64,000 bases of DNA, taken from Hyphomicrobiaceae bacterium. GTDB lineage: Bacteria > Pseudomonadota > Alphaproteobacteria > Rhizobiales > Hyphomicrobiaceae. The stretch spans positions 1 through 64,000 of the forward strand of contig JAURWC010000074.1 of the NCBI GenBank assembly GCA_030655135.1, in the 5' to 3' direction. Of this stretch, positions 1 to 64,000 are shown piece after piece (the first letter of the stretch is position 1; every line of letters begins with the position of its first letter). Both the position numbers and the translations under genes were made by a program. A model generated the notes under the pieces. That model saw nothing but the letters and a program-made list of their open reading frames with translations. It did not search any database and was not told the DNA's origin.

Positions 1-60
1 TTCTCGCCGGCATCCTTCGGGCGCTCAGCGGAGATCATGACTGACGTTCGGTGCCAGAAC

Positions 61-104
61 CTGCCCCTCATCCTAACCTTCTCCCCGCGCGCGGGGAGAA
101 GGGA
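61..104. repeat. REP-like palindrome, orientation B
   Basis: The unit contains a near-perfect hairpin with arms CTTCTCCCCGCG and CGCGGGGAGAAG, preceded by CTGCCCCTCATCCTAAC. It is the inverted relative of the unit at 258-300. Similar units recur at 25843-25885 and 26912-26955. All six copies in the window are intergenic, as expected of dispersed REP-type elements. Confidence 0.75.
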
Positions 105-148
105 CCGGTCGCGCCCGCGGCGATGTCTTGCGCTCCAACTGCGCTCAG

Positions 149-247
149 TCTCGACCCTAGCTGTTCGGTCACGACCCGGCTGATCGGTCTCGACTTCAAC
201 TGTCCGATCTCGACCCTAACTGTTCGGTCTCGACCTCAAAACAGCGT
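149..247. repeat. Minisatellite, about 20-bp unit, 4-5 copies
   Basis: Four imperfect units start at 149, 169, 188 and 208, with a partial fifth from 228. Each begins TCTCGAC or TCACGAC and most end in TGTTCGG or a close variant. One unit is 19 bp, the others 20 bp. The array is non-coding and sits exactly between two inverted REP-like palindromes. Units are contiguous without spacers, so this is not CRISPR. Confidence 0.75.
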
Positions 248-257
248 GTGCGCGCAT

Positions 258-300
258 CCCCTCTCCCCGTCCTTACGGGGAGAGGGTTAGGGTGAGGGGC
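258..300. repeat. REP-like palindrome, orientation A
   Basis: The arms CCCCTCTCCCCGT and ACGGGGAGAGGG form a hairpin around a short loop, followed by TTAGGGTGAGGGGC. It is nearly the reverse complement of the unit at 61-104. Close copies in the same orientation occur at 25743-25786 and 26811-26853. Confidence 0.75.
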
Positions 301-360
301 AGCATCTTCACAACGGCGACGCGTCGTCCTGACCTGTCACGACTGCTCCAAGCCACAAGC

Positions 361-1281
361 TCACAGCGACCCGTCGTAGCGGTCCATGCGCGGGCCGGGC
401 AGCGGGCTGTTATCGTTGTCGTTGCGGTTGCCGCCGCCGTTGCTGCCGCGCGATGGGTTCCCGCGATCGCGATTGTCGTACTCACGCGGCTTGTGCGCGG
501 CGCCCGGACCGTCGGTGCGGGCATCGGCAGAGGAGCGAACCGGCGGTACGAACATCGTCGAGGCCGAGCACAGTTTGCGCTGGTTTTCGTTCCGGCCGCA
601 ACTGCGCGGCTCGCCCGTCTGCGTCATGCAAACGCGAACATCTTTGAGCCGGTTGCGGCTGCCGTCACACGACACGACGATCTGGTCGCGCTTCAGCTGC
701 TTATTCTCGGCCAGGAACTCGTCGATGAAATCGTCCGGCGAAACGCTTTGCTGTTCGTAAGGGTTGGTGTAGCGCGCCGGGATCTTGATCGTGCGGAACA
801 GCCGCTCTCCCATTTCGAAATAGCGTGATGGCTCCATTCCCGAGCAGGTGCCGTGCTTGCGGTACTCGTGGATGATGAGCGGCTTGGACGGCATCACATC
901 CATCGCGTCTTCGATGACGTTATCAGGAACATACGGACGCCGCCCGATCTGGCAGTCGCCGGGGAAGCCACGCTCGTATTGCGGCCACAGGCCGTGCAGC
1001 ACGAAATTGTAGCGGCGGCCGTCACGGCGGTTGCACTGCGTGTCGTCGTCGCGCTGCGTCGAAGCGCAATGCGTCGGGCTCCACGACAGCACGAGCGCGT
1101 AATAGTCGAACTCGCCGGCAACGTTGCGGCCACCGCCACCCGAGCGGTTGCCGCCGCGATCGTTGTCGTTGTCATAGCGGTCGTAGCGGTTGTCGTAACG
1201 TTGCGCTGAAGCGGGCGCAGCCGCAGCACACACGACCGACAGGACAGCAGCGGCAACGACGGCGATACGCGAAGTCAGCAT
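361..1281 (-). CDS. Secreted ribonuclease T2 family protein
   Basis: This is a predicted exported endoribonuclease of the T2 family (306 aa), which cleaves RNA through a 2',3'-cyclic phosphate. Both family active-site blocks are visible: FVLHGLWPQ with His96, and EYRKHGTC with Glu139, Lys142 and His143, matching the family His-Glu-Lys-His set. The N-terminus is a typical Sec signal (AAVLSVVCAAAAPASA), followed by a Tyr/Asp/Asn/Arg-rich linker. The C-terminal tail of about 60 residues is low-complexity Gly/Asn/Asp/Arg/Pro. The ATG at 1281 is preferred over the in-frame TTG at 1296 because AAGGA lies 7 nt upstream of it. It is likely a periplasmic RNA scavenger (inference). Confidence 0.9.
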   Translation of the reverse strand: MLTSRIAVVAAAVLSVVCAAAAPASAQRYDNRYDRYDNDNDRGGNRSGGGGRNVAGEFDYYALVLSWSPTHCASTQRDDDTQCNRRDGRRYNFVLHGLWPQYERGFPGDCQIGRRPYVPDNVIEDAMDVMPSKPLIIHEYRKHGTCSGMEPSRYFEMGERLFRTIKIPARYTNPYEQQSVSPDDFIDEFLAENKQLKRDQIVVSCDGSRNRLKDVRVCMTQTGEPRSCGRNENQRKLCSASTMFVPPVRSSADARTDGPGAAHKPREYDNRDRGNPSRGSNGGGNRNDNDNSPLPGPRMDRYDGSL

Positions 1282-1395
1282 CCTCAAATCCTTCAAGCAA
1301 GCGCGCCAGTTGGCCCGCCGAAAACCGGCGCTAACATAACGGGTGGTGCCCGCCCAGCAATGGTCTGCGATCTAAATAATCTGCAATGTCCGGGG

Positions 1396-2106
1396 TCAGA
1401 CCGTCTTGTCGCCGTAGAGGCATAGGTCGTTAATCAGGCAGCGCGGGCACTCGGGCCGCCGCGCCTTGCAGACGTAGCGGCCGTGCAGGATCAGCCAATG
1501 GTGCGCCGGAACGCCATACTCCGGGGGAATGACCCGCATCAGGTCTGCCTCCACTTCCAGCGGATTTTTGCCCGACGACAGGCCCGTGCGGTTGGCTACG
1601 CGGAAAACATGCGTATCGACGGCCATGGTCGCGGCCCCGAAGGCCACGTTCATGACGACGTTCGCCGTTTTTCGTCCCACCCCCGGCAACTCTTCCAGCA
1701 CGTTGCGATCCGCCGGCACGACGCTGCCGTGGCGCGCGATCAACTGCCGCGACAGCTCAACCACGTTCTTGGCCTTGTTGCGATAAAGGCCGATCGTCTT
1801 GACGAACTCGCGCACGCAATCCTCGCCAAGCGCGACCATTTCCTCCGGCGTGTCGGCGGCCGCAAACAGCGCCCGTGTCGCCTTGTTGACGCCGGCGTCC
1901 GTGGCCTGGGCCGACAGCACCACGGCGACGAGCAGCGTAAACGGATTGCTGTGCTCCAACTCGCCTTTGGGCTCTGGGTCACGCGCGGCAAACCGGCGGA
2001 AAATCTCCGCGATCGCCTCGCTGCTCAGCCGCGTGCTGCGCCGCCGCGATGCCGGCTTCGGCTTGATCCTGGGCTTGGGCTTGGTTGCGGACGGGAGACT
2101 GGCCAT
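1396..2106 (-). CDS. nth: Endonuclease III
   Basis: This is a base-excision-repair DNA glycosylase and AP lyase that removes oxidised pyrimidines. The helix-hairpin-helix LPGVGRKTANVV carries the catalytic Lys146, and the family Asp is Asp164 in VDTHVFR. A C-terminal Cys-x6-Cys-x2-Cys-x5-Cys cluster (Cys213, 220, 223, 229) ligates the 4Fe-4S centre. The 236-aa length is slightly long because of a Lys/Pro/Arg-rich N-terminal extension of about 25 residues. It diverges from the DUF2244 gene, with a 48-bp gap between the two starts. Confidence 0.96.
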   Translation of the reverse strand: MASLPSATKPKPRIKPKPASRRRSTRLSSEAIAEIFRRFAARDPEPKGELEHSNPFTLLVAVVLSAQATDAGVNKATRALFAAADTPEEMVALGEDCVREFVKTIGLYRNKAKNVVELSRQLIARHGSVVPADRNVLEELPGVGRKTANVVMNVAFGAATMAVDTHVFRVANRTGLSSGKNPLEVEADLMRVIPPEYGVPAHHWLILHGRYVCKARRPECPRCLINDLCLYGDKTV

Positions 2107-2154
2107 GGACTCTGTGGTTTTGACATCGGCGGAAATCGTTCATAGGCTTTCTGC

Positions 2155-2646
2155 ATGGACGATCAAACCGCAGAAAAGCAAGCGGCGTTCCGCGCCGTCC
2201 TTCATCCGCACCGATCGCTGTCGCCGCGCGGCTTTCTCATTCTGATGAGCGCGATCGGCGCCGTCAGCTTCGTCACCGGCGTGGCGTTTCTGCTGATCGG
2301 CGCCTGGCCCGTCCTTGGCTTCTTCGGTCTCGACGTCGGCCTGGTCTACGTTGCTTTCAAGCTCAATTATCATGCCGCGCGCGCCCACGAGATCGTCGAG
2401 CTGACACCGGAAACCCTCAGCGTGACGCGCGTGGCTGCCAGCGGCACCTCGCAGCGCTTCGAGTTCAATCCGTACTGGGCCCGCGTTCGCCTGGCGCAAT
2501 GGCCGGATGGCCGCACCGATCTGAAGATTGCCTCGCACGGCAAGGAATTCTCGTTCGGCCGGCTGCTCAACGACGAGGAGCGCCGCGACTTTGCACGCGC
2601 TCTTCAGCAAGCGCTGTCATCCACGCGCGATGGAGCGGCGGCCTAA
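2155..2646 (+). CDS. DUF2244 family membrane protein
   Basis: This 163-aa protein matches the alphaproteobacterial DUF2244 family in layout. A short cytoplasmic N-terminus containing HRSLSPRGF is followed by two closely spaced transmembrane helices (about residues 25-68). A soluble C-terminal domain then carries the motif LAQWPDGRTDLKIASHGKEF. The function is unknown. It starts divergently from nth, as in many relatives of this order, so a link to nth or its promoter is possible but unproven. Confidence 0.85.
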   Translation: MDDQTAEKQAAFRAVLHPHRSLSPRGFLILMSAIGAVSFVTGVAFLLIGAWPVLGFFGLDVGLVYVAFKLNYHAARAHEIVELTPETLSVTRVAASGTSQRFEFNPYWARVRLAQWPDGRTDLKIASHGKEFSFGRLLNDEERRDFARALQQALSSTRDGAAA

Positions 2647-2655
2647 GACCGGCGT

Positions 2656-3165
2656 TCAGCCCTTCACGAGCATCAGCGACAAGCCGACCAACGTGCTGTT
2701 GTGGAACTGGATTTCCACGAGCTGGCGCGGGCCGCGCGCCATGATGTCCATGTTGGCCTGCAGATCCGCACCCTTGATCTCCACGCGGAAACCCGTCGGC
2801 GTAATCTGTCCGGTGAGTTCGCCGTTCATGTTGCGGACGGTTTCGGTCCAGTGTCCGGTCAATTGGGCGCCGGTCTGCTGCAGCTCGCTCAACACCTCGA
2901 TGTTGCCGCTGGCCGAGGCGCAGCGAATGTTCTGCTTCAGCTGGCCAGGCGTTTCCGTACGCAAATACGTGACGCGGCACTTCACGTTCTCGAATTTGGC
3001 CTCGGCAAAGCCGAGCCGGCCCTCGCCCGTCCAGCGTCCCACCAACTGATCCAGCGACGCAGTCGGCGCAGCGGGCGTCGCCGGTTCGGCGGCGACTGGA
3101 ATAATCGCCAGCCAGACTGTGGCAGCCAAGCCCGAAACCAGTGCGCCAATCGCCTTACAAGCCAT
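2656..3165 (-). CDS. Exported protein of unknown function
   Basis: The 169-aa product has a Sec-type signal peptide (hydrophobic residues about 8-25, Ala-rich cleavage region). The mature domain opens with LDQLVGRWTGEGRLGF, reminiscent of small beta-barrel periplasmic proteins, but I do not recognise a named family. It holds two cysteines in the mature part (VKCRV and IRCAS) that could pair. A GGGAG ribosome-binding site precedes the ATG. It converges on the DUF2244 gene with only 9 bp between the stops. Confidence 0.7.
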   Translation of the reverse strand: MACKAIGALVSGLAATVWLAIIPVAAEPATPAAPTASLDQLVGRWTGEGRLGFAEAKFENVKCRVTYLRTETPGQLKQNIRCASASGNIEVLSELQQTGAQLTGHWTETVRNMNGELTGQITPTGFRVEIKGADLQANMDIMARGPRQLVEIQFHNSTLVGLSLMLVKG

Positions 3166-3470
3166 GAGCCAATACTCCCGCGTGCACTGCGCACGCTGCC
3201 AGATGATTCCCAGATTTCAATAAATTGAGCATGCGAGCGCCTGTGGCGCCAGCGCACCGCAGCAACGCCTGCAGAAGAATTTCGTCACATCATGGACGAA
3301 ATGACGACGTAGCCAATCCGCGCTGCGGCGTAAGGAGGCACGAGCCGGCCGCAAGCGGAGTGCGCCGCTTTGAGATGACGCGCGTCGACGTTGGCGTTAT
3401 GTTCAAGGCATGCGGAAGTGTCGGTGCGGGCGGCTAGGGCGGCGCCGCGCGTTACACGTGGGGTCATAGT
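3166..3470. other. Intergenic region, divergent promoters expected
   Basis: It separates two divergent genes. A short inverted repeat (ATTTCGTC ... GACGAAAT, around 3279-3303) is the only structure I see. No convincing small gene or terminator is visible. Confidence 0.4.
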
Positions 3471-3872
3471 ATGAGTTTTATCGCTGGCCAGAGCTGGGCC
3501 TATCGCGCGCCGGAAGGCTTCCACGCCTCGCGCGTCGTCATCGGCGCAATCGTACGCTTTGAAGACCGGGAAAGCATCGTCTGCATCAGCGTTCTCGATG
3601 CTCCGCGCAATCGCCACGCGGCACCAGGCGATACGGTGACGATCCCGTTCGTTCCGCTTTCCGAAAGCGCATTTGCGGCAACCGTCACGGCTCTCGCCGC
3701 CGACGAAGAGCAGGTGCCCGATGCCTTCGCAACGCAGCTGCAGGCGTGGTCGGTCGACGAGCGCGGCCTGGCCGTTTTCACCGTGCCGTTCCTGGGTTTC
3801 CTGGACCAGATGATGTCGATGCAGGTGGCCGCCATCGCTGACCAGCAAAGGCAAACGGCACCGGCCGCCTGA
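3471..3872 (+). CDS. Conserved-looking hypothetical protein
   Basis: The 133-aa protein has no signal peptide, no transmembrane segment and no motif that I recognise. Codon use matches its neighbours and the frame is open from an ATG. The N-terminal FIAGQSWAYRAPEGF and a middle beta-strand-like pattern suggest a small compact cytosolic domain. It converges with the minus-strand gene ending at 3914. It is likely a real gene on length and composition, but no function can be assigned. Confidence 0.6.
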   Translation: MSFIAGQSWAYRAPEGFHASRVVIGAIVRFEDRESIVCISVLDAPRNRHAAPGDTVTIPFVPLSESAFAATVTALAADEEQVPDAFATQLQAWSVDERGLAVFTVPFLGFLDQMMSMQVAAIADQQRQTAPAA

Positions 3873-3913
3873 CGTCGCCACACCGTGGAACCACGCGGGA
3901 GTGAATTGCTGCG

Positions 3914-4741
3914 CTATTTGGAGTTCTGGGCCCGGCGCGGGGCGGAATTCACGTCGGGCTGCGGCGCCGGAAGCTGCCGTTGGACCCGCGCCGCAGACTT
4001 CAACCGCTCCGGCCGCCATGCCGCAGGCGCAACCGCGATGTACCCCAAGCCAGGATTTGCCGACGTCGCATTGAGACGGGTCGGATCGAGGCTCCAGCGC
4101 AGGGCCAGCCGCATGACGTGATCTTCTGTGGGATGCAGGATGATCTCGCCGCCCGCATCACCACGCCGGCCACGGACGCCGCGCAGTTCGAACAGCTTCA
4201 GCCCTAGCGTGCGCTCTTCTCGCGACGTCTTGCCCTTGTTCCAGATCACGCCTTCGTCACCGGCTGCAAAAGCGCGCAACAACCGGCCGTCGACCATGCG
4301 CGCCCAGGCAAACATGTCGATCGGCGGATAGCCGAAGAAGTACTGCACCTCGACGAAGCGGCCACCGAGCGAAACCAGCAGCGGCGTGCACTTGTCGACA
4401 AAGGCGCTCGACGAGGGATGCGGCAGCGGCAGGCCGACCACGAACGTCCATCCATTCACCGGCGGGCTAACGTACACGTGGCTCTCGCCAAGTTCGGTAT
4501 CGTACACCGAGCCAATGCCGGAGTTCCAATTGCAGCGCTGAGGATCTTGCAGTGTGAGCGCGCTGACGACGGCCTCGGTATCTCGCGTCCGCACGGCCAA
4601 CCACGCCATGTCATAGCCGAACGCAGCAGGGTGATCCGGCTCGACGTCGAACACGACTCGGCCGTCACCCAGGCGCGGCGCGAGCTTATACGCCGCCACG
4701 GCGATAGTGATGGCGATCATGACGGCAATGACGAGAATCAC
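3914..4741 (-). CDS. Membrane-anchored hypothetical protein
   Basis: The product (275 aa) begins with one hydrophobic helix (VILVIAVMIAITIAVAAY) that could be an uncleaved anchor or signal. A soluble domain of about 200 residues follows, and then a basic, Pro/Ala-rich tail. The GTG at 4741 is chosen because GGTGGAG stands 8 nt upstream and the hydrophobic segment then starts immediately. An upstream extension to 4855 has no signal-like features. Two Cys residues (PQRCNW and DKCTPL) may form a disulfide if the domain is periplasmic. I do not recognise the family. Confidence 0.6.
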   Translation of the reverse strand: MILVIAVMIAITIAVAAYKLAPRLGDGRVVFDVEPDHPAAFGYDMAWLAVRTRDTEAVVSALTLQDPQRCNWNSGIGSVYDTELGESHVYVSPPVNGWTFVVGLPLPHPSSSAFVDKCTPLLVSLGGRFVEVQYFFGYPPIDMFAWARMVDGRLLRAFAAGDEGVIWNKGKTSREERTLGLKLFELRGVRGRRGDAGGEIILHPTEDHVMRLALRWSLDPTRLNATSANPGLGYIAVAPAAWRPERLKSAARVQRQLPAPQPDVNSAPRRAQNSK

Positions 4742-5136
4742 GGAGCGTTCTCCACCGATCCGCCCATTTAAGCGACAGGGTGTGGACCGATCAAGGCGAG
4801 GATGGCTCAGGCACGTGGAAAAGCAACTTTCGGTGCGCCCAACACACGCCAGCACGCATACGAGGCCAGCTGCGCACGCACCGGGTGCGGGGTAGCGACC
4901 CTGCGCGGCGCGAACTGGCCTCTAAAGCGTCGGCCATGGCGAAAACGGGCGAGCCATAACCGGTCAATACACAAGCCGGCACGAGAGAGCGGACGATCGT
5001 GCGCCGGCTTGCCCACGTTGCATATCCGATCGACATGACAGCGCTGTGTCAGCGGAATGCTGAGCACCAAAACGAAAAACGCCGGAGCGTGAAGCTCCGG
5101 CGTTCTGAGTTTAGGAGAAGGTAACTGCCGTTTTGA
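4742..5136. other. Intergenic region with hairpins
   Basis: No gene is supported. An imperfect hairpin, AAGCCGGC at 4973-4980 with GCCGGCTT at 5003-5010, lies in the middle, and the porin terminator (5078-5104) lies at the right end. Confidence 0.4.
5069..5104 (-). terminator. Rho-independent terminator of the first TorF-type gene
   Basis: A perfect 11-bp stem (AACGCCGGAGC at 5078-5088 pairing with 5094-5104) has a 5-nt loop. Read on the minus strand it is followed by a T-rich run (complement of AAAACGAAAAA). It lies 32 bp past the stop codon at 5137. Confidence 0.85.
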
Positions 5137-5958
5137 TTATGGCAGCGTAACCTTGACCGAAGCCACGAAGCGCTCGTCTGCGAGGCCTGGCGAGATGAAG
5201 GCGGCGTCATCCTCGATGTTGGTATCCCAATAGCGAAGATCGATCGTGAACTTGTCTACCGCCAGCGCTACGCCGACGTTCCAATACGTGTAGTCCTCGT
5301 CACCACCACCGAAGTCCTGATCTTCAATTTCCTGCCAGCCAAACACGCCGCTAAGCGTGGGAACGAAGGGGCCAACCTGACGGAACGTATAGCCCGCCGC
5401 GCCTTCGACTGCGATAGCATCCGAGTCGTCCGTGTATTGATACTTCGGGCTGTAGTAAATGGTGGCGCCCAACGTCGCATTCGTGATTGGAGCGATGCTC
5501 GCACCAGCCTTCAATTCCAGGTATTCAGCATCGCCCGGGCCCTCGTATCCCTCACCAGGATAGAGGTAGCCAATGATCCCGAGGTCGAAGGTTACCGGAC
5601 CGACAACAGGCTTGAAGCCCGCATAGATGTCGACTTCACCAGGACCAACGCCGTCGTTGCTCAGCGTCGGATCCAGGCCATCGTCCAGGTTTGAGGCCCA
5701 GACACCGGCGTAGAAAATACCGTAGCTGAGATCGACGCTACCCTGCGCGGCTGGCTTCTCATCGTTCAGCGAGAGGCCGCGGAAGACGTAATCCGACGTT
5801 GCGCCCAGCGTGATCGACCAGGTGAGCTTGCGGCCTTCTGCAGCAGCCGGCGCATCCTTCGAGCTGACTTCGTAACCGTCGGCGAGCGCTGCACCCGCCA
5901 TGGCGAGAAGTGCGATGCCCGTCGCACCAGCCGTGCGTGTAAACCTATTCATTCCCAT
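5137..5958 (-). CDS. TorF family putative porin (copy 1)
   Basis: This is a predicted outer-membrane beta-barrel protein of the TorF family (273 aa), probably a small-solute channel. It has a signal peptide (GIALLAMAGAALA). The family signature segment SDYVFRGLSLNDEKPA is followed by DLSYGIFYAGVWAS. The C-terminal strand motif is FTIDLRYWDTN and the last residues are VKVTLP. A GGGGGTT run lies shortly upstream of the ATG. It is a tandem paralogue of the gene at 6252-7064, with its own terminator. The substrate cannot be inferred from context. Confidence 0.85.
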   Translation of the reverse strand: MGMNRFTRTAGATGIALLAMAGAALADGYEVSSKDAPAAAEGRKLTWSITLGATSDYVFRGLSLNDEKPAAQGSVDLSYGIFYAGVWASNLDDGLDPTLSNDGVGPGEVDIYAGFKPVVGPVTFDLGIIGYLYPGEGYEGPGDAEYLELKAGASIAPITNATLGATIYYSPKYQYTDDSDAIAVEGAAGYTFRQVGPFVPTLSGVFGWQEIEDQDFGGGDEDYTYWNVGVALAVDKFTIDLRYWDTNIEDDAAFISPGLADERFVASVKVTLP

Positions 5959-6191
5959 GTCCCAACCCCCGGTTATTCCCTGTCACCGCGTTCAGAAGCA
6001 CCCGGAGGGGGTGAATCGGCTCGCGTCTGGCAACAAGAAAGCTTCAGGCGCCGCACAAGCTCAAGCAGATAGTTGCTGGTAAGGTCATTCCAACAGACCG
6101 GGTGTAACCCAGCCGCAACTCTTGCGCTTTATTGACCAATAGTTAGCCAGTGGATCGCCTACTTTTGCGCCGGACTGCCTCTCACAGAAAC

Positions 6192-6222
6192 AAAAGCGCC
6201 GGGCGAGCCGCCCGGCGCTTTT
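6192..6222 (-). terminator. Rho-independent terminator of the second TorF-type gene
   Basis: A 14-bp perfect inverted repeat (AAAAGCGCCGGGCG at 6192-6205 with 6209-6222) and a 3-nt loop lie 30 bp after the stop at 6252. T-tracts flank both sides, so it could act in either direction, but only the minus-strand gene reads into it. Confidence 0.85.
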
Positions 6223-6251
6223 GACCTTGGGAGAAGGTTTTGGCGTGTCTT

Positions 6252-7064
6252 TTAGGGCAGAACGACCTTGAGAGTGCCCACAACGCGCTCGTCGGCATAA
6301 GTTGCGAGCCCGTTGTCCGAGTCTACGTCGGTATCCCAATAGCGCACGTCGAGCGTGAACTTATCGAAGGCAACCGCTGCGCCTGCGTTCCAGTACACGT
6401 AGTCTTTATCGGAATCGGCCAGGCCACCGTAATTGTTGTTCTCCGTATCCGAGTAGCCGACCGTGCCCGAGATCGAGGGCGTGAAGCGGCCGATCGAGGC
6501 GAACGAGTAGCCAGCCGTGCCTTCTACTGTCCAAACGTCACCGGCGCTCAGCGTCCCATCCGGGGTGTAGTATACGACGCCGGCCAAGCTGGCGTTCGTG
6601 AACGGGGTGATGCTGGCCCCAGCCTTCAGTTCGAGATAGTCGATCTCGCCAAGGTCCGACGGAGCTTCATCATCGTTGGTGCCGGGATACAGATATCCAA
6701 GAACGGCAAAGTCGAACGTCACGGGACCAAGAACGGGTTTGATGCCAAGATAGACGTCCATTTCGACGGACGAGTCTGGGTCGCCGTCAAAGTCGACGCT
6801 GGAGCCCCAGAACCCTGCGTACAAAATGCCGTACGACAGATCGATGCCGGCGCTGACCGCCGGATTCTCAGACGACTGCGAGAACCCGCGGAACACGTAG
6901 TCGGACGTGACTGCAGCATTCACCGAGTAGCTGAACTTGCGGCCTTCTTCGACGGGTGCATCCTTGATGCTGCCGCTGTAGCCGTCGGCAAGCGCCGAGC
7001 CGGCGAGTGCAAACAGGGCGCCCGTGGCCCCGGCAGCGCGTAGAATTTTGTGCAGTTTCGTCAT
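6252..7064 (-). CDS. TorF family putative porin (copy 2)
   Basis: A 270-aa outer-membrane barrel protein of the same family as its downstream neighbour. It has a signal peptide (GALFALAGSALA), the segment SDYVFRGFSQSSENPA and the C-terminal strand FTLDVRYWDTD, ending in LKVVLP. The leader just before the ATG (AACCGGGGGTTTGGGACC) closely resembles that of copy 1, so the duplication includes the translation start. Copy 2 has its own terminator, so the two genes are probably separate transcription units. Differences lie mainly in the loop regions. Confidence 0.85.
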   Translation of the reverse strand: MTKLHKILRAAGATGALFALAGSALADGYSGSIKDAPVEEGRKFSYSVNAAVTSDYVFRGFSQSSENPAVSAGIDLSYGILYAGFWGSSVDFDGDPDSSVEMDVYLGIKPVLGPVTFDFAVLGYLYPGTNDDEAPSDLGEIDYLELKAGASITPFTNASLAGVVYYTPDGTLSAGDVWTVEGTAGYSFASIGRFTPSISGTVGYSDTENNNYGGLADSDKDYVYWNAGAAVAFDKFTLDVRYWDTDVDSDNGLATYADERVVGTLKVVLP

Positions 7065-7407
7065 GGTCCCAAACCCCCGGTTCTCTCTAAATTCGGCCGC
7101 GTGACTGGTTCATCCCGATGGGAAAACTGTGCTCGCGTCTGGTCTTAGAAAGGGCTACGAAACCTGGAAGCTCAAGCCTTCAGTTGCAGTGCGATATGGC
7201 CAGTGAGAGTCGTGTATCTCGATCGCCACGAAAGGCCTAAAATGGCGAACTATTGCACAGGTTTAGCTCGCCGAACGAGCAGTCTCTGTACGCCTCATGA
7301 CCGATGCTTGAACAGGGCCTGATCATTACTTCATCAGCACTGCGGCATTCACGCACACGGCACTTACAGGACTATTTTCGTCAACAATAACGAAAGCTGC
7401 CGAATTC
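7065..7407. other. Divergent promoter region
   Basis: It separates a TorF-type gene (minus) from the SDR gene (plus). No small gene, repeat or strong promoter match is visible to me. It presumably holds promoters for both directions. Confidence 0.4.
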
Positions 7408-8190
7408 ATGAAAAGGCCCTCACCCGGCACTGTCCTCATCACCGGCGCGGGACGCCGCATCGGCCGTGCGATTGCGCTGGCGATGGCTGAGGACGGCTGG
7501 CGGATCGGCATTCACTACCGGCGCTCGCGCCAAGACGCCGAGGAACTGGCCGCAGCCATCAAGGCCGATGGCGGGAAAGCCGTTGCGCTGCCCGCCGATC
7601 TGGGAAACCTCACCGAGGTGAAGGCCCTGATCCCGCTGTGCTGCGAGGCGATCGGGGCGCCGTGCTGCCTCATCAACAACGCATCGGAGTTCCAGCCTGA
7701 CACGCTCGCCTCGACCACGCCGGAAAGCTGGCACCTCCACCTCGACATCAACCTGAAGGCACCGGTGTTCCTGGCGCAGGCGCTGGCGGAAGCACTGCCG
7801 GCTGGTGTCGACGGTAATGTCATCAACATCATCGACCAGCGCGTCTGGAAGCCGTCTCCGGACTTCTTTTCCTACACGGTCTCCAAAGCCGGCCTGTGGG
7901 CCGCCACGCGAACGTTGGCGCAGGCGCTGGCGCCGCGCATTCGCGTCAACGCCATTGGGCCCGGGCCCATCCTGCAGAGCATCCACCAGACCGACGCAGA
8001 CTTCGCCCAGGAAATTCAGGACACCCTGCTGCGCCGCGGACCGAGCGCCGAGGAGATCGCCGCGGCCGTCCGCTTCATCCTGGCCGCACCCGCAATGACC
8101 GGTCAGATGATTGCGCTGGACGCGGGTCAGCACCTGGCCTGGCGGGGAGACAGGCAGAACGCTCCCGCCGGCGAACCCGGCGAAAGCTAG
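7408..8190 (+). CDS. Pteridine-reductase-like short-chain dehydrogenase (FolM/PTR1 type)
   Basis: A 260-aa NADPH-dependent SDR. The cofactor loop is TGAGRRIG (12-19), fitting the TGxxxRxG pattern of pteridine reductases rather than the classical TGxxxGxG. The usual catalytic Ser is replaced by Asp143 (NIIDQ), 13 residues before Tyr156 of the YxxxK motif (Lys160). That Asp-Tyr-Lys spacing is the one known for PTR1-type enzymes. The likely role is reduction of dihydropterins such as dihydromonapterin or dihydrofolate (inference). The stop codon TAG coincides with the first bases of a repeat element (8187-8315), so the last residues may have been altered by its insertion. Confidence 0.85.
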   Translation: MKRPSPGTVLITGAGRRIGRAIALAMAEDGWRIGIHYRRSRQDAEELAAAIKADGGKAVALPADLGNLTEVKALIPLCCEAIGAPCCLINNASEFQPDTLASTTPESWHLHLDINLKAPVFLAQALAEALPAGVDGNVINIIDQRVWKPSPDFFSYTVSKAGLWAATRTLAQALAPRIRVNAIGPGPILQSIHQTDADFAQEIQDTLLRRGPSAEEIAAAVRFILAAPAMTGQMIALDAGQHLAWRGDRQNAPAGEPGES

Positions 8191-8315
8191 AGCCTGATCG
8201 TTTGAGATGCGAGCGGTGGAGTTCGCATCGAGGACGTGAATCAGACTCTGAAACTAGGGCGTAGAGCACGTGCATATGTAACGATTTGATTCCGTCAAAA
8301 GCGAACGTGCTCTAG
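8187..8315. repeat. MITE-like dispersed repeat with CTAGAGC termini
   Basis: The element begins CTAGAGC (8187-8193) and ends GCTCTAG (8309-8315), a perfect 7-bp terminal inverted repeat. Its interior shares obvious blocks with the element at 51386-51502, for example GTTTGAGATGCGA after the left end and an A-rich stretch before the right end. It has no coding capacity. Elements of this look are scattered between genes in Hyphomicrobiales (general knowledge). Confidence 0.65.
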
Positions 8316-8510
8316 GCTGCACACAGGAAATGCAGTGGTAGCCACAATTCCTCCCCTGCATGCCCCAATTCACGCCTCAAAAACCCCGCAGATTCCTCCG
8401 CTCTCACACGAGCGAGTCGGCGTAAACCAGACCTTAAGGTTAAGGGGTTAGAAACGTTTATGTTCTCATGGCTTGCCGCCGTTCTTTCGCATTTCCCATC
8501 CGGGGGTTCC

Positions 8511-9815
8511 ATGCTCAAGCGCCAGTCCATCCGCGCTCTCACGCTGCTATCGGCCGTCGCTGCCTCCGCGACGCTTGCCAACGCCGCCGAACTGCCGCCC
8601 ATCAAGATCACCGACGCCAACACCGTCATGAGCTGCGCCACGCCGGGCCGGCTGATGGCCTATCTGAAATCCAACAATCCCAACATCCAGGACAAGTTCG
8701 ACGGGATCGCCACGGACTACATGCGCCATGGCGAAGCGCTGGCCATTCGCTGGGACTATGCGTTCTTCCAGATGTTGGTAGAGACGGGCTACCTGAAGTT
8801 CACCGGCGACGTCGACGTCAAACAGAACAACTTCGCCGGCCTGGGCGCCACCGGCAAGGGCGCGAAGGGCGAAAGCTTCCCTGACGTCTCGACGGGCGTG
8901 AAAGCGCACCTGCAGCACGTCCTGATGTATACCGGATCACCCGTAGAAGACCCAGTCGCTCAGCGCACGCGTGACGTGCAGGCCTGGGGCGTGCTGACGA
9001 AGTGGCAGCAGACGATCAAACGGCCGATGACGTTCAAGGATCTGACGTCCAAGTGGGCGCCGACCAGCAAGGCCTACCCGCGCGATATCGTGTCCGTCGC
9101 CGAGCGGTTCGAGAAGGGTATCTGCCAGCAGGACGACCCCCAACCCGAACTCGTCGCCGAAGCCCGTGGCGGCGCCGACGCCGGCGGCACACCCAATCGC
9201 GCCGCTGAAAAGAAAGCCAAACAGGCCGCCGCCGCAGAGGACAGCGAGACACCTTCCGTCGCGGCAGGCGATGCAGATGCCAAGCCGGCCGGCAAGCCAC
9301 CTGTAGCGGCCGATGCGACCGGCGTGAAAGTCCTCAATCAGCCCGAGGCCGCGCCGGCGGGCGACGATGCAGCCGGCAGCAATGACGCGGCCCCTGCCGC
9401 CGAAAGCACGACGGCGACGCCCCCTGCCAAAATGCCCACGGCCGAAATGGCGCCTCCCGCAAAAGATGGAAAGAAGCAGGCCGCCGCCGGCAAGGCACTC
9501 GCGGAGAAGGCGCCGCCTGCCGACAAGAAGATGGAAACGGCGGCCGTCTCGCCAGGTCCAGGGCCAGCGCCCGCTGCAACCGCAGCAAAATGCAAAGTCT
9601 GGCAGGCAAGCTACGGCGGATCGAAAGCCATCATCATCAAGGCGCAGGCCGACAAGATGACGAACTACACCGTGCTCGACGTCAACGACGGTGCCGAGAA
9701 GCGGGAGGCCGAGGCTTACATCGCTGCCTACGCCAAGGGCGGCGCCACCGTGGGCGAGTTTGCCAGTTCGACCCAGGCGCTGGAAAAGGCTTTCCAACTC
9801 TGCCCTGAAGGCTGA
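8511..9815 (+). CDS. Secreted glucosaminidase-domain protein with low-complexity linker
   Basis: The 434-aa protein has a Sec signal (LTLLSAVAASATLANA). A domain resembling the glucosaminidase/FlgJ-type peptidoglycan hydrolases spans about residues 35-210. It shows WDYAFFQMLVETGYLKF with a possible catalytic Glu, then QNNFAGLGATGKG and the segment STGVKAHLQH. A linker of about 140 residues rich in Ala, Pro, Lys and Asp follows. The final 75 residues form a small domain bounded by two cysteines (AKCKVW and QLCPEG). It probably acts on peptidoglycan in the periplasm. The ATG at 8511 is chosen because the signal peptide starts there. The upstream gap (8191-8510) is filled mainly by the repeat element. 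Confidence 0.75.
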   Translation: MLKRQSIRALTLLSAVAASATLANAAELPPIKITDANTVMSCATPGRLMAYLKSNNPNIQDKFDGIATDYMRHGEALAIRWDYAFFQMLVETGYLKFTGDVDVKQNNFAGLGATGKGAKGESFPDVSTGVKAHLQHVLMYTGSPVEDPVAQRTRDVQAWGVLTKWQQTIKRPMTFKDLTSKWAPTSKAYPRDIVSVAERFEKGICQQDDPQPELVAEARGGADAGGTPNRAAEKKAKQAAAAEDSETPSVAAGDADAKPAGKPPVAADATGVKVLNQPEAAPAGDDAAGSNDAAPAAESTTATPPAKMPTAEMAPPAKDGKKQAAAGKALAEKAPPADKKMETAAVSPGPGPAPAATAAKCKVWQASYGGSKAIIIKAQADKMTNYTVLDVNDGAEKREAEAYIAAYAKGGATVGEFASSTQALEKAFQLCPEG

Positions 9816-10197
9816 TCACTCAGCCACGCTCTCGCTGTTGTTATCCCAGACCGGCAGAGCACTCGCTTGTGACGCGCTGACTGCAACGCTGACAATGTGG
9901 TTAGACCCGTGGGTCTGACCCCTGGTTGAACGTTCGCTCGTGACGGTGCTGCAAACCGCACATGCTTAACGCGGCCACGCGCAATTCTCAGCGTGATGAA
10001 ACCCCGGAAAGCCAAACCGATTCAACGGCTGGCTGCGCTCCTCAAAAAAGTTTCAAGTTGGGCATTCCCGAAACAACTTTTTTACCGTTGTCGGGCAATC
10101 TTGGCGCCGTTGAGTGAGTGGCCGGTTCTTGTGCGTCCAGGTTTGGTGCATGGCTTAAACGGGCCGCGTTCGTGTTCAGTCGAGTGAAGAGTGCCAG
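9816..10197. other. Intergenic region upstream of the sigma-54 regulator
   Basis: It contains two inverted repeats. AGACCCGTGGGTCT lies at 9903-9916. AAAAAAGTT (10044-10052) pairs with AACTTTTTT (10075-10083) across 22 nt. The latter could be a terminator for the upstream gene or an operator. I found no clear -24/-12 promoter here and no convincing small gene. Confidence 0.45.
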
Positions 10198-11706
10198 ATG
10201 GCAAAGCGTATTCTTGTTGTCGACGATGATCCCGTGCAGCGGCGCATCCTCGAAGAAACCATCAAGCGGCTTGGTTTCGAGGTTGTCAGCGCCAGCTCCG
10301 GAGATCAGGCGGTTACGCTGCTCGAAGGTCCCGACCACGGCACGATCTCTCTGGTTCTTCTCGACATGGTGATGCCGGGCCTCGACGGCATCGGCGTCCT
10401 CGATCGTCTGATGCCGCAGCCGGGCATGCCCCCCTTCATCGTGCAGACGGCCAACGGGTCGATCGACGCCGCCGTCAACGCCATGCGCGCCGGTGCCGTA
10501 GACTTTGTCGTCAAGCCCGCCTCGCCGGAGCGGCTCGAAGTTTCCATCAACACCGCGCTGAAGATCGAAGCCCTGTCGGGCGAGATCACGCGCATCAAGA
10601 AGAAGGCGGAAGGCACGCTCACGTTCGGCGACCTGATCGTCAATGGCAATGTGATGGAGCGGGTCATCTCGCTCGGCCGCCGTGCGGCCGCCTCCAACAT
10701 CCCGGTGCTCATCGAAGGCGAAAGCGGCGTCGGCAAGGAACTCATCGCCCGCGCCATCCAAGGCGAAAGCGAGCGCGCCGGCAAACCGTTCATCACCGTC
10801 AACTGCGGCGCCATTCCCGAGAACCTCGTCGAAAGCATTCTCTTCGGTCACGAGAAAGGCTCGTTCACCGGCGCGACCGACAAGCGCATCGGCAAGTTCC
10901 AGGAAGCCGACGGCGGCACCCTGTTCCTTGACGAAGTGGGCGAGCTGCCGCTCGAAGCACAGGTGAAGCTGCTGCGTGCGCTGCAGGAAGGCGAGATCGA
11001 TCCCGTTGGCGCCAAGCGTCCCGTGAAGGTCAACTTCCGCCTGATCTCCGCCACCAACCGCGACATGATCCAGCAGGTAAAAGACGGCAAGTTCCGCGAG
11101 GATCTGTATTATCGCCTCAACGTCTTCCCGATCCACGTGCCGCCTCTGCGCGAGCGCACGACCGACGTGCCTGAACTGGCGCAGCACTTCATCAACCGCA
11201 TCTCCGCCGAAGAAGGCAAGCGCGTCATCGGCTTGAGCGACAGCGCCAAGCGCCTGCTCGAAGCCTACAAGTGGCCGGGTAACGTGCGCCAGTTGGAGAA
11301 CGCGATCTTCCGCGCAGTCGTCCTCGCCGATCGCGCCGAGTTGGGCATCTCCGAGTTTCCGCAGATCGCCGCGCAGGTCGACGGCTTCGACGCTGAAATC
11401 CCGCCAGCGCCGTTGGAGATGCAGACGCCCGGCGCCTACACCGGTCCTGCCGTTCTCGGCGCCGACGAAATCGTGCCGCAGACGATTGAGATCAAGGGCG
11501 CGCAGGGCGGCACGACACTCGGCATTCCCGCAGTAACGGAATCCGGCGAGATTCGTACGCTCGAAGACATCGAGGCCGACATGATCCGCCTCGCACTCGG
11601 CCGTTATCGCGGCCACATGACGGAAGTTGCCAAGCGCCTGAAGATCGGCCGCTCGACGCTTTATCGCAAGATGCAGGAATACGGGCTGGAGCCGCGCGTC
11701 GTCTAA
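10198..11706 (+). CDS. Sigma-54-dependent response regulator (NtrC family)
   Basis: A 502-aa transcription activator. The receiver domain (1-120) has the acidic cluster DDD at 9-11, phospho-acceptor Asp56 in LLDMVMPG, and a conserved Lys in VVKPAS. The AAA+ domain (about 140-375) has Walker A GESGVGKE, the sigma-54 contact loop GSFTGA, Walker B GGTLFLDEVGEL and the arginine-finger region. A Fis-type helix-turn-helix (TEVAKRLKIGRSTLYRKM) ends the protein. A linker of about 80 residues separates AAA+ and HTH. No cognate histidine kinase is adjacent, so the signal is unknown. The gene is followed by its own terminator. Confidence 0.93.
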   Translation: MAKRILVVDDDPVQRRILEETIKRLGFEVVSASSGDQAVTLLEGPDHGTISLVLLDMVMPGLDGIGVLDRLMPQPGMPPFIVQTANGSIDAAVNAMRAGAVDFVVKPASPERLEVSINTALKIEALSGEITRIKKKAEGTLTFGDLIVNGNVMERVISLGRRAAASNIPVLIEGESGVGKELIARAIQGESERAGKPFITVNCGAIPENLVESILFGHEKGSFTGATDKRIGKFQEADGGTLFLDEVGELPLEAQVKLLRALQEGEIDPVGAKRPVKVNFRLISATNRDMIQQVKDGKFREDLYYRLNVFPIHVPPLRERTTDVPELAQHFINRISAEEGKRVIGLSDSAKRLLEAYKWPGNVRQLENAIFRAVVLADRAELGISEFPQIAAQVDGFDAEIPPAPLEMQTPGAYTGPAVLGADEIVPQTIEIKGAQGGTTLGIPAVTESGEIRTLEDIEADMIRLALGRYRGHMTEVAKRLKIGRSTLYRKMQEYGLEPRVV

Positions 11707-11729
11707 CGCGGCAAGGCCAGCGCAAATGA

Positions 11730-11757
11730 AAAGGGTCAGACCTCGGTCTGACCCTTT
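11730..11757 (+). terminator. Rho-independent terminator
   Basis: A 13-bp inverted repeat (AAAGGGTCAGACC at 11730-11742 with GGTCTGACCCTTT at 11745-11757) lies 24 bp after the regulator stop. Both flanks are A/T-rich enough to act in either direction, and it also lies just past the convergent gene ending at 11782. Confidence 0.8.
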
Positions 11758-11781
11758 CTGCGTTCCAGATTCTGCCACGGC

Positions 11782-12093
11782 TTAAGTGTTCGGCACTTTC
11801 GGTTCGATCTTCTTGGCCGGCGGCAGCGTATTCGGCATCGGAGCCGGCTCGGGCTTGGCAGCACCGGCCGGCGGCTCTACCTGCTTTTCCATCGGCGGCG
11901 CACTTTCAAGCATTTCGCCTGGCGGCGCTTCCGGCAGCTGCTCCTGCGCGCGGGGCTCACCTGGTGCGGGGACATTCGGCGGCTGCGGCGTTGGGGTGCC
12001 CTCGCCGGCAGCCTGCGCGAACGCAAGGCCCACTGGCAACACGACTGCTGCGGCGAAAGTCATCGCGATGCGTGCTGTGATTTTGCGGGTCAT
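11782..12093 (-). CDS. Small secreted proline-rich protein
   Basis: The 103-aa product has a signal peptide (AAAVVLPVGLAFAQA). The rest is low-complexity and rich in Pro, Glu, Ala and Lys, with no folded domain visible. It is probably a disordered periplasmic or envelope protein. It lies 45 bp after the small membrane protein gene and is likely the last gene of the gatC-gatA operon. No function is assigned. Confidence 0.6.
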   Translation of the reverse strand: MTRKITARIAMTFAAAVVLPVGLAFAQAAGEGTPTPQPPNVPAPGEPRAQEQLPEAPPGEMLESAPPMEKQVEPPAGAAKPEPAPMPNTLPPAKKIEPKVPNT

Positions 12094-12138
12094 GCGGCAG
12101 AACGCGCGGGCCGCAGGCCCGGTTCCGGTTTGTCGCAG

Positions 12139-12429
12139 TCAGCCGATCTTCTTGCCGATCGTATAGCCGAGTATGGCCCAGATCAGCCCGAAGCCGAACT
12201 GCAGTGCCAAGAGGCCAGCCTCGCCGCCAAGAGCATGCACCTGTACCAATTGCAGCATCGTCACGGCCCAATACAGAACAAACCCGGCCAGCGCCGCGGC
12301 AAACGCCACGATCGGCAGTTTCTGCCACTGGTCCGCCTTGCGGCCCATCAGGAACGCGACGATGACCACCGCCGGATTGAGCAGCGCGATCAGCACCAGC
12401 GTTGCTGGATCAAACGAGTTGATTTCCAT
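12139..12429 (-). CDS. Small membrane protein, three predicted helices
   Basis: The 96-aa protein consists of three hydrophobic segments (about residues 9-27, 38-58 and 69-90) joined by short charged loops (GRKADQWQK), and ends KKIG. The ATG at 12429 shares one base with the TGA of the chorismate mutase gene, showing translational coupling. The family is not one I can name. Its position in an amidotransferase/chorismate mutase operon gives no obvious functional hint. Confidence 0.7.
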   Translation of the reverse strand: MEINSFDPATLVLIALLNPAVVIVAFLMGRKADQWQKLPIVAFAAALAGFVLYWAVTMLQLVQVHALGGEAGLLALQFGFGLIWAILGYTIGKKIG

Positions 12430-12788
12430 CAAGCCGCGCCGCCGTCACCTTTGGAGCCGTCGCGTGGCGCATGCCCCTTGGCGACCGTCTCCTGCGATTG
12501 CCGCAGCTTCTCTTCCTCGTACTGCACGAACCAACCGATCATTTGGCGCCACAGCGCTTCCGTCAGCTCAGGCGGCAGACCCTTGGCGCGGCCGCGCGCC
12601 TTGACCTTGTCGATCACCTGCTGGATGCGCCAGGGCACATAAGCGTCGCCGGGGTTTTCCTTCAGGTGCCAGGCACGGTCGACGTAGCTGAAGCGTTCAG
12701 CGATCAGGTCCACCAGCGCTTCGTCGATGCGATCGATCTCGGCGCGCACTTGCGGCATCGCCTTGCAGTCTTCCGGGGTCAGCGGCAT
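12429..12788 (-). CDS. Chorismate mutase (AroQ type)
   Basis: This 119-aa all-helical enzyme converts chorismate to prephenate for Phe and Tyr synthesis. The AroQ pattern is clear in the first helix (RAEIDRIDEALVDLIAERF), and the C-terminal helix carries LWRQMIGWFVQYEEEKL. The ATG at 12788 overlaps the gatA stop by one base (TGATG), which fixes the start. Translation is coupled at both ends: gatA before it and the 96-aa membrane protein after it. An isochorismate-pyruvate lyase of the same fold cannot be strictly excluded, but no siderophore synthesis genes are nearby. Confidence 0.88.
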   Translation of the reverse strand: MPLTPEDCKAMPQVRAEIDRIDEALVDLIAERFSYVDRAWHLKENPGDAYVPWRIQQVIDKVKARGRAKGLPPELTEALWRQMIGWFVQYEEEKLRQSQETVAKGHAPRDGSKGDGGAA

Positions 12789-14293
12789 CAGCTTTTCCCT
12801 TTCTTCGCGGCACCCGCGAGCCACCACGCGTCCGGTGCCGTGAAGCGCCCGGCCGCTGTCTCGATCGCTTGCGCCGTGCGGAACAGCGTGGCCTCGTCAA
12901 ACGGCTTGCCGATCAGCTGCAGGCCGAGCGGCGTACCCTCGGACGACAGCCCGGCCGGAACCGAGATTCCCGGCAGGCCGGCCATGTTCACGGTGACGGT
13001 GAATATGTCTTCCAGGTACATCGCGATTGGATCGCCGGTCTTCTCGCCGAAGCCGAAAGCGGGCGACGGCGTCGTCGGCGTCAGCACCACGTCGACCTTG
13101 TCCCACGCCTCGTCGAAGTCTTGTTTGATCAACGTGCGCACCTTCTGCGCCTTCAGATAGTAGGCGTCGTAATACCCGGCCGACAGCACGTAGGTGCCGA
13201 CGAGGATGCGCTTGCGCACTTCATGCCCGAAGCCGGCGGCACGCGTGTTCTCGTAGGTCTCGATCACGTCTTTTCCGTTGACGCGCAGGCCGTAGCGAAC
13301 GCCGTCGTAGCGCGCCAGATTGGACGAGGCCTCCGCGGGCGCCACGATGTAATAGGCCGGCAGCGCGTATTTGGTATGCGGCAGGCTGATGTCGTGAATG
13401 GTGGCGCCGGCATCCTTCAGGATGGCGATACCCTTCTGCCAGAGCGCGTCGATCTCCGCCGACATGCCCGCGACGCGATATTCCTTCGGCACACCGATGC
13501 GCAGGCCCTTCACGCCGCTCGTCAGGCCCGTCTCGTAGTCGGGCACTGGCACGTTGACCGAGGTGGAGTCTTTTGCGTCATAGCTCGCCATGCTGGTGAG
13601 CATGATGGCCGCATCGCGCACCGTCTTCGCAATCGGCCCCGCCTGGTCGAGCGAGGACGCGAACGCCACGATGCCCCAGCGCGAGCAGCGCCCGTACGTC
13701 GGCTTGATGCCGACCGTGCCCGTCAGCGCCGCCGGCTGGCGAATGGAGCCGCCCGTATCGGTAGCGGTTGCTGCAAGGCACAGGTTGGCCGCCACCGCAG
13801 CAGACGATCCGCCCGACGAGCCACCGGGCACCAGCTTCGTATCCGCGCCCTTGCGCCGCCAGGGCGACACGACGGGCCCGAACGCGCTCGTCTCGTTCGA
13901 CGAGCCCATGGCGAACTCGTCGTTGTTGAGCTTGCCGAGCATCACGGCACCGGCATTCCAAAGATTGCCGCCGACGGTCGACTCGTAGGCCGGTTTGAAA
14001 TGGTCGAGGATCTTGGAGCACGCCGTCGTGCGGATGCCGTTGGTGCAGAACAGATCCTTGTTGCCGAGCGGCAGGCCCTCCAGCGGACGGGCATCGCCCT
14101 TGGCCAGACGCGCATCGCTGGCCTTGGCTTGCGCCAGCGCGTGATCCGGCGTTGGCAGCACGTAGGCGTTCAGCGTGCCGTTTGCGTTATCGATGGCGCC
14201 GATGTGCGCCTCGGTCAGCTCCGTCGCCGTGAACTCCTTCTTGCGCAAACCATCGCGTGCTTCCGAAAGCGTAAGAGCCGTCAAATCCGTCAC
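12788..14293 (-). CDS. gatA: Aspartyl/glutamyl-tRNA amidotransferase subunit A
   Basis: This is the amidase subunit of GatCAB. It releases ammonia from glutamine to convert Glu-tRNA(Gln) or Asp-tRNA(Asn) to the amide form. The amidase signature is present: catalytic Lys in [11 protein letters not shown] and the Gly/Ser block [14 protein letters not shown] holding the cis-Ser and nucleophile Ser. The GTG at 14293 is chosen (501 aa) because AAGAAGGA lies about 8 nt upstream and it starts 2 nt after the preceding gene. gatB is not in the window. gatC lies upstream, separated by one extra gene. Confidence 0.96.
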
Positions 14294-14295
14294 GA

Positions 14296-14715
14296 TCAGT
14301 TGTCCTTCTTGGCGGGTGGCACATCGCACACGGCATACAGCGTGGGTTCTTCCTCACCTTCACCCGTCACCTTGAATGTGCCCTCGCCGGTCTTGTCGAT
14401 GACCTGCGTGTCATCCCATTGGCTCTCGCCCTCCTCGCAGGAGGTGACGACCTTCCATGACTTCCCGGCTTCCGTCTCGGTCACCGTCTTGAAAGCGCAT
14501 TCATGCTCCCAGCCCTGGTAGCCGGCGGCCGTCAGCGTTTCCGGCACCGTCGAGATGTTGCGATCACCGCCGGCGCCCAGCGCCTTCAGCTTGTCGCAGC
14601 CTTCGGCCGTGGCATACGTGGCCGAGCCGAGGAAGGCCGCCGTCGTCTCCTGCGCGAACGCTGGCAGAGCCAAGACCGGTGTCAGAACAAAGAGCGTCAG
14701 GGCGAAATTGCGCAT
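14296..14715 (-). CDS. Secreted small protein inserted between gatC and gatA
   Basis: The 139-aa product has a signal peptide ([16 protein letters not shown]). The mature domain contains four cysteines (EGCDKL, HECAFK, TSCEEG and AVCDVP), suggesting two disulfides in the periplasm. I do not recognise the family. It starts 3 nt after the gatC stop, and its stop is 2 nt before the gatA start, so it is firmly inside the operon. A periplasmic product between two subunits of a cytoplasmic tRNA enzyme is unexpected, and no functional link is apparent. Confidence 0.75.
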
Positions 14716-14718
14716 GGC

Positions 14719-15006
14719 TCACTCCACGACTTTGGGGACGACAAAGAAGTTGTCTTCCGTAACCGGCGCATTGGCCACGACGGTCGCAGCGATTTCGCCG
14801 TCCGTCACCTCGTCCGGCCGCCGCTCCAGATCCTGGGCAACGACGCGCGTCATCGGCTCGACCGACTTAGTGTCGACCTCGTCGAGTTGCTTCACCCAGT
14901 CGAGGATGCCGGACAGCTCCTTTTGAAGCGACTGGGCCTCGGAGTCCGTGATTTTGATGCGCGCCAGACGTGCGATGCGCCGCACGGTCGCTTCGTCGAC
15001 CTGCAT
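14719..15006 (-). CDS. gatC: Aspartyl/glutamyl-tRNA amidotransferase subunit C
   Basis: This 95-aa subunit wraps around GatA and stabilises the GatCAB complex. The N-terminal pattern [18 protein letters not shown] and the central [16 protein letters not shown] are typical of GatC, as is the C-terminal [10 protein letters not shown]. The ATG at 15006 gives the standard length and has AGAGGG just upstream. The upstream extension to 15072 lacks family features. It is the first gene of a six-gene run on the minus strand. Confidence 0.95.
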
Positions 15007-15105
15007 GGCCCTCTTCCATTCGTGTTCGCTAAATACCGGCGCAGTCTTAGCGGCGCGCCCGCCGTGGCGCAAGCAGCGCCGGAAAAGCCCGTCTGGCTCC
15101 GGTGC

Positions 15106-17373
15106 TTACTTCAATTTGGACAGGAACGGCCCAAGGATATCCGAGGAGTCGTCCGTCCACCCCTTGACCTTGCCCGGCTCGAACTCGATGGACGTATTGA
15201 GTTCCTTGAATGGGGCCAGCGTTTCAGCCTCGCGCGCGAACACGGCCACCGTGGACGTCGTCTGTCCATAGCTGCCGTCGCTCGTGTCGTCGGATAGGAT
15301 CAAACCCTCCAGGCCCGGCACCAGCGGCTGCGTTGAGGCCAAGACACGATCGAGATCCAGGTAGCGGTTGGAGATATGCAGAACGGCTACCCCACCCGGC
15401 CGTAGCTTTGCGCGATACAGCTCCAGCGCCTCCTTCGTCATCAGATGCACGGGCACGGCATCGGAGGAGAACGCATCGACGATGATGAGATCGAAACTTT
15501 CGTCCTTCTCCTTGGCCAGTGTCAGCCGCGCGTCGCCCAGCACGATGTCGATGTTGGGCTGGCAGTTCACGACGTAGGTGAACTGCGGCGACTTGGCGAT
15601 GCCGACGACGACGGGATCGATCTCGAAGAAGCGCCACGTCTCGCCTTCCTGCGCGTAGCACGACAGCGACCCGGCACCGAGGCCGACGACGCCATACCGG
15701 CCCTTCTCGCCCTTGGCGGCGAGCTTGGCGCGGATCATCTCGATCGATTTCGCCATCGGCGAGGTCGGGTGATAGTAGGTGCCCGGCGTCGTGTCGGCGA
15801 CGGTGTTGCCCTGGTCGTCGCGAATGCGCTGCGCGCCGTGCAGCGTCGTGCCGTGGTTCAGCAGGTTGAACTTGCCGTCTTCTGACAGCATCACGCGATA
15901 GACACCGAAGTAGCTGCGCTGCGCCTGTCCGCGATGCACGTCCGACGGCAGCGAAACGATCATGTAACAGACGACGAGGGCTGCCGCCGCTTGGCGCATG
16001 GGATAGCCCCAGAACGCCAGCATCACGATCGAACCGATAAGCGTGGTGCCGGCGGCAACGCCCCATCCAGAGAAGTTATAGCCCTGCTGTGCGGCCAGCA
16101 TCGCGATGCCGGTCAGCGCCAGCGCAAGTCCCAGCAATACCAGGAGCGAAAAGACGAGTTCGCGTAGATTAGCGGTAGCAATCCGGCCCACGACCCCAGG
16201 CCGGCACGCCATCGTCAGCGCCAGCAACAACGGATACTCGTACACTTCCGAGAACAGCGCCGGTGCCAGCAATGCGGCGAACAACCCGCCCAGCACGCCG
16301 CCGAACGACATCCACAGATAGAACTCCGTCAGAAAGCGCGCAGCAGGACGCGCCTCATAGAGCGTGCGATGCGCGACGAGTGCGGATGTCACGAACGCTG
16401 CGACCCCCGCCGCCGCCGTTGTCATCCACTTGTCGTGCTCGGTTTGCGCCAGCTGCAGCAGCGCGACGATCACCGCGACCAGATGCAGCACGAGCAGTAC
16501 CGGCATGGGGATCCAGGCACGTTCGCGGAACACAATGACGAATGTCATAAGATATAGCGCGAGCGGAATAACCCAGATCAGCGGCGCCGACGCGACGTCG
16601 GTAGCGATGTGCGTCGTGAAAGCTGTCAGCAGCGCCGCCGGCACCAGCGCCAACCCGACCCACTGCGCGCGATCGGCCCAGCCCGGAGGACTGACACCGC
16701 CGCCGTCGTCTGTGGGCGCAACCGCGTCGGCAGATGGCGCACCGAAATGCCTGACGAGATAAAAACAGCCGGCGAGAGCCGCGATCAGCGCCACGAAACC
16801 GAAGGTCCACAGCGAACTCAGCGCTTTCAAGCCGATCATGGGTTCCAGCACGAACGGGTAGCCCAGCAGCGCGATCAGGCTGCCCAGGTTGGACGCCGCG
16901 TAAAGAAAATACGGATCGCCGCCCTGGACGTGGCCGGTCCGGGCGAACCAGGCCTGCAGCAACGGCGCGTTGGCGGCCACCGCCACGAACGGCAAACCGA
17001 TGGCGATGCTGAACAGCCCAAGCTGCCAAAGATACGGACTGCCGCTGGGCGGCTCCGTCCAGCTGGCAGGCAGCGCAATCGGCAGGAACAGCAGCGCAAC
17101 CGCGCACAGCCCGAGATGCACGAAGCCCGTCGTCGCAATCGGCACCCGCGCGATAAGCAAATGCGCGTAGCAGTAGCCGATCAGCAAAGCGCCCTGGAAA
17201 AAGCACAACGCCACCGCCCAGACCGATGGAGACCCGCCCAGCAACGGGAGCACCATCTTGGCGAACATCGGCTGCACGGAGAACAGGAGAAGCGCGGAGA
17301 GGAACGTCGTCGCCGTAAAGGCCAGCAGTGTGCCAGCCCCGGCCCGCTGTGGAGCCAGTGATGCCTCGGACAT
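15106..17373 (-). CDS. Fused MFS-like / spermidine synthase-like membrane protein
   Basis: A 755-aa two-part protein. The N-terminal half (about 1-450) has a dozen or so hydrophobic helices. The C-terminal part (about 500-740) is a SpeE-like Rossmann methyltransferase-fold domain with VVGLGAGSLSCYA, FFEIDPVVV and LIIVDAFSSDAVPVHLM. In true spermidine synthases such loops bind decarboxylated SAM and putrescine. Whether this fusion makes polyamines, transports them or does something else is not known from sequence. The ATG at 17373 is chosen because GGGAGAGGAC lies directly before it. It sits upstream of gatC, 99 bp away. Confidence 0.85.
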   Translation of the reverse strand: MSEASLAPQRAGAGTLLAFTATTFLSALLLFSVQPMFAKMVLPLLGGSPSVWAVALCFFQGALLIGYCYAHLLIARVPIATTGFVHLGLCAVALLFLPIALPASWTEPPSGSPYLWQLGLFSIAIGLPFVAVAANAPLLQAWFARTGHVQGGDPYFLYAASNLGSLIALLGYPFVLEPMIGLKALSSLWTFGFVALIAALAGCFYLVRHFGAPSADAVAPTDDGGGVSPPGWADRAQWVGLALVPAALLTAFTTHIATDVASAPLIWVIPLALYLMTFVIVFRERAWIPMPVLLVLHLVAVIVALLQLAQTEHDKWMTTAAAGVAAFVTSALVAHRTLYEARPAARFLTEFYLWMSFGGVLGGLFAALLAPALFSEVYEYPLLLALTMACRPGVVGRIATANLRELVFSLLVLLGLALALTGIAMLAAQQGYNFSGWGVAAGTTLIGSIVMLAFWGYPMRQAAAALVVCYMIVSLPSDVHRGQAQRSYFGVYRVMLSEDGKFNLLNHGTTLHGAQRIRDDQGNTVADTTPGTYYHPTSPMAKSIEMIRAKLAAKGEKGRYGVVGLGAGSLSCYAQEGETWRFFEIDPVVVGIAKSPQFTYVVNCQPNIDIVLGDARLTLAKEKDESFDLIIVDAFSSDAVPVHLMTKEALELYRAKLRPGGVAVLHISNRYLDLDRVLASTQPLVPGLEGLILSDDTSDGSYGQTTSTVAVFAREAETLAPFKELNTSIEFEPGKVKGWTDDSSDILGPFLSKLK

Positions 17374-17625
17374 GTCCTCTCCCATTTTCAGCCTTCACCG
17401 CAACACTTTAGCGGCCGGCCCTGTTTTTCGCGCGTCAGACTGCAAGCCCCGGCGATGAAGCGCAAGCCCTACGTGCCGCGCCCAGCTGACACAGGAATTC
17501 GCTGGCAGCACGAAAGGTTGCGACTGCAAACACCCTTTTGGACGACCGCAAACTTGCGCCATGGCGAGAAGGCGCCAGACTGTATAAGGAAGCCTGAACC
17601 CAGCAGCCGCGAGCCGTCCCGCTTC

Positions 17626-18144
17626 ATGTCACAAACCGAGCCGCCCGCCCCTGTTCCCCCATCACCTGGTCTCCAAGGCCAGACGTTGGATGACGTGGCT
17701 GTATTCGCAGCGGCGCTGGCACCGTCTCGCCGCCTCATCGGCATCGACGCCGGCACCAAGACCCTGGGACTTGCCTTGTCCGATGTGTCACGCTTCATCG
17801 CGTCGCCACTGGAGACGATCCAACGAACGAAGTTCACCGCTGACGCAACGCGTCTGCTGCAGATCGCCGCCGAGCACAACATCACCGGCTTCGTGTTGGG
17901 CTGGCCCGTCAACCTGGACGGCACGATCGGTCCGCGCGCTCAGGCAACGCGGGCCTTCGCCCGCAACGTCAACAAGCTGACACCGCTGCCGATCTTCCTG
18001 TGGGATGAGCGGCTATCGACGGCGGAAGCAGAGCGCATGCTGATTTCGGCAGACGCCAGCCGCAAACGCCGCGCCGACGTCATCGACAAACTGGCCGCCA
18101 CAATCATTCTGCAGGGCGCGCTGAACCGCATGCGCCATTTGTGA
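17626..18144 (+). CDS. ruvX: Putative pre-16S rRNA nuclease / Holliday junction resolvase-like (YqgF)
   Basis: A 172-aa RNase H-fold nuclease. The family blocks are IGIDAGTKTLGLALSD (first catalytic Asp), VLGWPVNLDGT, and WDERLSTAEAER followed by DVIDKLAATIILQ with the last catalytic Asp. YqgF is needed for 16S rRNA 5'-end maturation in Escherichia coli. The start at 17626 leaves a short Pro-rich N-terminus; an open upstream extension to 17455 lacks family features. The gene is divergent from the fused spermidine synthase. Confidence 0.93.
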   Translation: MSQTEPPAPVPPSPGLQGQTLDDVAVFAAALAPSRRLIGIDAGTKTLGLALSDVSRFIASPLETIQRTKFTADATRLLQIAAEHNITGFVLGWPVNLDGTIGPRAQATRAFARNVNKLTPLPIFLWDERLSTAEAERMLISADASRKRRADVIDKLAATIILQGALNRMRHL

Positions 18145-18318
18145 GCGAGGCCTGATCTGCGACGCGATTTTTTTTCGTCAACACCAGCTGCGGCTTATTG
18201 GCCATCGGCGCTGTGCGCCAACACGCGTGTCGCAACGGCGCCGCAATGATTTCCGACGATCAGGCCGGTTGTCAGAGCGGTCTGAAACGCGGTTTCGCCG
18301 CTCGCGTACGGGAAAGAA

Positions 18319-19533
18319 ATGCGTACCAGTTCCGATACTGTTGAGGCCCTTCTCCCAGTTCGCCGCAAGCCGGCGGCGATCGCTGAGACACAGGCCGGCG
18401 ATGAGATCGCCGCACGTTTCCACACCAAGGTTCGCAAAGCCGTTCGCTCGTTTGTAACGTCGTCGCCGCGTGCAGCCGATCTGGCGAATGTATTCCCCGC
18501 AGCCGCCTACGTCATCGCATCGAAGTCGGCGCCGCTCGCCGATATCGACAAGGCGACGCGGCTGATGCTGGATGGCGCCCCGCTGCGTGACGTTGCCCGC
18601 ACGCTGGGTCTTCCGCTGTGGTTGCGCCGTCTGCCACCGGAAGCCTTCCGTGCAGCGCTCGGCCCCCTGCCGTCATCCGACATGTTCACGCGGCGCATCG
18701 CCAATCACTTGCCGGTGCCCGCGCCGGAAAGCGCGTTCTGGCTGACGTCCGTCGCCTTCGCGGCCAAGGGCTGTGATGAATACTTCGCCCTGTGGCTCGC
18801 CGCCCAGCGCATCTTCACGGACCAGCATCGCGATCCTGACCGCCTGTTCGCGGTGCTGGCAGCCTATGCCTGGTTTTCCACCGCAGACCGTACGCGCGGC
18901 AACAGCTTGATCGTCACGCCGTGGCGCCCTGAAATGGCATTCGACACCGCCGTGTGCGCGGCAAAGAGCTGGCTGAACCGCGTGCGTCTCACGCTGCAAC
19001 TGCGCGACGGCGCCGTCACCGACACGTGGCTGATACCCGGCGAGGTGAATGGCCTTTCGTTCCAGCCGCTCCTTACGGCCAACGACATCCTGGCAGAATC
19101 GCGCGCCATGCAGAACTGCGCGGACCAGTATTCCGATCGCGTGGCCCGCGACAAATGCCGGCTGTTCTCCGTCCGCCGCCGTGGCGTGCGCGTCGCCACG
19201 CTCGAGATCGGCCCGCACGCCCGTGAGCCTCACATGCTTGCGATCAATCAGTTGAAGGCCCGCCACAACCTGCCCGCCGCCAGCGAAATCTGGCAGACCG
19301 CGCACGCCTGGCTTGCAACGCAGCCGGAGCTGCGGCGTACGCAGCCCTTGTCATCCCCCGACCGGCCCCTCAACGCGGCGGCGTGGACCTCGCTGATGCA
19401 GCCCTATCGCGCGAGCAAAGACGGAGCCCGCTGGCTGCCCGCCAAGCCGACGCTCGAAGCCTTCGCGATCCTCGATGATTATATGGCCGACCTGGCCCGC
19501 CGTGGCGGCGTTTCCTCCTGGCTGTTCACCTGA
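18319..19533 (+). CDS. PcfJ-like domain protein
   Basis: The 404-aa soluble protein has a C-terminal region (about 255-330) matching the PcfJ-like pattern. A motif around MQNCADQYSDRV is followed by LFSVRRRGVRVATLEIG and then INQLKARHNLPA. PcfJ-like proteins are best known from conjugative elements and phages, and their function is not established. The N-terminal 240 residues are mostly helical with no recognised motif. GGGAAAG precedes the ATG. No mobile-element genes lie nearby, so this looks like a resident chromosomal copy. Composition matches the neighbours. Confidence 0.7.
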   Translation: MRTSSDTVEALLPVRRKPAAIAETQAGDEIAARFHTKVRKAVRSFVTSSPRAADLANVFPAAAYVIASKSAPLADIDKATRLMLDGAPLRDVARTLGLPLWLRRLPPEAFRAALGPLPSSDMFTRRIANHLPVPAPESAFWLTSVAFAAKGCDEYFALWLAAQRIFTDQHRDPDRLFAVLAAYAWFSTADRTRGNSLIVTPWRPEMAFDTAVCAAKSWLNRVRLTLQLRDGAVTDTWLIPGEVNGLSFQPLLTANDILAESRAMQNCADQYSDRVARDKCRLFSVRRRGVRVATLEIGPHAREPHMLAINQLKARHNLPAASEIWQTAHAWLATQPELRRTQPLSSPDRPLNAAAWTSLMQPYRASKDGARWLPAKPTLEAFAILDDYMADLARRGGVSSWLFT

Positions 19534-19610
19534 AATTGCAGCGGCCGTCCTTGACGGGCCTTCCACGCGCTGCTTTGCCTGGGTTGCTCGTTGCTGGCTT
19601 AGGACGCCCC

Positions 19611-20378
19611 ATGGACCTTCCATTCTCGACGCTCGATCTCATTGCTCTCGCTTGGTTCGGCGTGCTCGTCGTCGGCTACAAGATCGTCGGCATGTTTCCG
19701 GCGATGGAAAGGCGCAACATCATCGCCGCGGTGCAGGCCCAGCGCTACAAATGGATGCGCACGATGGTCCGCCGCGACAATCGCGTCGTCGATACGTTCG
19801 TCGTCGGCAACCTTGGGCAGGGCAACGCTTTCTTCGCATCGACCAGCGCCATCGCCATCGGCGGTCTCACCACGGTTCTGGGCAAGGGGGACGCCGCGCG
19901 CGAGGTGATGCAGCACCTGCCCTACGCTGCCCCAATGCCGCCGCTGCTGTGGGAGCTCAAGGTCATCTTCATGGCCGGCATTTTCGTCTATGCGTTCTTC
20001 AAGTTCGCGTGGGCATTCCGCATGTCGCACTACACCGGCATCATGATCGGCGCGACCCCGCTGCTCTCCACCGCGACCCAGCGCCAATGCGACGAGCATG
20101 GCCACCGCTGCGCCATCATCAGCGGGCTTGCCGCCGAACACTCGTCCAGCGGATTGCGCGCCTTCTACTATTCGATCGCCGCGCTGGCGTGGTTCTTCCA
20201 TCCGATCCTGTTCATGTTCGCGACGGCATGGGTGCTGCTGATCCTGGTGCGCCGCGACTACTTCTCGCTCTCGCGCGCCGTCATCGCCGAGGAAGATGAC
20301 CTGTCTGGCGTGGCCTTTTCCGGCATGCCCGGGCAGTCCGCCACGTCCGCGGCGAAAAGCGAAACAGCCGGATTTTAG
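19611..20378 (+). CDS. DUF599 family membrane protein
   Basis: The 255-aa protein has four predicted transmembrane helices: LDLIALAWFGVLVVGYKIVG near the N-terminus, one in the middle before GKGD, IFMAGIFVYAFFKFAWAF and LAWFFHPILFMFATAWVLLI. The layout and the segments MRTMVRRDNRVVDT and NLGQGNAFFASTSA fit DUF599. The function is unknown. The ATG at 19611 places the first helix at the N-terminus, while an open frame back to 19536 adds no recognisable sequence. It follows the PcfJ-like gene by 77 bp and may share its transcript. Confidence 0.85.
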   Translation: MDLPFSTLDLIALAWFGVLVVGYKIVGMFPAMERRNIIAAVQAQRYKWMRTMVRRDNRVVDTFVVGNLGQGNAFFASTSAIAIGGLTTVLGKGDAAREVMQHLPYAAPMPPLLWELKVIFMAGIFVYAFFKFAWAFRMSHYTGIMIGATPLLSTATQRQCDEHGHRCAIISGLAAEHSSSGLRAFYYSIAALAWFFHPILFMFATAWVLLILVRRDYFSLSRAVIAEEDDLSGVAFSGMPGQSATSAAKSETAGF

Positions 20379-20393
20379 CGGGCAAGCGAACCA

Positions 20394-21875
20394 TCAGCCC
20401 AACTGCGCCAACACGCGCGGCAGCAAGTCAGGCAGATCCTCGGCGATGAGGCCGGGGCCGAACGCGGTGGCCGCCGCCCCGTGCATCCAGACGGCGGCAG
20501 AGGCGGCCTCGAAAGCCGGCACGCCCTGAGCCAACAGGCCGGTGACGAACCCCGCCAGAACATCGCCAGATCCGGCCGTGGCAAGCGACGGCGGGGCGTT
20601 GGCGTTTATCGAAGCCGTGCCATCGGGGGCGGCAACGACAGTGTCCGCCCCCTTGAGCACAACGACGGCACCAATGCGCGCGGCGGCAAGGCGTGCGCGC
20701 TCCAGTTTCGACCCGGTGAAATCCGCAAACAGCCGCGCGAACTCACCCTCGTGCGGGGTCAGCACGACCGGGCGGTCCGGCTTGGCGCGGACCAACTCCG
20801 CCAGAAGATCCGCCTGGCCGGCAAACGACGTCAGCGCGTCGGCATCCAGCACGACGGCGGCACCGGTCGCCAGCAACGTCGCAGCCTCAGTCTGCGTTTG
20901 CGCACCGACGCCGCGGCCGGGGCCGATCAGCACCGCATTCTTGCGGTGATCGGCAAAGATCTCGGCGAGCCCCAGCGGTCCCGTGAACGGCAGCAGCATG
21001 ATGGCCGTAACGTGCGTGGCATTGATGATCAGCGCGTCCGGCGGCGTGGCGATGGTGACGAGCCCGGCGCCCATGCGCAGGGCAGCGCGCGCGGCCAGCC
21101 GCACCGCACCGGTATGGCCAACCGGCCCGGAGACCGCGACGGCATGGCCGCGCTTATACTTGTGATCGTCGATGGAAAGCGACGGCAGTGCGTCCCGCCA
21201 TAGCTCTGGCAGGTTACTGGACGTCTTGACGCCGATTTCGTCGAGGACACTGCGCGGAATGCCGATGTCGGCAACGTAGACGGCCCCGCACAGACGCCGG
21301 CCCGGATGCAGCACATGGCCGGGCTTGCAGCGGAAGAAGGTAATCGTGCGTTGCGCCGTGATGACCGGCCCTGCGGCCGTTCCCGTGGTGCCGTCGAGCC
21401 CGCTCGGCACGTCGACGGCCAGGATCGGCACGCCCGAGGCGTTCGCTTCGTCGATGACGGCGGCGGCCGTCCCGTCCGGCGCGCGCGACAAGCCAGCACC
21501 CAGCAGTGCGTCGATGATCAACTGCGTGCCGGTGAAACTTGCCTGCCCAAGCCCCAGCGGCTCCACCGTGCCGTCCCACCGCGAAGCCATCTCGGCAGCA
21601 TCGCCCTTCAGCTGAGAGCGGTTACCCAGCAGATAGACGCGCACGCCGTAGCCGCGCTGCTTGAGGATGCGGGCGGCGACGAAACCGTCACCACCATTGT
21701 TGCCGGGGCCGCAGAGCACTGTCACCGTGCCGCGCGTGCGCATCATGGCCTCGGCAGCATCGGCAACGGCGCGGCCGGCATTCTCCATCAGCGTGAGCGT
21801 CGCGATGCCGCCTGCCGCGGCGAGGTTGTCGGCTCGCGCCATCTCGGCATTGGTCAGCAGTTCGAGTTCCGGCAC
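20394..21875 (-). CDS. nnr: Bifunctional NAD(P)H-hydrate epimerase / ADP-dependent dehydratase
   Basis: A 493-aa fusion of the two activities that repair hydrated NADH and NADPH. The N-terminal epimerase domain (1 to about 215) shows LCGPGNNGGDGFVAAR. The C-terminal kinase-like dehydratase domain (about 225-490) shows VLTPHEGEFARLF and the nucleotide loop ATAGSGDVLAGFVTGLLAQG. Translation begins at a GTG preceded by GGGGAGCG. The gene diverges from glnB, the same neighbourhood seen in many Hyphomicrobiales. Confidence 0.95.
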   Translation of the reverse strand: MPELELLTNAEMARADNLAAAGGIATLTLMENAGRAVADAAEAMMRTRGTVTVLCGPGNNGGDGFVAARILKQRGYGVRVYLLGNRSQLKGDAAEMASRWDGTVEPLGLGQASFTGTQLIIDALLGAGLSRAPDGTAAAVIDEANASGVPILAVDVPSGLDGTTGTAAGPVITAQRTITFFRCKPGHVLHPGRRLCGAVYVADIGIPRSVLDEIGVKTSSNLPELWRDALPSLSIDDHKYKRGHAVAVSGPVGHTGAVRLAARAALRMGAGLVTIATPPDALIINATHVTAIMLLPFTGPLGLAEIFADHRKNAVLIGPGRGVGAQTQTEAATLLATGAAVVLDADALTSFAGQADLLAELVRAKPDRPVVLTPHEGEFARLFADFTGSKLERARLAAARIGAVVVLKGADTVVAAPDGTASINANAPPSLATAGSGDVLAGFVTGLLAQGVPAFEAASAAVWMHGAAATAFGPGLIAEDLPDLLPRVLAQLG

Positions 21876-22525
<650 letters not shown>

Positions 22526-22581
22526 CCGCGCTCAGCGCTCGTGCAAACCAATAAAACGCCGCTCGCCATAGGGGAGAGAAA

Positions 22582-23991
22582 ATGAAGAGTGTCAATGACG
22601 TCCTGAAGTTGATCAAGGACAAGGACGTAAAGTTCGTGGACTATCGTTTCACGGACACCAAGGGCAAGATGCAGCACGTCACGGCCGACGTTTCGACCGT
22701 CGATGCTGAAGTGTTCAGCGACGGCTACGCCTTCGACGGCTCGTCGATTGCCGGCTGGAAATCCATCGAAGCCTCCGACATGCTCCTCATGCCGGACCCC
22801 GAGTCCGCCCACATCGATCCCTTCTTCGCTCAGACGACGCTTGCCGTGTTCTGCGACGTGCTCGAGCCGTCGACCGGCCAGCTCTACGAACGCGACCCGC
22901 GCGGCATCGCCAAGAAGGCCGAGGCCTACATGATGTCGCTGGGAATTGGCGACAGCGTCGTGTTCGGCCCGGAAGCCGAGTTCTTCATCTTCGACGACGT
23001 GAAGTTCTCCTCCGACATGTACAATACCGGCTTCAAGGTCGATTCAACCGAGCTGCCGACGAATTCCGGCACCGATTACGAGATGGGCAACCTGGGTCAC
23101 CGTCCGCGCGTCAAGGGCGGCTACTTCCCGGTTCCCCCGATCGACAGCTGCCAGGACATCCGCTCCGAGATGCTGTCGGTCCTGACCGAGATGGGCGTCA
23201 CGGTTGAAAAGCACCACCACGAAGTGGCCGCCGCCCAGCACGAACTCGGCGTCAAGTTCGGCCCGATGATCCGCATGGCTGACCACATGCAGATCTACAA
23301 GTACGTCGTGCACTCCGTCTGCCAGGCCTACGGCAAGACGGCGACGTTCATGCCCAAGCCCATCTTCGGCGACAACGGGTCTGGCATGCACGTTCACCAG
23401 TCGATCTGGAAGGGCGGTCAGCCGATGTTCGCCGGCAACAAGTACGCCGACCTTTCGGAAATGTGCCTGTTCTACATCGGCGGCATCCTGAAGCACGCCA
23501 AGGCGCTCAACGCCTTCACCAACCCGCTGACGAACTCCTACAAGCGTCTGGTGCCCGGCTATGAAGCCCCCGTACTGCTCGCCTACTCGGCGCGCAACCG
23601 CTCTGCGTCCTGCCGCATCCCGCACGTGACGAGCCCGAAGGCCAAGCGCATCGAGATCCGCTTCCCTGATCCCGGCGCCAACCCCTACCTCGCGTTCGCC
23701 GCGATGTTGATGGCTGGCCTCGACGGCATCAACAACAAGATCCATCCCGGCGACCCGATGGACAAGAACCTGTACGACCTGCCACCCGCCGAACTGGCGA
23801 AGATCCCGACCGTTGCGGCCTCGTTGCGCGAAGCGCTCGACAGCCTCGACAAGGATCGCGAGTTCCTGAAGGCCGGCGGCGTGATGACCGACGACATGAT
23901 CGACGCCTACATCGAACTGCGCATGGCCGAAAACATGCGCTACGAAATGGCCCCGCATCCGATCGAGTACGACATGTACTATAGTGTTTGA
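22582..23991 (+). CDS. glnA: Glutamine synthetase type I
   Basis: A 469-aa dodecameric enzyme that makes glutamine from glutamate, ammonia and ATP. Family signatures are present: FDGSSIAGW, the ATP/Glu-binding block [17 protein letters not shown], and the adenylylation loop NLYDLPPAE with Tyr398. The presence of this Tyr means activity is probably controlled by GlnE-type adenylylation and hence by the neighbouring PII protein. A GGGGAGAG ribosome-binding site precedes the ATG. The operon ends in a strong terminator at 24069-24098. Confidence 0.98.
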
Positions 23992-23997
23992 TGCTTG

Positions 23998-24038
23998 GTG
24001 CCCGGCGACTCCCCTGCGGGGAGCCGGCCGCCGGGCAC
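23998..24038 (+). other. Two-tier stem-loop immediately after glnA
   Basis: GTGCCCGGCG (23998-24007) pairs perfectly with CGCCGGGCAC (24029-24038). Inside it CTCCCC (24009-24014) pairs with GGGGAG (24018-24023). There is no T-run, so it is not a simple terminator. It may protect the glnA mRNA 3' end. Confidence 0.6.
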
Positions 24039-24068
24039 GCTGGGATTAGCGTGACACAATAATGAAGA

Positions 24069-24098
24069 AGCCCGGGAGCGATCCCGGGCTTTTTTTTT
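24069..24098 (+). terminator. Rho-independent terminator of glnB-glnA
   Basis: An 8-bp perfect stem (AGCCCGGG / CCCGGGCT) with a 6-nt loop is followed by a run of nine T residues. Confidence 0.95.
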
Positions 24099-24143
24099 GT
24101 TGCGGGCCCACCAATAGTCCCGACGGCATTTACAATTGCATAT

Positions 24144-24159
24144 TACAACAATTGTTGTA
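24144..24159. promoter_or_regulatory. Probable ArsR operator
   Basis: TACAACAATTGTTGTA is a perfect 16-bp palindrome ending 10 bp before the arsR start. It is flanked on both sides by TGCA repeats that extend the dyad. Placement and symmetry fit autorepression by a dimeric ArsR-type regulator. The A/T-rich character stands out from the GC-rich surroundings. Confidence 0.75.
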
Positions 24160-24169
24160 GTATTGCATC

Positions 24170-24520
24170 ATGAAGGATATTTCGGCCGTCGGGATGCTGA
24201 GTGCGCTGGCGCATGAGCATCGGATCAGGATTTTTCGGCTCTTGGTCAGGGCCGGGCCGTTGGGGGTTACGTCGTCGGATATCGCGGAGGCCGTCGGCCT
24301 GCCGCCGACGGGTGCCTCGTTCCATCTGAAGGAATTGGAGCGCGCCGGCCTCATCGTGGCGACGCGGCAGGGTCGATATATCCGCTACGCGATCTCGGTG
24401 ACGCACATGCGACAACTGCTTGAATACCTCACCGAGGATTGCTGCCAGAGCCAGCCCGAATTGTGCGGAAAGGCGTTCAACCAGGCCAAAACAGCCCTGT
24501 TGCGAACGGCGCGCAAATGA
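24170..24520 (+). CDS. arsR: ArsR family metalloregulator
   Basis: A 116-aa winged helix-turn-helix repressor. The recognition region reads ITSSDIAEAVGLP-like (VTSSDIAEAVGLP) followed by ASFHLKELERAGLI and a wing with TRQGRYIRYAI. Three cysteines near the C-terminus (EDCC and PELC) are a plausible trivalent arsenic site. The absence of an ELCVC-type site in the recognition helix is seen in other alphaproteobacterial ArsR types. It is the first gene of arsR-arsC-arsH, with a palindromic operator at 24144-24159. Confidence 0.88.
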   Translation: MKDISAVGMLSALAHEHRIRIFRLLVRAGPLGVTSSDIAEAVGLPPTGASFHLKELERAGLIVATRQGRYIRYAISVTHMRQLLEYLTEDCCQSQPELCGKAFNQAKTALLRTARK

Positions 24521-24584
24521 TCGTCCGATTTTCGATGAGAGGACCCAGCTTCGGCGACACAAGTCCGCGATCGAGAGGCTGACA

Positions 24585-25007
24585 ATGACGATCACGACCT
24601 ATCACAATCCGGCATGCGGCACGTCGCGCAACACGTTGGCGATGATTCGTCAAAGCGGAGAGACGCCTAGGGTTGTCGAATACCTCGTGGCGCCACCCAC
24701 CCGCGATGAATTGATTGCGCTGCTCAGATCGATGGGCATGAAACCGCGCGACCTGCTGCGCCAGAAGGGGACGCCGTACGACACGCTTGATCTGGGCAAT
24801 CCCAAGTGGAACGACGATGAACTGATAGATGCCATGCTTGCGCATCCGATCCTGATCAATCGGCCGATCGTCGTGACACCGCGCGGCACACTGTTGTGCC
24901 GGCCATCAGAGGCCGTACTCGCTATCCTGCCAAACCCCGACATTGGTCCCTTCACCAAGGAAGACGGCGAAATCGTTATCGGCACGAAAGGGAACCCGCT
25001 TGCCTGA
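24585..25007 (+). CDS. arsC: Arsenate reductase, glutaredoxin type
   Basis: A 140-aa enzyme that reduces arsenate to arsenite with glutathione and glutaredoxin. The N-terminal loop [13 protein letters not shown] has catalytic Cys11 in the family position. The block [22 protein letters not shown] includes the conserved Arg that helps bind arsenate. Length and start match the family exactly. It lies 64 bp after arsR and overlaps the arsH start by 8 bp. Confidence 0.94.
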
Positions 25008-25728
25008 GCTAGATCCAGCCCTCCCCAACGTGCACGCCGGCGAGTTTAAGTCAGCCGACCTCGCCGCACTGCGTGACCCTCTGCGCTCAACCCACAAGCC
25101 GCGCATTCTGCTGCTCTACGGTTCAGTGCGTCCCCGGTCCTACAGCCGGTTCCTGACGCAGGAGGCCGCGAGGCTACTCGATCACTTGGGAGCGGAAGCG
25201 CAGATCTACGATCCAAGCGGATTACCGCTTCCCGACGATGCGCCCGGCGATCACCCCAAAGTCCGCGAGCTGCGAGACCTCGTGGCATGGTCTGAAGGAC
25301 AAGTCTGGACGTCACCGGAGCGGCATGGCGCAATGAGCGGCATCCTGAAAGCGCAGATCGACTGGATCCCGCTCAACATCGGCGCGGTGCGCCCGACGCA
25401 GGGCAAGACGCTGGCCGTCATGCAGGTCAGCGGCGGCTCGCAGTCTTTCAATGCCGTGAACCAGATGCGCGTTCTCGGCCGTTGGATGCGGATGCTAACG
25501 ATTCCAAACCAATCCTCGGTCGCCAAGGCGTTTCAGGAGTTCGACGAGGCAGGCAGAATGAAGCCGTCCTCGTTCTACGACCGCGTCGTCGACGTGATGG
25601 AAGAACTCGTGAAGTTCACGCTGCTGACACGCGACGTTTCGCAACACTTGACCGATCGCTACAGCGAGCGCGTCGAGACAGCGGCCGAGCTGGCAGCGCG
25701 GGTCAACCAGGCGGCATCGGTGGGCTGA
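25000..25728 (+). CDS. arsH: ArsH NADPH-dependent FMN oxidoreductase
   Basis: A 242-aa flavodoxin-fold protein of the ArsH family. Relatives oxidise trivalent organoarsenicals or reduce quinones and azo dyes with NADPH. Visible signatures are [20 protein letters not shown] (FMN phosphate loop), [20 protein letters not shown] and [16 protein letters not shown]. The TTG at 25000 is the likely start because AAAGGGAA precedes it and it gives family length while overlapping arsC by 8 bp. No arsenite efflux pump gene (arsB or acr3) lies in this operon. Confidence 0.9.
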
Positions 25729-25742
25729 AGGAACAGCACGGT

Positions 25743-25786
25743 CCCCTCTCCCCGTCCTTCACCGGGAGAGGGTTAGGGTGAGGGGC
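25743..25786. repeat. REP-like palindrome, orientation A
   Basis: It is nearly identical to the units at 258-300 and 26811-26853, with a small change in the loop (TTCACC for TTACGG). It starts 14 bp after arsH and is paired with the inverted unit at 25843-25885. Confidence 0.75.
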
Positions 25787-25842
25787 AGGTTCCGGCGTTG
25801 TGGTCAGCTCAGGGTGATTGTGTCTGGCGTTGATGCGAGCAG

Positions 25843-25885
25843 CTGCCCTCATCCCAACCTTCTCCCCGCGTGCGGGGGGAAGGAG
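25843..25885. repeat. REP-like palindrome, orientation B
   Basis: CTGCCCTCATCCCAACC is followed by a TTCTCCCCGCG hairpin. It forms an inverted pair with 25743-25786 across a 56-bp spacer. Confidence 0.75.
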
Positions 25886-25982
25886 CAGCGCGAGCCAACA
25901 ATTGTCAGAAGCGGGCAATAGTTGGGTCGCAAATGAGAGCTCGATCCCGGCCCACACGTGCTGCAACCCTCCTCGCAGAGGA

Positions 25983-26636
25983 TTAGCCCTCCCCGCGCAT
26001 CACCTTCTCTTCGTACTGCTGGAGATTGAGGATGCCTTCCTTTTCCGCTTGCGCGCGCTCGTCGGGCTGGATCACGTCCTGCACGATGTCGGCGCGCTTC
26101 CACAAGGCCAGCGGCGTTTCCTTGCCGCAGACGGGGACATATTTCGACTGCTCGACGCGCTGGTGCTTGTGGACGTAGCGCGGGCAGTTCACCCAGACGC
26201 GGTCGCATTCGACGGTGACGACGTACTTGGCTTCGTGCCACTCCGACAGCAGCGGGCTCTCTCGCTGGAATGTGGCGCGGCCCTGCACGCGGAAGCGATG
26301 CGGCGTCTCGAAGTCGATGAACAGCAGGCCGACGTGGCTCTGCCCGACGATGTTGCCCATCGAGTAGAACATGCCGTTGCCGTCGAAGCCGGGGAACGCC
26401 AGCGTCTGCTCGTCGATGACCTTCACGAGACCCTTGGGGCCGCCTTTGTAGGAGACCGTCGGGCGGCCTTCCTTGTCGACGGTGGCCAGAAAGAACATGT
26501 CGCGCGAAGCGATGAAGGCCTGCTCGTCGGGCGTCATGGCGCGGTGCGCCCACTTCTGATCCAGCATGTCGGCCAGCTTGCGCGTTCCGAACTCTTCCTG
26601 CAGGGCAATGTGTTCGTCGAAGTAGAGCGTTTCCAT
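25983..26636 (-). CDS. Pyridoxamine 5'-phosphate oxidase-like flavin protein
   Basis: A 217-aa split-barrel protein of the PNPOx-like superfamily. Typical blocks are FFLATVDKEGRPTVSYKGGPKG and VGLLFIDFETPHRFRVQGRAT, which in the superfamily line an FMN or F420 site. The C-terminal third with VNCPRYVHKHQ is the usual NCPR-type segment of this subgroup. The substrate is unknown. The ATG at 26636 has AGAGGAT just upstream. The gene is bracketed by two direct copies of an A-B palindrome module (25743-25885 and 26811-26955), which could have moved or could delete it. Confidence 0.85.
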   Translation of the reverse strand: METLYFDEHIALQEEFGTRKLADMLDQKWAHRAMTPDEQAFIASRDMFFLATVDKEGRPTVSYKGGPKGLVKVIDEQTLAFPGFDGNGMFYSMGNIVGQSHVGLLFIDFETPHRFRVQGRATFQRESPLLSEWHEAKYVVTVECDRVWVNCPRYVHKHQRVEQSKYVPVCGKETPLALWKRADIVQDVIQPDERAQAEKEGILNLQQYEEKVMRGEG

Positions 26637-26810
26637 GCGATCCTCTTGGCTGTGATCTGCGTGCGCCGGGTTATAGCACGCGAAATGGGGCAACCTTCAA
26701 GCGGGCGTGTGCCTGTGGTGCTCGCCGGAAGCCGCAGCACCGGCCGAGGCATCGCGCGGCGCGGTGGCTCCTGAAGCGGATTGCATCGGCACGGCTCGGC
26801 GCGGCGCTGT

Positions 26811-26853
26811 CCCCTCTCCCCGTCCTTACGGGGAGAGGGTTAGGGTGAGGGGC
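26811..26853. repeat. REP-like palindrome, orientation A
   Basis: The sequence is the same over essentially its whole length as the unit at 258-300, although the two lie 26.5 kb apart. It pairs with the inverted unit at 26912-26955. Confidence 0.75.
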
Positions 26854-26911
26854 AGGATCTTGTTGCAACATTGAATTCGGTCGCACGCGCCGCTTGGCAC
26901 AGCGCGAGACC

Positions 26912-26955
26912 CTGCCCATCATCCCACCCTTCTCCCCGCGCGCGGGGAGAAGGAG
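26912..26955. repeat. REP-like palindrome, orientation B
   Basis: CTGCCCATCATCCCACC is followed by the TTCTCCCCGCGCGCGGGGAGAAGG palindrome region. The spacer to its partner is 58 bp, almost the same length as in the pair at 25743-25885 but with a different sequence. Confidence 0.75.
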
Positions 26956-27033
26956 CCGGGCTCGCGCCTAGCTGCGTGGAGGTTGCCTCTGGCGGTGTCC
27001 TCGGAAGGGTGCGCACCTCGTCCCTGCAGCGCG

Positions 27034-28023
27034 CTACCCGATGTAGCGCGTGCCGACGTTGCGGAACGAGGTTTTGATGCGCCGCACGGTGCCGGTCTTG
27101 GAGCGCATGACGACGCTCTCGGTCTCGGCGAAGTCACCGCGGAAGTGCACGCCGTCGAGCAGCGAGCCGTCGGTGATACCGGTGGCCGAAAAGATGACGT
27201 CGGCCGAAGCCATGTCTTCCAGCAGGAATTTGCGGTTGATGTCGGGGATGCCCATCTTGGCCGCGCGCGCCGTCTCTTCATCGTTCGACGGCATCAGGCG
27301 GCCCTGGATCTGGCCGCCGATGCAGCGCAGAGCAGCGGCCGCCAGAACGCCTTCCGGCGCGCCGCCCGAGCCCATGTAGATGTCGATGCCGGTTTCGCGC
27401 GAGTCCGTTGTCCAGATGACGCCGGCGATGTCGCCATCGGGGATCAGCTGCACGCCGGCGCCGGCATCACGCACGGCCTTGATGAGGGCGGCATGGCGCG
27501 GACGATCGAGGATGCAGGCGGTGATCTCGGAAACGGGCACGCCCTTGGCCTTGGCGACGGCCATCAGGTTCTCGATCGTGGGCGCGTCGAGATCGATGAC
27601 GCCTTCGGGATAGCCGGGGCCGACGGCGATCTTGTTCATGTACATATCTGGTGCATGCAGCAGGCCGCCGCGCTCGGAGATGGCGAGAACCGCCAGCGCG
27701 TTCGGCATCGCCTTGGCGCAGATGGTGGTGCCTTCCAGCGGGTCGACGGCGATGTCAACTTCGGGGCCGGTTCCAGAGCCGACCTTCTCACCGATGTACA
27801 GCATCGGGGCTTCGTCCATCTCGCCTTCGCCGATGACGACGGTGCCGCGGATCTCGCACAGGGCCAGCTCCCGGCGCATGGCGTCGACGGCGGCCTTGTC
27901 GGCCGCTTTCTCGTTACCGCGGCCGCGGAAGCGGGCGGCGGCGATGGCGGCGGCCTCGGTGACGCGCGTTACTTCCAGAACGAGTACGCGTTCCAAACCA
28001 CCGTTGTGCGTTTCCAGTGCCAT
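27034..28023 (-). CDS. glpX: Fructose-1,6-bisphosphatase class II
   Basis: A 329-aa metal-dependent phosphatase of gluconeogenesis (in some relatives also sedoheptulose-1,7-bisphosphatase). Conserved blocks are VVIGEGEMDEAPMLYIGE, VDIAVDPLEGTTICAK (metal-binding Asp and Glu) and DIYMGSGGAPEGVLAAAAL. A strong AGGAGGGG site precedes the ATG. It lies 92 bp downstream of hom on the same strand and is probably cotranscribed, an arrangement common in this order. Confidence 0.96.
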   Translation of the reverse strand: MALETHNGGLERVLVLEVTRVTEAAAIAAARFRGRGNEKAADKAAVDAMRRELALCEIRGTVVIGEGEMDEAPMLYIGEKVGSGTGPEVDIAVDPLEGTTICAKAMPNALAVLAISERGGLLHAPDMYMNKIAVGPGYPEGVIDLDAPTIENLMAVAKAKGVPVSEITACILDRPRHAALIKAVRDAGAGVQLIPDGDIAGVIWTTDSRETGIDIYMGSGGAPEGVLAAAALRCIGGQIQGRLMPSNDEETARAAKMGIPDINRKFLLEDMASADVIFSATGITDGSLLDGVHFRGDFAETESVVMRSKTGTVRRIKTSFRNVGTRYIG

Positions 28024-28115
28024 GTCCCCTCCTTGGGGTCTTTAATTTCAACTGCGTCGCCGATGCGGCACGCTGGTTAATTGTTCGCGCTCCACTGCAT
28101 TGCAGTGAGCGACAC

Positions 28116-29444
28116 TCATAGTTCCTCGATGCGGATCAGCTGCGGCCGTTCGGCGACGTTGCCGTCGCTCTCGATCGCGGCCAGCGCCTCGCGAATGGCT
28201 TTCTCGGTCGTCTCGTGCGTCACGAGTATGACAGGAGCGGCCGTGGCGGCTGTCGCGGCGGGATCGCCGGCTGCCGATGGCGGAATGCGCGGACGCCGCT
28301 GCACGATGCTTTCCAGCGAAACGTTGCGGTCGCCCATGCGCTTGGTGATGCCGGCCATGGCGCCAGGCTTGTCCATAACGGCGAGGCGAATGTAGTAGGC
28401 GCCCTGGTGCGAGCCGATCTTGGCCCGTTTGTGCGGCTTGAGCGACGCAACCGGGCGCACGAACGGCGGACGGACGATGCCACGGGCGATGTCGAGGATG
28501 TCGCTGACAACGGACGAGGCGGTCGCCGACGAACCGGCACCCGCGCCGACGAGCAGCAGCGTGCCGGCAAAGTCGCTGTCAAGCGCCACGCAGTTCGTAA
28601 CGCCATCGACTTCGGAAATGGCACTATCCATCGACACGAACGTCGGATTGACGCGAGCCTCGATGCCGCTCTCGGTCTGCGTGGCGACGCCGAGCAGCTT
28701 GATGCAGTAGCCGAGTTCGGCGGCAGCCTTGATGTCGGCGGCCGTGATCTGCTGGATGCCCTCGACGTGGATTTCCTCGAACGCGACCTTGGTGCCGAAC
28801 GCGAGGCTGGTGAGTAGCGACAGCTTATGCGCCGCATCGAAGCCGCCGACGTCGAACGTCGGATCGCTTTCGGCGTAGCCCTTGTCCTGGGCCTCCTTCA
28901 GGGCGGCGTCAAAGGAGAGATGCTCCTCCTCCATGCGCGTCAGGATGTAATTGCAGGTGCCGTTGAGGATGCCGTAGACGCGCCGGACCTCGTTGCCGGC
29001 AAGCGACTCGCGCAGTGTCTTGATGACGGGAATGGCGCCGGCGACGGCGGCTTCGAAGTTGAGCGCGACGCCGTTTTTCTCGGCCAGCCGCGCCAGTTCG
29101 ATGCCGTGCTTGGCCAGCAGCGCCTTGTTGGCGGTGACGACATGCTTGCCGGCCTTGAGCGCGGCCTCAACGGCGGCCTTGGGCACGCCGTCGTCGCCAC
29201 CGATCAGCTCGACGAAGACATCGATGCCGGGATCGCTGGCGAGCGCCACGGCGTCGCTGAACCAGCGCGCCTTGGCGGTTTCCGTGCCACGGGGCTTGGA
29301 TTTCGTGCGTGCGCATACGGCCGAGACGACGATAGGGCGTCCGGCGGCTTGGGCAAGCTTGTCGCCGTGTGTCGCGATCAGCCGCAACAGGCCGGAGCCG
29401 ACCGTGCCTAATCCGGCGACGCCGAGTTTGAGAGGCTCTTGCAT
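28116..29444 (-). CDS. hom: Homoserine dehydrogenase
   Basis: A 442-aa enzyme that reduces aspartate semialdehyde to homoserine for Thr, Met and Ile synthesis. The N-terminal NAD(P) loop is VAGLGTVGSGLLRL. The catalytic region contains GIPVIKTLRESLAG-like sequence (AIPVIKTLRESLAG), NGTCNYILTRM and DPTFDVGGFDAAHKLSLL. A C-terminal ACT domain (about 355-435) suggests feedback control by threonine. A short Ala/Pro insert (PPSAAGDPAATAATAAP) interrupts the ACT domain. It is followed by glpX and preceded closely by the aminotransferase gene (17 bp). Confidence 0.96.
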   Translation of the reverse strand: MQEPLKLGVAGLGTVGSGLLRLIATHGDKLAQAAGRPIVVSAVCARTKSKPRGTETAKARWFSDAVALASDPGIDVFVELIGGDDGVPKAAVEAALKAGKHVVTANKALLAKHGIELARLAEKNGVALNFEAAVAGAIPVIKTLRESLAGNEVRRVYGILNGTCNYILTRMEEEHLSFDAALKEAQDKGYAESDPTFDVGGFDAAHKLSLLTSLAFGTKVAFEEIHVEGIQQITAADIKAAAELGYCIKLLGVATQTESGIEARVNPTFVSMDSAISEVDGVTNCVALDSDFAGTLLLVGAGAGSSATASSVVSDILDIARGIVRPPFVRPVASLKPHKRAKIGSHQGAYYIRLAVMDKPGAMAGITKRMGDRNVSLESIVQRRPRIPPSAAGDPAATAATAAPVILVTHETTEKAIREALAAIESDGNVAERPQLIRIEEL

Positions 29445-29461
29445 GGATTGAGTTGTAGCGT

Positions 29462-30688
29462 TTACCGGCTGGCTTTGTGGGGAATTGGGATCACGTTATG
29501 CAGTGTTTCCGGCGCCTGGGCGAGGAACTTCTTGATGGATCGGGCGGCTTGCCTAATGCGGTGTTCGTTCTCGACGAGCGCAATGCGGACATAGCCTTCA
29601 CCATATTCGCCAAAGCCGAGGCCGGGCGACACCGCCACGTCAGCTTTCTCTATGAGAAGCTTGGCGAATTCCACCGAGCCGATCGCCTTGAAGGCCTCCG
29701 GCACCGGGCACCAGGCAAACATGGTGGCAGGCGGCGGCGGGATCTTCCAACCGGCGCGGCCGAAGCTGTCGACCAGCACGTCGCGGCGGGTCTGGTAGGT
29801 CTTGCGGATCTCTTCGACGCAATCCTGCGGGCCGTTGAGCGCCGCGGCAGCCGCCACCTGGATGGGCGTGAAGGCGCCGTAGTCGAGATAAGACTTCACA
29901 CGGGCCAGCGCGCCGATCAGGCGTTCGTTGCCCACGGCAAAGCCCATGCGCCAGCCGGGCATGTTGTAGGTCTTGGACAGCGAGGTGAACTCCACCGTCA
30001 CGTCCATGGCGCCCGGCACCTGCAGCACCGACGGCGGCGGATTGCCGTCGAAATAGATCTCCGCGTAGGCGATGTCGGACAGGATGATGAGGTCGAGCTT
30101 CTTGGCCAGGTCGACAGCCGCCTTGTAGAAGTCCAGGCTCGCGGTCATGGCCGTGGGATTGGACGGATACGACAGCACCAGCGCCAACGGCCGCGGGATC
30201 GAGTGGCGCACGGCCTTGTCGACGGCAGCAAGGAATTCATCGCCGTTGCCGGCCGGGATGTGGCGCATGGCGGCGCCGGAAATGAGGAACCCGAACTCGT
30301 GGATCGGATATGTGGGATTCGGCACGAGGATCACGTCGCCGGGCGCTGTGATGGCCTGCGCCATATTCGCGAAGCCCTCCTTGGACCCCAGCGTGGCGAC
30401 GATCTGCGTCTCGGGGTTGAGCTTCACGCCAAAGCGGCGCTCGTAGTAGGCCGCCTGTGCGCGCCGCAGACCTGGAATGCCCTTCGAGGCTGAATAGCGG
30501 TGCGTGCGGGGCTTCGAGACCGTCTCGACCAGCTTTTCGACGATGTGCTGCGGAGTGGGCAGATCCGGATTGCCCATGCCGAGATCGATGATGTCGGCGC
30601 CGCGCGCACGGGCCGCCGCTTTGAGGCGGTTGACCTCGGCAAATACGTAGGGCGGCAACCGCTTGATGCGGTGGAAATCTTCGATCAC
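29462..30688 (-). CDS. Class I/II PLP-dependent aminotransferase
   Basis: An approximately 408-aa fold-type I aminotransferase. It has the N-terminal FHRIKRLPPYVFAEVNRLK typical of the alanine or LL-diaminopimelate aminotransferase-like group beside hom. The PLP lysine is in SLSKTYNMPGWRMGF, and the cofactor-binding YPSNPT and DIAYAEIYF blocks are intact. Exact amino-acid specificity cannot be read from the sequence. The GTG at 30688 is preferred because family similarity begins there; the frame stays open to 30754 and the start is not certain. It is likely the first gene of an operon with hom and glpX. Confidence 0.88.
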   Translation of the reverse strand: MIEDFHRIKRLPPYVFAEVNRLKAAARARGADIIDLGMGNPDLPTPQHIVEKLVETVSKPRTHRYSASKGIPGLRRAQAAYYERRFGVKLNPETQIVATLGSKEGFANMAQAITAPGDVILVPNPTYPIHEFGFLISGAAMRHIPAGNGDEFLAAVDKAVRHSIPRPLALVLSYPSNPTAMTASLDFYKAAVDLAKKLDLIILSDIAYAEIYFDGNPPPSVLQVPGAMDVTVEFTSLSKTYNMPGWRMGFAVGNERLIGALARVKSYLDYGAFTPIQVAAAAALNGPQDCVEEIRKTYQTRRDVLVDSFGRAGWKIPPPPATMFAWCPVPEAFKAIGSVEFAKLLIEKADVAVSPGLGFGEYGEGYVRIALVENEHRIRQAARSIKKFLAQAPETLHNVIPIPHKASR

Positions 30689-31114
30689 GGCCTTATATCT
30701 CACGAAGAAAGCTGCTGTGCTGCTGCGCACGCCCATTGGCAAATAGTAGGGCATCCGCGCCGTTGCTGTTTACGCCTTGCCGGTAGCATACGTCCAGCGC
30801 CGAGGCCGACGCTGGCGCACCACAGCCGGGGAAAAGCCAGCATCGCGAAGGCTCTAGGCCGAAGTGTGACTGCAAACCGGCGTTCAGGAGCCGGCTTCGT
30901 CCGCTCTGGCCAGCGGCGAGCCGCCGCGCGTCTCTTTAACGAGTCAGGACGCTGATCATTGACTGCGGAGAGAGACTTCAATACTCGATAAGACCACGGT
31001 GTGTTGCAGTTTTCAGCAGCATCCCTTGGGGAGAGAAACGAGCAGCGGCTTCGGACCACTCCACTCCAGTGTCTCCGGCGACCAGCATGCCCAGACATAA
31101 AAGAGCCTGACACC
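30689..31114. other. Divergent promoter region of phaC and the aminotransferase operon
   Basis: No gene, repeat or clear promoter consensus is visible. An imperfect GC-rich dyad (ACCGGCGTTCAGGAGCCGGC) lies near 30872. Confidence 0.4.
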
Positions 31115-32938
31115 ATGGCTGGAACGACCTCGTCTACACCCGATCCGCAGGCAGCTGCGCCGAGCTATCGCGTTGGCGATCCGGAAGAGTTCGCGCGCAA
31201 CATGTTCAAGCTCTTTGAAGAGGGCGGGCGCGTCGTCAACCACATGCTGTCGCGGCCCGATGGCAAGCAAAGCCCTTACTCGGCAGCAAGCGAGGCGTCC
31301 CTGGCGGCGCAGACCGTATCCGACATCGCCCAGGTCTGGATGACCGACCCCGTCAAGCTGATGGAGGCCCAAGGCGGCCTGATGCGCTCCTACATGGAGC
31401 TGTGGTCGAACACGATGCAGCGCATGATGGGCCAAAATGTCGAGCCCCTCGCGGTCCCGGAACCCAGCGACAACCGCTTCAAGGATCCGGAGTGGTCCAA
31501 CAATCCGTATTTCGATTTCTGGAAGCAGGCCTACCTGCTGACGACGCATTGGGCCGAGGACGTGCTCGACAAGACTGAAGGCCTGGATGAGCGCACGCGG
31601 CAGAAGGCCGAGTTCTATTTCCGCCAGATCTCTAGCGCCATGTCGCCGTCCAACATGCCGATGCTGAACCCGGAAGTGGTGCGCGAAACATGCGCCACGA
31701 ACGGACGCAATCTCGTGCAGGGCATGAGCCAGCTGGTGCACGACATGGAGACGTCGGGCGATCTGCTGAAGATCAGTCAGACCGATATCAGCGCCTTCGA
31801 GGTCGGCAGGAACCTGGCGATGACACCGGGCAAGGTCGTCTTCCAGAACGACGTGCTGCAGTTGATCCAGTATTCGCCGACGACGGAGAAGGTGCACGAG
31901 GTTCCGCTGCTGGTCGTGCCGCCGTGGATCAACAAGTATTACATCCTCGACCTGACCCCGGCGAAGAGCTTCGTGAAGTATGCCGTGGACCAGGGCTTCA
32001 CGGTGTTCCTGGTATCATGGGTCAATCCCGACCGCTCGCTGTCGCACAAGACCTTCGAAGATTACATGACCGAAGGCGTACTGACCGCGACGGACGCGGT
32101 GAAGCGCGAAGCCGGCGTCAAGCAGATCAACATCCTCGGCTACTGCGTCGGCGGCACGCTGACCGGTACGGCGCTATCGTACCTGGCGGCTCGCGGCGAA
32201 ACGCCGATCAAGTCGGCCACGTTCCTGACGACGCAGGTGGACTTCACCAAAGCGGGCGATCTGCTGTTGTTCACGGGCGACGCACAGCTGACGGCCCTGG
32301 AAGAGATGATGGCCGAGCGCGGCTATCTCGACGGTTCGCGCATGGCCAACGTGTTCAACATGATGCGCCCGCGAGACCTGATCTGGCCCTACATCGTCAA
32401 CAACTACATGTTGGGCAAGAAGCCCTTCCCGTTTGACCTGCTCTTCTGGAACCAGGATTCGACGCGCATGGCGGCGGCCAATCACAATTTCTACCTGCGC
32501 GAGTTCTACCTGGAGAACAAGCTGTCGCGCGGCATGCTGACGATGGGCGGCACCAAGCTCAACCTGAAGAGCGTGAAGATCCCCGTGTATGAGCTGGCGA
32601 CGCGCGAGGATCACATCGCACCGGCCCAATCGGTATTCATCGGCGCGCAGCAATTCGGCGGACCGGTGGAATTCGTGCTGGCGGGTTCAGGCCACATCGC
32701 CGGCGTCGTCAACCCGCCGGACAAGGTGAAGTACCAGTACTGGACCAACCACAAGGCATCCGCAGACACGTTGGACGACTGGATGAAGTTCGCCAAAGAA
32801 CATCCGGGATCGTGGTGGCCGCACTGGGCAGCCTGGCTCGCCAAGCAGTCGGGTCCGCGGATCGAGCCGCGCGAACCGGGGGCGACCGGCGGCGTGATCG
32901 AAGACGCGCCGGGCAGCTACGTGCGCGCAAAGTCATAA
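31115..32938 (+). CDS. phaC: Class I poly(3-hydroxyalkanoate) synthase
   Basis: A 607-aa enzyme that polymerises 3-hydroxyacyl-CoA into PHA granules. The lipase-like box is GYCVGGT with catalytic Cys344. The Asp is in ATREDHIAP and the His in GSGHIAGVVNPP. The family N-terminal domain is present (DPEWSNNPYFDFWKQAYL). The length fits class I synthases that work without PhaE. The ATG at 31115 matches the family start. The gene is monocistronic, with a terminator at 32961-32989; phaA, phaB and phasin genes are not in the window. Confidence 0.96.
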   Translation: MAGTTSSTPDPQAAAPSYRVGDPEEFARNMFKLFEEGGRVVNHMLSRPDGKQSPYSAASEASLAAQTVSDIAQVWMTDPVKLMEAQGGLMRSYMELWSNTMQRMMGQNVEPLAVPEPSDNRFKDPEWSNNPYFDFWKQAYLLTTHWAEDVLDKTEGLDERTRQKAEFYFRQISSAMSPSNMPMLNPEVVRETCATNGRNLVQGMSQLVHDMETSGDLLKISQTDISAFEVGRNLAMTPGKVVFQNDVLQLIQYSPTTEKVHEVPLLVVPPWINKYYILDLTPAKSFVKYAVDQGFTVFLVSWVNPDRSLSHKTFEDYMTEGVLTATDAVKREAGVKQINILGYCVGGTLTGTALSYLAARGETPIKSATFLTTQVDFTKAGDLLLFTGDAQLTALEEMMAERGYLDGSRMANVFNMMRPRDLIWPYIVNNYMLGKKPFPFDLLFWNQDSTRMAAANHNFYLREFYLENKLSRGMLTMGGTKLNLKSVKIPVYELATREDHIAPAQSVFIGAQQFGGPVEFVLAGSGHIAGVVNPPDKVKYQYWTNHKASADTLDDWMKFAKEHPGSWWPHWAAWLAKQSGPRIEPREPGATGGVIEDAPGSYVRAKS

Positions 32939-32960
32939 GCCCAGCGAGGATCTGGAAACG

Positions 32961-32989
32961 GGCCCTAGGCAAAAGCCTGGGGCCTTTTT
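32961..32989 (+). terminator. Rho-independent terminator of phaC
   Basis: A 10-bp stem (GGCCCTAGGC / GCCTGGGGCC, one G-U pair) with an AAAA loop is followed by TTTTT, 22 bp after the stop. Confidence 0.9.
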
Positions 32990-33191
32990 GTATCGCCGGC
33001 GCGCAGCACTTGAGTCCCGGTGACAGGCTTCAAGACAATCTCTGAGATGCAGCGTGATCCTCACACCACAATCCGCACTACCCCCATATCGCGATAGCGG
33101 AAAATTCATTGACACGCTAATTCTTGATGCGTGATGTCAACTTACACCTTTTTGAATTCGGTGGATTCGGAAGCTGTTGAGGAGTTGACTT

Positions 33192-35582
33192 ATGATTTGC
33201 AGACGATTGCCGTTGATCGGTTGCTTTTGGTGCGTGCTTTCGATCGCACCGGGTCAGGCCCAACAGCAATCGCTGCCAGCGCCGGCTCCTCCGGCAGCGT
33301 CGACAGAAGCAGCGCCCCTGCCTGCGCTCGAAGTGACGACGAATAAGGAGACCAAGAAGAAAGCGGCCAAAAGGACGACCCCCGCGAAATCCGTCGCGGT
33401 CAAAAAGGCGACCCCTGCGCCTCAGCCTGAACCCGAGCCGCCGAAACCGGCAGAGGTCGGCTCCGGCCCCGGCACCGGGACGGGGCCCATCGAAGGCTAC
33501 GTGGCGACAAAGACGACGACGGGCGCCAAGAGCGATACACCGCTGAACGAGATCCCGCAGTCGATCTCGGTGGTCGGCCAAGAGCAGATCCGCGACCAAG
33601 GAGCCAAGAACTGGCAGGAGACGCTCCGCTACCTTCCCGGCGTGATCGCCGACGGCTACGGCATCGACAGCCGCGCCGACACGGCCTTCGTGCGCGGCAC
33701 TGAGGCCGCCGAATTCCTCGACGGTCTGAAGCGGACCTTCAACTACTACACCTACACGTATCGCATCGACCCCTACTTCATGGAGCGGATCGAGGTGCTG
33801 CGCGGACCGCCCTCGGTGCTTTACGGTCAGGCGCCCGTCGGCGGCATCGTGAATTCCGTGTCGAAGCGGCCGCAAGAGACCGCACGCCGCGAAGTCACCG
33901 TCGAGTATGGCACCAACGACTACAAGCAGATCAAGGCGGACCTGACTGGCCCCCTCACGCAGGATGGCCGCTGGAGCTACCGTCTCATCGGTGCGTTGCG
34001 CGATGCAGATACGCAGGTGGACTACGTGCCGGACGACCACATGGCGCTGTCACCCTCGCTGACGTTCCGGCCGCAGGCCGGCACCAGCATCACCCTGCTG
34101 GGCCATTTCCAGAACGATGACTCCGGCTCGACGCAGCAGTTCCTGCCGCATGTGGGCACGCGCTTCCGCAGCGCCAGCGGCTTTGTCGACAGCGACCTGT
34201 TCGTGGGCGAACCCGGCTTCGACCGCTACGACACCGACGTGAAGTCCGGCTCGTTGTTCGTCGATCACAAGTTCAACGACACGTTCGCAGTGCATCATAA
34301 CATGCGCTATTCGGACATCTTCAACGTCTACGACACATATTATCCCGGCTTCTTTGCCGGGCCTGAAACCGTTGATCCCAATTTCCCATTCCTGGATCCG
34401 GCTCAACGCACGATCCGGCGCATCAAGGCGATCGGCGATACCAGCACGCAGTTGCTGAACACCGACACCAATCTCGAAGCCAAACTGCAGACGGGCCCGG
34501 TGGCTCATCGTCTATTGGGCGGTCTCGACTATGCCAAGTTCCGGTCGAGCTCAACATATGGACAGGCAGTCTCGCAGACGCCATTCGACCTTTACAATCC
34601 GGTCTACGGCCAGCCCGACAACCTTGGCATTCCGATCTATGACAACGACGGCCTGATCGATAGTTACCGGCCGGTCGGGTCGGTTCCGCTGACGGACTTC
34701 GGCAAACAGGACATCACGCAGACCGGCCTTTATCTCCAGGACCAGATTAAACTAGCCAACTGGATTGCCGTGCTCGGCGTGCGCCGTGACTGGCTGCATC
34801 AGGACAGCAGCACACTCTTCCTCAACGATGAAACCGATCCGGCCGACGATAGCGTCGCCGCTGACGATCAACGCGACGAGGCGACCACCTATCGCGCGGG
34901 GCTGATGTATCAGTTTCCCTCCGGCCTGACGCCATACGTGAGTTACGCGCAGTCGTTCGTACCGCTGATCGGCCGCAAGCGCTTGGGCGGTACGTTCACG
35001 CCGCAGGAAGGCGAGATGTACGAGGCAGGCTTCAAGTACCAGGCGCCCGGCTTACCGTTCATCATCAACAGCGCTGTCTACGACATAACCGAAAGCAGCC
35101 GCCTTGCCTCCGACCCTGCCGATCCGAATTTTTCGGTCCAGTCGGGCTCTGTCGCGATCAAGGGCTTCGAATTCGAGGCCACGGGCAACCTGACACGAAA
35201 CCTCAAGACGATCGCCAGCTACTCCTACACAGACGCCGTCTACACAGGCGGCGACCAGGATGGGTTCCGGGTGGAATCAGTCCCCCACCACCTGGCGTCA
35301 CTGTGGGCGATCTACAGCTTCGACACAGCCATGCTGAAGGGCTGGTCGATCGGCGGCGGCATCCGCTATATCGGCACGTCGCTGGATGGGGCGGACGAGA
35401 TCAAGACACCGGCCGTGGGCCTCGTCGATGCGGCGCTGGCGTACGACACCAAGGATTGGCGTTGGTCGCTCAACGCCTCCAACCTGGAGGACAAGGAGTA
35501 TCTCACCACGTGTCTGTCGCGCGGGGACTGCTTCGTCGGCGCACGGCGCACGATTATGACGGGGCTGACGTATAAATTCTGA
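33192..35582 (+). CDS. TonB-dependent siderophore receptor
   Basis: A 796-aa outer-membrane receptor of the ferrichrome/FhuA-like group. It has a signal peptide (1 to about 23). An unusual Lys/Ala/Pro-rich stretch (about 45-95) precedes the plug domain, which contains NEIPQSISVVGQEQIRDQ and ERIEVLRGPPSVLYGQ. The 22-strand barrel ends in the expected aromatic residue (TGLTYKF). Siderophore identity cannot be inferred, since no transport or biosynthesis genes adjoin. An inverted TTGACA (33109-33114) / TGTCAA (33135-33140) pair upstream may be promoter or operator sequence. Confidence 0.92.
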   Translation: MICRRLPLIGCFWCVLSIAPGQAQQQSLPAPAPPAASTEAAPLPALEVTTNKETKKKAAKRTTPAKSVAVKKATPAPQPEPEPPKPAEVGSGPGTGTGPIEGYVATKTTTGAKSDTPLNEIPQSISVVGQEQIRDQGAKNWQETLRYLPGVIADGYGIDSRADTAFVRGTEAAEFLDGLKRTFNYYTYTYRIDPYFMERIEVLRGPPSVLYGQAPVGGIVNSVSKRPQETARREVTVEYGTNDYKQIKADLTGPLTQDGRWSYRLIGALRDADTQVDYVPDDHMALSPSLTFRPQAGTSITLLGHFQNDDSGSTQQFLPHVGTRFRSASGFVDSDLFVGEPGFDRYDTDVKSGSLFVDHKFNDTFAVHHNMRYSDIFNVYDTYYPGFFAGPETVDPNFPFLDPAQRTIRRIKAIGDTSTQLLNTDTNLEAKLQTGPVAHRLLGGLDYAKFRSSSTYGQAVSQTPFDLYNPVYGQPDNLGIPIYDNDGLIDSYRPVGSVPLTDFGKQDITQTGLYLQDQIKLANWIAVLGVRRDWLHQDSSTLFLNDETDPADDSVAADDQRDEATTYRAGLMYQFPSGLTPYVSYAQSFVPLIGRKRLGGTFTPQEGEMYEAGFKYQAPGLPFIINSAVYDITESSRLASDPADPNFSVQSGSVAIKGFEFEATGNLTRNLKTIASYSYTDAVYTGGDQDGFRVESVPHHLASLWAIYSFDTAMLKGWSIGGGIRYIGTSLDGADEIKTPAVGLVDAALAYDTKDWRWSLNASNLEDKEYLTTCLSRGDCFVGARRTIMTGLTYKF

Positions 35583-35620
35583 TCTGGCGGCTTGCAGCCT
35601 GCGCACGCGGGCCGCGCTCC

Positions 35621-35657
35621 CAAACAAACGGCGCTGGATCGCATGGATCCAGCGCCG
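35621..35657 (-). terminator. Terminator of the 122-aa exported protein gene
   Basis: A 12-bp perfect stem (CGGCGCTGGATC at 35629-35640 with 35646-35657) has a 5-nt loop. On the minus strand it is followed by a T-rich tract (GTTTGTTTG). It may also stop the plus-strand receptor transcript. Confidence 0.75.
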
Positions 35658-35680
35658 TCGAAAATCACATAACGTCGTGC

Positions 35681-36049
35681 TTACTCTTTCTTGCCGTCGT
35701 CCGGGGCGTCGCCGCCGCACTTGGCGTCGAGCTTGTCGAGGGCGTCGGAGAGCGCCTTGGCTTCGGCGCTGTCTTCTTTCAGGTTCTCGCCTGAATTCCA
35801 TGCCGTCTCGAAATCCGGGCCGAGCGTCTTGAAGTAGCCGTCAATCTTGCCATCGGCCGCCTCCAGCTTCTTCTCGTCGTCTCCAACCTCTTCCATCGTC
35901 TTGCCCATTTCGCAATAGGCCTGGATCTTGGCGGGGTCGCTCTCGACAGCCGAAAAAGTCTTCACGGCCTGTTCGATCTTGGGATCGAGGGCCAGTGCCG
36001 GCGTAGCGAGAAGGCCGCCCAGCAGCGCGGCCGCGATAATGCGATTCAT
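35681..36049 (-). CDS. Small exported acidic protein
   Basis: The 122-aa product has a signal peptide (AAALLGGLLATPALA). The mature domain is helical and acidic, with two Cys (AYCEMG and AKCGGD) and a charged C-terminus ending GKKE. An excellent AGGAGG lies 6 nt before the ATG at 36049. I do not recognise a family, although small periplasmic helical proteins of this type are common in the order. It converges on the TonB receptor gene and shares the terminator region with it. Confidence 0.75.
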   Translation of the reverse strand: MNRIIAAALLGGLLATPALALDPKIEQAVKTFSAVESDPAKIQAYCEMGKTMEEVGDDEKKLEAADGKIDGYFKTLGPDFETAWNSGENLKEDSAEAKALSDALDKLDAKCGGDAPDDGKKE

Positions 36050-36370
36050 TCCGTTCCTCCTGAACTGAGGTCTCAACCGCGAGCCGTGGGCTCACAGCCG
36101 GCGTTCCTCTAACACAGGATCAAACGAATGCCAGGGCCACTTCCGTCGCGCCAAAGACTCGTGGGCAAGAAAATATCGTCTTGCCCGCAGCTTGACCGCA
36201 AACGGCGGCAAATTCTCCCGGCGACGCTGAAAAGCCGCGCGTGCGACCCGCGCGCTTGTCAAACATCGTTCCCGCAGTCTGGTGCGCGACTTGAGCACTC
36301 TTGCACGCGTCCCAGTTGAACCGGGGCGCCAGAAGTCATGGATTGAAAATTCCCACGGCGCACGCCGGGT
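36050..36370. other. Intergenic region, nothing recognised
   Basis: It lies between two minus-strand genes. No gene, repeat or regulatory motif stands out. Confidence 0.35.
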
Positions 36371-36577
36371 TCAGATCTTGGCGACTTGGCCCGGACGCTG
36401 GCACTTCCATCTGTCGATCTTCCACTTGGGATTGCCGAGCGACCATTTGGCGATCTCGGCTTGGCCGAACATCATGCACTGATGCGGCGTCACGGCTTCA
36501 GCCGCGTACGTGAGGTGGACTTCTTTGCACTTGGATGGGTCGGTGATGAAGCAGACGGAAACAAGGATCTCGATCAT
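36371..36577 (-). CDS. Small conserved-type protein with Cys and Trp motifs
   Basis: The 68-aa protein reads as a compact domain: MIEILVSVCFITDPSKCKEV, a central TPHQCMMFGQAEIAKW, and a C-terminal WKIDRWKCQ. I recall short proteins of this pattern, annotated as hypothetical, in alphaproteobacteria. Four cysteines at similar spacing (9, 17, 34, 59) suggest metal binding or disulfides. The ATG at 36577 is preferred over a GTG 9 bp upstream because AGGGG is 8 nt before it. The function is unknown. Confidence 0.75.
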   Translation of the reverse strand: MIEILVSVCFITDPSKCKEVHLTYAAEAVTPHQCMMFGQAEIAKWSLGNPKWKIDRWKCQRPGQVAKI

Positions 36578-36836
36578 CTTTGGCACCCCTGTATGAGTTG
36601 ATCACCCGTGCTCTACGGGCAACATTCTCTTTGGGCGCCATCCCTGCGGTTTGCTGCTTTTTGCTCTTGACCTTAAAGCTGAGCGAGAATCAGTGACGGC
36701 ACAAGGCCAACAGACAATCAGTTTCTGCCTAAATTCTCAGCAAACCCTTATTTTACGCGGGTCTCTGATTGATCACGCCAACTATGTCGCAGGATTACAT
36801 CACAATGTCGCAGCCCTGCATCAGCTCGCCGCAGGG

Positions 36837-37481
36837 TCACGCTTGCGGCGCAGGCCGATCGTTTTCTTCCGTAGCCGCTTCATAGACCTCGTAAGCCGAC
36901 GTCGCATTCAGCGCGGCGATGGCCAGCCCGACGATGATGTCGGGCCAGATGCTGCCCAACGCAAACGTTGCTAATCCCGCGGCAACAATTGCGACATTGG
37001 CAGCAACGTCGTTGCGTGCAGACAGGAAGGCGGCCGTCATCAGCGCGCCCCCGTGGTGACGCGTGCGAGCCAGCAGCAGCGCGCAGAACAGGTTCACGGC
37101 GAAGGCGCCCGCGCCGGTGAGCGTCAACGCCACGGGTTCGGGCACGAGGGGAACCGATAACTTTTCGTAGGCCGTCCAGAGAGCGGCGATCCCGGGCATC
37201 AGCAGGAGCCCGGCAAGGCCAAAGCCCACGACACGCCGCTTCGCTGCGCTCCAGCCGAACGCCAGGAGGACCAGCAGGTTGACCGCGGCGTCTTCCAGAA
37301 AATCGATACTGTCGGCGAACAGCGAAACCGACCCGATCGCGACAGCCACAGAGTATTCCACGCCGAAGTAGGCAAGGTTTGCCAACGCCACGACGATGAC
37401 CGTGCGGCGCACGGCTGCGGCAACGCCGTCTTGCCCCAGGTCTTGCTTCATATCGTCCAACGGTGGCCTCGATTGCTCCAT
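36837..37481 (-). CDS. Cation diffusion facilitator family transporter
   Basis: A 214-aa membrane protein with about six helices that matches the transmembrane part of CDF metal exporters and lacks the cytoplasmic C-terminal domain. The TM2 site reads DSIDFLEDAAVN and the TM5 site SARNDVAANV. These give an Asp/Asp plus Asn/Asp arrangement in place of the His-containing sites of Zn-type CDFs. Metal specificity is therefore uncertain. The start at 37481 is tentative (ATG at 37451 is the alternative), and sequence further upstream to 37754 does not look like part of the family. Confidence 0.8.
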   Translation of the reverse strand: MEQSRPPLDDMKQDLGQDGVAAAVRRTVIVVALANLAYFGVEYSVAVAIGSVSLFADSIDFLEDAAVNLLVLLAFGWSAAKRRVVGFGLAGLLLMPGIAALWTAYEKLSVPLVPEPVALTLTGAGAFAVNLFCALLLARTRHHGGALMTAAFLSARNDVAANVAIVAAGLATFALGSIWPDIIVGLAIAALNATSAYEVYEAATEENDRPAPQA

Positions 37482-37825
37482 GCAGCGACCAACAAAAGCG
37501 CCTACCACGTTGTCGCGCTCGTGGCATACGAGACAACGGGCAAGCGATAAATGCCGCCCGCTGACGGTATGAACAAAACGTATATAGCGATGCGTTGACA
37601 AGGGCTTAGGAAAACGTTCGTGGCCCACAGAGCACGCCGCGTTAAGGAAACAAGGTTTCAAACGATCGCGCGCTTGACCCCACGGTCGCACTCCAGCATC
37701 CAAGGACGTCCGAAGCGCTTGCTGGCCCACAAGGCCCGCGGCGATCCGGGCCACCCGGGGGAAGACGCGGCGTTCAACGATAAGCGAAGGGTGCCTGTCC
37801 TGCAGGCGCGACGACGAGGGGCCTC
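37482..37825. other. Intergenic region, nothing recognised
   Basis: It lies between the divergent CDF gene and a small membrane protein gene. No convincing small gene or repeat was seen. Confidence 0.35.
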
Positions 37826-38053
37826 ATGTCGATCAACACGCCGGCAGACCAGCTGCCGCAAGTTGCGTTCAATCCCATCACGCTGGGCTGGGTGCTGAAG
37901 CGTTCGGCCATCGGCATTGCCATCCTCACTATCGCCATCAGCGCGATGGCTTGGCTGACCTATGCCTCGATCGATCCGCAACTGGAAGCGCAGTCCGTCG
38001 AAGGTGAGGCGGACACCTCCGCAGACGTGACCAAGGTCAACCTCCGCTTCTAG
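37826..38053 (+). CDS. Small single-span membrane protein
   Basis: The 75-aa protein has one transmembrane helix (SAIGIAILTIAISAMAWLTYAS) after a 25-residue N-terminus, then a short acidic tail. GAGGGG lies just upstream of the ATG. No family is recognised. It may be cotranscribed with the following small membrane protein and rimK. Confidence 0.6.
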   Translation: MSINTPADQLPQVAFNPITLGWVLKRSAIGIAILTIAISAMAWLTYASIDPQLEAQSVEGEADTSADVTKVNLRF

Positions 38054-38180
38054 TCCGATCCTATCCACAGCGCTGGCACGCGACGCGATTGTCTCTCGCA
38101 CCGGGGCACTTGCGCCGCTAAGCTCTGGCCGAGCCAAACGTCTGCAAACGCGGGCGGGTGCCCAGGCTGAGGCGTTGCGA

Positions 38181-38594
38181 ATGACGGGAACTCAATTACT
38201 TCTGCTCGGGCTGGTGGTGGTCGCCGCCGTTGTCGCAGGATATTTCATCGGCCGCTGGTCGTCGGATCGCGAGCTGGGTGCCCGTTCCGCTAGGCCCAAT
38301 CCCCTGCCCGCGCCAGACGATCTGCCGCCGGCGGACGACGCTCCTGTTCGCGCGCCCGCACCGCGACAGCGAGGGGTACCACCGCCCGCCAGCGCAGGCG
38401 GCGATAGCTACGGCGAGCCCGCTGCAGCCGCACCCAGGCAGCGCTCTGCCGCTCCGCCACCGGCGTCAGCTGGCGGGGAGCCTGCATCCAGCGGCACGAC
38501 AGACGCTGAACCGCGGCGGACCCGGCGCGGCCCGCCCCCACCCGCCGCAGCCGGCGTGATGGACACAGGCAACGGCCCGAAGCGGTCCCGTTAG
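38181..38594 (+). CDS. Membrane-anchored low-complexity protein
   Basis: The 137-aa protein has an N-terminal helix (LLLLGLVVVAAVVAGYFIG) followed by an Ala/Pro/Arg/Gly-rich tail. The tail contains three imperfect copies of a PPPASAGG-type motif (PPPASAGGD, PPPASAGGE, PPPAAAGV). It has no globular domain. It lies 30 bp upstream of rimK and is probably cotranscribed. The ATG at 38181 is used; a TTG two codons earlier is possible. Confidence 0.55.
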   Translation: MTGTQLLLLGLVVVAAVVAGYFIGRWSSDRELGARSARPNPLPAPDDLPPADDAPVRAPAPRQRGVPPPASAGGDSYGEPAAAAPRQRSAAPPPASAGGEPASSGTTDAEPRRTRRGPPPPAAAGVMDTGNGPKRSR

Positions 38595-38624
38595 CGCGAT
38601 CAAAGATTTCCGGAGCGTTCCCGA

Positions 38625-39530
38625 ATGCGCCTGGCGATGCTCGCGCGAAACCCCAAGCTCTACTCCCACCGCCGCCTCGTGGAGGCGGCCGAAGCGCGCG
38701 GCCACTCGCTCGACGTCATCAACACGCTGCGTGTGCACGTCAACATCACCTCGAACAATCCAGTGCTGCGCTACGGCGGGCAATCGCTGCCGCGCTACGA
38801 CGCGGTGATCCCGCGCATCGGCGCGTCCGTCACGGCCTATGGTCTGGCCGTATTGCGCCAATTCGAAATGCAGGGCGTCTATCCGTTGAACGAAAGTGTC
38901 GCGATCGGCCGGGCGCGCGATAAACTGCGCGCGTTACAGTTGCTGGCGCGCGCCGGTATCGGCCTGCCGGTGACGGCATTCGCACACGGCCCGCGCGCCG
39001 CCCACGAGGTGGTGCGCGAAGTGGGCGGAGCCCCGGTCGTCATCAAGCTGGTGGAGGGAACGCAGGGCCTCGGCGTAATCCTGGCGGACACGGAAGCATC
39101 CGCCAAGTCGACGATCGAGGCGTTCAGCGCGGCCAGCGTCAACATACTCGTGCAGGAATTCATCCACGAGGCCGAGGGCACCGACGTCCGCGCCTTTGTC
39201 ATCGGCGGGCGGGTTGTAGCGGCGATGAAGCGCGTCGGCGTCACGGGAGAGTTCCGCTCCAACCTGCATCGCGGCGGCCTGCCGGAGGCTGTAGATATCT
39301 CATTCGAGGAGCGGCTGACGGCCGTTCGCGCCGCAGCCGTGCTTGGCCTCAACGTTTGCGGTGTCGATATGCTGCGTTCCGACCGCGGACCCTTAGTGAT
39401 CGAGGTCAACGCGTCCCCCGGGATAGAAGGCGTGGAACGTGCATCGGGCATAGACGTTGCTGGCGAGATCATTTCTTTCCTGGAAGCATCGGCGCGGCCA
39501 GGAGCAACGGAAACCCGCGGCAACGGCTGA
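38625..39530 (+). CDS. rimK: RimK-type alpha-L-glutamate ligase
   Basis: A 301-aa ATP-grasp enzyme, the size of Escherichia coli RimK, which adds glutamates to the C-terminus of ribosomal protein S6. The N-terminus [27 protein letters not shown] is family-typical. ATP-grasp blocks include [35 protein letters not shown] and the Mg-binding [21 protein letters not shown] precedes the ATG. No S6 gene is nearby, so the target in this organism is inferred from the family. Confidence 0.92.
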
Positions 39531-39662
39531 CCTGCACATCGATTCAGGTTGATGGCGCAATCAGCATTGTCGTTCTTGATTCCCACCCTCGCCAGACCGT
39601 ATCATTGACTGTCGTGATCGATGGCCGGGCGTAGTCAGCATGCGGTCATTTAGGCGGGGCGA

Positions 39663-40409
39663 ATGAGCGAGCAGCAGAAGCACTTTCCCGAGTTCTATGT
39701 CACCGCACCACAGCCTTGCCCGTATTTGCCAGGGCGGCTCGAACGCAAGCTCTTCACGCACCTGACGCACGAGAAGCCGCAAGGGCTGATCGACAATCTG
39801 CTAAAGGGCGGCTTCCGTCGCAGCCAGAACATCGCCTACATGCCGTACTGCGAAGGCTGCCACGCCTGCGTCTCGGTGCGCGTTCTCGTCGACGAGTTCG
39901 AACCGGGGCGATCCATGCGGCGCGTGATCGACCGCAATGCCGACCTCTTCACGCGGCGGGTATCGTCCGTTGCGACGACGGAACAGTACGGCCTGTTCCG
40001 CGACTATATCGACAGCCGCCACTCCGACGGCGGCATGGCCGACATGACCGTGCTCGATTACGCCATGATGGTCGAGGACAGCGTCATCAAGACGTTCCTG
40101 ACTGAATATCGCATGAAGCCGGAGAACCCGCTCGACAGCCGCCCCGAGACGTGGCCGCTCGCTGGCGTCGCCTTGTGCGACCGCCTCAGCGACGGTATCT
40201 CGATGGTCTACAGCTTTTACGAGCCTGAGGAACAGACACGCAGCCTCGGCACGTACATGATCCTGGAGCACATCGATTACGCCCGCCGCCTTGGCCTGCC
40301 GTATCTGTACCTCGGCTACTGGATCGATGGCTCGCGCAAGATGCGCTATAAGGCGCGCTATCAGCCGCAGGAGCGGCTGGGACCGAACGGCTGGGTGCGC
40401 GGCGGCTAG
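39663..40409 (+). CDS. bpt: Aspartate/glutamate leucyltransferase
   Basis: A 248-aa aminoacyl-tRNA-protein transferase of the Bpt type. It adds Leu from Leu-tRNA to proteins with N-terminal Asp or Glu and so marks them for ClpS/ClpAP (N-degron pathway). The N-terminal ATE domain shows PCPYLPGRLERKLFTHL and MPYCEGCHACVSVRVLV. The C-terminal GNAT-like domain shows YLYLGYWIDGSRKMRYKARYQP. Typical bacterial length. It follows rimK by 133 bp. Confidence 0.95.
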   Translation: MSEQQKHFPEFYVTAPQPCPYLPGRLERKLFTHLTHEKPQGLIDNLLKGGFRRSQNIAYMPYCEGCHACVSVRVLVDEFEPGRSMRRVIDRNADLFTRRVSSVATTEQYGLFRDYIDSRHSDGGMADMTVLDYAMMVEDSVIKTFLTEYRMKPENPLDSRPETWPLAGVALCDRLSDGISMVYSFYEPEEQTRSLGTYMILEHIDYARRLGLPYLYLGYWIDGSRKMRYKARYQPQERLGPNGWVRGG

Positions 40410-40425
40410 AGCCTTACGCCCGGCG

Positions 40426-40872
40426 TCACTTCGCCATCTCCGCCGACAGCTTTTCGAACAGATAGGTCCACTTGTCGGTTTGCGCCGTCACGAGCTGCTG
40501 CATATAGCCGTTGAGCTCGGTCATCAATGCGCAGTCCGGAGACTTGGCGGCAGCGCCCGCCTCTCCCATCGCCGTGATCTTGGCCAACATGGTGCTTGAT
40601 ACGCCGTCGAGCGCATCGGTCTTGGCGTCCTTCACCAGGGGTGCGGCCTCCTTCATGAACTGGTCGTCGCTCCAGCCACGCTTGCCCTTCAGCTCACGCA
40701 ACTTCTCCTGGAAGACGGGACGGTTCTTTTGATTGAGATTGCGCAGCGCGGCGGCCGCACTGTCGACCACGGCCTCGAAGTCGGCCTTGGCACAAGACGT
40801 CGCCTGCTGCGCATGCGCAGGCGTCACGGCGCCAGTCGCAAGCGCACACATCAGCAAAAGCCGCGACACCAT
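40426..40872 (-). CDS. Exported helical protein of unknown function
   Basis: The 148-aa product has a signal peptide (LLLMCALATGAVTPAHA). The mature domain appears mostly helical, with two Cys (TSCAKA and PDCALM) that could form one disulfide. No family is recognised. It converges on bpt with 16 bp between the stops. The start at 40872 is chosen for the signal peptide, with GGGGGAG about 10 nt upstream; the open frame continues to 40977. Confidence 0.7.
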   Translation of the reverse strand: MVSRLLLMCALATGAVTPAHAQQATSCAKADFEAVVDSAAAALRNLNQKNRPVFQEKLRELKGKRGWSDDQFMKEAAPLVKDAKTDALDGVSSTMLAKITAMGEAGAAAKSPDCALMTELNGYMQQLVTAQTDKWTYLFEKLSAEMAK

Positions 40873-41032
40873 CGGCGCAACGCTCCCCCGGGCCAAAACA
40901 CCGCCTACCCTTGGCGCAGAAGGCGCCGGATGGCAAGGTACAGCAGACGGATGTTCACTGCCGCTGCACCAGGACATTTGGCGACCGCGGAAATGCGTCA
41001 GATCACGAGACCTGCCCGAACTCGACGAGCGG

Positions 41033-43282
41033 CTAGAATGCCGGTCCGAACTTGTTGGACCTCGGGAAACCCTTGGGCACGACGCGGCCGGACTGCGCGC
41101 GCTGACCCACCCATTCCTTCAGATCGCTCCATCCGAGCGTAAAGGTACGGCCGGCGCTGTCGAGCCAGGTGAGGCCGTCCTTCTTGGCGAACACGCGGAT
41201 GTCGGCGAGGCCGTCGTCCTTGGAGCGCTGCAGGATGACGCCCTTGCCGCGCGTCATCTCGTTGACCTCGTCGAGCGGGAAGATGATGAGCTTGCGGCCG
41301 TCGCTGACGCAGGCCACGTGATCGCCGTCGACGGGAACACACAGCTTGGCCTCGTCCGGCTCGGTGACGTTGAGCACCTGCTTGCCCTTGCGGGTGGACG
41401 CCACGACGTCGTCCTCCGGCACGATGAAGCCATAACCGCCGTTCGACGCGACCAGCAGTTTGCGCCCCGGCTCGTAGACGAACAGATCGACGAAGTCGTG
41501 GTTCTCTTCCATGTCGACCATCAGCCGCAGCGGCTCGCCGTGGCCGCGGCCGCCGGGCAGCTGGCTGCCTTCCAGCGTGAAGAACTTGCCGTTGGTGGCG
41601 AACACCAGAAGCTTGTCCGTGGTCGATGCCTTGACGGCACGCTTCAGGCTGTCGCCCTGTTTGAATTCCAGCTTCGACGTGTCGTCGACGTGGCCACGCA
41701 GCGCCCGGATCCAACCCTTCTCGGAGAAGATGACCGTGATCGGCTCCTTCTCGATCAGGGCCTGGTCGAGGTCGATCGTGATCTCCGGTGCATCAGCGAA
41801 GGCCGAGCGGCGGCGGCCCAGTTCGGTCTTCTTCGAATAGCGGTCGCGCGTGCCCTTCACTTCGTCGGTGATGCGCTCCCACTGCAGGTCGTCGGATTTG
41901 AGCAGCGCCTTGATCTCGCGGCGCTCCTTCGACAGCTTGTCGTGCTCGGCCTTGATCTCGATTTCCTCGAGCTTGGCCAGCGAGCGCAGGCGCAGGTTGA
42001 GGATCGCTTCGGCCTGGACATCGGTGAGATTGAACTTGGCGATCAGCTTCGCCTTCGGCTCGTCCTCGAAGCGGACGATGCGGATCACCTCGTCGATGTT
42101 GAGGTAGGCGATGAGATAGCCGTCGAGCACTTCCAGGCGATGCTCGATCTTCTTTAGGCGGAACTGCGAGCGGCGGACCAGCACCTCGATGCGGTGTTCG
42201 AGCCACTGCTTCAGCACGTCCTTGATCGACAGGACGTTGGGAATTTGCCCGGCCGACAGCACGTTCATGTTGAGGCCGAAGCGGACCTCCAGCTCCGTCA
42301 GGCGGAACAGGCTTTCCATCAGCAGCAGGGGATCGACGGTGCGGCTCTTGGGCTCCAGAACGAGGCGGATTTCTTCTGCGCTCTCGTCGCGCACGTCACC
42401 CAGCAGTGGCACCTTCTTCTCGGTCAGAAGTTCGGCGAGCTTCTCGACGAGCTTGGCCTTCTGCACCTGATAGGGAATCTCGGTGACGACGATCTGGTAG
42501 GTGCCGCGGCCGGTGTCTTCCTTCTCCCACTTGGCGCGCTGGCGGAAGCCGCCACGGCCGGTCTTGTAAGCTTCGAGGATCTGCTCGCGCGGCTCGACGA
42601 TGATACCGCCCGTCGGGAAATCCGGGCCGGGGATGAACTCGACCAGCTTCTCGATCGTGGCGTTGGGATGCTTGATCAGATGCAGCAACGCGTCACACAG
42701 TTCATGCACGTTGTGCGGCGGAATGTTCGTCGCCATGCCGACGGCGATGCCGGCCGAACCGTTGGCCAGCAGGTTGGGGAACGCGGCGGGCAACACCGAC
42801 GGTTCCTGCTCGCGGCCGTCGTAGTTGGGACGGAACTCCACCGTGTCTTCGTCGATGCCGTCGAGCAATTCGGCAGCGACCGTGGTGAGGCGTGCTTCCG
42901 TATAGCGGTCGGCGGCGGGGTTATCGCCGTCGATGTTGCCGAAGTTGCCCTGACCATCGACCAGCGGATAGCGCACGGCAAAGCTCTGCGCGAGACGGGC
43001 GAGCGCGTCGTAGATCGCCTGGTTGCCGTGCGGATGGAAGTTACCCATCGTCTCGCCGACGATCTTGGCGCACTTGCGGTAGCCGGCTTCCGGATTGAGG
43101 CCCAGTTCGCGCATCGCAAACAGGATGCGGCGGTGCACCGGCTTCAAGCCGTCGCGCACGTCGGGCAGCGCACGGTGCATGATGGTGGACAACGCGTACG
43201 CGAGGTAGCGCTCTTCCAGCGCATCCTTCAGGTTCACGGGCTCGATAGGGCCAGGGCCCGGCAGAATCGGTTTTTCGCTCAT
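41033..43282 (-). CDS. parC: DNA topoisomerase IV subunit A
   Basis: A 749-aa type IIA topoisomerase subunit that decatenates daughter chromosomes with ParE. The active-site Tyr is Tyr127 in [11 protein letters not shown], and the quinolone-determining region [19 protein letters not shown] is intact. The C-terminal part has beta-pinwheel-type repeats and the block [18 protein letters not shown] is typical of ParC. The reading [23 protein letters not shown] distinguishes ParC from GyrA. parE is not in the window. Confidence 0.97.
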
Positions 43283-43404
43283 GGCGTGGGTTTAACGGCC
43301 CCCCGCACCCGCCTCAAGTGCGAGGACGCCACAAGCAACAGCCTTCGCGTTGCATGGGCCGAAAAGTACGGTAATCTGTCTATTGTTTCTGGGGTTAGGC
43401 GCAC

Positions 43405-43608
43405 ATGTCGACAAATTTTTCTGTAGACATTCCCGACGATGTCGAGGCACGTTTTAGAGGGCATTTTGCCGCCGACGATCCGGATACCGTTATGACAGCG
43501 CTGCTCAAGCGCACCGTCTTCGTTCGCCGGTCCTATGAAAGCGACGAAGCGATGCTTTCGGCCTTACACAACGGTTCCATCCAATTTTCGTCCCTTCGAG
43601 TCCGCTAG
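43405..43608 (+). CDS. Small hypothetical protein
   Basis: The 67-aa product contains FSVDIPDDVEARFRGHF and looks like a short alpha/beta protein, possibly antitoxin-like or ribbon-helix-helix-like in size, but I cannot assign a family. It has no signal peptide and is not overlapped by a better candidate. No toxin-like partner follows it. It lies between parC (divergent) and the CAP-domain gene. Confidence 0.5.
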   Translation: MSTNFSVDIPDDVEARFRGHFAADDPDTVMTALLKRTVFVRRSYESDEAMLSALHNGSIQFSSLRVR

Positions 43609-43648
43609 AACGGCTGCGTCTTCATCATCACAATTCGAGTCGATCTGA

Positions 43649-44350
43649 ATGGCTGCACTCACGCCGGACTATGCGCAAGTCGAGAGCACCGTCATCGAGA
43701 TGACGAACGCGTTCCGGCGCGAGAACAAGCTCGGCCAGGTGAAGATCAATCCCAAGCTTAGCGCGGCGGCACGGAAGTACGCGGCACTGCTGGCCAAGAC
43801 CCAGGAATTTTCGCACACGGCTGGCGGCACGAACGCGGGCGATCGCATCAAGGCAGCCGGATACGACTTCTGCGGCTACGGGGAGAACCTGGCCATGGCA
43901 GCCGACAGCCGTGGCTTTGCCTCGCGGCCCCTGGCGTCGAGTGCGGTGACCGGTTGGATCAACTCGCCCGGCCATCGCGCCAACATGCTGGCCCCCAACG
44001 TGACGGAGATCGGCATCGGCGTGGCTTTGGTGCCGTACAAGTATCCCAAGTACGTCACCGTTCAGCTGTTTGGGCAGCCGAGTTCCGGCGCTGTCGAATT
44101 CCAGATCTCCAATACCACCAAGGACACGATCAGCTACAGCTTCGCCGGCAAAACGAACAAGATCCAGCCGCGCTACGCGATCACGCATACATCGTGCACC
44201 GCGGGGCCGCTCGTCTTCGAGAAATCCGGCGGGCTGTTCGGCAAGTCCACGAAGGCAAGCTACGATGCAGCCGACGGCAAGGTCTACGTGCTGAAGCCCG
44301 ACGGCGACGGCCTCAAAGTGGAGATCGAGAAGCGGCGGAAGATCGAGTAA
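43649..44350 (+). CDS. CAP/SCP-domain protein without signal peptide
   Basis: A 233-aa protein whose first 140 residues are a CAP (CRISP/antigen 5/PR-1) domain. The metal-site pattern is visible: FSHTAGG (first His), GYGENLA (Glu) and WINSPGHRANML (second His). The C-terminal 90 residues form an unrecognised beta-rich domain ending EKRRKIE. CAP proteins are normally secreted, but here an in-frame TGA lies directly before the ATG, so no signal peptide can be encoded upstream. It converges with recO without any spacer. Confidence 0.85.
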   Translation: MAALTPDYAQVESTVIEMTNAFRRENKLGQVKINPKLSAAARKYAALLAKTQEFSHTAGGTNAGDRIKAAGYDFCGYGENLAMAADSRGFASRPLASSAVTGWINSPGHRANMLAPNVTEIGIGVALVPYKYPKYVTVQLFGQPSSGAVEFQISNTTKDTISYSFAGKTNKIQPRYAITHTSCTAGPLVFEKSGGLFGKSTKASYDAADGKVYVLKPDGDGLKVEIEKRRKIE

Positions 44351-45076
44351 CTACGCAGCCCGGCCCAGCGTGGCGGCAAGGCGGCCGCGGGCTTCGGGCA
44401 AGGTTTCATTGCGCGGCGCGAGAACGCGGGATTCGAGGAAATGTCCGGTCAGGACGAAGCCGTCGCGGATATCCTCGGCCGTGACAGGGGCCTGGCGGCC
44501 CTTGGCCAGGAACGGCGGCAGGCGCAGCAGGCGGTCGCGGTAAGGCTCGCCAGCTTCCGCGGAGACAGCCCGGCCCGACTTCGGTGAGACGTAAATCAGA
44601 TTTTCGGTGCTGCCCGTCGACGCACAGCTCGTGAGGTCCAGCCCGAAGCCTAGCTCTTCGAGCAATGCCATCTCCCAGCGCACCATGAGGGCGGGCCAGA
44701 CACTGGCGTCGTCGAGGAAGCTCAGCACGAACAGCGTGATCTCGTACAGGCTGGGGTGGGGGTCGCGCTCGGGCAGAAGCCGCGTCAGCGTCGTGAGCGA
44801 TGTGAGGCCGGACAGCGCGTCGCCGTCGCTCATGATGCTGCCGGCGTAACCGCGCCGCAGCTCGACCGTGATGAAGCCGAGCTGTTCGGAAAGCCGCGCC
44901 TTCCATGCCGCATCGACGTGATTGCCAAGCTGCAGCACCGGCCGCAGCTTGCGCGAGCGGCCACCATGCACGAGCCCGAGGTGGCGGCCGTGCGAGCGCG
45001 TGAACAACTCGACGACGGCAGCTGTCTCGCCGCTGGGGCGAACCGACAATACGACACCTTCGTCAGACCATTGCAT
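44351..45076 (-). CDS. recO: DNA repair protein RecO
   Basis: A 241-aa recombination mediator that with RecR loads RecA at SSB-coated gaps. The OB-fold N-terminus reads MQWSDEGVVLSVRPSGETAAVVELFTR, with the family block HGRHLGLVHGGRSRK. The C-terminal helical part is FLAKGRQAPVTAEDIRDGF followed by LTGHFLESRVL. The length is typical. It lies downstream of era on the same strand (169-bp gap), the common rnc-era-recO order. Confidence 0.94.
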   Translation of the reverse strand: MQWSDEGVVLSVRPSGETAAVVELFTRSHGRHLGLVHGGRSRKLRPVLQLGNHVDAAWKARLSEQLGFITVELRRGYAGSIMSDGDALSGLTSLTTLTRLLPERDPHPSLYEITLFVLSFLDDASVWPALMVRWEMALLEELGFGLDLTSCASTGSTENLIYVSPKSGRAVSAEAGEPYRDRLLRLPPFLAKGRQAPVTAEDIRDGFVLTGHFLESRVLAPRNETLPEARGRLAATLGRAA

Positions 45077-45245
45077 GGATCAGATCGCGGCCGCCAAAGC
45101 GATGCCCGCGCCGGTTGGATGCTGATGAGTGCTTCCAGATAAAGTGTGAAGCGGTTTTCCGAAAAGAAGCACGACAAAACACGAAGCGAGAGTGTTTCCG
45201 CGATTCAACGAAAAGCAGACGGACTCTCGTGCGCAAAGCACAGCA

Positions 45246-46163
45246 TCAATCTTTCGGAAATTCCAGGCCCATTTCACGGTAGCGCTCCGGATCGGAGCCC
45301 CAGCCGGAACGCACTTTCACGAACAAAAACAAGTGAACGGGGTGCCCCACGATGCCGGAAAGCTCGTTGCGCGATTCCGACGATATCCGCTTGATGGTCT
45401 CTCCGCCCTTGCCCAGCACGATGCGCTTCTGGCCGTCGCGTTCGACGTAGATGGTCTGCTCGATACGGACGGATTTGTTCTTGAACTCCTCCCACGCGCT
45501 CGTCTCGACAGTAATGGCGTAGGGCAATTCCTGGTGCAGATATTTGTAGATGCGCTCGCGCGTGATCTCGGCGGCGAGCAGCCGCAGCGGCGCATCCGAG
45601 ATGTCGTCTTCCGGATAATGCCAGGGGCCTTTCGGCACGGCTGCTGCCAGATGGCGTTTCAAGTCGTCGACGCCGTCGCCCTGCGTCGCGGAGATCATGA
45701 ACACCTGCTTGAACGGAATGCGTTCCGTCAGCTTGGTGACGAGGCCGAGCAGCTTGTCCTTCTCCTCGACCAGGTCGACCTTGTTGAGAATGAGAACGTC
45801 GGCGGATTTGCGGTCCTTGAGGCGATCCAAAATGCTGGACACGTCTTCGTCGATGCCGCGCACGGCGTCGACCAGCAGCGCAACGACATCGGCGTCCTTG
45901 GCGCCGCCCCAGGCCGAATCCACCATGGCGCGGTCAAGCCGGCGTTTCGGCGTGAAGATGCCCGGCGTGTCGATGAAGACGAGCTGGCTATCGCCTTCGA
46001 TGGCGATGCCGCGGATCGGCATGCGCGTCGTCTGCACCTTGTGGCTGACGATCGAGACCTTGGCGCCGACCAGCGTGTTCACCAGCGTGGACTTGCCGGC
46101 GTTGGTTGCGCCGATGATGGCGATGAAGCCGCAGCGCCTGTTTTCGCCTACTGCATCAGCCAT
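45246..46163 (-). CDS. era: GTPase Era
   Basis: A 305-aa GTPase that binds the 3' end of 16S rRNA and helps 30S assembly. G1 is IIGATNAGKSTL, G3 is DTPG (FIDTPGIF) and G4 is NKVD (LILNKVDLV). The KH domain is near the C-terminus with QKRIVLGKGGETIKRI. The ATG at 46163 is chosen because it overlaps the rnc stop by 8 bp and begins at the family N-terminus. The frame remains open far upstream inside rnc, but that sequence is a shadow. Confidence 0.96.
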   Translation of the reverse strand: MADAVGENRRCGFIAIIGATNAGKSTLVNTLVGAKVSIVSHKVQTTRMPIRGIAIEGDSQLVFIDTPGIFTPKRRLDRAMVDSAWGGAKDADVVALLVDAVRGIDEDVSSILDRLKDRKSADVLILNKVDLVEEKDKLLGLVTKLTERIPFKQVFMISATQGDGVDDLKRHLAAAVPKGPWHYPEDDISDAPLRLLAAEITRERIYKYLHQELPYAITVETSAWEEFKNKSVRIEQTIYVERDGQKRIVLGKGGETIKRISSESRNELSGIVGHPVHLFLFVKVRSGWGSDPERYREMGLEFPKD

Positions 46164-46878
46164 CGATCGGTACTCCCACGACGCCCTCACGCAACAGCAG
46201 CGCGGTTGCGGCTGCCTGTTCTGCGGCGCGCTTGGAGGCGCCTTCGCCGCGCGCGGGGTCTTTGCCTGTGATACGAACTTCGGATGTAAAGCGCGGCGCG
46301 TGATCGGGCCCCTTGCGGGCAACCTCGACGTAAAGCGGCAGCGCCAGGCCGTTGCCTTGCGCCCATTCCTGCAGGGCGGACTTGGCGTCGGAGGCCGCAT
46401 CCGGCTTGTGTTCCTGGCTGGCAGCCCACAGGCGGCGAACGACGCCACGCGACTTGTCAAAGCCAGCGTCGACGAAGACAGCGCCAAGCACGGCTTCCAC
46501 CGCGTCGGCGAGGATCGTCTCCTTGTTGCGGCCGCCGCTCTCAGCCTCGCTGTCGGAGAGGATGAGGTGCGCACCCAGGCCAAGCTCGCGGCCGACCTTG
46601 GCGCAGGTTTCTCCGCGCACCAGGCGGTTATAGCGCCGCGCCAGTTCGCCTTCATTGGCCTCCGGATAGTCCTCGTTCAGCACTTCGACGATGGCCAGGC
46701 CGAGCACACGATCGCCGATGAACTCCAAACGCTCGTTGTCGACCCGGCCCTTTTTTCCCCCGCGCACGCTGGCGTGCGTCAAGGCACGCTCCAGAAGATC
46801 CGGGCGCTTGAACTTGTAACCGAGCTTCTTTTCGAGGTCCTTGAACTTACGAGGCCGTAGCATGGGGCCGAGGATCAT
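46156..46878 (-). CDS. rnc: Ribonuclease III
   Basis: A 240-aa double-strand-specific RNase for rRNA processing and mRNA turnover. The RNase III signature NERLEFIGDRVLGLAI is present, the second acidic site is in ADAVEAVLGAVFVDAG, and a dsRNA-binding domain ends the protein (GEGASKRAAEQAAATALL). The ATG at 46878 shares a base with the lepB stop (TGATG). ATG at 46863 is an alternative. It is translationally coupled to both lepB and era. Confidence 0.95.
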   Translation of the reverse strand: MILGPMLRPRKFKDLEKKLGYKFKRPDLLERALTHASVRGGKKGRVDNERLEFIGDRVLGLAIVEVLNEDYPEANEGELARRYNRLVRGETCAKVGRELGLGAHLILSDSEAESGGRNKETILADAVEAVLGAVFVDAGFDKSRGVVRRLWAASQEHKPDAASDAKSALQEWAQGNGLALPLYVEVARKGPDHAPRFTSEVRITGKDPARGEGASKRAAEQAAATALLLREGVVGVPIDG

Positions 46879-47642
46879 CAGCGAACGAGGGTGAAAAAGC
46901 GTGACCAGCGAATGTCGAAAGGCCAGGACCACGGCATCGTCCAATGCCCATAGTCCCGCTTGGAAAACATCACGATGTCGGCACGGCCGACCAAATTCTC
47001 ATAAGGCACGAAGCCGACCTTGTCGCGTGCGCGGCTATCATACGAATTATCGCGGTTGTCGCCCATCATGAAGTAGTGCCCCTCGGGCACATTGTACGGG
47101 CCGGCGTCGTCGTAGGACCCGTGCGCGTCAGCATCGAGCACGGTGTACTTCACGCCGTTTGGCAGCGTCTCTTCGTACGACGGAATTTTCGGCGAGTAGC
47201 CTTCGCCAGGATAGGTCGCGACATCGCCGGTGAAGCGGCGGGGTACGGCCGTGCCGTTGATGTACACGACGCCGTCCTGCACGCGGATCTCGTCGCCCGG
47301 CAGTCCGATGACGCGCTTGATGTAGTCGGTCGAATTGTCCGACGGCAGCTTGAACACCACGACATCGCCGCGCTCGGGCGTGCCCGCGAAGATGCGGCCC
47401 GAGAAAAGGTTCACGCCGTAGGGGAAGGAGTAGCGGCTATAACCGTAGGACAGCTTGGACACGAACAGGAAGTCACCGACAAGCAGCGTCCGTTCCATCG
47501 AGCCAGTGGGGATCGTGAAGGGCTGGTACAGGAAGATGCGCAGCAGGAAGGCAATGACGATCGCCTCGACCAGAATCTTTGTCAGATCCCAAACGCCGGT
47601 CTCGCCCGTTGCCTTCGCCTTGGACTTTGCTTCCAGGCTCAT
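46878..47642 (-). CDS. lepB: Signal peptidase I
   Basis: A 254-aa inner-membrane peptidase that removes signal peptides from exported proteins. One N-terminal transmembrane helix (ILVEAIVIAFLLRIFLYQPF) precedes the catalytic Ser in IPTGSMERTLLVGD. The general-base Lys is in DYIKRVIGLPGDEI, and the family block GHYFMMGDNRDNSYDSR follows. GGGAGCGG lies upstream of the ATG. It leads the lepB-rnc-era run. Confidence 0.96.
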   Translation of the reverse strand: MSLEAKSKAKATGETGVWDLTKILVEAIVIAFLLRIFLYQPFTIPTGSMERTLLVGDFLFVSKLSYGYSRYSFPYGVNLFSGRIFAGTPERGDVVVFKLPSDNSTDYIKRVIGLPGDEIRVQDGVVYINGTAVPRRFTGDVATYPGEGYSPKIPSYEETLPNGVKYTVLDADAHGSYDDAGPYNVPEGHYFMMGDNRDNSYDSRARDKVGFVPYENLVGRADIVMFSKRDYGHWTMPWSWPFDIRWSRFFTLVR

Positions 47643-47787
47643 CTTCCGCTCCCGATGGCGGCATCCGGTTCGCCGGCGCCGTCCAGTTCAAACCTGGAAT
47701 TTATCCGAAATACGGGCCCCCTATAGCCATTTCGGCGCCCTGGCGCAAATGCCGTACCGACGCGGCAGGAATGCCACTGTGTACGCC

Positions 47788-48207
47788 TCATGACGGGCTC
47801 GCCGGGGCCGCAATCGGCTCGGCCGAGATGATGACGATGGCCTGCGCCAGCGGGAAGTCGTCCGTGATCGACAGATCGATGCGTGCCCGGTAGCCCGCCG
47901 GCGTCAGGCTTTGCAATCGTGCAAGGGCCCCGCCGGTGAGTTGTAGGGTCGGCCGGCCGGACGGCAGATTAACAACACCCATGTCGCGCCAGAACACACC
48001 ACCCCGCAAGCCCGTACCCAGCGCCTTGGAGCAGGCCTCCTTGGCGGCAAAGCGTTTGGCATAGGACGCCGCCGCCTGCGCCCGTCCGTCGGACTTGCGG
48101 CGCTCGATCTCGGTAAACACGCGATTACGGAAGCGATCGCCAAAACGGGCGAGTGTGGCCTCGATCCGGCGAATGTCGATCAGGTCATTGCCCAGCCCCA
48201 GGATCAT
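47788..48207 (-). CDS. acpS: Holo-[acyl-carrier-protein] synthase
   Basis: A 139-aa phosphopantetheinyl transferase that activates ACP for fatty-acid synthesis. The N-terminal [20 protein letters not shown] has the Mg-binding Asp. The second motif [14 protein letters not shown] includes the Glu and Lys of the family. The ATG at 48207 begins 7 nt after the pdxJ stop. The pdxJ-acpS-lepB order is standard in alphaproteobacteria. Confidence 0.95.
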
Positions 48208-48214
48208 CGGATGG

Positions 48215-49006
48215 TCACGTCGCCGCGGCGCTGGCGTTGCGCGCCGGCGTCCGCGCCGCATTCATGGCGGCCCGCATGCGCTTGACCGCTTCCTCCAGTC
48301 CCACGGAAATCGCTTCGCCGATGATGAAATGGCCGATGTTGAGTTCCTTCATCTGCGGCAGAACCGCGACGGTCGCGACTGTGTCGTACGTCAGCCCATG
48401 GCCGGCATGGACCTCCAGTCCGAGCGAGGCCGCCAGTGCAGTCGCATCATGCAACCTGCTGGCTTCCTTCATGGCGCCCGCAGCGTTCCCGTCGAGCACC
48501 AGTTCGCAGTACGTGCCCGTGTGCAGTTCCACGATGTCCGCCCCGGCCGCGGCAGATGCCTCGATCACGCGCGCGGAAGGCTCGACGAACAGCGATACAC
48601 GAATACCGCCGTCATGTAGCGCGGAGACGAAGTCGCGCAAGGCGGCCGTGTTCGCGAGCACGTTGAGGCCGCCTTCCGTGGTGCGCTCTTCGCGCCGTTC
48701 CGGCACGAGGCAGCAGGCGTTGGGCTTGGCGCCGAGCGCGATCTTCAGCATCTCAACCGTGGCCGCCATTTCCAGATTGAGCGGACGGTCAAGCTCGGCT
48801 TTCAGCCGCGCGATGTCGTTATCGGAGATATGACGGCGGTCCTCGCGCAGATGCGCGGTGATGCCATCGGCACCGGCCGCGACAGCCAAATGCGCTGCCT
48901 TTACGGGATCGGGGTGACGGCCACCGCGTGCGTTACGGATCGTGGCGACGTGGTCGATGTTGACGCCGAGGCGCAAGTAATCGGCCGGATGATCGTGATA
49001 GGACAT
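48215..49006 (-). CDS. pdxJ: Pyridoxine 5'-phosphate synthase
   Basis: A 263-aa TIM-barrel enzyme that joins 1-deoxyxylulose 5-phosphate with aminoacetone phosphate to form PNP. Signature blocks are [47 protein letters not shown] and [16 protein letters not shown]. The ATG at 49006 gives family length; an open frame to 49066 lacks similarity. The last 20 residues are an Ala/Arg-rich extension. It lies 46 bp downstream of rel and 7 bp before acpS. Confidence 0.96.
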
Positions 49007-49052
49007 GGAGCTGTTCGCGGTGGGTGAGAGAGCTGATGTGGCGTGTATCGGC

Positions 49053-51287
<2,235 letters not shown>

Positions 51288-51385
51288 TAGCCCGCCACGC
51301 TCCCTAGGCGGACGATCTTATCCGCGGGGAATGCGCCGCGCACTCCTCCGCTCCGGTTACTCACAGGCGAACGGCGGACACCCAA

Positions 51386-51502
51386 AGCCTGACAGTTTGA
51401 GATGCGAACCGTTGAGCTCGCACCGAAAACATGAGTTAGGCTCTAACTCAAAAACGCAGAGCGCTCGAACATTAGATTAAAGCGAAAGCCAACGCGCTCT
51501 AG
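51386..51502. repeat. MITE-like dispersed repeat (second copy)
   Basis: It resembles 8187-8315 along its length: AGCCTGA then GTTTGAGATGCGA near the left end, a central segment rich in GAG/CTC, and GCTCTAG at the right end. Its left CTAGAGC terminus is degraded (CAAAGCC). It lies in the rpoZ-rel intergenic region and may affect rel transcription. Confidence 0.6.
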
Positions 51503-51572
51503 TGGGCAAAGCGAAGCAAACTTAAACGAGCATTAGGCAGGATGCGGCCGGCTGCCCGGCCGCAAGCATGCT

Positions 51573-51998
51573 TCAGCGGCCGCGATCGCGCGGACCGCCG
51601 CTGCCGTTCGAGGACGGCTCGCTCGGCGTCATGCTTTCCAGGCCACGCAGCAGCTGCTCTTCCGTCAGCGTGTCGACCTGCGTGTCGCTGTTCTGGTCGT
51701 CGCGGCCCAGCAAGGGCGAACGGCGATCCTGAACCACGACAGGCGCAGCACCGGCTTCCGGCTCGTCCACTTCGGTATTTTTCTGGATCGAATGGATCAG
51801 GCCTTCGCGCAGATCCTCCGGTGGCATCGTGCGTTCGGCAATTTCACGAAGCGCAATGACCGGGTTTTTGTCGTTTTCCGGTTCGATCGTGATGGCACCG
51901 CCATTGGCAATGCCGCGGGCACGATGAGCCGCCAGCAAGACGAGTTCGAAGCGATTGGGAACCTTGTCGACGCAATCTTCAACGGTGACGCGCGCCAT
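51573..51998 (-). CDS. rpoZ: DNA-directed RNA polymerase omega subunit
   Basis: A 141-aa small RNA polymerase subunit. The conserved N-terminus [28 protein letters not shown] is followed by the family segment [11 protein letters not shown]. The C-terminal half (about 75-141) is a longer-than-usual acidic, low-complexity tail ending PRDRGR, as is common in alphaproteobacteria. The ATG at 51998 is preceded by AGGAAGAGGAG. The rpoZ-rel adjacency is conserved widely. Confidence 0.95.
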
Positions 51999-52436
51999 CC
52001 GCGTACTCCTCTTCCTCGTTAACCCAGCGGGAACACCATGCGCAAAATGCCGTATAGCCACGCCTTATCGCTCATCGCGCGGGCGGCCGCCGGTGTATAG
52101 CTGCCGTTTCGCACACGCTGCGGTGCAGCGCAAGCATATTCGGTAGACTTTCGCGCGGACATGCGGCAAAAATTAACAGTGATCCCGAGACGCCAACACG
52201 TGCGGGCTGCCTCCTACTACCCCTATGCGCGCGGGCATGCAAAACACAGGATGCACACGATTTCGCCGCATATGTGAATTACCGCTTACGTAAACCTACT
52301 TGCGCTATGCGAAACCATTTTGACTAGTAAGCTAGGCGACGACGGTATATTCGCTGGGACGCTGACTGGTTTGGAAGTCTGCTTGCGCCGTACTATTTTT
52401 CTGGCGGCGCTTGGCGCTAATTCGAGGTGATGAAGG
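51999..52436. other. Long intergenic region between rpoZ and the NYN gene
   Basis: It holds the divergent promoters. A TTACGTAA palindrome (52286-52293) and a weak -35/-10-like pair (TTGACT at 52320-52325, TATATT at 52346-52351, spacer 20 bp, longer than ideal) precede the plus-strand gene. No small gene is supported. Confidence 0.4.
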
Positions 52437-53090
52437 ATGCATTTCTACGCGAACGAGCGAGTAGCTCTGTTTATCGACGGCGCAAATCTCTATGCGACGT
52501 CGAAGGCTCTCGGGTTCGACATTGACTACAAACGTCTGTTGTCATTGTTCCGTCAGAAGTCTCAGTTGGTGCGCGCGCTGTACTATACGGCGCTGGCCGA
52601 AGATCAGGAGTATTCCTCGATCCGGCCGTTGATCGATTGGCTCGACTACAACGGCTACTCGATGGTCACCAAGCCAACGAAGGAATTCACCGACGCGTCC
52701 GGCCGCCGCAAGATCAAAGGCAACATGGACATCGAGCTGGCGGTCGACGCCATGCGCCTGTCCGAAACGCTGGATCACATCGTCCTCTTCTCCGGCGACG
52801 GCGACTTCCGTTCGCTGATCGCGGCCCTGCAGCAAAAGGGCAAGCGCGCCTCGGTCGTATCCACCCTTCAAACCCAGCCGCCGATGGTCGCTGACGAACT
52901 GCGCCGCCAGGCGGACCAGTTCATCGACCTTGCCGATCTGGAAAACCTCATTTGCCGCGACCAGTCGGCCCGGGCCGAACGGCCGGTCCGCGCCTACGCG
53001 GCACGCTCCTCCGCCTCCACAACTCCGCAATATGGCCGCGACAGCGGTCCCTATCAGGACAGCAACGACGATCTTCCTGAAGAGGTCTGA
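52437..53090 (+). CDS. NYN-domain (LabA/DUF88-like) nuclease-fold protein
   Basis: A 217-aa protein whose first 165 residues are a NYN/PIN-like domain. The acidic metal site is formed by VALFIDGANLYATSK, a middle Asp in KIKGNMDIELAVDAM, and LFSGDGDFRSLI. Such proteins are predicted RNases, and LabA/Limkain-type relatives act in RNA metabolism or regulation. The C-terminal 45 residues are Ser/Ala/Arg-rich and disordered. GAGG is placed 9 nt before the ATG. It is monocistronic, with a strong terminator. Confidence 0.88.
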   Translation: MHFYANERVALFIDGANLYATSKALGFDIDYKRLLSLFRQKSQLVRALYYTALAEDQEYSSIRPLIDWLDYNGYSMVTKPTKEFTDASGRRKIKGNMDIELAVDAMRLSETLDHIVLFSGDGDFRSLIAALQQKGKRASVVSTLQTQPPMVADELRRQADQFIDLADLENLICRDQSARAERPVRAYAARSSASTTPQYGRDSGPYQDSNDDLPEEV

Positions 53091-53115
53091 CAACGCCGCT
53101 CAAGGGCGCTAAGAC

Positions 53116-53154
53116 CGGCTCGGCAGGAGATCTCCTGCCGAGCCGTTTTATTTC
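53116..53154 (+). terminator. Rho-independent terminator of the NYN gene
   Basis: A perfect 30-bp palindrome (arms CGGCTCGGCAGGAGA / TCTCCTGCCGAGCCG) is followed by TTTTATTTC. The downstream glycosylase gene begins only 22 bp later. Confidence 0.95.
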
Positions 53155-53176
53155 TTCCGGTGCCGGGAGCATTCCG

Positions 53177-53872
53177 TTGAACCTTGCCGCACGCAGCACG
53201 GGCCATTTACTGGGCGAGAAGTCTGGCCAAACGTTCAGCCCGGAAGCCCCCGCCGATTGCGGATTATGCCCCCGCCTCGTAACCTACCGCCACGCCAATC
53301 AAGCGGCAGAGCCTACGTGGTTCAATGGCGCGGTTCCGTCGTTCGGTGGGCCTGACGCGCGCCTTCTGATCGTCGGGCTGGCGCCCGGCGTCAAAGGCGC
53401 CAACCGCACGGGACGGCCCTTCACGGGCGATTACGCCGGAACGCTGCTCTACGAGACCCTGCTGAGCTTCGGCTTCGCGCAAGGCCGCTTCGATGCCCGC
53501 ATCGACGATGGACTGCAACTCGTCGACTGCATGGTATCCAACGCCGTGCGCTGCGTGCCGCCCGAGAACAAACCGACGCCGGCAGAAATCAACACCTGCC
53601 GCGGTTACCTGTCGGCACGCATCGCGGCGATGACGCGGCTGAAAGCGATCGTCGTGCTAGGCCGCATCGCGCACGAAAGCACCCTCACGGCGCTTAAGGC
53701 GCGCAAGGCCGCGTTCCCATTTACGCACGCGGCACGGCATGTAGTGACGCCTGAGTTGACGATCTACGACAGCTATCACTGCTCTCGCTACAACACCAAC
53801 ACGGGCCGTCTGACAACGGAGATGTTTCGCAGCGTCTTCGCGGCCGTGCGGACCGACTTGGACAAAACCTGA
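53177..53872 (+). CDS. Type-5 uracil-DNA glycosylase (UdgB family)
   Basis: A 231-aa DNA repair glycosylase. Motif 1 reads GLAPGVKGANRTGRPFTGD, which has the Ala of family 5 where families 1 and 4 have Asp or Glu. Motif 2 is DSYHCSRYNTNTGRLT, with His and Asn positions conserved but Cys and Tyr substitutions. Cysteines in DCGLCPRL and VRCVPP, with INTC, are in place for a 4Fe-4S cluster. Translation likely starts at the TTG at 53177, with GGGAG 8 nt upstream. Confidence 0.88.
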   Translation: MNLAARSTGHLLGEKSGQTFSPEAPADCGLCPRLVTYRHANQAAEPTWFNGAVPSFGGPDARLLIVGLAPGVKGANRTGRPFTGDYAGTLLYETLLSFGFAQGRFDARIDDGLQLVDCMVSNAVRCVPPENKPTPAEINTCRGYLSARIAAMTRLKAIVVLGRIAHESTLTALKARKAAFPFTHAARHVVTPELTIYDSYHCSRYNTNTGRLTTEMFRSVFAAVRTDLDKT

Positions 53873-54020
53873 GCGCGGCCGCGCTTCTCAACGCAGAACC
53901 GCTTCAAACTTTGCCGCAAAGCACTTCACCTTTCCCGGAAGCTTTCCAATGATCGCTTCCGCGGGACCCGTTTCGCTGCAATGATACGCCCGCAGGCACG
54001 GCATGTGAGCGAGGACAGGC

Positions 54021-54428
54021 ATGGGGCTGGAAATTGCACCCGAAAAGGTCGCCCACGTCATCATCAAATCGCGCGAGTACGATGCGAAAGTGGGGGCGTG
54101 GAACTCTTCGCCACAAGAGAACGATGCTGCCGAAGATCCAGAGTCCATCCTCGAGGACTTCGCAGCCGATCCCACACGCGCGGAATTGGCCGGCTTCATA
54201 CGCATGCTCAACCACGACGAACAGGCCAGCCTCGTCGCCCTGATGTGGGTCGGGCGCGGCACGTATGAGGCCGAGGAGTTCGACGAAGCCGTCGAGACGG
54301 CCCGCGCCGAACGCGCGAACGCAACGGCACGCTATCTGCTCGGCATGCCGCTGCTATCCAACTATCTCGAAGAGGGCCTGGAGAAGATGGGCTTCTCCGT
54401 CGACGACATCGAAAGCGACGTGCTGTAG
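54021..54428 (+). CDS. DUF3775 family protein
   Basis: A 135-aa protein of the small alphaproteobacterial family DUF3775. The pattern IAPEKVAHVIIKSREYDAKV opens the protein, LNHDEQASLVALMWVGRGTY is the core, and LLGMPLLSNYLEEGLEKMGFSVDDIE ends it. It is cytosolic with no known function. It follows the glycosylase gene by 148 bp on the same strand. Confidence 0.85.
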   Translation: MGLEIAPEKVAHVIIKSREYDAKVGAWNSSPQENDAAEDPESILEDFAADPTRAELAGFIRMLNHDEQASLVALMWVGRGTYEAEEFDEAVETARAERANATARYLLGMPLLSNYLEEGLEKMGFSVDDIESDVL

Positions 54429-54479
54429 CAGCGCCGACGTACCCGTCGCATCGCTTTGCCGCGGGCCTACTCCCCACAA

Positions 54480-54620
54480 CGTCATCCCGACGAAGGTCGG
54501 GATCTACGCAAGTCTCCTCGATTTCAAGGCTTCCGGCACTCGTTCAAACTTCGCAACGAGATCCATCAGTGTTGTGCGGGCGGAAGCTGGCGTGGATCCC
54601 GACCTTCGCCGGGATGACGG
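54480..54620. repeat. Inverted pair of GTCATCCCGRCGAAGG-type repeats
   Basis: The left unit (54480-54505) begins GTCATCCCGACGAAGGTCGG and the right unit (54592-54620) is its inverse, ending CTTCGCCGGGATGACGG. They enclose 86 bp of non-coding sequence. This type of hairpin repeat is widespread between genes in many proteobacteria. Each unit also has an internal dyad (CCGAC / GTCGG). Confidence 0.75.
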
Positions 54621-54639
54621 ACTTTTGGGTTGAGGCTTG

Positions 54640-55170
54640 CTACGCAGCGTCCTGCATCATGGCGAGGACATCGGCGGCGTGCCCAGCGGGATCGCTCACC
54701 GGATAGATCAAACGAACGAGCTCGCCGTCGCGAATGATAAGCGTGAGCCGTTTCAAATAGAGAACGCCGCCTGTCTCGAAAGTGGGAAGCGACAGCGCGG
54801 ACCGAAGCGCGCCGCCCGCGTCGCTGAGCAAGGCGAACGGCAATTTGCAGCGATCGCTGAACTCTTGCTGATAGCCCGTATCCTGGCCGCTGATGCCGAA
54901 TACGCCGGCGCCTACCGCATGGAATTGCGCGTGGAGATCTCGGAAGCCTGCGGCCTCGGGCGTCGAACCGTGCGCGCCGGGGATGTCATCCCAGTTGGGC
55001 GGATCGGGCAAACCAGGGCGGCCTGTCCAGGGATAGATATAGAACACGTTGAGCCCGCGCTGCCCGGCCAGCGAGATCGCCCCACCGTGCGTGCTGGGCA
55101 GCGCGATATCCGGCAACGCCAGCCCCGGCACGAGATGGCGCGCGGCACCGTCGTTGGCGAGCGCCGCCAC
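54640..55170 (-). CDS. Peroxiredoxin-fold protein lacking the catalytic cysteines
   Basis: A 176-aa AhpC/TSA-like protein. The core matches peroxiredoxins in layout (IYPWTGRPGLP ... LPFALLSDAGGALRSALSLPTF ... LKRLTLIIRDG). In relatives I recall, the segment after IPGA reads GCTPQSCAFRD, with the peroxidatic Cys. Here it is GSTPEAAGFRD, so both Cys are gone. The only Cys left is in DRCKLPF. Peroxidase activity is therefore doubtful. The GTG start lies 1 nt after the smpB stop, so it is coupled to smpB. Confidence 0.75.
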   Translation of the reverse strand: MAALANDGAARHLVPGLALPDIALPSTHGGAISLAGQRGLNVFYIYPWTGRPGLPDPPNWDDIPGAHGSTPEAAGFRDLHAQFHAVGAGVFGISGQDTGYQQEFSDRCKLPFALLSDAGGALRSALSLPTFETGGVLYLKRLTLIIRDGELVRLIYPVSDPAGHAADVLAMMQDAA

Positions 55171-55171
55171 C

Positions 55172-55648
55172 TCAGCCCTTGTCGCGCATGATGCGCTGCT
55201 TTTCTCGGTTCCAGTCGCGCTTCTTGTCGTCTTCGCGCTTGTCGTGCAGCTTCTTGCCCTCGGCCAAAGCCAGCTTCAGCTTGGCCTTGCCGCGTTCGTT
55301 GAAATACAGTTCCAGCGGCACGATGGTCATGCCCTTGCGTTCCACCGCGATCGCCAGCTTGTGGATCTCGGCGGCGTGCAACAGCAGTTTGCGCTTGCGG
55401 CGCGGCTCGTGCTGGAAGAAGCGGCCGGCATCCTGGTACGTGGGGATGTAGGCGTTGACGAGATAAAGCCCGTCCTTCTCGGCGTCGGCATAGCTTTCGG
55501 CGATGTTGGCGTGACCCGAGCGTAGCGACTTCACCTCCGTGCCGGTCAGCATGATGCCGGCCTCCCACGTGTCCGTGATGAAGAATTCGTGCCGCGCCTT
55601 GCGGTTCTCGGCCACCGTCTTGTGGCCGTCCTGTTTTTTAGCGGCCAT
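55172..55648 (-). CDS. smpB: SsrA-binding protein
   Basis: A 158-aa protein that binds tmRNA and delivers it to stalled ribosomes (trans-translation). Signature blocks are [33 protein letters not shown] and [28 protein letters not shown]. The basic C-terminal tail is intact. The tmRNA gene (ssrA) is not in the window. It follows dapA by 24 bp on the same strand. Confidence 0.96.
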
Positions 55649-55672
55649 GGCCTTCTTCGATCCTTCGCGCCG

Positions 55673-56581
55673 TTACTCGGCGGCTCGGGCTTCGGCCACG
55701 TTCGGCCCTGTGAGGCCGAGCTTGTCAAGCACGGCGTCAACCGCCTGCTTGGTGGCTTCGCTAACCGGGACGAGCGGCAGGCGCATCTCTGGCCCGCAGA
55801 TGCCAAGACGGGAGACGGCGTACTTCACCGGACCGGGATTGCTTTCGATGAACAGCACGTCGTGCAGCGGCATCAGCTTGTCCTGCAAGGACAGCGCGGT
55901 CTTGTAGTCGCCGGCCAGCGTCGCGTTCTGGAAGTCGCGACACAGGCGCGGGGCGACATTGGAGGCAACCGAGATGCAGCCGTGGCCGCCGTGCGCGTTG
56001 AACGCCAACGCGGTGCCGTCTTCGCCAGAGAGCTGATTGAAGCCGGGCCCCATTGCCGCGCGCTGCTGCGAGACGCGCTGCAGGTTGCACGTCGCGTCCT
56101 TCACGCCCGTGACGTTCTTCAGATCGTGGAAGCAGCGCGCCATCGTGGCGACCGACATGTCGACGACCGAGCGTCCCGGAATGTTGTAGATAATGATGGG
56201 CACATCGACGGCGTCGTTGATCGCCTTGTAGTGGGCGTACATGCCATCCTGGGTCGGCTTGTTGTAGTACGGCGTCACGATCAGCACACCGGCGGCACCC
56301 GCCTTCTTGGCATGCTGGGCCAGGTCGATGGCTTCGTCGGTGGAGTTGGAGCCGGCACCGGCGATGACCGGCACGCGGCCGTTCGCCGTGTCGATGCACA
56401 GCTCGACGACGCGCTTGTGCTCTTCATGGCTGAGGGTGGGGCTTTCGCCCGTGGTGCCCACCGGCACCAAGCCATGCGTGCCTTCCGCAATCTGCCATTC
56501 GACCAGCCGGCGGAATGCCGCCTCGTCGAGCGCACCACCCTTGAACGGCGTAATGAGCGCCGTGTACGAGCCCGTAAACAT
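55673..56581 (-). CDS. dapA: 4-hydroxy-tetrahydrodipicolinate synthase
   Basis: A 302-aa aldolase-class enzyme that condenses pyruvate and aspartate semialdehyde in lysine and meso-DAP synthesis. The Schiff-base Lys is in [12 protein letters not shown] and the catalytic Tyr in [11 protein letters not shown]. The signature [17 protein letters not shown] is conserved. Together with hom at 28 kb, the window holds both branches from aspartate semialdehyde. The dapA-smpB order is usual in this order. Confidence 0.97.
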
Positions 56582-56611
56582 GTAAAGCAGCCTCAGATTT
56601 TCCCGGTCCGT

Positions 56612-56626
56612 GGGCGCCAGGCGCCC
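56612..56626. promoter_or_regulatory. GC palindrome in the dapA leader
   Basis: GGGCGCCAGGCGCCC is a perfect 7-1-7 inverted repeat, 31 bp upstream of the dapA start. It could be an operator or an mRNA leader hairpin. No known regulator site is matched. Confidence 0.35.
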
Positions 56627-56779
56627 GGCCGATCAAGCTTATCCTTGTTTTTGCCGCGTTGCTCGGGCCTAAACGTGCACCGGTTACGGCAATTCGGGGC
56701 GGAGATTAGGCGGTTGCTTGACCCGCTGCAAGCCGACGCCGCGCCGTGATTGCGGGATATTTCCTTTGAGGATTGCCAT

Positions 56780-58969
56780 TTGCTGGATCAGGCGAAGTTG
56801 AAAGCCCGTATCGCGGGCGCCGCTGCGGGCCTGCTCGCTGTTTTGGCCGGGGGACTGGCCCCGGCGGCCGGCCAAGACGCCGCACCGGCCGCAGCGCTGC
56901 AAAAGCTGCCAAAGCCGGTGTCGCCCTCCAAGGCGGAGGCCCAGTATCTCGCGCGGCTCGATAAGGCGCTGTCGCCGATCCGCAATCACCAGCTGTCGGC
57001 GGAGGACGCCGCGGCCGTGCGCGACGCCTTCCAGGCCATTTCCAAGCAGCAGGCATCTGCAATCGCCGGCATCCGCGCGCGCATCAGCGATCCGGTCGCG
57101 CAGAAGCTGGTCGACTGGGCGCGGTTGCGCGCCGGCTACGGCACGCCGCAGGAATTCAAGACGTTCCTGGCGCAGAACCCCGCCTGGCCCTCGCGCGACA
57201 CGCTGATCGATCGCATGGACGAAGCCCTGTTCGTACAGGGCGGCAACGTGACGGCCGTCACGTCATACTGGAAGGACGGCAAGCCGCAGACCGGAATGGG
57301 CATGGGCACGTTGGCCGCGGCCTATCAGGCGGCCGGAGACCAGGGCAAGGCCAAGGCACTGGCTGCGAAGGCGTGGCGCGAGGAAAATATTCCAGCGAAC
57401 TTCGAGGGCCGGTATCTGCAGCGGCTGGGCGGATTGCTGACGGCTGCCGACCACAAGTGGAAGCTCGACCGGCTCATCATCGACGACGTGCGCTGGCAGG
57501 GTGACCGCAAGGAGCGCGCGGCGATCGCGCGCCGCGTCATCGCGCTGCTGCCGGAAGCCGACCGCGCCAAGGCGGAGGCACGGCTGGCCGTGTTCATGAC
57601 CGGCGGCAAGGCGCAGCCGGCCGGCCTCCAGGGCAGCGGCGGCCAGGGCGATTGGGGGCTGGTGTTCTCGCGCATCCAATCGCTGCGCAAGGCGGGCCAG
57701 ACGGACGAAGCGGCGCGCCTGATGCTGTCGGCACCGACCGATCCTGCGAAGATCGTCAGCCCTGACGAATGGTGGGTGGAGCGGCGCGCCAATGCCTATG
57801 AGGCGCTGAAGCGCGGCAAGGCGAAACTGGCATACGACCTCGTGCGCGATGCGGGACCACTTACGGTGAACCCGCTCAAGGAACAGCAGTTCATGGCCGG
57901 CTGGCTGGCGCTGCGCTACCTTAAGGATCCGGCACTGGCCAAGCCGCACTTCTCAGCCTTTGCGAAAGCTGCCGACGGACCGCTGAGCCGCGCCAAATCG
58001 CAATACTGGCTTGGCCGCATGGCCGAAGCCAATGGCGATACCGCTGCGGCCCAGGGCTACTATCGTGTTGCCACCAAAGAGAGCGACACGTTCCACGGCC
58101 TGCTCGCCATGCAGCAGCTGAAGGACGGCCGCCTGGCATTGAACGTCGAGCCGCCGCAGGCGCCCAGTAACGAGCAGATCGCGCAGTTCGTCGGGCTCGA
58201 TGCTGTGAAGGCTGTCGGCGTGGCCAAGAAAGCCGGCATTACGCCCGGCATCATGAAGGCATTCGTCATCCACTTGCGTGCCTACCTTGACAGCGAGGCC
58301 GAGGTCGCCATGACGGCGCATCTGGCCGAGGTCATTGGCGACACACAGCTGGCCGTACAGACCGGCAAGGCCGCCATCGCGCGCGGCCTAAACTTGGCGA
58401 TCTACGCCTATCCCGTACATCCTTTCCCGGCCTACACCCCGCTGCGCAAGCCGCCGGAGCCCGCTTACCTGCTCGGCATCGCGCGCCAGGAGACGGAGTT
58501 CAACAAACTCACTGTATCGGGCGCCGGCGCAAAGGGCCTGCTGCAGGTGATGACGGTGACGGCGCAGCACGTGTGCAACGACTACAAGATCAAGTGCGAT
58601 ATCCCGCGGCTCCTGTCTGACATCGAGTACAACACGATGATCGCGTCGGCCTACATCTCCGATCGCATGCAGGAATTCTCCGGCTCCTACATTCTTGGCG
58701 CGGCTGGCTACAACGCCGGGCCAGGGCGCGCGCGCCAGTGGATCCGCGAGTTCGGCGATCCGCGCGATCCTAAGGTCGATCCGATCGACTGGATCGAGCG
58801 CATTCCCATTCAAGAAACGCGCGAGTATGTCAGCAAGGTTCTCGCAAACATCCAGATGTATCGTTCACGCCTGGGACAGGAACCGGCATTGCGGTTGACG
58901 GAAGATCTGGTGCGGGGCCGGTCTGGCGGCGCACGCAAGAGCGTGCAAGACGTGAGCACCGACGGCTGA
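56780..58969 (+). CDS. slt: Soluble lytic murein transglycosylase (Slt70-like)
   Basis: A 729-aa periplasmic peptidoglycan lyase that forms 1,6-anhydromuropeptides. It has a signal peptide (AGLLAVLAGGLAPAAG) and a long alpha-superhelical U/L region (about 60-540). The C-terminal catalytic domain carries IARQETEFNKLTVSGAGAKGLLQVM (catalytic Glu in RQE) and AAGYNAGPGRARQW. The second residue of the usual ES motif is Thr here. The TTG at 56780 with GAGGAT just upstream is the likely start, as the signal begins there. It is divergent from dapA. Confidence 0.92.
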   Translation: MLDQAKLKARIAGAAAGLLAVLAGGLAPAAGQDAAPAAALQKLPKPVSPSKAEAQYLARLDKALSPIRNHQLSAEDAAAVRDAFQAISKQQASAIAGIRARISDPVAQKLVDWARLRAGYGTPQEFKTFLAQNPAWPSRDTLIDRMDEALFVQGGNVTAVTSYWKDGKPQTGMGMGTLAAAYQAAGDQGKAKALAAKAWREENIPANFEGRYLQRLGGLLTAADHKWKLDRLIIDDVRWQGDRKERAAIARRVIALLPEADRAKAEARLAVFMTGGKAQPAGLQGSGGQGDWGLVFSRIQSLRKAGQTDEAARLMLSAPTDPAKIVSPDEWWVERRANAYEALKRGKAKLAYDLVRDAGPLTVNPLKEQQFMAGWLALRYLKDPALAKPHFSAFAKAADGPLSRAKSQYWLGRMAEANGDTAAAQGYYRVATKESDTFHGLLAMQQLKDGRLALNVEPPQAPSNEQIAQFVGLDAVKAVGVAKKAGITPGIMKAFVIHLRAYLDSEAEVAMTAHLAEVIGDTQLAVQTGKAAIARGLNLAIYAYPVHPFPAYTPLRKPPEPAYLLGIARQETEFNKLTVSGAGAKGLLQVMTVTAQHVCNDYKIKCDIPRLLSDIEYNTMIASAYISDRMQEFSGSYILGAAGYNAGPGRARQWIREFGDPRDPKVDPIDWIERIPIQETREYVSKVLANIQMYRSRLGQEPALRLTEDLVRGRSGGARKSVQDVSTDG

Positions 58970-59020
58970 ATTGATGTGACGGCGACGCCGGTGCGCTTGA
59001 GTTGAATACGGGGGATCACG

Positions 59021-59938
59021 ATGGCGGCTGGCGACGGCTTCAAGGACATCACATTCACGTCCCGCGATGGTTTGAAGCTGCACGCGCGGCACTATCCCGC
59101 GGCGCGGCCGGCCACGAACCGGCGCGCGGTCGTTTGCCTTCCTGGCCTCACGCGCAACGGCCGCGACTTCCACGATTTTGCCCTGGCTCTCGCATCCCAT
59201 GCGGGCCAACCGCGCGACGTCTTTACCGTCGACTATCGCGGTCGCGGCTATTCGGAGTGGGATCCGGACTGGAAAAACTATGCCGTGCCGATCGAGATGC
59301 TCGACGTGATCGACTTCATGACGTCAGCGGGCCTTTCCGATGCGGCAATCGTCGGCACGTCGCGCGGCGGCTTGATCGCGATGATCATGGCGGCGGCCCA
59401 GCCGCGGCTGATGGGCTGTGTGGTGATGAACGACATTGGCCCCGTCATCGAGCGCAAGGGACTGACGCGTATTTCAGCCTACGTCGGCCGCATGCCGCTG
59501 CCACGCAGCTGGAAGGAGGCAGAAAAGCTCGTCGCCGACATGAGCCGCAAGGCTTTTCCCGCCGTGGCCGAGAGCGAGTGGGAGGCCGTCGCGCGACAGT
59601 GGTTCAACGAGCGCAATGGCCGGCCGGCGCCCGGCTACGACCCGAAGCTTTCGCACGCGATGTCGGTTCTAGATAAGCCGGCACCCGCGCTGTGGCCGCA
59701 GTTCGAGGCACTGAAGCGCGTTCCCCTGCTGGTGCTGCGCGGGGAGACATCCGACATTTTATCGAGCGAGACGGTCGACGAGATGCGGCGGCGGCATCCC
59801 GCATGCTCGGCCTACACGGTCAAGGGCCAGGGGCATGCGCCGCTGCTGCGCGATGCCGCAAGTATCGCTGCCGTCTACGAATTTCTGGAAGCTGCCGAGG
59901 CGGCGGAACAGCCGGCTCACGCCTTGGCTGACCAATAG
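59021..59938 (+). CDS. Alpha/beta hydrolase
   Basis: A 305-aa hydrolase of the epoxide-hydrolase/haloperoxidase-like group. The nucleophile elbow is VGTSRGGLIA (Ser), and the catalytic His is in VKGQGHAPLL. An oxyanion region CLPGLTRNGRDFHDFAL and a lid with PVIERKGLTRI are visible. The substrate is unknown. GGGGGAT lies upstream of the ATG. It follows slt by 51 bp and may be cotranscribed. Confidence 0.88.
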   Translation: MAAGDGFKDITFTSRDGLKLHARHYPAARPATNRRAVVCLPGLTRNGRDFHDFALALASHAGQPRDVFTVDYRGRGYSEWDPDWKNYAVPIEMLDVIDFMTSAGLSDAAIVGTSRGGLIAMIMAAAQPRLMGCVVMNDIGPVIERKGLTRISAYVGRMPLPRSWKEAEKLVADMSRKAFPAVAESEWEAVARQWFNERNGRPAPGYDPKLSHAMSVLDKPAPALWPQFEALKRVPLLVLRGETSDILSSETVDEMRRRHPACSAYTVKGQGHAPLLRDAASIAAVYEFLEAAEAAEQPAHALADQ

Positions 59939-60347
59939 CCTTATGCAGGACCAGGTTATCCACAGATTTGACTCTCGATGCCCTCGCCGGCACAATCAGC
60001 CTACGCCACAATAAGAACCGCAGTGGCGCTCTTGTCGGAACACTTTGACTATGGCAACGATTAACCAATTAAAGCTGACAAGAGTAATTGCGATGCGTAG
60101 ATTTTTGCATGTTGCGACCACAGTCGTGATGTTTTCCTTTGCTGCCGCTGGTCTGGTCATCCTCATCATGATGCCGAAGCTGTAGCGTCCCCAAGCGCCA
60201 CGTCACGGGACTCGCCTCTGGTTCATATGCTGTAGCCGGGCGCGACACACTTGATCGATCAAGCGGTGCGCGGCGCGCTGTACCCTCGTCGGATAACCAG
60301 GCCACGTCACGAGGCACGCACCATATCCGGCGCGTGCCTACCTGGCG
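59939..60347. other. Intergenic region with a candidate tiny gene
   Basis: Apart from the possible 30-residue membrane peptide at 60093-60185, no feature is seen. Confidence 0.4.
60093..60185 (+). CDS. Possible 30-residue single-span membrane peptide
   Basis: The frame encodes a basic start (MRRFLHV) and one hydrophobic stretch (VVMFSFAAAGLVILIMM), ending PKL. Topology and size fit known small membrane proteins. The ribosome-binding site is weak (AAGAG about 10 nt upstream), and no neighbour supports it, so this is tentative. Confidence 0.35.
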   Translation: MRRFLHVATTVVMFSFAAAGLVILIMMPKL

Positions 60348-62129
60348 CTAGACCTCGCCACGGTCGACGCGGCGGGAGAACTCGGTCTGGCCGCCAGACG
60401 CCAGAATGCGCGCCTGCTCGATCCAGTTTTCGCGCTCGATGCGGCCCTTGAAGTCCAAGACTTCGCTGATGCGTTCGACGTCGCTCGCCGACCAGTTGGC
60501 CACCTGCTCATAGCTGGTGATGCCAAGTGAATTCAGCTTCTTCTCGATCAGCACGCCGATACCGCGGATGCGCTTCAGGTCGTCGAGAGCGCCGCGCACG
60601 AACTCCGCATCGTCCCCGAGCAGAGCCTCTGCGCGCACGGAGCGCAAGCCGGTCAGGCCGGAGCGGCTGCCCGGTTCGGCGTTATCGTCTTCCGGTTCCG
60701 CTTCCCCGTCCGTAGGAGCCGCCGCAGCGGAGTGTTCAGCACTGTCGGTGTTTTCACGGATGGCGTCAGCGAGCTTGGCAGGCCGTGGCGGTGCATCGGT
60801 TTGCGGTGCGGGCCGCGAGTACGACGCGACCATGGCGGCTGCAGCTGCCGCAGCCGCTGCCGTGGCAATATCGGCAGCACCCGCAGGCGTCGCATGACGT
60901 GGCGCTTCGGCAGCCGGCGGTGGAGCGTCTTGCGCGCCTCCCGCCAGCAGGCGAGCTTGATCGATCCAATACTCGTCCTGGATGCGGCCAAAGAAGCCCA
61001 GGGTCTGGCTCATGCGGCGCACGTCGTCGGCATTCCAACTGGCGATCTCGGCGAATCGTGTCACCCCGGCGTAGTTGAGCCGCGCGGCAAGCACCTGATC
61101 AATGCCATGGATACGTGTCAGATCGTCGGCCTCGCCGGCTCCGCCCGCGCCTGAAGCGCGCTCAGCTGCAATGCCGGCAGCCGCTGCCAGCGCCGTCGCA
61201 ACGTGCGTGGCCTTGGTCTCGATGACGCGCTCGTCCTCGGGTGCGGGTTCCGGTTCGAGTTCGAGCGGCACGCTCGTGGCCGGCGCCGCGCCAGCACCGC
61301 CGAGCGCGACAGACGCATAGGTCTGCCCCTCGGGCGGGACTGAAAAATCATCTGGATCCGCCGGCACCGGCAGCTCGAAGTCTACGGCCGGAGCTTCCGG
61401 CTGAGGCACGTATGCGACGCCCGCCGCTATGGCCTCGTCGATGTAAGTCTGATGCGGCGGCTCGGGCGCGTCCTGAGGACGTTGCGGCGTCGGAATGGCC
61501 ACGCGGGGCACAGGCAGCGGCTCAGGCGCCGGTCCCGGCATCTGCGGTGGCGGCAAATCGGCCTCGACGATTGCAGGCGGCGGCAGCATCGACCCGTCGT
61601 GGCTGGCGACGGCAATGGCGTTGTACGTATCGCCATCCGTCAGCGTGCCCTCTGCAAATTCGATCGAATTTGTCGCTTCTGGATCGTCCTGGCGCGATAC
61701 CAAAGGAATGTCGAGCGGAGCATCCGGCTCGGGTTCGGGCTGCAGCGGCACCTCTTCCGCATACGGCGGCGGCGCTTCCGGTGCAGGCGGGGGAGGAGGT
61801 GGCGGCACTGGCAACGGCTGGACTTCAATGACCGGTCCAGCTTGGCGAACGTTCGCCTGCTGTACGGGCGCTTCGGCCACGTCACCCGTTAGCGCACGCT
61901 CGAAGCGTTGCGCTTCGGCGCGCGTGACCACAACGGGTGCTGCCGTCGTGGCAGCAGCGACCGCAGCTGAGCGCTGCACGACCGGTGGAACATCCACATG
62001 CAGCGTATCATCCGGCAAGTCATCGCCAGCAAAGCGGTGCAAGCTTCGCTTGAAGACGCAGGCCAACGCCGCGCCCAATACGAAGGCCGCAAGCATCAAC
62101 AGAAACGTCTGCAGTACCAACATATACAT
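60348..62129 (-). CDS. Membrane-anchored protein with two helix-hairpin-helix-like modules
   Basis: A 593-aa protein. An N-terminal helix (LQTFLLMLAAFVLGAALACVF) followed by KRSLHR suggests that the rest is cytoplasmic. Residues 45-320 are Pro/Ala/Glu-rich and probably disordered. Two similar domains of about 60 residues follow. One has LTRIHGIDQVLAARLNYAG and LGFFGRIQDEYWIDQARLLA. The other has LKRIRGIGVLIEKKLNSLG and LDFKGRIERENWIEQARILA. They resemble the HhH-like domain fused to NuoE and other proteins in alphaproteobacteria, with possible nucleic-acid or protein binding. GGAGAG precedes the ATG. It is the third gene of the cluster. Confidence 0.75.
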   Translation of the reverse strand: MYMLVLQTFLLMLAAFVLGAALACVFKRSLHRFAGDDLPDDTLHVDVPPVVQRSAAVAAATTAAPVVVTRAEAQRFERALTGDVAEAPVQQANVRQAGPVIEVQPLPVPPPPPPPAPEAPPPYAEEVPLQPEPEPDAPLDIPLVSRQDDPEATNSIEFAEGTLTDGDTYNAIAVASHDGSMLPPPAIVEADLPPPQMPGPAPEPLPVPRVAIPTPQRPQDAPEPPHQTYIDEAIAAGVAYVPQPEAPAVDFELPVPADPDDFSVPPEGQTYASVALGGAGAAPATSVPLELEPEPAPEDERVIETKATHVATALAAAAGIAAERASGAGGAGEADDLTRIHGIDQVLAARLNYAGVTRFAEIASWNADDVRRMSQTLGFFGRIQDEYWIDQARLLAGGAQDAPPPAAEAPRHATPAGAADIATAAAAAAAAAMVASYSRPAPQTDAPPRPAKLADAIRENTDSAEHSAAAAPTDGEAEPEDDNAEPGSRSGLTGLRSVRAEALLGDDAEFVRGALDDLKRIRGIGVLIEKKLNSLGITSYEQVANWSASDVERISEVLDFKGRIERENWIEQARILASGGQTEFSRRVDRGEV

Positions 62130-62173
62130 CGGTCAACTCTCCCGCGCGGAACGGCGCCAAGCCGTGCGCATCG

Positions 62174-62275
62174 TTACTCGTCTTGCGTTTGTCCGCACGA
62201 AATCCAGCCCACCAGCAGGCCGATGGCGAAGGCCACCGCCACGTACCAGATCAGCTTGAAAAACAGATACTCCAT
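62174..62275 (-). CDS. 33-residue single-span membrane protein
   Basis: The short frame reads MEYLFFKLIWYVAVAFAIGL, continues with one hydrophobic helix and ends in a polar CGQTQDE tail. GGAG is positioned 8 nt before the ATG. It lies in the gap between the OmpA-like gene (stop at 62332) and the HhH gene (start at 62129), in the same direction with gaps of 56 and 44 bp. Such a tiny gene is easily missed by automatic annotation. The layout suggests a subunit or regulator of an envelope complex (inference). Confidence 0.65.
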   Translation of the reverse strand: MEYLFFKLIWYVAVAFAIGLLVGWISCGQTQDE

Positions 62276-62331
62276 GGTGAACTCCAAACTTTCCTGGCCC
62301 AAACTTTCACGGGGCCCAAACATTCACAGCG

Positions 62332-63978
62332 CTACGGAACCGGCGTTACGCTGAACTCGATGCGGCGGTTCTGGCGCATGCCTTCGGGTGTGTCGTTCGG
62401 CGCGATCGGCCGAGACTTACCGAAGCCTTCGGTGCTCACGCGTGATGCATCGACCCCCTTGGAGATGAGGTAGTCCCCCACCGCCTTGGCACGGCGTTCC
62501 GACAGACCCTGGTTGCGCGCGATTTCACCCTCGCCGTCGGTATGCCCGGCGACGTTGATGCGCGCCTGCGGGCAAACCTTGACGATGCCGGCCAGCCGGT
62601 CGAGCGTCAGGAAACTGTCGCGGGTGAGGTCGGCCTTGGCGCGATCGAAGTTGATCACGCCTTCCGCCATCGCGCTGCGCATCAGCCCCTGGCAGTGATC
62701 GGCTTCAGCCTTGCGCTTGGTTTCCTCTGTCTCGTTCTTACGGGCCAGCGCGGTTTCTTCGTCGCTCTTGCGCTTGGCTTCCGCGTCGTCCTGGGCCTGC
62801 TTGGCAGCAGCAGCGTCGGCGTCAGCTTTACGCTTGGCCTCAGCCTCTTCTTCCGCTTTGGCCTTTTCGTCGGCAAGACGCTGGGCTTCCGCCTCGGCCT
62901 CGGCCTGCTCCCGCTCATCGGCCTTGCGCTGCTCTTCCTCCTCGGCGACCCGCTTCTTCTCGACCTCCGCAGCGTCGGCGGCCGCCCGCGCGTCCGCCTC
63001 TTCCTTTGCCTTCGCTTCGGCAGACGCCCTGGCCTCTTCAGCGGCTTTTGCCTCCTCAGCAGCCTTGGCCTCCTCCGCAGCCCTGGCCTCTTCGGCGGCC
63101 TTGGCCGCTTCCGCAGCCTTGGCCGCTTCCGCAGCCTTGGCGTCTTCGGCAGCCTTGGCCTTTTCGGCAGCCTTGGCGTCTTCCGCAGCCTTGGCGTCTT
63201 CGGCGGCCTTGGCCTCTTCCGCAGCCCTGGCGTCTTCAGCGGCCTTCGCCTCGGCAGAAACCCTAGCGTCTTCGGCAGCTTTGGCCTCATCCGCAGCCTT
63301 GGCGTCTTCAGCAGCCCTGGCTTCTTCAGCCGCCTTCGCGTCTTCGGCGGCCTTGGCGTCGCCGGCAGCTTTCGCGTCTGCGGCAGCCTGGGCGTCTTCC
63401 TCGGATTTCAGGCGCTGGCTGTCGCCGGCAGGCTTGCCTGCCATGCCCGAAGCCTTCCAGCTGCGCTCATGTTCCTCGGCTGCGCGCCATCGGGCTTCCA
63501 GTTCGGCCCGTTCGGCCTCGGAAAGTTCTGGCTCGGGTGTCTCGGATGCAACGGGCGCCTCGGGCTCCGGTGCGGCCGCCTGCGGAACAGGCTCCGGCAC
63601 CGTCTGCGGTTCCGGGGCTGCTTCTGGCTGGGGTTCCGGTTCCGGCTGGACTTCAGCCGTCTGGGTGTCGGGGGTCGGCACGGCGGCGGCAGCGGGGGCC
63701 GCATCGGTGCGGCCACGCACGATGCGCACACCCTTCACGTTGCGAACCGTTTCAATGGCGCGGTAAGGCTGAGCGTCGTCCGGCGCAACGCCTGTGACGA
63801 ACGCATCCCGGCCTTCGAGGACAACCGCTCCCCAGCCGTAACCCTGTGATTCCAATGCAGCTTCCGCCCGAGATCGCAGGTCCGTCTCGATGCCCTCGCG
63901 CTCCCACGTGCAGGCCAGCCACGTCAACATCGCAATGGGAATGATCCCCCACAGCCAACGCCAAGGATTGCATCTCAT
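62332..63978 (-). CDS. BON/OmpA protein with long Ala/Lys/Glu coiled coil
   Basis: A 548-aa envelope protein. An N-terminal anchor (GIIPIAMLTWLACTW) follows a basic start, so the body should be periplasmic. A BON-like domain follows (about 30-90; GWGAVVLEGRDAFVTGVAPDD), then a Pro/Glu linker, and then about 190 residues of TolA-like helix made of AKAAED-type hexapeptides. The C-terminal OmpA domain (about 430-548) has NVAGHTDGEGEIARNQGLSERRAKAV and RQNRRIEFSV, the peptidoglycan-binding pattern. The gene is complete, starting 22 bp inside the window edge. It is probably first in a three-gene operon. Confidence 0.88.
   Translation of the reverse strand: MRCNPWRWLWGIIPIAMLTWLACTWEREGIETDLRSRAEAALESQGYGWGAVVLEGRDAFVTGVAPDDAQPYRAIETVRNVKGVRIVRGRTDAAPAAAAVPTPDTQTAEVQPEPEPQPEAAPEPQTVPEPVPQAAAPEPEAPVASETPEPELSEAERAELEARWRAAEEHERSWKASGMAGKPAGDSQRLKSEEDAQAAADAKAAGDAKAAEDAKAAEEARAAEDAKAADEAKAAEDARVSAEAKAAEDARAAEEAKAAEDAKAAEDAKAAEKAKAAEDAKAAEAAKAAEAAKAAEEARAAEEAKAAEEAKAAEEARASAEAKAKEEADARAAADAAEVEKKRVAEEEEQRKADEREQAEAEAEAQRLADEKAKAEEEAEAKRKADADAAAAKQAQDDAEAKRKSDEETALARKNETEETKRKAEADHCQGLMRSAMAEGVINFDRAKADLTRDSFLTLDRLAGIVKVCPQARINVAGHTDGEGEIARNQGLSERRAKAVGDYLISKGVDASRVSTEGFGKSRPIAPNDTPEGMRQNRRIEFSVTPVP
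63012..63392 (-). repeat. 18-bp coding repeats (AKAAED hexapeptides)
   Basis: About 20 near-copies of an 18-bp unit encode A-[KR]-A-A-E-[DEAK]. Limits are approximate. The repeats are in frame, with many synonymous differences, so the array is old or under selection at protein level, though slippage could change its length. Confidence 0.8.
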
Positions 63979-64000
63979 CGTGATGAAGCTCCCACTCCCG

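Follow-up and report, generated by a model that had tools for sequence, protein, structure and literature searches.

Three linked genes in the window, a 64,000-nt stretch of DNA from a Hyphomicrobiaceae bacterium, encode a BON/OmpA protein, a single-span microprotein, and a membrane-anchored protein with twin HhH modules. The three genes, their domains, their linkage, and, in some genomes, a fusion between two of them are directly established; from these we infer a single complex, packing of its parts in the membrane, a docking role, and a partner. We tentatively favor a model in which the trio is an inner-membrane scaffold, anchored to the wall and carrying an array for protein docking in the cytoplasm. 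The trio represents an envelope system of three genes, found in an order with many soil, plant-associated, and methylotrophic bacteria, defines a conserved, easily overlooked microprotein of 32–33 residues, and provides a practical way into an orphan module found on ribosomal proteins, on complex I, and on a photosynthetic core complex.

Gene organization and the microprotein

The BON/OmpA protein (548 aa; 62332–63978), the microprotein (33 aa, MEYLFFKLIWYVAVAFAIGLLVGWISCGQTQDE; 62174–62275), and the HhH protein (593 aa; 60348–62129, identified from its open reading frame and Pfam matches) are all encoded on the minus strand. The three same-direction envelope genes with 44–56 bp gaps described in the initial annotation are present, with 56 bp between the OmpA and microprotein genes and 44 bp between the microprotein and HhH genes. 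GGAG or GGGAG lies a few bases 5′ of the start of each gene. A scan of region L036 (4900–9400) returned four promoter-like matches, against 0.5 expected in shuffles. Two of these overlap on the minus strand at L036 9119–9147, just past the end of the window and ~140 bp 5′ of the OmpA start; the remaining two are plus-strand matches downstream of the trio. The same interval holds three terminator-like sites, against an expectation of 4.7, and each is on the plus strand.

The microprotein, recognized through its kin in OmpA-HhH gaps and by profile searches, is 33 residues long when counted from the ATG common to its relatives; the mechanical open reading frame begins upstream, at 62323. Kin were found in 52 of 52 OmpA-HhH gaps of the family regions. 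When a profile was run against the 10,833 open reading frames of 60 family regions, 52 matches fell in the OmpA-HhH gap and one elsewhere, the latter also directly preceding an HhH gene; the profile was made from the gap sequences, so these counts test the place of the microprotein and not its existence. A profile search gave a match in 64 of 121 order-level genomes, where matches above E ~1e-3, inside or outside the order, may be chance. No match to a microprotein query was found in plasmid records.

Conservation of the trio

Ordered, same-strand OmpA, microprotein, and HhH genes occur in 52 of 60 same-family regions, which come from 59 of the 60 family genomes (G008 was left out). Of the other eight, four end at the HhH gene at contig ends, three correspond to nuoE loci, and the last (L061) encodes the microprotein and the HhH protein with no OmpA gene nearby. 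Conservation of the genes as neighbors, on which the initial annotation had made its proposed trans-envelope complex depend, is kept in 52 of the 53 testable family regions. The downstream neighbors abH, LT, dapA, and smpB are more variable: by tblastn (E 1e-15), at least one is found in 23 of the 47 regions with at least 3 kb of downstream sequence, the window's included, and none in 24 (29 regions lack all four, from which five with less than 3 kb downstream were dropped), suggesting that the trio outlasts its surroundings.

At the order level, the trio is present in 33 and fused in two of 40 selected loci. Since 39 of these were chosen from the genomes with a microprotein match and one (L269) was added, the 33 of 40 cannot be read as how often the trio occurs across the order. 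Among the five unscored loci are misses of the scoring rule: L237 (the same as L107) has an OmpA N-terminus, L251 is adjoined by an OmpA frame, and L252 carries its HhH gene within a long, merged frame. Beyond the order, the trio is rare. Matches were obtained in 110 of 121 genomes of the order, most of them to the module alone, and in 15 of 181 beyond it, with different queries that make the two counts not strictly comparable.

The BON/OmpA protein

The first protein comprises an N-terminal span, a BON domain, a P/E-rich stretch, a charged helix, and a C-terminal OmpA domain. Its predicted transmembrane segment (residues ~8–24, placed by eye; 63907–63957, minus strand) is preceded by MRCNPWR; W8 and G11 are invariant in an alignment of 23 sequences, and the predicted model has a single helix over residues 5–44. 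The BON domain (residues 30–87; 63718–63891, minus strand; model pLDDT 82) matches PF04972 with E 6.3e-5 and 23.6 bits, slightly below the 27-bit cut-off, and 20 of 23 OmpA-protein N-termini match PF04972 at E ≤1. The solved folds closest to the modeled domain (Foldseek) are CdsD (2.1e-4) and OsmY (3.6e-4). A Pfam search with the full-length window protein returned OmpA only and no BON. A second-BON signature, a rough regular-expression match, is found in 39 of 47 family OmpA proteins and is absent from the window protein; the 47 were scored out of 52, with two contig-cut proteins, one split frame, one off-pattern N-terminus, and one divergent protein omitted. The C-terminal domain (residues 444–538; 62365–62649, minus strand) belongs to the peptidoglycan-binding OmpA family (PF00691, E 2.6e-22).

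Residues 207–430 form a charged, P/G-free run of 224 residues (62689–63360, minus strand) with a hexad repeat, most of it encoded by about 21 tandem 18-bp DNA units (63026–63399, minus strand). Because the period is six and not seven, L, I, V, M, and F total only five in 221 residues, and opposite charges recur at i+3/i+4, the run reads as a charged single α-helix; the TolA-like coiled coil of the initial annotation is not upheld.

The HhH protein

Two HhH modules, at residues 335–398 (60936–61127, minus strand; hairpin GID, assigned from sequence) and 516–579 (60393–60584, minus strand; hairpin GIG, from Pfam, model pLDDT 85), account for the two stretches matched by HHH_5 (PF14520, E 1.2e-7). 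DNA-binding HhH motifs typically combine a GhG hairpin with a basic surface. Across 154 copies of the module, R and W of a GRIxxxxW motif are invariant, the third hairpin position is G in 36% and D in 45%, and net charge averages −0.83 (about +0.1 for last copies). The twin HhH-like fold proposed at the outset stands; nucleic-acid binding is weakened by the mean charge and by the hairpin glycine frequency. The nearest folds are the RadA N-domain (Z 7.2) and NusA AR2 (Z 6.8), both weak, with no Foldseek E ≤0.001 and Z <8 in a comparison that re-examined Foldseek's own list. NusA AR2 was solved in complex with a protein, SuhB (title of 6ib8).

The same module forms the C-terminus of NuoE, L19, and S2 in the source genome and occurs on L21 and NuoE in other orders, without a detected trio. 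Profile matches place it C-terminally in NuoE (PRK12373), L21 (PRK12278), S2 (PRK12311), and the phasin PhaH; examples of these have no membrane span and bear a single-module tag, in contrast to the membrane-anchored array of the trio. The window protein matches PRK12373 over residues 420–591 (E 1.8e-39), below the full-length cut-off, which is missed because only the C-terminal portion is common. Among open-licence PMC literature, no paper on the trio or the HhH module was found.

Fusions and predicted topology

In five genomes (L126, L128, L211, L213, and L270 from Rhizobium lusitanum), the microprotein and the HhH protein are fused beside OmpA. All five fusions consist of a first span, one extra hydrophobic segment, an HhH-anchor-like span, and HhH, and with the added segment both original spans would keep the same orientation. 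These fusions argue that the microprotein and the HhH protein act together. The third segment is moderately hydrophobic in L128 (1.57), and the first span of L270 is not matched by the microprotein profile. Fusion joins the microprotein to the HhH protein, not to OmpA.

Topology was predicted from sequence rules. The HhH-protein anchor (residues 8–26; 62052–62108, minus strand), with C24 followed by KR, is predicted N-out/C-in: its C-terminal flank is richer in K/R in 52 of 52 family members, and net charge agrees in 41 and disagrees in 8 of 52. The OmpA protein is predicted to be periplasmic by net charge (47 of 47) and also because of its peptidoglycan-binding domain, whereas K/R counts alone point the opposite way: of the 47 proteins, 28 have the richer C-flank, 4 have the richer N-flank, and 15 are tied. 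The charge-rule topology put forward initially survives for the cytoplasmic HhH protein, and for the periplasmic OmpA protein by net charge but not by K/R. For unfused microproteins, net charge does not point clearly either way (22 versus 21); K/R counts are 33 versus 5, with 14 ties. One conserved cysteine per trio protein (46/47, 52/52, and 50/52 in the family) is predicted at the cytoplasmic face of the membrane. Among 25 scorable order-level clusters, all three cysteines are present in 9, all are absent in 4, and 12 are mixed, but the loci are related and the counts prove nothing.

Relation to other systems

Tol-Pal (TolA/Pal) and MotB-type anchors likewise tie a peptidoglycan-binding OmpA domain to the membrane through a linker. 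They differ in that only the OmpA domain matches and the trio has a BON domain behind an inner-membrane span: among the best 25 of 40 families, Pal_lipo reaches 66.4 of 125.35 bits, below its cut-off, and the MotB model PRK08457 reaches 66 of 250 bits. The OmpA protein has no match to the TolA family in Pfam at E ≤1.

Protein-O of the Dinoroseobacter shibae RC-LH1 complex (8yy9_O, E 1.5e-18) and a ‘41 kd’ complex I subunit (9wqv_a, E 5.8e-17) each have a C-terminal module from the HhH family of the trio. In the available part of PMC12079452, which terms the function of the module obscure, protein-O, like the HhH protein, has a membrane part at the N-terminus together with a long flexible loop; it differs in that its gene lies between nuoE and nuoF and its membrane part is a two-span hairpin, and that part of the text makes no mention of OmpA or a microprotein. 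A disulfide on the cytoplasmic side closes the hairpin there, which should place the subsequent module in the cytoplasm. A likeness between the protein-O membrane part and the fused trio protein was considered and dropped, as no sequence similarity was seen.

A model for the trio

In the scaffold model, the OmpA protein would be held in the inner membrane through its N-terminal span, with BON against the outer face of the membrane, and its OmpA domain would grip peptidoglycan via a variable linker, which consists of additional BON domains, of a charged helix, or of a Pro-rich segment. The span would pack in the membrane with the microprotein and the HhH anchor, the latter two N-out/C-in, and the HhH protein would extend into the cytoplasm as a flexible tether bearing one to seven HhH modules. 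The modules of the trio share their type with those on NuoE, L19, L21, S2, and protein-O and most likely bind protein, which would make the assembly a wall-anchored docking platform.

A bolder and very doubtful extension holds that the module is a shared address label of ribosomes (L19, L21, S2), complex I (NuoE, protein-O-like), and the wall-anchored array. If true, the machinery of translation and respiration in Hyphomicrobiales would be fastened to peptidoglycan by the trio. The carriers would meet through the module itself or through one common partner, and the cytoplasmic-face cysteines of the trio could clamp the assembly; the disulfide of protein-O lies on the same face in the available text of PMC12079452. 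Against this extension, L21 and NuoE carry the module in other orders without a detected trio, so a label of this kind would not depend on one.

Alternative explanations

The trio could instead be an alphaproteobacterial counterpart of mycobacterial arfABC (the ompATb operon, Rv0899–Rv0901), acting in permeability or export under stress with HhH as a lineage-specific addition, a reading that we consider unlikely. The mycobacterial genes are ordered arfA-arfB-arfC, as can also be read off the model names Rv0900 and Rv0901, and serve ammonia secretion and acid adaptation. Both systems combine a membrane-anchored BON and OmpA protein with small membrane proteins, and the first trio gene shares the arfABC criterion of an N-terminal span, a BON (slightly below cut-off in the window), and a C-terminal OmpA domain, the layout given for ArfA in the accessible part of PMC6151718. 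NCBIfam ArfB (NF051435) matches 21 of 39 microproteins at E ≤1 (best 3.3e-4), whereas at most one of 39 unrelated transmembrane segments from the same regions can have matched (56 families matched in this control; ArfB is absent from the best 25 of the 56, each of which has a single member). Further matches are those of ArfC_N to 6 of 39 microproteins at E ≤1 (best 0.0039), ArfA_OmpATb_N to 3 of 23 OmpA N-termini at E ≤1 (best 0.015, below cut-off), and ArfB to 6 of 27 HhH-protein spans (best 0.0016). Against this stand several results. No microprotein reaches the 40-bit ArfB cut-off, and generic small-membrane models fit the 39 microproteins equally or better (Pfam LapA_dom 36, best 3.6e-5; MTLN 31). 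The window members are matched neither by ArfA_OmpATb_N nor, for the microprotein, by ArfB; no Arf model matches the window HhH region, and ArfC at E ≤1 matches neither the window HhH protein nor 27 HhH-protein N-termini. At E 0.01, the ArfB model is found in none of the source genome and in 2 of 96 class genomes, with 0 of 96 over the cut-off. The third trio protein bears HhH modules, and the phylum differs. With the ArfA_OmpATb_N, ArfB, and ArfC cut-offs all missed, we did not file the trio as arfABC; it appears laid out like arfABC but is not provably a member.

A role of the twin modules in binding DNA or RNA, by which the trio would link the wall to the nucleoid or to ribosome-bound RNA, seems quite improbable. 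The fold, DNA repair proteins among its structural neighbors, the GIG hairpin of the second window copy, and the presence of the module on ribosomal proteins L19 and S2 (source genome) and L21 (elsewhere) favor such a tether, but the negative mean charge, the minority of hairpins with G at the third position, the location of the invariant R and W outside the hairpin, and the capping of NuoE and protein-O by the same module argue against it. We judge it similarly improbable that these are co-transcribed envelope genes under common control that form no complex: linkage, fusion, and the promoter-like match upstream of OmpA are the evidence at hand and fit this reading, yet the order is fixed around an intervening 32-aa protein and kept where the surroundings changed, and two of the three proteins are fused, the added segment being one that would leave their orientation unchanged. 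Very improbable is a role of the long helix as a ruler spanning the periplasm. If straight, the P/G-free run of the window protein would measure ~33 nm (224 residues × 0.15 nm), but an A/E/K/R-rich run of at least 100 residues is present in only 13 of 47 family OmpA proteins, and the same rule finds no run at all in 17 of 47. On these counts we reject a periplasm-spanning ruler as a general feature, and the initial view of a periplasm-crossing helix is not supported as a general device; the tandem DNA units suggest that helix length is unstable.

Three membrane protein genes form a conserved cluster

The three genes lie on the minus strand and encode, in transcription order, a 548-aa BON/OmpA protein (62332-63978; hereafter OmpA protein), a 33-aa microprotein (62174-62275), and a 593-aa membrane protein with HhH modules (60348-62129; HhH protein). 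From its N-terminus, the OmpA protein has a membrane span, a single BON domain, a stretch rich in P and E, a long charged helix, and, at the C-terminus, an OmpA domain. In the HhH protein, an N-terminal span is followed by a Pro/Ala-rich tether and two modules. Genes for an alpha/beta hydrolase and a lytic transglycosylase lie downstream on the opposite strand. A HAMP/PAS/GGDEF/EAL protein is encoded upstream on the same strand as the trio (G000:C41 64254-66761; 9255-11762 of L036, the region covering the trio), and similar proteins occur near the trio in 4/52 regions, the window's own included.

We sampled 60 regions out of 59/60 genomes of the same family. In 52 regions, an HhH gene lies 107-511 bp downstream of an OmpA gene in the same orientation, and every one of these gaps (52/52) contains a small transmembrane ORF. 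Alignment of 39 of the 52 microproteins gives the consensus MDYLxxKLxWYxxxAFxxGLxVGWxSC, with M1, G19, and C27 invariant. Among regions lacking a complete trio, four stop at the HhH gene (L043, L080, L089, L095), three are nuoE loci as judged by sequence and neighbors (L091, L092, L094), and one (L061, G044:C280) has the microprotein and HhH genes without OmpA, reflecting either an insertion or an assembly break. Unrelated genes, one integrase-like by eye, occupy the expected OmpA site there (585-3485). At least one of the window's four downstream neighbors is present in 23/47 family regions with at least 3 kb of downstream sequence and none in 24/47; the trio therefore stays joined even in different surroundings. 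The relatives that have names mostly belong to Hyphomicrobium or to other Hyphomicrobiaceae, and many are metagenome assemblies. The trio is a real, conserved three-gene membrane system; literature searches of partial coverage found no paper on it.

The microprotein profile matches 64/121 genomes of the order at E ≤0.1 and, mostly weakly, 23/190 genomes of an alphaproteobacterial sample. Among 40 order-level loci chosen mainly for such matches, 33 carry the trio and two an OmpA gene beside a microprotein-HhH fusion; by the rule used, three lack a detected OmpA and two a detected HhH gene. Two examples outside the order (L131, L277) have a two-gene form, in which OmpA precedes a single-span HhH-bearing protein. 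In L127 and L132, also outside the order, the gene after BON/OmpA encodes a short protein with one span and a charged tail but lacking HhH; against the ArfB model, the L127 protein scores E 0.0015, below cut-off.

Relation to arfABC

The trio is laid out like the mycobacterial arfABC operon (Rv0899-Rv0901) and may possibly be its distant relative. ArfB-like scores are found for 21/39 microproteins (best E 3.3e-4), compared to at most 1/39 among 39 unrelated transmembrane segments from the same regions, and for 6/27 HhH-protein spans. Weak likeness to ArfA is seen in 3/23 OmpA N-termini. However, no trio protein reaches a curated cut-off, ArfB gives no match to the microprotein of the window itself, generic small-membrane-protein models match microproteins as well or better, and the third protein differs; we therefore dropped the assignment to arfABC. 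One source ascribes to Rv0899 pore formation and a role in ammonia secretion (PMC6151718).

Membrane topology

The HhH anchor is predicted to be N-out/C-in, by K/R count in 52/52 proteins and by net charge in 41, with 8 against. In five genomes (L126, L128, L211, L213, and L270, Rhizobium lusitanum), a microprotein-like first span is fused to the HhH protein, with OmpA adjoining; in L270 this span was assigned from position, as the microprotein profile gives no match there. In all five fusions, an additional hydrophobic segment separates the first span from the HhH-anchor-like span; of the segments, the final one in L128 is the least hydrophobic (1.57). With one segment inserted, both outer spans share direction, which, given the predicted anchor orientation, suggests that the microprotein is also N-out/C-in. 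For unfused microproteins, K/R counts favor this orientation (33 vs 5, 14 ties); net charge shows no lean (21 for vs 22 against). Net charge places the N-terminus of the OmpA protein inside in 47/47 scored, but K/R counts alone lean the opposite way (28 vs 4); the side of the OmpA protein is settled by function because it bears a peptidoglycan-binding domain. Each of the three proteins has a cysteine predicted to lie close to the cytoplasmic face of the membrane: C3 in OmpA (conserved in 46/47 family members), C27 in the microprotein (52/52), and C24 in the HhH protein (50/52). These cysteines vary at the order level.

The OmpA linker

In the predicted structure of OmpA residues 1-100 (pLDDT 82), a single helix (5-44) extends beyond the span to become part of the BON fold, which would place the BON domain right at the membrane surface; the closest solved folds are CdsD and OsmY. 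The long helix proposed in the initial annotation is real, but the repeat is a hexad, only 5 of 221 residues are aliphatic or Phe, and the helix is encoded largely by tandem 18-bp units, making a charged single helix more likely than the TolA-like coiled coil first suggested. Such a run reaches at least 100 residues in 13/47 family OmpA proteins and is absent from 17/47. A rough second-BON signature is missing in 8/47, including the window's; a Pfam scan of six relatives found multiple BON or BON-like stretches or families in five of them and none in the other. The linker is thus variable, and the long helix is one solution among others.

The HhH module

We collected 154 module copies from 52 HhH proteins (three copies in 36, two in 10, four in 2, five in 2, seven in one, one in one). 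Every copy has the R and W of GRIxxxxW, the mean net charge is -0.83, and the third hairpin residue is more often D (45%) than G (36%). The predicted structure (pLDDT 85) is closest to the RadA N-domain (Z 7.2) and NusA AR2 (Z 6.8); Foldseek with this model returned nothing at E 0.001 or better. In the window's genome, NuoE and the ribosomal proteins S2 and L19, named from sequence and neighbors and encoded on G000:C22 (L003, L005) and G000:C3 (L004), carry the same module C-terminally. L21 proteins recognized by sequence bear it in other genomes (L272, L275, L286). NCBIfam models of L21, S2, NuoE, and the phasin PhaH contain it, as do, in the PDB, RC-LH1 protein-O and a complex I subunit. One report on protein-O (PMC12079452) describes a disulphide that closes the membrane hairpin at its cytoplasmic end, and a C-terminal domain that is not visible in the solved structure and whose physiological role is termed obscure. 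These hosts, the cytoplasmic-side disulphide, and the charge and hairpin data fit cytoplasmic protein binding somewhat better than DNA binding.

The most likely reading of the trio is a putative complex, an inner-membrane scaffold that would be anchored to peptidoglycan and present its HhH modules on the cytoplasmic side for docking of a putative cargo.

Proteins with two hydrophobic segments and an HhH module are also encoded directly 3' of NuoE-like genes (L217 1667-3052, L276 1456-2400, L281 734-1420); these NuoE-like genes bear the module as well, and the layout of the proteins resembles that of RC-LH1 protein-O.
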